Source: Candidatus Desantisiibacteriota bacterium (lineage in GTDB: Bacteria > JACRDZ01). From it: DNA of 20,129 bases. The position numbers and the translations under genes were made by a program. The stretch lies in NCBI GenBank assembly GCA_016209155.1, contig JACQWU010000105.1, positions 1 through 20,129 of the forward strand, given 5' to 3'. Within the stretch, counting starts at the first letter, position 1. Each line of letters opens with the position of its first letter. Under the pieces are notes generated by a model. It was not told the DNA's origin. It was given only the letters and a program-made list of their open reading frames with translations, and did not search any database. This document shows positions 1 to 20,129 of the stretch, one piece after another.

Positions 1-1
1 A

Positions 2-415
2 TTTGAAGGATTGTGGATTATAAATGATGCATATAATGCTAATCCTGTTTCAATGCTTAATGCGCTTGAAACATTTAGTGAAATAGAAACCAATAAACAG
101 CGGATATTGATTCTCGGAGATATGCTGGAATTAGGTGAAAAAGAAGTCATATTTCATAAAGAGATAGGGAAACATGCTGCCAAAAAAAACATAAATTATC
201 TATTCACCTGCGGAACTCTGGCAGCTTATATTGCAGAAAGTGCAATTGAAGCGGGCATGCCCAAAGCACGTATTTTCATTTGCAATTTAGCGGAAGAAAT
301 AGTACCAAAATTAAAAAAAATTTTATCCGGAAATGATTTCATACTTTTTAAAGGTTCACGGGCAATGAAAATGGAAAAAATTATCGAATTTCTAAAAGGA
401 AAAAGCAATGAGTGA
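2..415 (+). CDS. murF: MurF, UDP-MurNAc-tripeptide--D-Ala-D-Ala ligase (3' part)
   Basis: This is the C-terminal 137 codons of MurF; the gene enters from the left edge, so its true start is outside the window. MurF is the cytoplasmic Mur ligase that joins D-Ala-D-Ala to the UDP-MurNAc-tripeptide using ATP. The visible part begins near the Mur-ligase motif INDAYNANPxSM and continues through LGDMLELG and the final FKGSRAMKMEKII segment, both typical of the MurF C-terminal domain. A TTG at 11 could be mistaken for a start, but the frame is open to the edge and the INDAYNANP block is internal in the family. The stop codon lies inside the left arm of a palindromic repeat, so the last residues (roughly KSNE) may have been shaped by that repeat. 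It is upstream of mraY in the same direction, as in most dcw clusters. Confidence 0.95.
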   Translation, partial: FEGLWIINDAYNANPVSMLNALETFSEIETNKQRILILGDMLELGEKEVIFHKEIGKHAAKKNINYLFTCGTLAAYIAESAIEAGMPKARIFICNLAEEIVPKLKKILSGNDFILFKGSRAMKMEKIIEFLKGKSNE

Positions 416-501
416 TGAGTGATGAGCAATGAGTAATTAGTTGAAAAAATACTATTAACTCATCACTAATTGCTAATTGCTAATTGCTCATTGCTAATCA
501 C
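411..501. repeat. Nested palindromic repeat of 7-bp units between murF and mraY
   Basis: The left side is built of 7-bp units (GTGATGA at 412 and 419, GCAATGA at 426, GTAATTA at 433). The right side is built of related complementary units (CTAATTG at 466, 473 and 480, CTCATTG at 487, CTAATCA at 494). Positions 411-420 are the exact reverse complement of 458-467. Positions 419-440 pair with 480-501 with two differences, one of them a possible G-U pair. The murF stop codon lies inside the left arm. It could be a mobile REP-like repeat, an RNA structure tuning expression of the downstream genes, or both. There is no T-tract, so a terminator is unlikely. Confidence 0.8.
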
Positions 502-516
502 CAGGAGAATATTTTA

Positions 517-1659
517 ATGTTCTATTATATTTATCAGCTTTTTCATTACAAGGTATCTTATTTGCGGTTATTCCGTTATATAACGGTCAGATCCGTATTT
601 GGTGCTATCACAGCTTTTTTAATAAGTATCCTCTTAGGACCATATGTAATACGTAAATTAAAAGAGTTAAAAGTCGGACAGACAATCCGCGATGAAGGAC
701 CTGATACTCATAAAGGTAAAAGCGGAACACCAACAATGGGTGGAATTTTAATTTTGATGGGGATAATTATTCCGACTATTCTATGGAGTAATTTAAACAA
801 TTCTCTTGTATGGCTCCTTTTATTCACAACAATCTGGCTTGGAACAGTTGGTTTTATTGATGATTACTTAAAACTAACCCGCAAAAATTCTGACGGACTT
901 GCCGGAAGATATAAACTTATTGGGCAGATAACCATAGGACTTTTTATCGGTATTTATTTATATTTTAACCATCCCCCCATGGGAGAATTATGGAAATATA
1001 AATTTGAAGATTCAAATTATGTCAATTATATAAATGGACACTATACTACAAAGATATCCATCCCTTTTCTTAAAAATACATTATTCGATCTCGGATGGTT
1101 TTATATCCCGTTTGTTATATTAATTATTGTCTCATCCTCAAATGCAGTTAACCTGACTGACGGTCTTGATGGACTTGCTATAGGCGCAATAATTTTTTGT
1201 ATGCTTTCTTATACAATAATTACGTATGTTGTTGGGAACTGGAAAATCAGTCAGTATTTAAATCTGATATATGTTGAAGGAAGCGGTGAACTGACAGTTT
1301 ACTGTGCAAGCCTGATTGGTGCGGCTCTGGGTTTTTTATGGTTTAACAGTTATCCGGCCCAGATGTTTATGGGAGATACAGGTTCTTTATCTTTGGGAGG
1401 TGTTATAGGATTAGTTGCCATTATTACAAAAAAAGAACTTCTTCTTTTAATAGTAGGCGGAGTTTTTGTTATTGAAGCATTATCAGTGATTATTCAGGTA
1501 GTGTTTTATAAATGGAAAAAAAAGAGAATTTTTTTAATGGCTCCTTTGCATCATCATTTTGAACTCAAAGGATTGGCTGAGCCAAAAATTATAATACGGT
1601 TCTGGATTTTATCAATAATTTTTACATTACTCAGTCTTGTGACACTTAAGATTCAATAA
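517..1659 (+). CDS. mraY: MraY, phospho-MurNAc-pentapeptide transferase
   Basis: MraY is the integral membrane enzyme that moves phospho-MurNAc-pentapeptide from UDP to undecaprenyl phosphate, making lipid I. The 380-residue product has many hydrophobic segments and the family signatures in order: GTPTMGG, the acidic GFIDDYLKL pair, NAVNLTDGLDGLA, FMGDTGSLSLGG and the late MAPLHHHFE histidine motif. The length is slightly above the usual 320-365 residues, with the extra residues at the N terminus. I chose ATG 517 because AGGAG lies at 503-507 with good spacing; an in-frame TTG at 484 lies inside the repeat and has no clear ribosome site. It is followed after 15 bases by ftsW, so murD, often found here, is absent. 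Recognition is very secure. Confidence 0.97.
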   Translation: MFYYIYQLFHYKVSYLRLFRYITVRSVFGAITAFLISILLGPYVIRKLKELKVGQTIRDEGPDTHKGKSGTPTMGGILILMGIIIPTILWSNLNNSLVWLLLFTTIWLGTVGFIDDYLKLTRKNSDGLAGRYKLIGQITIGLFIGIYLYFNHPPMGELWKYKFEDSNYVNYINGHYTTKISIPFLKNTLFDLGWFYIPFVILIIVSSSNAVNLTDGLDGLAIGAIIFCMLSYTIITYVVGNWKISQYLNLIYVEGSGELTVYCASLIGAALGFLWFNSYPAQMFMGDTGSLSLGGVIGLVAIITKKELLLLIVGGVFVIEALSVIIQVVFYKWKKKRIFLMAPLHHHFELKGLAEPKIIIRFWILSIIFTLLSLVTLKIQ

Positions 1660-1674
1660 GGAAAGGGGAAAATT

Positions 1675-2763
1675 ATGCTTCATGAAAAACCGGGTGATTA
1701 TCCTGATAAAATATTGTTTATTGTAACTCTTCTTCTTACTGCAATCGGTATTGTGATGATCTACGGACCAAGTGCAATTATATCCGAAAGACTTTATAAA
1801 ACCAGCAATATGTTTTTATTTAAACAATTTATCGGCGTAATAATAGGATTATCTCTAATGTGGATTATCAGTAAAGTTGATATATATAATTTAAAACGCC
1901 CATCTATATCAATAGGATTACTGATTACAAGTATTTTACTGCTTATTCTTGTTCTTATTCCAAAAATAGGAAAAGAAGCTAATGGAGCAAGAAGATGGAT
2001 CAACTTATATCTTTTTACTATTCAGCCGTCTGAAATTGCCAAGCTTTCTATAATTATTTATCTTGCGGATACTCTATCAAGAAAACAAAAAAATATAGAT
2101 AATTTTACACAATGCCTGTTACCTATAATAACTATTGTATGCATAATGGCTTTTTTAATAAAACTTGAACCGGATTTTGGAAGCATGATTATTCTTTCAA
2201 TTATAGTTTCAATAATGTTATTTACAGGGGGAATAAGCTTTAAATATATTTTACCAATGATAATATCCTCTTCAGGGATAATACTTTTCTGGATAATCAG
2301 AGATCCGCTGCGATGGAGAAGAATTTTGAGTATATGGAGCGGAAATTATCAGTTAGACCAATCTCTGCTTGCTTTAAGATTTGGCGGACTGCTTGGAGTA
2401 GGGCTTGGGAACAGCCGCCAGAAATTTTTTTATCTGCCTGAAGCACACAATGATTTTATTTTTGCGATTATTGGTGAAGAATTGGGACTAATAGGAACTG
2501 TGCTTGTCTTGCTTCTTTTTATTATTTTAATCTGGCGGGGGGTAATGATTGCTTCCAGAACAAATGATTTATATCAGGGACTACTCGCGACAGGGATTGT
2601 TACAATAATAGGATTGGAAGCATCAATCAATATGGGTGTTGTTATGGGAATACTCCCTACAAAAGGGATAACTTTACCTTTTGTAAGTTATGGGGTTTCT
2701 TCTCTGGTAGTTAATTTAATAGCCGTAGGTATTCTTTTAAATATATCCAAGAGTACAGGATAA
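1675..2763 (+). CDS. ftsW: FtsW, septal peptidoglycan glycosyltransferase (SEDS family)
   Basis: FtsW is a SEDS-family polytopic membrane protein that polymerises lipid II into glycan strands at the septum with its partner class B PBP. The 362 residues show about ten hydrophobic segments. Family blocks are IQPSEIAKL, KLEPDFGSMIIL, the extracellular PEAHNDFIFAIIGEELG region (its Asp matches the catalytic Asp known from RodA/FtsW) and the closing PTKGITLPFVSYGVSSL. GGAAAGGGGA just before the ATG serves as ribosome site. By sequence alone RodA, SpoVE and FtsW are hard to separate; the position between mraY and murG supports FtsW. The murG start follows 10 bases later, so translation is probably coupled. 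Confidence 0.93.
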   Translation: MLHEKPGDYPDKILFIVTLLLTAIGIVMIYGPSAIISERLYKTSNMFLFKQFIGVIIGLSLMWIISKVDIYNLKRPSISIGLLITSILLLILVLIPKIGKEANGARRWINLYLFTIQPSEIAKLSIIIYLADTLSRKQKNIDNFTQCLLPIITIVCIMAFLIKLEPDFGSMIILSIIVSIMLFTGGISFKYILPMIISSSGIILFWIIRDPLRWRRILSIWSGNYQLDQSLLALRFGGLLGVGLGNSRQKFFYLPEAHNDFIFAIIGEELGLIGTVLVLLLFIILIWRGVMIASRTNDLYQGLLATGIVTIIGLEASINMGVVMGILPTKGITLPFVSYGVSSLVVNLIAVGILLNISKSTG

Positions 2764-2773
2764 AAGGATTTTT

Positions 2774-3868
2774 ATGAAATTGATGATTGTATGCGGAGGG
2801 ACGGGCGGGCATATATATCCCGGGATTGCGCTGGCAAAAGCAATAAAAAACCGCAATCCTGACGGGAAAATAATTTTTATCGGAAAAAAGAAAGGGCTTG
2901 AAGAACAAATTTTTTTAAGGGATGGCTGGGATTACCGAACGATTATTATAAGCGGAATGCCGCGTGAATTTTCTGTAAAATGGTTCTCTTTTATATTTAA
3001 AATGATATTGGGAATCATTCAATCAATAATAATAATTAATAAGGAAAAACCTGATATCATCGTCGGGACAGGAGCGTATATAACTGTACCGGTCATTTTG
3101 TCTGGGAAAATTTTCAGAGTACCGGAATTACTAATGGAGCAAAACACATATCCGGGAATAGCAACCCGTTTTCTTGCACGTATTGTTAATAAAATAGCGG
3201 TATCTTTTGAAGAAACGGTTAAATATCTGCCGGGGAAAAAATGTATTCATACAGGGAATCCGGTTAGACCTGAAATTATTTCTAAAGACAAAGAATCCGC
3301 ATGTAGATTATTAAATTTTGACGAGAGTAAAAAAACTTTACTTATTTTCGGCGGAAGCCAGGGAGCGCACAGTATCAATAAAGCATGTATTGATATGAAA
3401 CCATTACTGGAACCTTTATATGACAGACTGCAGATGATCATGATTACAGGTGAAAATGATTTTAAAGAGGTTAACGAGTGTTATGAAAAAACCAATATTA
3501 AAATCATGATTGCTCCTTTTTACTATAATATGGAAAATGCACTGGCAGTTTCAGATATGGTAATTTCACGCTCAGGAGCAAGCACTCTTGCTGAAGTTAC
3601 GGCAAGGGGCATTCCTTCTATTCTTATTCCGTATCCTTATGCAACAGACCAGCATCAGCTTAAAAATGCAGAAGCTATGGTAAAGTCCGGAGCGGCGTAT
3701 ATAATTCCGGACAGGGATTTAACAGGGGAAATACTTGGAAAATATATAATTGCATTATTGTTTGATGACATAAAACTTAAGTCCATAAAAGAGGCAAGCA
3801 AAAAACTGGGACGGCCTGATGCAATTGAAAATATTGCAAAAATTGTTGAGGAACTTATTGCTAAGTAA
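2774..3868 (+). CDS. murG: MurG, lipid II synthase (GlcNAc transferase)
   Basis: MurG is the membrane-associated GT28 glycosyltransferase that adds GlcNAc from UDP-GlcNAc to lipid I on the cytoplasmic face, producing lipid II. The 364-residue length is normal. Motifs are the N-terminal glycine loop GGTGGHIYPG (about residues 8-17), GTGAYITVP, EQNTYPG, the second glycine loop FGGSQGAHSIN, and the nucleotide-sugar binding block SGASTLAEVTARGIPSILIP followed by ATDQHQLKNA. The start is the first ATG after the ftsW stop, with AAAGG overlapping that stop. It is followed by a short spacer of seven T and seven G bases before murC. Confidence 0.97.
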   Translation: MKLMIVCGGTGGHIYPGIALAKAIKNRNPDGKIIFIGKKKGLEEQIFLRDGWDYRTIIISGMPREFSVKWFSFIFKMILGIIQSIIIINKEKPDIIVGTGAYITVPVILSGKIFRVPELLMEQNTYPGIATRFLARIVNKIAVSFEETVKYLPGKKCIHTGNPVRPEIISKDKESACRLLNFDESKKTLLIFGGSQGAHSINKACIDMKPLLEPLYDRLQMIMITGENDFKEVNECYEKTNIKIMIAPFYYNMENALAVSDMVISRSGASTLAEVTARGIPSILIPYPYATDQHQLKNAEAMVKSGAAYIIPDRDLTGEILGKYIIALLFDDIKLKSIKEASKKLGRPDAIENIAKIVEELIAK

Positions 3869-3886
3869 TTTTTTTGGGGGGGTAAT

Positions 3887-5269
3887 ATGTTTAAAAAAGT
3901 TAAACATATACACATGGTAGGGATTGGCGGATCAGGGATGAATGGGATTGCGGAAGTACTTATTAATCTCGGTTACAAAGTTACGGGGTCCGATATGAAA
4001 AAAACAAAAATAACCTTGCGCCTTGAGGAGCTCGGAGCGGAAATAATTTATGAACATAAACCGGAAAACATAAGTAATGCAGATGTGGTTGTAATATCTA
4101 CCGCTATAAATACAGAAAATCCTGAGCTAAAAGAAGCAGTGGAGAAAAAAATCCCTATTATTCCCCGCGCTGAAATGCTCGCGGAAATCATGAGGATGAA
4201 ATATGCGGTTACTATAGCCGGTTCTCACGGAAAAACAACTACAACTTCACTTATTGCATCCATTCTGGCGAATGCGAACATGGATCCGCTCGTTGTAAAC
4301 GGGGGTATTTTAAACAGCTTAAACAGCAGTGTAAGAATGGGAAAGGGAGAGCTTGTTGTAGCAGAAGCAGATGAAAGTGACGGATCTTTTTTACTCCTAA
4401 GCCCTACTCTTACTGTAATAACCAATATTGACAAAGAACATCTGGATTATTATAAAACCATGGACGCTCTCCGTGAAGCTTATATTAAATTTGTGAACAA
4501 AATACCGTTTTACGGATGCGCGGCTTTATGCCTTGATGATGAAAATATTCAAAGTATTATACCTCACATAAAAAAGAAATATTTTACCTATGGACTAAAA
4601 ACTCAGGCTGATATTAAAGCTTCGAATATTCAATTCAAGGCAACAAAATCAGAATATGAAATAACAGCTTTTGGCAAAAATTTAGGAAAAGTTGTGCTTA
4701 ATGTTCCTGGGATACACAACATATGTAATTCAATGGCTGCTTTTGGTATCGGACTTGAACTTGGCATCGAACCTGAAGTAATTAAACAAGGATTGATGGA
4801 ATATAGCGGTGTGCGCAGGCGATTTCATATAAAAGGTGAATTTGGCGGAATAATGGTTGTGGATGACTATGGGCATCATCCTTCTGAAATACAGGCAACA
4901 CTTAATGCGGCCAGGACGGGTTGGAACCGCAGATTAATAGTTATATTTCAGCTTCATAGATATTCACGGACACTTCTTTTGGAAGAAGAATTTAAAAGAT
5001 CGTTTTATCAAGCGGACATTTTAATTATTACTGAAATTTATCCGGCCGGAGAAAAGCCTATTCCCGGAGTTTCAGCCTTGAATATTGCCGAAGGGGTAAA
5101 AAAGCATGGCCATAAAAATGTGCTTTTTGTACCGGACAAAGCAAAAATAATAGAAACATTATTACCCCTTTTAAAAAAAGATGACATTGTAATTACTCTG
5201 GGAGCAGGAGATGTAACATATATTTCGGATGAACTCGTTGAAAAATTAAAAATAAAGTACCCGTGTTAA
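3887..5269 (+). CDS. murC: MurC, UDP-N-acetylmuramate--L-alanine ligase
   Basis: MurC is the cytoplasmic ATP-dependent ligase that adds the first amino acid, normally L-Ala, to UDP-MurNAc. The 460-residue protein has the N-terminal Rossmann-type motif MVGIGGSGMNG (residues 10-20), the Mur-ligase P-loop GSHGKTTTTS (112-121), the central EADESDGSF acidic block, VPGIHNICNSMAA, the VDDYGHHPSEI segment and the C-terminal LGAGDVTYISDEL. These separate MurC from MurD, MurE and MurF. The start is ATG 3887. The only purine-rich site ahead is an unusual run of seven G at 3876-3882. A 47-base gap with its own ribosome site separates it from murB, and MurC and MurB act around the same substrate, UDP-MurNAc. 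Confidence 0.97.
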   Translation: MFKKVKHIHMVGIGGSGMNGIAEVLINLGYKVTGSDMKKTKITLRLEELGAEIIYEHKPENISNADVVVISTAINTENPELKEAVEKKIPIIPRAEMLAEIMRMKYAVTIAGSHGKTTTTSLIASILANANMDPLVVNGGILNSLNSSVRMGKGELVVAEADESDGSFLLLSPTLTVITNIDKEHLDYYKTMDALREAYIKFVNKIPFYGCAALCLDDENIQSIIPHIKKKYFTYGLKTQADIKASNIQFKATKSEYEITAFGKNLGKVVLNVPGIHNICNSMAAFGIGLELGIEPEVIKQGLMEYSGVRRRFHIKGEFGGIMVVDDYGHHPSEIQATLNAARTGWNRRLIVIFQLHRYSRTLLLEEEFKRSFYQADILIITEIYPAGEKPIPGVSALNIAEGVKKHGHKNVLFVPDKAKIIETLLPLLKKDDIVITLGAGDVTYISDELVEKLKIKYPC

Positions 5270-5316
5270 TTAGTTTGCACAAAAGAGTATTCTTAACGAA
5301 GTGAGGAATCTGTTTT

Positions 5317-6225
5317 ATGCATGAAATAATACAAAAACTTATACCAATACTGAAAGGAGAATTTCTCACTAATGTACCATTACGTAATTATACAACATTT
5401 CATATAGGCGGACCGGCAGAGATACTGATCTTTCCGTATGATACAGAAGATTTAAAAAGAGTAATAATACTTTTAAATGATAACAATTTAAAGTTTAAAG
5501 TTATAGGAAATGGTTCAAATCTGCTGGTAATGGATGAAGGTTTTCATGGGATATTTATCTGTCTGAAAAAACATTTCAATTCTATGAGTATTAATGAAGA
5601 AAATATGGAAGTTGAAGCAGGTGTTATGCTGCCGCTGCTTGCAAAAAAAGCTTTTGAGGAGGAATTAAGCGGGCTGGAATTTGCTGTTGGAATTCCGGGG
5701 ACCATCGGCGGGGCTGTATATAATAATGCAGGGGCATTTGGTCAGAGTATGGGAAATATTGTAAGTGAAATTGAAATAGTAAAAATAGACGGAGAAATAA
5801 AAAAAATCTCTGCCTCAGAATTGGTTTTTTTATATAGAAAATGCAAAATTCCGGTATCGGGAATAATAACAAAAATAAAACTTGCTTTAAAAAGAGAGCC
5901 CTCTTCTTCGATATTAAAGAAAATGAGGGAGAATGTCGAAAGTAGAAATAAAACACAACCGGCAGATTTTGCAAGCGCAGGCTCCATTTTTAAAAATCCT
6001 GAGGGAGACTCTGCCGGCAGAATAATAGAACATCTGGGGTTGAAAGGGAAGACCTGCGGGAATGCGCAAATTTCTCAAAAACACGCAAATTTCATTATAA
6101 ACACAGGCGGCGCCAGAGCAAATGATGTACTTGAGCTTATTGAATTAATAAAAAAAACTGTTTATGAAAAAATGGGAATAAAATTGGATATGGAAATAGA
6201 AATTATAGGGAATGGTAAAATTTAA
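5317..6225 (+). CDS. murB: MurB, UDP-N-acetylenolpyruvoylglucosamine reductase
   Basis: MurB is the cytoplasmic FAD enzyme that uses NADPH to reduce UDP-GlcNAc-enolpyruvate to UDP-MurNAc. The 302-residue protein has the FAD-domain blocks NYTTFHIGGPA (about 25-35), GNGSNLLV, GIPGTIGGAVYNNAGAFG and, in the C-terminal domain, FASAGSIFKNP with the catalytic-type Ser, then GNAQISQKHANFIINTG. The short central region and SAGSIFKNP wording resemble the type II, Bacillus-like MurB rather than the longer E. coli type; this is judged from motifs only. AGGAA at 5304-5308 supports the start. The 3' end overlaps the ddl reading frame by 14 bases. Confidence 0.96.
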   Translation: MHEIIQKLIPILKGEFLTNVPLRNYTTFHIGGPAEILIFPYDTEDLKRVIILLNDNNLKFKVIGNGSNLLVMDEGFHGIFICLKKHFNSMSINEENMEVEAGVMLPLLAKKAFEEELSGLEFAVGIPGTIGGAVYNNAGAFGQSMGNIVSEIEIVKIDGEIKKISASELVFLYRKCKIPVSGIITKIKLALKREPSSSILKKMRENVESRNKTQPADFASAGSIFKNPEGDSAGRIIEHLGLKGKTCGNAQISQKHANFIINTGGARANDVLELIELIKKTVYEKMGIKLDMEIEIIGNGKI

Positions 6226-7081
6226 TGACAAAAAAAAAAGGAAAAATAATTGTGTAATTAGTTTTGATGCTGACAGAACTCTGCCTGTAAAATTATTAAA
6301 TGAAAAAAATATTAAAGCTGTTTTTATTGCCCTGCATGGGCAGGGAGGAGAAGACGGTTCCATTCAGGGTATGCTGGAGTTTTTAGGTATCCCATATACC
6401 GGTTCGGAAATTTTAGCTTCGGCTCTTGCAATGAATAAAATCATGGCAAAAAAAATTTTTAAATCATACGGATTTCCGACTCCGGAATATCAGGTTATTA
6501 ACAAAAAAAATAAAAAAAATAAAAAAATTTTACATTATCCGATTGTAGTAAAACCGAATGCCCAGGGGTCTGCATGCGGAGTAAGTATTGCTTCAAATGA
6601 TAAAGAGCTTAACTCTGCTATTTTTGAAGCATTCAAATTTAATGATGAGGTTTTACTTGAAAAATATATACCCGGCAGGGAATTAACCGTTGGTATATTG
6701 GGGGACAAAGCTCTCCCTATTATAGAAATTATATCAAAAAAAAAATTTTATGATTACGAGGCAAAATACACACCGGGAAAGAGTAAACATATTGTACCGG
6801 CAAAACTTTCTTTGGAACTTACAAAAAAATTGCAGAATACTGCACTGGCCGTGCATACAGCTTTAGGATGCAGGGATTATTCGAGAGTGGATATACGAAT
6901 GGATAACGATAATAATTTTTATATTCTGGAAATAAACACATTGCCCGGAATGACAAATTTAAGCCTTTTACCGGATGCGGCTAAAAGTGCAGGAATTGAT
7001 TTTCCGGATTTAGTTGAAAAAATTGTAAAAATGGCAAATAAACGCGGGAATAAGGATTTAAACAATGGAAAGAAAATATAA
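6212..7081 (+). CDS. ddl: D-alanine--D-alanine ligase, N-terminally truncated
   Basis: Ddl joins two D-Ala residues with ATP, making the substrate of MurF. The ATP-grasp body is intact: ALHGQGGEDGSIQG, PYTGS, VVKPNAQGSACGVS, LEKYIPGRELTVG, FYDYEAKY, RVDIRMD and LEINTLPGMTNLS. The N terminus is abnormal. Family members begin with a beta strand and the GGxSxEREVSL motif, whose Glu contacts D-Ala; here that stretch, about 28 residues, is missing. An ATG at 6225, overlapping the murB stop, encodes MTKKKGKIIV, which looks like the true Ddl start, but hits a stop after 10 codons. The family body resumes in another frame near 6249. The open frame from 6212 gives 289 residues with an unrelated Lys-rich start and a poorly spaced ribosome site. 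It is either a damaged gene or an assembly error. The 3' end overlaps ftsQ. Confidence 0.85.
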   Translation: MVKFNDKKKRKNNCVISFDADRTLPVKLLNEKNIKAVFIALHGQGGEDGSIQGMLEFLGIPYTGSEILASALAMNKIMAKKIFKSYGFPTPEYQVINKKNKKNKKILHYPIVVKPNAQGSACGVSIASNDKELNSAIFEAFKFNDEVLLEKYIPGRELTVGILGDKALPIIEIISKKKFYDYEAKYTPGKSKHIVPAKLSLELTKKLQNTALAVHTALGCRDYSRVDIRMDNDNNFYILEINTLPGMTNLSLLPDAAKSAGIDFPDLVEKIVKMANKRGNKDLNNGKKI

Positions 7082-7889
7082 ACAATATGTTGTAAGACGT
7101 GTGATAACAAAAAGTAATCCTGTATTTAAAAAGAATTCATGGAAAAAAACTTTGCTCGGGATTTTAATTCTACTGCTTATGCTTATTTCCATTTATGGAA
7201 CTATATATGCATATCAAAATATCCGCAAAAAAGTTCAGACTTTAGATTTTTTTAATATTGTATCAGTTGAAATATTAAATTCAGGAAAATATTTATCTGA
7301 AAATTCAATCAAAGAACAAACCAATCTTAAATTGGGCTCTAATATTTTCACATTCAGTGCTAATAAACTTGAAAAAAAATTAAAAAAATTAAATCCGGAA
7401 ATAAAAGATGTCCGTGTTAAAAGACGGTTACCTGATATTGTAAAAATAAATATTGAAGAACGTATTCCCCTGGGATTATTGCTTTATAACGGTTCATTTT
7501 ATTGTATTGATAATGAAGGGATCATATTTCACAAAAATGAAAATATGTCTTTAGATAAATTACATCTGCCTATATTTACCGGTGTAAAAATATCTAAAGA
7601 AGATATAAAAGAAAAGAAGCAGAATTTTTCTCTTTTAAAAGGCATTCAATTAGTGAAAAAGATTAAAAAATATAATGCAAAGTTCTTAGAAAATATTTCC
7701 GAAATAAATTTAAAAGATCCTTTTAAAATTTTATTTATTACTATGGAAGAAGGGCTTGAAATAAAAGTCGGAAGTTCTATTACAAAGGAAAAACTGGCTT
7801 ATCTTAATTCTGTAATATCAGAAATAGATACACAAAAAGCAAAATATATAGATATCCGTTTTAAAGATAAAGTAATAGTAGGATATTAA
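7065..7889 (+). CDS. ftsQ: FtsQ/DivIB cell division protein
   Basis: FtsQ is a bitopic inner-membrane divisome protein that links early cytoplasmic factors with FtsW and its PBP partner. The 274 residues comprise a basic cytoplasmic tail, one membrane segment (about residues 29-51, LLGILILLLMLISIYG), then a POTRA domain starting near LDFFNIVSVEILNSG with LGSNIFTF and IKDVRVKRRLPDIVKINIEER, and a beta domain containing YCIDNEGIIF and the terminal KYIDIRFKDKVIV. The sequence is weakly conserved, as is usual; topology, POTRA pattern and the place between ddl and ftsA settle the call. AAGGAT at 7052-7057 precedes the ATG. It overlaps the 3' end of ddl by 17 bases, suggesting coupling. Confidence 0.92.
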   Translation: MERKYKQYVVRRVITKSNPVFKKNSWKKTLLGILILLLMLISIYGTIYAYQNIRKKVQTLDFFNIVSVEILNSGKYLSENSIKEQTNLKLGSNIFTFSANKLEKKLKKLNPEIKDVRVKRRLPDIVKINIEERIPLGLLLYNGSFYCIDNEGIIFHKNENMSLDKLHLPIFTGVKISKEDIKEKKQNFSLLKGIQLVKKIKKYNAKFLENISEINLKDPFKILFITMEEGLEIKVGSSITKEKLAYLNSVISEIDTQKAKYIDIRFKDKVIVGY

Positions 7890-7920
7890 TCCCTGGTATT
7901 AAACTTCTGAAAGGAAAATA

Positions 7921-9168
7921 ATGCGTAAATCGATCTCGAGTGAAAATATAGTAGTTGGACTGGATATAGGTACAACAAAAATCTGCATGGCAATCTCAGA
8001 GATGACTCCTGAAGGAAAAATAAATATCATCGGAGTTGGGACATGTCCCTCAAAAGGACTGCGTAAAGGAGTAGTAGTAAACCTTGAGAGTACAGTCAAA
8101 TCTATTGAAAAAGCTCTTGAAGATGCTGAGCTAATGTCTGGACTTGGTGTAAGCAAAGTCTTTACAGGTATTGCGGGCGGACATATAAAAGCTATTAATA
8201 GCCGCGGTGTAATAGCAGTTTCAGGTCATGATAAAGTAATAACACAGGCTGATATTGACAGAGTCATAGACGCAGCACGGGCTGTAGCTATTCCGCTTGA
8301 CAGAGAAGTTATCCATGTACTTACTCAGGAATTTATTCTGGATGATCAGGAGGGAATAAAAGATCCTATAGGAATGGTGGGAGTACGGCTTGAAGCGGAA
8401 GTTCATATAGTCACAGGAGCTGTAACTTCTGCACAGAATATAATAAGAAGTGTTAACCGGGCAGGACTTGAGGTTGAAGATATTGTGCTTGAACCGTTGG
8501 CTTCCAGTTACGCGGTTCTTGATGACAATGAAAAAGAACTTGGTGTAATTCTTGTTGATATCGGAGGCGGAACAACAGATATAGCAGTATTTTCAAACGG
8601 ATCCATTAAGCATACTTCTGTTTTAGCTCTCGGCGGAGACCATGTTACTAATGATATAGCTGTTGGACTCCGGACACCAAATACTGATGCGGAAAAAATT
8701 AAGAAGATGTATGGCTGTGCTCTTACTGATTTAATAAAACAGGATGAAGAAATTGAAGTTGCAAGTGTTGGAGGCCGTGCGCCTCGCAAAATATCCAGAA
8801 AAATTCTGGGAGAAATTATAGAACCCAGGATGGAAGAACTTTTCACATTGATTAACCGCGATATCAAACGCACCGGGCTCGATGAAATTGCAGCTGCAGG
8901 TATGGTATTTACAGGCGGAGCTTCTTTAATGGAAGGTACTGTACAAATGGCTGAAAAGATATTTGAAATGCCTGTGCGGATTGGATATCCGCAAGGAGTA
9001 GATGGATTAACGGATGAAATAAGAAATCCTATTTATTCAACAGCCATCGGACTTGTTTTATACGGGGTTAAAAATAGAACCCTTACTAAACCCGGCAGAT
9101 TCAGAGGTTATCATTTATTCGGGAAAGTATCAAATCGCATGAAAGAATGGTTCGGAGAATTTTTTTAA
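7921..9168 (+). CDS. ftsA: FtsA, actin-like divisome protein
   Basis: FtsA is the actin/HSP70-fold protein that anchors FtsZ filaments to the membrane and recruits later divisome proteins. The 415-residue product has the phosphate-1 motif [10 protein letters not shown] (about 12-21), the SHS2/1C subdomain after it, the phosphate-2 motif [13 protein letters not shown], and the adenosine motif [12 protein letters not shown]. The C terminus ends in an amphipathic segment ([14 protein letters not shown]) typical of the membrane-targeting helix. AAAGGAAAATA directly precedes the ATG. It is followed by ftsZ after a 65-base spacer. Confidence 0.97.
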
Positions 9169-9233
9169 AAATGAATTTCTGTGTTCTGTTGTTAATTTTT
9201 GATATTATAAAATTTAAAATAAGGAGGATTAAA

Positions 9234-10460
9234 ATGTTAGAATTAGAGATTGAAAATGAGTTTGAACACCATGCAAATATTAAGGTTATAGGTGTGGGCG
9301 GCGGCGGATGTAATGCTGTAAATAGAATGATTTCGAATAAACTTTCCGGTGTTGAATTTATAACCGCAAATACTGATGCACAGGCTCTGCGCGGATCGCT
9401 GGCACCAATACGTTTACAACTGGGAGCAAAACTTACGAAAGGACTTGGTTCAGGATCAAATCCTGAAATCGGAGAAAAAGCGGCAAATGAGGACAGAGAC
9501 AAAATTGAGGAAGTATTAAAAGGCGCGGATATGGTTTTTATCACAGCGGGAATGGGCGGCGGAACAGGTACCGGAGCTGCCCCCGTTATAGCTTCAATTG
9601 CAAAAGAACTGGGAGCTCTTGTAATTGCTGTAGTAACTAAACCTTTTGTTTTTGAAGGGAAAAAAAGACTGACCCAGGCTGACACCGGGCTATCCACATT
9701 AAAAGACAGAGTGGATACTTTAATCACTATTCCGAATCAAAGACTTTTAAGTGTGGTAAATAAACGTACTCCTATAACCGAAGCCTTTATTACGGCAGAC
9801 GATGTATTACGAAATGCAGTAAAAGGGATTTCGGATCTGATTACTGTTCCGGGACTTATAAATCTTGATTTTGCCGATGTGAAAACTATAATGGCTAATA
9901 TGGGAACAGCTTTAATGGGTATGGGTGTTTCTTCCGGCGATGACAGAGCAATGGAAGCGGCTCAGCAGGCAATTTCAAGCCCATTACTGGAAGATATCTC
10001 TATTAACGGCGCACGCGGTGTTCTTATTAACATAACCGGCGGCAGTGATCTGTCTTTATTTGAAGTAAATGAAGCTGCTTCACTTATTCAGGAAAGCGCT
10101 GATGAAAATGCTCACATAATCCTGGGTGCTGTAATAGATGAAACTATGGAGGACAGCATAAGAATTACAGTTATCGCAACCGGTTTTAACTCAGAAGTAG
10201 CTTGCACTGCTTCCAAACCTATTGAAGAAAAAAATAATATCAATACCGGTAAATTGTATTCAATAAAACCAAATGTCGCAGCAAAAGAACTTGAAAAACC
10301 GGCTTATTTGAGAAAAAATATGATGGCTGCTGCTCCGGATGGAAGACCTGTTAGTTTTAATAATATTGAAGAAGACAGAGAAATTCTGGATGACAGAATC
10401 CGTTCACTGGGAAATACTCATTTAGATATACCTACTTTTTTAAGGAATAAAATTGACTAA
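9234..10460 (+). CDS. ftsZ: FtsZ, tubulin-like cell division GTPase
   Basis: FtsZ polymerises with GTP into the cytokinetic ring. The 408-residue product has [11 protein letters not shown], the tubulin signature [10 protein letters not shown] (about 108-117), the synergy-loop region [11 protein letters not shown], a short variable linker and a canonical C-terminal peptide, [10 protein letters not shown], which binds FtsA. I place the start at ATG 9234 because AAGGAGG at 9221-9227 is the best ribosome site of the cluster; the same frame is open upstream to 9147, but that extension lacks FtsZ homology and overlaps ftsA. It is the last gene of the dcw block, followed by a 120-base AT-rich gap without a convincing terminator. 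Confidence 0.98.
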
Positions 10461-10498
10461 ATCCTTTACATAATAAGATAATACAATTATTTTAAACC

Positions 10499-10527
10499 TT
10501 GAAAAAATAGTATATATATGTTATTCT
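10499..10527 (+). promoter_or_regulatory. Candidate sigma70-type promoter upstream of the TPR gene
   Basis: TTGAAA at 10499-10504 and TATTCT at 10522-10527 are separated by 17 bases, in the gap after ftsZ. The -10 matches only moderately, and AT-rich gaps give chance hits, so this is tentative. A second weak pair (TTGATT at 10527, TATTTT at 10551) lies just downstream. Confidence 0.3.
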
Positions 10528-10580
10528 TGATTCTGTTTGTACTAAAATTTTATTTTTTTATACAATAATAGGTGGTATTA

Positions 10581-11345
10581 ATGAAAATATTTAAATCTGA
10601 TTTTGAAAAACATTATGAGCTGGGACTTGCCTGCCATAATGAAAATAAATTTGATGAAGCCATAAAAGAATTAAAACTGGCATCTGAAATTAAGCCAAAT
10701 GATGATGGAGTATATTTTGCCCTTGGCAATGTATATAACGTTAAAGGAATGCAAAAAGAAGCCTTAGATTGTTACAAAAAAAGCCTGCAGCTTAATCCAA
10801 ACTGCACTAAATCTAAATACATGATCAAATTATTGTCAAATGAATCTGCAACAAAAAGTGAAACAAATAAAAACGAGACAATGGAAGAAATTTCATCCAC
10901 ATATAAATTAGGAGTGGAATGTGCTAAAAAAGATATGTTTGAAGATGCAATAATGGCATGGGAAAAGACTTTAAAACTTTTCCCGAATTTTGCCAAAGCG
11001 TATTATAATATCGGGGTAGCAAATTTCAAACTGAATAAAATTGATGAAGCATTAAGACATTTAAATCAGGCGAAAGCTTTTGATCCGGGATATGAGGAAA
11101 TATATTTTTGTCTTGGAATAATATATTATGAACAGAATAAAATAAATGAAGCCATTAAAGAATGGGAAAAAGCTAAAGAAATCAATCCGCTTAATGAAAA
11201 AATACTTTGTAATCTGGCTGTAGCATACTTTGAACTGGAAAAAAAATCCAATAAATCCATAACAATTCTCCAGGAAGTATTAAAAATAAATCCTTCATAC
11301 GAGTTAGCCCGCGAAAACCTCCAAAAACTGGTAATCCATAAATAA
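10581..11345 (+). CDS. Tetratricopeptide repeat (TPR) protein
   Basis: This 254-residue protein is built almost wholly of TPR units, helical 34-residue repeats that serve as protein-binding scaffolds. Two repeats are seen near residues 11-75 (YELGLACHNENKFDEAIKEL and VYFALGNVYNVKGMQKEALD), then a polar Ser/Thr/Asn/Glu-rich linker (about 90-103), then at least four more (KLGVECAKKDMFEDAIMAWE onward). There is no signal peptide or membrane segment, so it should be cytoplasmic. ATG 10581 follows AGGTGG at 10570-10575; a GTG at 10572 in the same frame lies inside that site and is less likely. The partner is unknown. Its place right after ftsZ hints at, but does not show, a division-related role. 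Confidence 0.85.
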   Translation: MKIFKSDFEKHYELGLACHNENKFDEAIKELKLASEIKPNDDGVYFALGNVYNVKGMQKEALDCYKKSLQLNPNCTKSKYMIKLLSNESATKSETNKNETMEEISSTYKLGVECAKKDMFEDAIMAWEKTLKLFPNFAKAYYNIGVANFKLNKIDEALRHLNQAKAFDPGYEEIYFCLGIIYYEQNKINEAIKEWEKAKEINPLNEKILCNLAVAYFELEKKSNKSITILQEVLKINPSYELARENLQKLVIHK

Positions 11346-11641
11346 AAATTTTAATTCATGAAACATCTAAGGATAAAATTTTATTGCATTTGATCCATTT
11401 TTTACTGCTAAATTCTTTAATTATAATATTCTTCTTAATACTCTAAACTCAATAGCTCTAATATATGCTTTCATATTTTTGTAAAAAGCATGGGGTATGA
11501 AGGAAAAAAGTCACCTCAAAATACGAACCTCGCGTTTAAAGAATGCAAAAGTGGAAAAAAATCAATAAAAAGCTGAATCTGCCAATTAAAATAGAAAATA
11601 AAATTATTTATAATTACAAAACAGAATACAGGAGAATTTAA
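11346..11641. other. 296-base AT-rich intergenic stretch
   Basis: No gene or clear gene remnant was found on either strand. It contains a weak hairpin (ATGCTTT near 11465 pairing with AAAGCAT near 11490, not followed by a T-run), two TAAAATTTTA-like palindromes just after the TPR stop, and near its right end the promoter candidate and ribosome site of the next gene. Confidence 0.6.
11586..11614 (+). promoter_or_regulatory. Candidate promoter of the CMD-family gene
   Basis: A perfect TATAAT lies at 11609-11614, with a weak -35 (TTAAAA, 11586-11591) at 17 bases. A transcript starting near 11621 would have a leader of about 20 bases containing the AGGAG at 11630-11634. The -10 is convincing; the -35 is poor. 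Confidence 0.4.
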
Positions 11642-11971
11642 ATGTCTAAAATTCCTTCAAAACATTATCACAGGATAAAAGAACATCATCCGGAATTTAT
11701 GAAAGCTGTAGAAGCACTTGGCAAGGCGACAAAACAGGAAGGGCCTATTGAAGAGAAAACAGCGGAATTAATCCAGCTTGCCGCTGCGGCTTCGATCCGG
11801 TCAGAGGGGGCTGTGCATAGTCATGTAAGAAGGGCTCTTGAAGCAGGCTCACCTACCGAAGAAATCTATCATGCAATTATTCTTCTGACAAGCATAATTG
11901 GGTTCCCCGCTGTTGCCTCAGCAATAAGCTGGGCAAATGATGTAATAAAAGGATCTACTCAAGAAAAATAG
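11642..11971 (+). CDS. Carboxymuconolactone decarboxylase (CMD/AhpD-like) family protein
   Basis: This 109-residue helical protein matches the CMD-domain family: KTAELIQLAAAASIRSEGAVHSHVRRALEAG, then a helix EEIYHAIILLTSIIGFPAVASAISW. Family members include gamma-carboxymuconolactone decarboxylase and AhpD peroxidase partners. The redox CxxC of the AhpD type is absent: the protein contains no Cys, and Ser-Glu-Gly-Ala occupies the corresponding region, while the SHVRRALEAG helix with its His is kept. A thiol peroxidase role is therefore unlikely, and the substrate is unknown. AGGAG at 11630-11634 supports the start. It looks like a single-gene unit. Confidence 0.85.
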   Translation: MSKIPSKHYHRIKEHHPEFMKAVEALGKATKQEGPIEEKTAELIQLAAAASIRSEGAVHSHVRRALEAGSPTEEIYHAIILLTSIIGFPAVASAISWANDVIKGSTQEK

Positions 11972-12022
11972 GATACCATTAAAGCTCTGAGAATTCGGGC
12001 AATGCGCTGAGCTATTGCTCAA

Positions 12023-12050
12023 TTGAAATCAAATAGTAAATTTATAGTAT
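12023..12050 (+). promoter_or_regulatory. Candidate promoter of the AHSA1-VOC gene
   Basis: TTGAAA at 12023-12028 and TAGTAT at 12045-12050 (16-base spacer), with an alternative TATATT at 12048-12053. A small stem TGAGC-TATT-GCTCA lies just upstream (12008-12021). The -10 is weak, so this is tentative. Confidence 0.3.
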
Positions 12051-12095
12051 ATTGTACCAATACCGTTAAAATAAAAATATAAAGCGGAGGTAAAA

Positions 12096-13025
12096 ATGAA
12101 ACCAGTAAAAGCCACTTCAAAAAAACACAAGGAAAGAGAGCTTGTAATTATACGCTTATTTGACGCACCGCGTGAAATTGTGTGGAAGGCGTGGACCGAA
12201 CCAGAACGACTTAAACGCTGGTGGGGCCCTAAATATTTTACATCGTCAATCTATAATATTAACCTTCGGGTTGGAGGAGAATATTTCAGCAATATGCGCT
12301 CGCCCGAAGGCAAAGAAATCTGGGGTAAAGGTGTTTTCCTCGAAATCGATGCGCCTTTGCGTCTGGTAATGACTGATTCTTTTGCGGACAAACACGGCAA
12401 CATAGTTCCCTCGACATACTACGGTATGGAAGATTTTCCGTTAGAAATGCAGATAGCAGTTTCGTTTGAGGAACAGGAAGGTAAAACAAAGCTGACTTTG
12501 AAACATTCAGATATTTCTGGCATTAGCGCTGTTGACCTGAAAAATATGAAAATCGGATGGAACCAGTCTTTTGATAAGCTTGCTGAATCTTTTATGATAA
12601 AACTAAACACTTACCTCAATTTTGCGGGCAATACAGAAGAAGCTTTCAACTTTTACAAGTCCATTTTTGGCGGAGAATTTACATCTGTCATAAGATTTAA
12701 AGATATGCCTATGGAGGGTGTAAACATCCCTAAAAAGGAAGAAAATAAAATTCTGCACATAGGTTTACCAATTGGGAAATACAACGTTCTAATGGCGACC
12801 GATACACTTGAATCAATGGGACAAAAATTAGTACAAGGAAACAACGTTTACATTTCGGTTCATCCGGGGAGCAAGGAAGAGGCAGACAAAATATTTAATT
12901 CTTTATCTGCCGGCGGCACGATAGAAATGCCCATCGCCGACCAGCCATGGGGTGATTATTACGGAAGTTTCAGGGACAAATTCGGGATCCAATGGATGGT
13001 GGATTACGGTTATCCAAAAAAGTGA
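12096..13025 (+). CDS. AHSA1/SRPBCC domain fused to PhnB-like VOC domain protein
   Basis: This 309-residue protein joins two small domains that are usually separate proteins. Residues about 13-165 are an AHSA1-type SRPBCC (START-like) fold: LVIIRLFDAPREIVWKAW, PERLKRWWGP, RVGGEY, a central FLEIDAPLRL strand, and the helix WNQSFDKLAES. Residues 167-309 are a PhnB-like VOC (glyoxalase-fold) domain: LNTYLNFAGNTEEAFNFY, SIFGGEF, MATD, VYISV, EADKIF and a final DKFGIQWMVDY. Met167 (ATG at 12594) sits exactly where a stand-alone VOC protein would begin, so the fusion looks like loss of a stop between adjacent genes. Exact function is unknown; such proteins bind small molecules. GGAGG at 12086-12090 supports the start. 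Codon choice looks somewhat richer in G and C than in the dcw genes, hinting at transfer. Confidence 0.85.
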   Translation: MKPVKATSKKHKERELVIIRLFDAPREIVWKAWTEPERLKRWWGPKYFTSSIYNINLRVGGEYFSNMRSPEGKEIWGKGVFLEIDAPLRLVMTDSFADKHGNIVPSTYYGMEDFPLEMQIAVSFEEQEGKTKLTLKHSDISGISAVDLKNMKIGWNQSFDKLAESFMIKLNTYLNFAGNTEEAFNFYKSIFGGEFTSVIRFKDMPMEGVNIPKKEENKILHIGLPIGKYNVLMATDTLESMGQKLVQGNNVYISVHPGSKEEADKIFNSLSAGGTIEMPIADQPWGDYYGSFRDKFGIQWMVDYGYPKK

Positions 13026-13041
13026 AAGGGACGGGGGGTGT

Positions 13042-13238
13042 TAAGCAGTGATTGCAGGAAAAGCTCACAAAATAATCATTACCACATTTTTCACATTGAA
13101 CTTTTGCTATTCCATTCTCAGAAATACCACAATCCAGAAATGAATAAATTGCGTTAGTACTTCTTCACGAAGATATTTATAATTTTCCTCGAACATATCA
13201 GAATATTTTCTCTCAAATTCATCTAAGCCGGTTTCTAT
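13042..13238 (-). pseudogene. Degenerate transposase zinc-binding domain fragment (IS91-like)
   Basis: On the minus strand, two frames joined by a one-base shift near 13138-13140 give a stretch resembling the N-terminal zinc-binding domain of IS91-type transposases. The first part is ETGLDEFERKY with SDMFEENYKYLREEV and TQFIHF; the second is FLDCGISENGIAKVQCEKCG followed by NDYFVSFSCNHC. The L-D-C-G, C-x-x-C-G and F-S-C elements are characteristic. The reading breaks off near 13042, so the catalytic domain is missing, and no start codon is clear. Adding a single T near 13140 would restore the frame. This is a dead relic. No terminal repeat was identified, and the rest of 13026-13484 holds nothing coding that I can support. 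Confidence 0.6.
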
Positions 13239-13380
13239 GATAGAGAGGAACAACAAAATAATAAAGAATTCCCATCATAGACAGAAGATACTCTGATTTC
13301 TCTGCCTCAGGATTCTTCATTAATGTCTTAATTTTTAAAATTTTGTTATATTTTTTTATTTTTTTTTATGCTAAAATATA

Positions 13381-13410
13381 TTGATTTATTTATCATAAAT
13401 ATTATATAAA
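13381..13410 (+). promoter_or_regulatory. Candidate promoter of the pst operon
   Basis: TTGATT at 13381-13386 and TATAAA at 13405-13410 have an 18-base spacer. Transcription would begin near 13417, so the long palindrome just downstream would form the extreme 5' end of the mRNA. The surroundings are extremely AT-rich, which raises the risk of a chance match. I saw no clear enterobacterial-type Pho box. Confidence 0.4.
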
Positions 13411-13413
13411 ATA

Positions 13414-13451
13414 TTTATTAACTGAATCTTATGCAAGATTCAGTTAATAAA
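13414..13451. promoter_or_regulatory. Perfect 17-bp-arm palindrome upstream of pstS
   Basis: The left arm, TTTATTAACTGAATCTT (13414-13430), is the exact reverse complement of 13435-13451, with a four-base loop ATGC. It lies 33 bases before the pstS start and just upstream of the AGGAGG site. It has no downstream T-run on the + strand, so it is not an ordinary terminator for that direction. It could be a 5' stabilising hairpin of the operon mRNA or a dyad operator. Confidence 0.75.
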
Positions 13452-13484
13452 AAACTAAATTATAATTATGAGGAGGATTGTTTT

Positions 13485-14285
13485 ATGTTTAAAAAAATTT
13501 ATATATGTATCTTTTTGCTGCTTTTGCCGGTAGTTTTATTCTCCGGTTGCGGGAAAAAATCGGAGAATATTACACTTGCAGGGTCCACCGCATTTCAGCC
13601 TTTTGCCGAGAAACTGGCTGAAGAATACATGAAAAAAAATGCTGGCGTTAGCATAAACGTGCAGGGCGGCGGTTCCAGCATGGGAATCCAATCGGCAATT
13701 TCAGGAGTAGCCAATATCGGAATGGCGGATATGGTGGCGCTTCCTCCCGAAGCAAATACACTTAAACAGTATGTTGTTGCCAGAGACGGTATTGTAATAA
13801 TTATTCACCCGTCTAATACTATCAGCAATTTAACAACACAGCAGGCACAAAAAATATTCAGCGGTGAAATTACAAACTGGCAGGAAGTAGGAGGAGAAAA
13901 TAAAAAAATAACTATTATCTCACGTGAAGAAGGCTCAGGTACGCGCACTTCCTTTCATGCTCTGCTGCTGCAAGATATAAAACTTACGTCCAATGCCCTT
14001 ATTCAGGAATCAAACGGAACTGTAAGAGAAAATGTAAGTTCAGATCCCGGAGCAATCGGATATATCTCACATGGGATGGTTAATGAAAAAGTTAAAGTAA
14101 TCAGTCTGGACGGAATAGAACCGACAACTGAAAATACCAGAACCGGAGCATACCGTCTAATTAGACCTATATATCTTTTAACCAAAAGTGAACCAATGGG
14201 GCTTGCAAAAAGTTTTATAGATTATATTTTAAGCAGTGATGGACAGGGGATTATTGAATCATCGGGATTATTCTCTGCTAAGTAA
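13485..14285 (+). CDS. pstS: PstS, phosphate-binding lipoprotein of the Pst ABC transporter
   Basis: PstS captures inorganic phosphate outside the inner membrane and delivers it to PstC/PstA. The 266-residue precursor begins with a lipoprotein signal (Lys-rich start, hydrophobic core, lipobox LFSGC, so Cys at about residue 21 is lipidated). The binding-protein features are AGSTAFQPFAEKLAEEY, GGGSSMGIQSA, NIGMAD (its Asp aligns with the phosphate-binding Asp of E. coli PstS), FSGEITNWQEVGG and SREEGSGTRTSF. ATG 13485 is chosen because AGGAGG (13471-13476) and the signal peptide fit; the frame stays open back to an ATG at 13431 in the palindrome loop, which would disrupt the signal. First gene of the pst operon. 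Confidence 0.95.
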   Translation: MFKKIYICIFLLLLPVVLFSGCGKKSENITLAGSTAFQPFAEKLAEEYMKKNAGVSINVQGGGSSMGIQSAISGVANIGMADMVALPPEANTLKQYVVARDGIVIIIHPSNTISNLTTQQAQKIFSGEITNWQEVGGENKKITIISREEGSGTRTSFHALLLQDIKLTSNALIQESNGTVRENVSSDPGAIGYISHGMVNEKVKVISLDGIEPTTENTRTGAYRLIRPIYLLTKSEPMGLAKSFIDYILSSDGQGIIESSGLFSAK

Positions 14286-14310
14286 AAAATTGAAATAAAG
14301 GATATCTTTT

Positions 14311-15207
14311 ATGTTTGTTAAAGATAATATGTCCACAAAAGATAAATTGATTACTTGTGTTATATACACAGTAGCATTTTCTGCTATATCTATTCTTCTT
14401 TTAATAACTATCTTTATTTTCAGAAAAGGAGCGCCTTTAATATTTAAAATAGGAATTCCTAATTTTATAATGAATAAAACATGGGCTCCTCTTGGGTCGC
14501 AGTATGGGATTTTTTCTATGATAATGGGAACTATCTGGATAACTGCCGGAGCAATGATAATAGGTATTCCGCTTGGGGTGTCATGTTCAATTTATCTGGT
14601 AGAATATGCACCTCTTATTATAAGAAAAATATTGAAACCCATTATAGAACTTCTTGCCGGAATTCCCTCAGTAGTATATGGTTTTATAGGAGTTGTTATG
14701 CTGGCACCTTTTATAAGAATTCACATGGGAGGACCAGGACTTTCCGTACTTGCAGGATCGATAATCCTCGGAATTATGATACTTCCTACAATAGTCGGGA
14801 TTTCAATTGATACGCTGCAGGCAGTGCCGAATTCCTACCGTGAAGGGGCACTGGCACTTGGGGCAACAAAATGGCAGAGTATATATAAAGTTGTTCTTCC
14901 TGCTGCCCGTAACGGAATCATTGCAAGTATCATATTGGGGATGGGACGGGCAATCGGCGAAACAATGGCTGTAATAATGGTTACGGGAAACTCGGCAAAT
15001 GTGCCTCATTCTATTCTTGATCCTGTAAGGACACTCACTTCAAATATCGCGCTTGAAATGGGTTATGCAACAGGAGATCATCAGCAGGCTCTTTTTTCAA
15101 CAGGAATAGTTCTTTTTATCTTTATTATGATAATTAATACAAATCATTTGTTAAAAATTTACTTTTATTATCTACTTTATTTACCATTGCAATTCTTTGT
15201 TTTATAA
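14311..15207 (+). CDS. pstC: PstC, phosphate ABC transporter permease (abnormal C terminus)
   Basis: PstC is one of the two membrane permeases of the phosphate importer. Six hydrophobic segments are visible, with IPLGVSCSIYLVEYAP, LLAGIPSVVYGFIG, ILPTIVGIS and the coupling EAA loop SYREGALALGATKWQSIYKVVLPAA, then GRAIGETMAVIMVTGN. The 298-residue frame looks normal up to FIFIMIIN near 15137. The last 20 or so residues (NHLLKIYFYYLLYLPLQFF) are read out of phase over DNA that, in the -1 frame, encodes the first membrane segment of PstA. The true PstC tail thus appears lost or fused. AAAGG at 14298-14302 supports the start. Confidence 0.9.
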   Translation: MFVKDNMSTKDKLITCVIYTVAFSAISILLLITIFIFRKGAPLIFKIGIPNFIMNKTWAPLGSQYGIFSMIMGTIWITAGAMIIGIPLGVSCSIYLVEYAPLIIRKILKPIIELLAGIPSVVYGFIGVVMLAPFIRIHMGGPGLSVLAGSIILGIMILPTIVGISIDTLQAVPNSYREGALALGATKWQSIYKVVLPAARNGIIASIILGMGRAIGETMAVIMVTGNSANVPHSILDPVRTLTSNIALEMGYATGDHQQALFSTGIVLFIFIMIINTNHLLKIYFYYLLYLPLQFFVL

Positions 15208-15275
15208 TTTTTTTCATTTTAAAAAAAGGACTGCCCATTATAACGTGGGATTTTCTTTTACAGTCACCTAAAGAC

Positions 15276-15953
15276 ATGGGCAGAGCCGGAGGAATTTTCC
15301 CGACTATAATCGGTACAATTTTTATTGCCGTAATAGCAGTACTTATTTCCACTCCTCTCGGGGTATGCACCGCAATATTCCTGACCGAATATGCAAAAGA
15401 AGGAATTATGACAAAAATCGTGCGTTTTGGGTCTGAATGTCTTGCAGGTATACCTTCTATTATATTTGGACTTTTCGGGTTTGTACTGTTTGTTGAGTAT
15501 CTGCATTTCGGATGGTCAATACTTTCCGGAAGTCTCACTTTAAGTTTCATGATACTTCCTACAATAATCCGTACAACAGAAGAAGCGATTAAAGCTGTCC
15601 CCTACTCTTTTCGTGAAGTAAGTTATTCCCTGGGAGCAACTAAATGGCAGACTATTAAAAAAGTTGTTCTACCCGGCGCTCTTCCGGGGATAGTCACAGG
15701 AGTTATTCTTGGTATTGGCCGCAGTGTCGGAGAAACTGCCGCTGTAATTTTTACTGCCGGCGGTTCTTTAAATATTCCTTCTTCTATTTTTGACTCGTCC
15801 AGAACGATGTCGGTGCATTTTTATATTCTGGCAAGAGAAGGTATTTCAATGAACAATGCTTATGGTACTGCCGCAATTTTAGTTATATCAATACTGCTGA
15901 TAAATTTTTTTGCATATTGGATTATGCATAAAGTTACAGCCAAGTATTCATAA
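15276..15953 (+). CDS. pstA: PstA, phosphate ABC transporter permease (5' end uncertain)
   Basis: PstA is the second permease of the Pst importer. From ATG 15276 the 225 residues show GGIFPTIIGT, STPLGVCTAIFLTEYAKEG, LAGIPSIIFGLFG, the EAA coupling loop SFREVSYSLGATKWQTIKKVVLPGA and GRSVGETAAVIFTAGG. Homology continues upstream in the same frame from about 15138: a first membrane helix (STLFTIAILCFIIFFIL) and KKGLPIITWDFLLQSP, as expected for PstA. However, that frame has no ATG, GTG or TTG between its stop at 15135-15137 and 15276. No ribosome site precedes 15276, and starting there removes membrane segment 1. Either a single-base error or shift fuses PstC to PstA, a non-standard start is used, or the gene is damaged. 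Confidence 0.85.
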   Translation: MGRAGGIFPTIIGTIFIAVIAVLISTPLGVCTAIFLTEYAKEGIMTKIVRFGSECLAGIPSIIFGLFGFVLFVEYLHFGWSILSGSLTLSFMILPTIIRTTEEAIKAVPYSFREVSYSLGATKWQTIKKVVLPGALPGIVTGVILGIGRSVGETAAVIFTAGGSLNIPSSIFDSSRTMSVHFYILAREGISMNNAYGTAAILVISILLINFFAYWIMHKVTAKYS

Positions 15954-16033
15954 AAAGATTAAATAGGAAATAAGGAAATGGGAAATTTATGAATATATAT
16001 TTTCACTTCCAACTTATCATGAAGAAAGAATAG

Positions 16034-16783
16034 ATGAATATTAAAATTTCGGCAAATAATTTATCCGCATATTTTGGCAAAAAAAATACACTTAAAAATA
16101 TTAATCTTAATGTGTATTGCAATGAAATTATGGCAATCATCGGTCCTGCCGGAAGCGGAAAAACAACTTTTCTTCGTTCTATAAACAGGCTCAATGATTT
16201 AAGCAATGATTTTTCATATAAAGGGAATCTGCTTTTGGACGGAGAAGATGTATACAATATTAAACCTGAAATATTAAGACGCAGGGTCGGAATGGTTTTC
16301 GCAATGCCCAGACCCCTTCCTCGTTCTATATATGAAAATATTGTTTACGGTCCAAAACTTGCGGGGACAGCTTCAAAAAGTGATTTAAATGCACTTGTTG
16401 AAAAATCTTTAAAATCCGCCTTTTTATGGGATGAAGTTAAAGACCGGCTTAATACATCGGCGATGAAGCTATCCGGCGGTCAGCAGCAAAGACTTTGCAT
16501 TGCAAGAACGCTTGCTTTGAGACCCGAGGTAATTCTTCTTGATGAGCCATGTTCCGGACTTGACCCTATTTCAACAGCCAAAATAGAAGAAGCGATGCAA
16601 ATATTAAAAAAGGAATATACTTTTATAATTGTTACAAATAATACAAAACAGGCGGCAAGGGTAAGTGATAATGTTGCATTTTTTTTAATGGGTGAATTAA
16701 TTGAATATAACTCTGCACAAAATATTTTCACTATACCAGAGGACAAAAGAACCGATGATTATATCTCAGGGAGATTTGGATAA
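16034..16783 (+). CDS. pstB: PstB1, Pst ATPase with Q-loop and H-switch substitutions
   Basis: PstB is the cytoplasmic ATPase driving phosphate import. This 249-residue copy has Walker [10 protein letters not shown] (37-45), an intact signature LSGGQQQR (146-153), Walker B VILLDEP (166-172) with the catalytic Glu, and D-loop SGLDP. Two residues normally invariant are changed. The Q-loop, normally VFQRPNPFP in PstB, reads VFAMPRPLP, so Gln is Ala90 (codon 16301-16303). The switch His is Asn202 (VTNNTKQA, codon 16637-16639). The frame is undamaged, and family landmarks such as the ISGRFG C terminus are kept. It overlaps pstB2 by one base (TAATG). The pattern suggests a non-catalytic half-site partner. 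The ribosome site before ATG 16034 is weak (AAGAAAGAA). Confidence 0.93.
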
Positions 16784-17538
16784 TGGCAGATCGTTTATAT
16801 GTTAAAAATTTAAATTTTTGTTACGGATCTTTTCATGCTTTAAAAAATATCAATGTCGGTTTTAAAGATAAGACTATTACTGCCTTGATCGGTCCATCAG
16901 GATGCGGGAAAAGCACACTCTTGAGATGTTTGAATAGAATGAATGATCTTATTGAAGGAATAAAAATTACAGGTAATATATTTCTGGACGAACAGGATGT
17001 ATTAAGTAAAAAAACCGATCTCATTAGTTTGAGAAAAAGAGTGGGGATGGTATTTCAAAGACCAAATCCTTTCCCTCTTACCATATATGAAAACGTTTCT
17101 TTCGGATTGGAAGTTCATGGGGTAAATAATAAAGCACAAATAGAGCATATAGTGGAAAAAAGTTTAAAAGATGCATGGTTGTGGGATGATCTAAAAGACA
17201 AACTTTCACACCCTGCGCTGTCTATTCCTCTTGATCAGCAGCAGAGACTATGTATAGCAAGACTTCTGGCAGTCGAGCCGGAAGTTATTTTAATGGATGA
17301 GCCATGTTCTTCTTTAGATCCGATATCTACAATGAAAATCGAGGAGTTGATGTTTGAATTAAAAAAGAAATATTCAATTGTCATAGTTACACACAATATG
17401 CAGCAGGCAGCCCGTATTTCACAGTATTCCGGATTTCTGCTTATGGGAGAAATGATTGAATTTGACGAAACTTCAACAATTTTTACCAATCCAAAAAATC
17501 AGAAAACCCAGGATTATATAACAGGAAGATTTGGATGA
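16783..17538 (+). CDS. pstB: PstB2, Pst ATPase lacking the LSGGQ signature
   Basis: Second ATPase of the operon, 251 residues. Walker [10 protein letters not shown] (37-45), Q-loop VFQRPNPFP with Gln92, Walker B VILMDEP (168-174), D-loop SSLDP and switch His204 (IVTHNMQQA) are all intact and canonical for PstB. The ABC signature is not: the family sequence [13 protein letters not shown] reads [13 protein letters not shown], so residues 148-151 are Ile-Pro-Leu-Asp (codons 17224-17235). The flanking QQQRLCIAR is untouched, and there is no frameshift. Since each ATP site of an ABC dimer combines Walker/Q/H elements of one subunit with the signature of the other, PstB2 would form a full site with PstB1 but not with itself. 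Confidence 0.93.
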
Positions 17539-17560
17539 AAACAAGAAAAGGAGTCAGATA

Positions 17561-18244
17561 ATGGAAAGATATTTTGATGAAGAGTTAAAAGACCTAAAGG
17601 ATAAAATTTTGTATATGGGAAATCGTGTAGAAATAATGGTGCAGGACTCCCTGACAGGATTTAAGGAACGCCAGAATAATATACTGCAAAAGGTTTTTGA
17701 ACATGAAAAAGAAGTAAATCGTCTTCATATTGAGATTGATGATTTATGCTTAAAACTTATGGCTTTAAGACAACCAATGGCCGCAGATCTGCGTTTTATT
17801 ACTGGTGTAATGAAAATAAATAACAATCTCGAACGTATGGGTGATCAGGCAGTAAATATATCACAAAATACACTTGAATTAATTAAACATCCAGAATACG
17901 AAACACTACTGAATCTTGATAATATGTCAGACATTGTAAAAAAAATGGTTAGAGGGTCACTTGATGCTTTTGTAAAAAAAGATACTGTCCTTGCTCAGGA
18001 AATATTATTGAAAGACGATACTGTGGATAATCTTAAAGCCAAAATCTTTCAGGAACTTTTAACTAAACTTAAAAACGCTCCGTCTATTGAAGTAAATCAC
18101 ATATTTGAGCTGATTCTTATTTCCCGTAATCTGGAAAGAATTGCCGATCATGCAACAAATATATGCGAGGATGTAATTTTTATGGTGCTGGGAAAAGATA
18201 TCAGACATCACCATACAGAAATTGATGAGAAACCAATAAACTGA
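17561..18244 (+). CDS. phoU: PhoU, phosphate-signalling regulator
   Basis: PhoU is a cytoplasmic all-helical, metal-binding protein that couples the Pst transporter to the phosphate-sensing kinase and limits uptake. The 227 residues form two three-helix repeats, each with the acidic metal-binding pattern: NNLERMGDQAVNISQNT in the first and RNLERIADHATNICEDVIFM in the second. Start ATG 17561 follows AAAGGAG (17547-17553); the frame is open back to a TTG at 17531 inside pstB2, which is less likely. It is the last gene of the operon. Its presence suggests control by a PhoR/PhoB-type system, which is not in the window. Confidence 0.95.
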   Translation: MERYFDEELKDLKDKILYMGNRVEIMVQDSLTGFKERQNNILQKVFEHEKEVNRLHIEIDDLCLKLMALRQPMAADLRFITGVMKINNNLERMGDQAVNISQNTLELIKHPEYETLLNLDNMSDIVKKMVRGSLDAFVKKDTVLAQEILLKDDTVDNLKAKIFQELLTKLKNAPSIEVNHIFELILISRNLERIADHATNICEDVIFMVLGKDIRHHHTEIDEKPIN

Positions 18245-18285
18245 TTCGGATGTATCACCGCATCTGTAAATTCAAAATATCCGAT

Positions 18286-18356
18286 ATGTAGTAAAGGGCT
18301 TTAGCCCTGCAAAAACTTATAAAATCAATAAACGACCCTAAAGGATCTTACTACAT
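18286..18356. repeat. 71-bp imperfect inverted repeat (MITE/REP-like)
   Basis: Its ends are exact inverted copies: ATGTAGTAA at 18286-18294 and TTACTACAT at 18348-18356. Next to them are further partly complementary stretches (GGGCTTTAGCCC on the left, CCTAAAGG on the right). The left half also holds its own palindrome, AGGGCT-TT-AGCCCT (18295-18308). It has no coding content. It may be a small non-autonomous repeat element; copies elsewhere in the genome would settle this. It is not a plain terminator, as no T-run follows. Confidence 0.65.
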
Positions 18357-18416
18357 TAAAATATCTACAAATACAAGGATGAACCCAACTTATTCCTGTA
18401 ATAAGGTCTTATTTAA

Positions 18417-19535
18417 ATGAAAAAAATATCCGTATTGCAATTTATTAATGTCAGATGGTTTAATGCAGAAGCAAATTACGGCATTACACTTTCGAAAAAA
18501 CTGTTTCAAAAAGGACATAATGTTTTTGTTTGCGGAATTGACGGGACACCTCCTGTAGAACAGGCAAAAAATCTCGGACTTCCGGTTTTCACATCACTTA
18601 AACTTCATCATTATAGTCCTTACTATTTAGGGAAAGACCTTTCGCTTCTTAAGGATTTTATCCGCAAAGAAAAAATACAAATCATTAATGCTCACCGTTC
18701 AGAAGGACATCTTCTTGGAGCTTTATACAAAAAATTCTATGACAATAAAATAATTCTGATTCGTACCAGAGGAGACATGCGTCTCCCTAAAAATTATTTT
18801 TTCAACCGGTTACTTTATAATTATACCGATAAAATAATAACCTCCGCTCAAATAATGCAAAAAACATACTTTAATAAACTTAATGTACCACCCGATAAAA
18901 TCACAACAATTTACAATCCGGTTGACACAGTCAAATTTAATCCAAAAACAGAAGGAACCGAGATCAGGAAAAAGCTTGGCATAAAGGATAATGATATACT
19001 GGTTGGAATTGTGGGTAGGCTTTCACCTGTAAAAGGGCATAAATATTTTGTGGATGCCGCATCTTTTATTCTAAAAGAAAAACCTGATGTAAAATTTCTT
19101 ATTGCAGGCAAAGAATCACAGGTTAAATATCAAGATTTGAAAAACCAGATAAAATCACTCGGTATTGAAAAATCATTCATATTCTCCGGCGTTGAATCTG
19201 ATGTGGCAAAACTTATCGCATCCATAGATATAGGTGTAGTCGCATCCTTAGGATCTGAGACTAACTGCCGTGTTACACTTGAATTTATGGCAATGGCAAA
19301 ATCAGTTGTTGCAACTTCAGTCGGTGTAATACCGGAAGTTCTGATTAACAATGAATGCGGAATAATAGTACCTCCTGCCGATGCCAATGCTCTTTCGGAA
19401 GGGATACTTAAAATGATTAAAAATCCTGATATATCACAACAAATGGCACAAAAAAGTAGAATACGCGTAGAAGAAAATTTCAACGAAGGCTTATTTGTGG
19501 AAAATACTGAAAAAGTGTATTACAGTTTACTTTAA
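18417..19535 (+). CDS. GT4-family glycosyltransferase
   Basis: This 372-residue protein has the GT-B fold of family 4 retaining glycosyltransferases, which move a sugar from a nucleotide donor onto a lipid-linked or polysaccharide acceptor. The N-terminal half shows NYGITLSKKLFQKGHNVFVCG and an INAHRSEGHLLG acceptor-domain region. The C-terminal half shows VGIVGRLSPVKGHKYFVDA, FLIAGKES, FIFSGVESDVAKLIASIDIGV and the donor motif E-x7-E within GSETNCRVTLE (two Glu eight residues apart), followed by GIIVPPADANAL. Acceptor and sugar cannot be told; envelope polysaccharide or LPS synthesis is a fair guess. The ribosome site is weak (AAGG near 18402). The stop overlaps the convergent HicB stop by four bases. 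Confidence 0.9.
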   Translation: MKKISVLQFINVRWFNAEANYGITLSKKLFQKGHNVFVCGIDGTPPVEQAKNLGLPVFTSLKLHHYSPYYLGKDLSLLKDFIRKEKIQIINAHRSEGHLLGALYKKFYDNKIILIRTRGDMRLPKNYFFNRLLYNYTDKIITSAQIMQKTYFNKLNVPPDKITTIYNPVDTVKFNPKTEGTEIRKKLGIKDNDILVGIVGRLSPVKGHKYFVDAASFILKEKPDVKFLIAGKESQVKYQDLKNQIKSLGIEKSFIFSGVESDVAKLIASIDIGVVASLGSETNCRVTLEFMAMAKSVVATSVGVIPEVLINNECGIIVPPADANALSEGILKMIKNPDISQQMAQKSRIRVEENFNEGLFVENTEKVYYSLL

Positions 19536-19750
19536 ACAGTTACCTCTCCCAAAAATACTTCTTTTTCTTTATAAACTTCTAATCTTCCATGCTTTTTTTC
19601 CACAGTCAACCAACCTTTAATTGCATCCTTTATATTATTCAGTGCCTCATCCATAGTCTTCCCTTGGCTCATACATCCCACAAGTTCAGGAACATCCACA
19701 ACATATCCTTCATATTCTGAATCATATGTTATAACCACTTTAAATTTCAT
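19532..19750 (-). CDS. HicB-like antitoxin family protein, orphan
   Basis: This 72-residue protein has the HicB fold: FKVVITYDSEYEGYVVDVPELVGCMSQGKTMDEALNNIKDAIKGWL, a partial RNase H-like domain that normally neutralises the HicA mRNA interferase. The ATG at 19750 starts exactly at the domain; the frame is open further upstream, but that part is AT-rich non-homologous sequence containing the promoter. There is no C-terminal DNA-binding domain, as in the short HicB class. No HicA-like ORF (a small dsRBD-type protein with a conserved His) lies on either side, so it is an orphan. It is transcribed against the glycosyltransferase gene, with overlapping 3' ends. It may be a TA remnant or a stand-alone regulator. 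Confidence 0.85.
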   Translation of the reverse strand: MKFKVVITYDSEYEGYVVDVPELVGCMSQGKTMDEALNNIKDAIKGWLTVEKKHGRLEVYKEKEVFLGEVTV

Positions 19751-19781
19751 AAAAAGCTTCTTTCTCAAATATTTTGAATAA

Positions 19782-19810
19782 ATTATATCATTATAATCCA
19801 TTTGTTTCAA
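19782..19810 (-). promoter_or_regulatory. Near-consensus promoter of the HicB-like gene
   Basis: On the minus strand, TTGAAA (19810-19805) is followed after exactly 17 bases by a perfect TATAAT (19787-19782). The predicted start near 19775 leaves a leader of about 25 bases before the ATG at 19750. This is the best promoter in the window by eye. Confidence 0.6.
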
Positions 19811-19893
19811 AAAAAAATTATTAAATATTATATCCTTTATATAAAATTTTCGTCTATAAAAATCCAAAAATTGATCCCCTTAGCCAAAATATC

Positions 19894-19922
19894 TTGACTT
19901 AAAAGAGACGAAACTATATTAT
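19894..19922 (+). promoter_or_regulatory. Promoter of the NYN-domain gene
   Basis: TTGACT (19894-19899) and TATTAT (19917-19922), each matching five of six consensus bases, with a 17-base spacer. Transcription would begin near 19929, with AAAGGTG (19938-19944) as ribosome site before ATG 19949. It is divergent from the HicB-like promoter about 85 bases away. Confidence 0.55.
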
Positions 19923-19948
19923 TTGTTTTATTAATCCAAAAGGTGCAT

Positions 19949-20129
19949 ATGAAAAAACAAAATTTAAACAATTATGCTTTTATTGATAGTCAAAATCTTA
20001 ATCTTGCGGTTCGAGAGCAGGGTTGGATTTTGGATTTTAAAAAATTCAGAAAATATCTCCATGATAAATTTAACATAACAAAAGCTTTTCTTTTTATAGG
20101 ATATGTTCCTCAAAATCAGGATTTATATG
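19949..20129 (+). CDS. NYN (PIN-like) domain protein, 5' part
   Basis: The first 60 codons of a gene that runs off the right edge. The sequence NNYAFIDSQNLNLAVREQGW, then DFKKFRKYLHDKFNITKAFLFIGYVP, matches the start of NYN-domain proteins (LabA/DUF88 type), a PIN-like metal-dependent RNase fold. The early Asp in FIDSQN and its nearby Asn are the first active-site positions; the other acidic residues lie outside the window. Function in RNA cleavage is inferred from the family. Start choice is supported by the ribosome site at 19938-19944 and by the promoter upstream. Confidence 0.8.
   Translation, partial: MKKQNLNNYAFIDSQNLNLAVREQGWILDFKKFRKYLHDKFNITKAFLFIGYVPQNQDLY

Follow-up and report, generated by a model that had tools for sequence, protein, structure and literature searches.

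How much ATP is spent per substrate, and whether the two ATP sites of an importer are equivalent, are long-standing questions, and textbooks present Pst as an importer whose two ATP sites are equal. The locus studied here lies in a 20,129-nucleotide stretch of DNA (the window) from a Candidatus Desantisiibacteriota bacterium. In it, two adjacent ATPase genes are encoded together with pstS, pstC, pstA, and phoU, and neither ATPase has the full ABC motif set: PstB1 is without the Q-loop Gln (Q) and the switch His (H), and PstB2 is without LSGGQ. Do two such incomplete ATPases make up a single motor and, if so, with how many complete ATP sites?

Two Adjacent PstB ATPases with Complementary Motif Losses

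The operon comprises the following features.

13431..14285, + strand: pstS, phosphate-binding lipoprotein-like protein (TIGR02136; relatives with the same operon order)
14311..15207, + strand: pstC permease (TIGR02138), with coupling helix REGALALGATKW
14839-14874, + strand: pstC coupling helix (EAA motif)
15138..15953, + strand: pstA permease open frame (by homology), with coupling helix REVSYSLGATKW
16034..16783, + strand: pstB1, ATPase of 249 aa, signature intact, Q-loop Gln and switch His lost
16783..17538, + strand: pstB2, ATPase of 251 aa, Walker A/B, Q, and H intact, signature lost
17531..18244, + strand: phoU, phosphate signalling protein (TIGR02135)

The stop codon of pstB1 and the start codon of pstB2 overlap as TAATG. 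Both products exceed the 343.2-bit NCBIfam cut-off of the PstB family (TIGR00972), with scores of 346.1 bits for PstB1 and 380.4 bits for PstB2, and annotation labels both as ordinary PstB. Their diagnostic codons are as follows.

16301..16303, + strand: PstB1 codon 90, Ala replacing the Q-loop Gln
16469..16483, + strand: PstB1 codons 146-150, LSGGQ intact
16637..16639, + strand: PstB1 codon 202, Asn replacing the switch His, within VTNN
17056..17058, + strand: PstB2 codon 92, Q-loop Gln kept
17224..17238, + strand: PstB2 codons 148-152, IPLDQ replacing LSGGQ
17392..17394, + strand: PstB2 codon 204, switch His kept, within VTHN

The original prediction for this locus had named these residues (Ala90, 146-150, and Asn202 in PstB1; Gln92, 148-152, and His204 in PstB2) and had described both reading frames (16034-16783 and 16783-17538) as intact; all of this proved correct. 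It had also held that the changes are confined to the motifs, which is not so: PstB1-type proteins carry further fixed changes beside them, which relative to canonical PstB are Walker A Cys→Ser, Q-loop Phe→Leu, D-loop Ala→Gly, and Met-Gln→Thr-Lys after the switch residue.

The Same Division of Losses in Relatives

A PstB1 query against public genome contigs yielded 80 loci. Where a locus is long enough to include both genes, PstB1 is almost always followed by a gene of the PstB2 type with the same division of losses. The sequences tallied below were typed as PstB1 or PstB2 by the tallied motifs themselves, so the informative points are those that typing did not impose, namely the SGGQ of PstB1, the adjacent partner, the acidic residue of PstB2, and the clades recovered free of the motifs. 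The tallied sequences also share history, and the counts overstate independent support: in PstB1 (n = 94), H is replaced by Asn in 94/94 and Q by Ala in 92 and by Asp in 2, while SGGQ is intact in all 94; in PstB2 (n = 84), Q and H are each present in 84/84, and the fourth signature position is Asp in 40, Glu in 40, Tyr in 4, and Gly in none. The second signature position of the same 84 proteins is Pro (46), Ser (33), or Thr (5), and the third is Leu in 63 and Gly in 8, with other residues in the remainder. The Walker A Lys and the Walker B Asp-Glu are kept in both types (94/94 and 84/84). At the A-loop aromatic position, PstB1 is relaxed and PstB2 has Tyr in 84/84 sequences, which points to the same asymmetry. 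Every reference canonical PstB drawn from these surveys has the complete set of motifs (63/63).

The relatives with a pstB pair thus divide the Q-loop, His, and signature losses as the original prediction had anticipated, and canonical motifs were not seen in the pair. Independent assemblies carry the same residue states, and none of the sequence-based checks that were made against this prediction overturned it. The titles of the locus records, which can be wrong for metagenome bins, name at least 15 phyla, among them Omnitrophota, Verrucomicrobiota, Ignavibacteriota, Bacteroidota, Spirochaetota, Planctomycetota, Kiritimatiellota, and Thermodesulfobacteriota; the lineages with the pair are mostly uncultured. 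The asymmetric residue states also occur in one single-cell genome (L109). The order PstS-PstC-PstA-PstB1-PstB2-PhoU is conserved among the relatives, and in many loci pstB1 and pstB2 overlap by 1 or 4 bases, which fits equimolar synthesis.

Some genomes keep the canonical and the asymmetric designs side by side. In L054, L074, L094, L096, L100, L101, L102, L121, and L211, the asymmetric operon is immediately preceded by a canonical pst operon with a single PstB. The genome of the window also carries another pst operon (L043, G000:C125:1-9000), with a single PstB that reads LSIGQ and has Q and H intact. One very divergent pst cluster (L040, G042:C35:4000-15000) has three ATPases with long tree branches: a PstB1-like protein (Q→P, H→N), a PstB2-like protein (LQLEQ), and a third, preceded by a weak PstA-like match, in which Q is kept, the signature reads LSNGQ, and H is replaced by Asn.

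A Putative Heterodimer with One Complete ATP Site

Each site of an ABC dimer is built from Walker A/B and the A-, Q-, and H-loops of one domain and the signature of the other (PMC7756269); by this rule, the motif states give a PstB1-PstB2 dimer one complete site. Across all 94 PstB1 and 84 PstB2 sequences, every motif loss falls on one composite site of such a pairing, in agreement with the original prediction. On these sequence grounds, we consider it very probable that the pair belongs to a Pst importer with an obligate PstB1-PstB2 heterodimer, in which one ATP site is competent and the other degenerate. The operon would encode a Pst-type importer with high affinity for phosphate, PstS-PstC-PstA-PstB1-PstB2, whose two ATPases would be specialised paralogues that work only as the heterodimer. 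On closure of the dimer, the LSGGQ of PstB1 would meet Walker A/B, Q, and H of PstB2 to form the complete site, which would hydrolyse ATP; in the second, degenerate site, Walker A/B of PstB1, without Q and H, would face a PstB2 signature with Asp or Glu at position 4, and this site would at most bind nucleotide and prop the dimer. A homodimer of either protein would have no complete site. The predicted cycle would hydrolyse one ATP, and each ATPase would be permanently matched to a single permease subunit.

The acidic fourth signature residue of PstB2 stands at what we take to be the position of CFTR G551D (CFTR numbering). In CFTR, G551D severely reduces ATP-dependent gating (PMC10202470). 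In the degenerate site of MRP1, the H-loop His matters little for transport, and altering the Q-loop has similar effects at either site (PMC7756269). The Walker Lys and Glu retained in PstB1 suggest that its site still binds nucleotide, and the same Walker A Lys and Walker B Glu may leave it some activity.

Taken further, this retention would allow a PstC-PstA-PstB1-PstB2 importer in which both sites hydrolyse ATP and the changed residues are functionally replaced. The invariance of the Walker A Lys and Walker B Asp-Glu in both proteins is what such an arrangement would need, and the degenerate sites of classical exporters often alter the Walker B Glu too (PMC7756269). However, Q, H, and the signature are lost together on one composite site and always on the same side, and the severe effect of G551D at the corresponding CFTR position argues in the same direction, so we regard two active sites as unlikely and a single competent site in the heterodimer as the better account of the pair. 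An AlphaFold2 model of a read-through B1-B2 chain from L046 (9 paired rows) has both domains folded (pLDDT 82.5); its pTM of 0.49 does not fix the relative placement of the domains, and the model was not used as evidence.

A broader proposal may be stated tentatively, and we give it somewhat less than even weight: the pair could mark a deeply conserved class, spread over many phyla, of type I (solute-binding-protein-dependent) importers with a one-ATP site, in which the acidic residue of PstB2 would block the second site, phosphate uptake would run at one ATP per cycle or be gated unlike that of E. coli Pst, and each ATPase would be dedicated to one permease.

Comparison with Known Systems

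By homology the pair belongs to the PstB family, and by inference it would work like an asymmetric ABC transporter. It shares its subunits, operon order, and PhoU with canonical PstSCAB of the E. coli type, which uses a PstB homodimer, but has two non-equivalent specialised ATPases and has lost one composite ATP site. Firmicutes likewise have pst operons with two adjacent pstB genes (E. faecalis PstB1/PstB2, B. subtilis PstBA/PstBB); the E. faecalis proteins have unequal roles, as shown genetically (PMC12096839), and a model of B. subtilis Pst contains a PstBA-PstBB pair (PMC11466899). The adjacent E. faecalis PstBs are both canonical, whereas each member of the window pair has motif losses, and the window pair is not of the Firmicutes tandem-PstB type.

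The heterodimeric exporters TM287/288, TAP, BmrCD, and MsRv1273c/72c likewise combine one consensus and one degenerate site, as the putative Pst heterodimer would, and in exporter heterodimers the signature change lies on one subunit and the catalytic changes lie on the other (PMC7756269, PMC12038006). In those exporters, however, membrane and ATPase domains are fused and the Walker B Glu is often altered, whereas the Pst pair keeps the Walker B Glu, loses Q and H, and serves a solute-binding-protein-dependent importer. The fused-ATPase type II importers RbsA and NupO also have one degenerate ATP site (PMC11466899). Both ATPase domains of RbsA/NupO lie in one polypeptide whose second Walker A is without Lys, and the transporter class differs from Pst; the Pst pair, in contrast, is encoded by separate genes with Walker A intact. 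In the open-access literature we found no published degenerate site in a Pst importer, which does not in itself prove novelty. If confirmed, the pair would mean that the degenerate-site design arose in phosphate importers too, besides exporters and RbsA-type importers. It also offers a mechanism for the unequal roles of tandem PstBs, which were unstudied before the E. faecalis work, according to its authors (PMC12096839). As the two sites are split into separate genes with fixed complementary losses, the equivalence of an importer's sites becomes a question open to one-gene changes.

Co-Occurrence of the Two Types and Changes in the Permeases

We surveyed 386 genomes from about 260 families with PstB1 and PstB2 profiles; typing covered high-scoring matches only, and the counts exclude G042, the divergent genome with three ATPases. 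PstB1 is present in 19 of the 386 genomes and PstB2 in exactly those 19, and no genome with a single type was found among the high-scoring matches. Most PstB1-type matches separate in score from canonical PstB; one divergent pair (G256) scores among the top canonical PstBs and was identified from its motifs. G238 at first seemed to have PstB2 but no PstB1; its PstB1 is in fact cut at a contig end, and the remaining part shows VTNN. In G333 the pair is unlinked: PstB1 accompanies pstC-pstA on one of contigs 52 and 57 (L203, L209), with no neighbouring pstS, pstB2, or phoU, and PstB2 lies on the other, alone amid unrelated genes. Both proteins keep their residue states, which argues that PstB1 and PstB2 are retained as mutual partners rather than simply inherited together, and also argues against co-occurrence as a mere gene-neighbour artefact. 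Distances among PstB1 sequences correlate with those among their PstB2 partners (r = 0.80 over 83 pairs; permutation maximum 0.18), as expected for co-travelling partners, although shared ancestry alone also contributes to this value.

These observations bear on whether PstB1 and PstB2 act in separate transporters, each pairing with a canonical PstB encoded elsewhere, or whether one of them is a regulator outside the motor, such as a PhoU docking subunit. A canonical partner is at hand where a canonical pst operon adjoins (L054, L074, L094, and L121), and in E. faecalis, with its two adjacent canonical proteins, PstB2 is required for import and PstB1 is accessory (PMC12096839). Yet PstB1 and PstB2 are the sole ATPases in many relative operons that have their own PstS, PstC, PstA, and PhoU, their defects are complementary in every pair, and their co-occurrence is strict even when they are unlinked, with partner distances that agree. 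Separate transporters therefore seem improbable to us, slightly more so than two active sites, and the obligate heterodimer remains the preferred reading.

The permeases of the pair operons differ from canonical ones in their coupling motifs: the EAA coupling motif of PstA changes from E-A to E-V in 91% and reads E-V-S (REVSYSLGATKW in the window), and no other position along PstA is as type-specific. The same coupling position of PstC is always Gly in pair operons, versus 80% Ala in canonical ones, and the motif reads E-G-[AS]. These changes could fit ATPases that have settled under particular permeases; shared ancestry could also explain them.

Evolutionary History and the State of the Window Copy

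For tree building, the columns of the Q-loop, signature, and switch were excluded. In an 80-sequence tree, PstB1 forms one clade (100/100) and PstB2 forms one clade (99/94), and a 131-sequence quick tree agrees, bar one outlying sequence. With one clade per type in the absence of the motif columns, each loss appears to have arisen once, long ago, and to have persisted. A sister relationship of PstB1 and PstB2 through one tandem duplication is not supported by the tree, in which the canonical PstB of G018 (L041) falls beside the PstB2 clade (98/82); PstB2 may instead derive from a canonical PstB after PstB1 had split off, in a tree whose root is unplaced. In the closest pairs, dN/dS is 0.02-0.15 for PstB1 and 0.01-0.22 for PstB2, far from the value near 1 that the original prediction had set against its own reading; more distant pairs suffer from saturation, and no weight was placed on their dN/dS.

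The chance that a decaying pseudogene or sequencing errors in a metagenome assembly explain the pair is negligible: the window genome is fragmentary (3.08 Mb, 352 contigs, 78.8% complete) and its pstA is without a normal start, but the same states stand in about 95 PstB1s from independent assemblies across at least 15 named phyla and in the single-cell genome, with dN/dS well below 1 and frames intact, so that conservation and dN/dS refute decay or error for the PstB1/PstB2 family and bear out the earlier argument against random decay.

The pstA problem concerns the window copy of the operon. No ATG, GTG, or TTG stands where homology to PstA begins, and the first in-frame ATG is at 15276 (window 15100-15280); a start there would cost the first membrane helix, and homology extends upstream of it. 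The C-terminal tail of pstC diverges from its relatives at the same spot. The pstC/pstA boundary in the window looks compressed or frame-shifted, with sequencing error and real change indistinguishable, and in view of the pstA start problem this operon copy may have suffered damage or misassembly. Upstream of pstS, a single open reading frame (12096-13025), whose translation was read by eye, apparently joins an AHSA1/START-like domain to a PhnB/glyoxalase-like domain.
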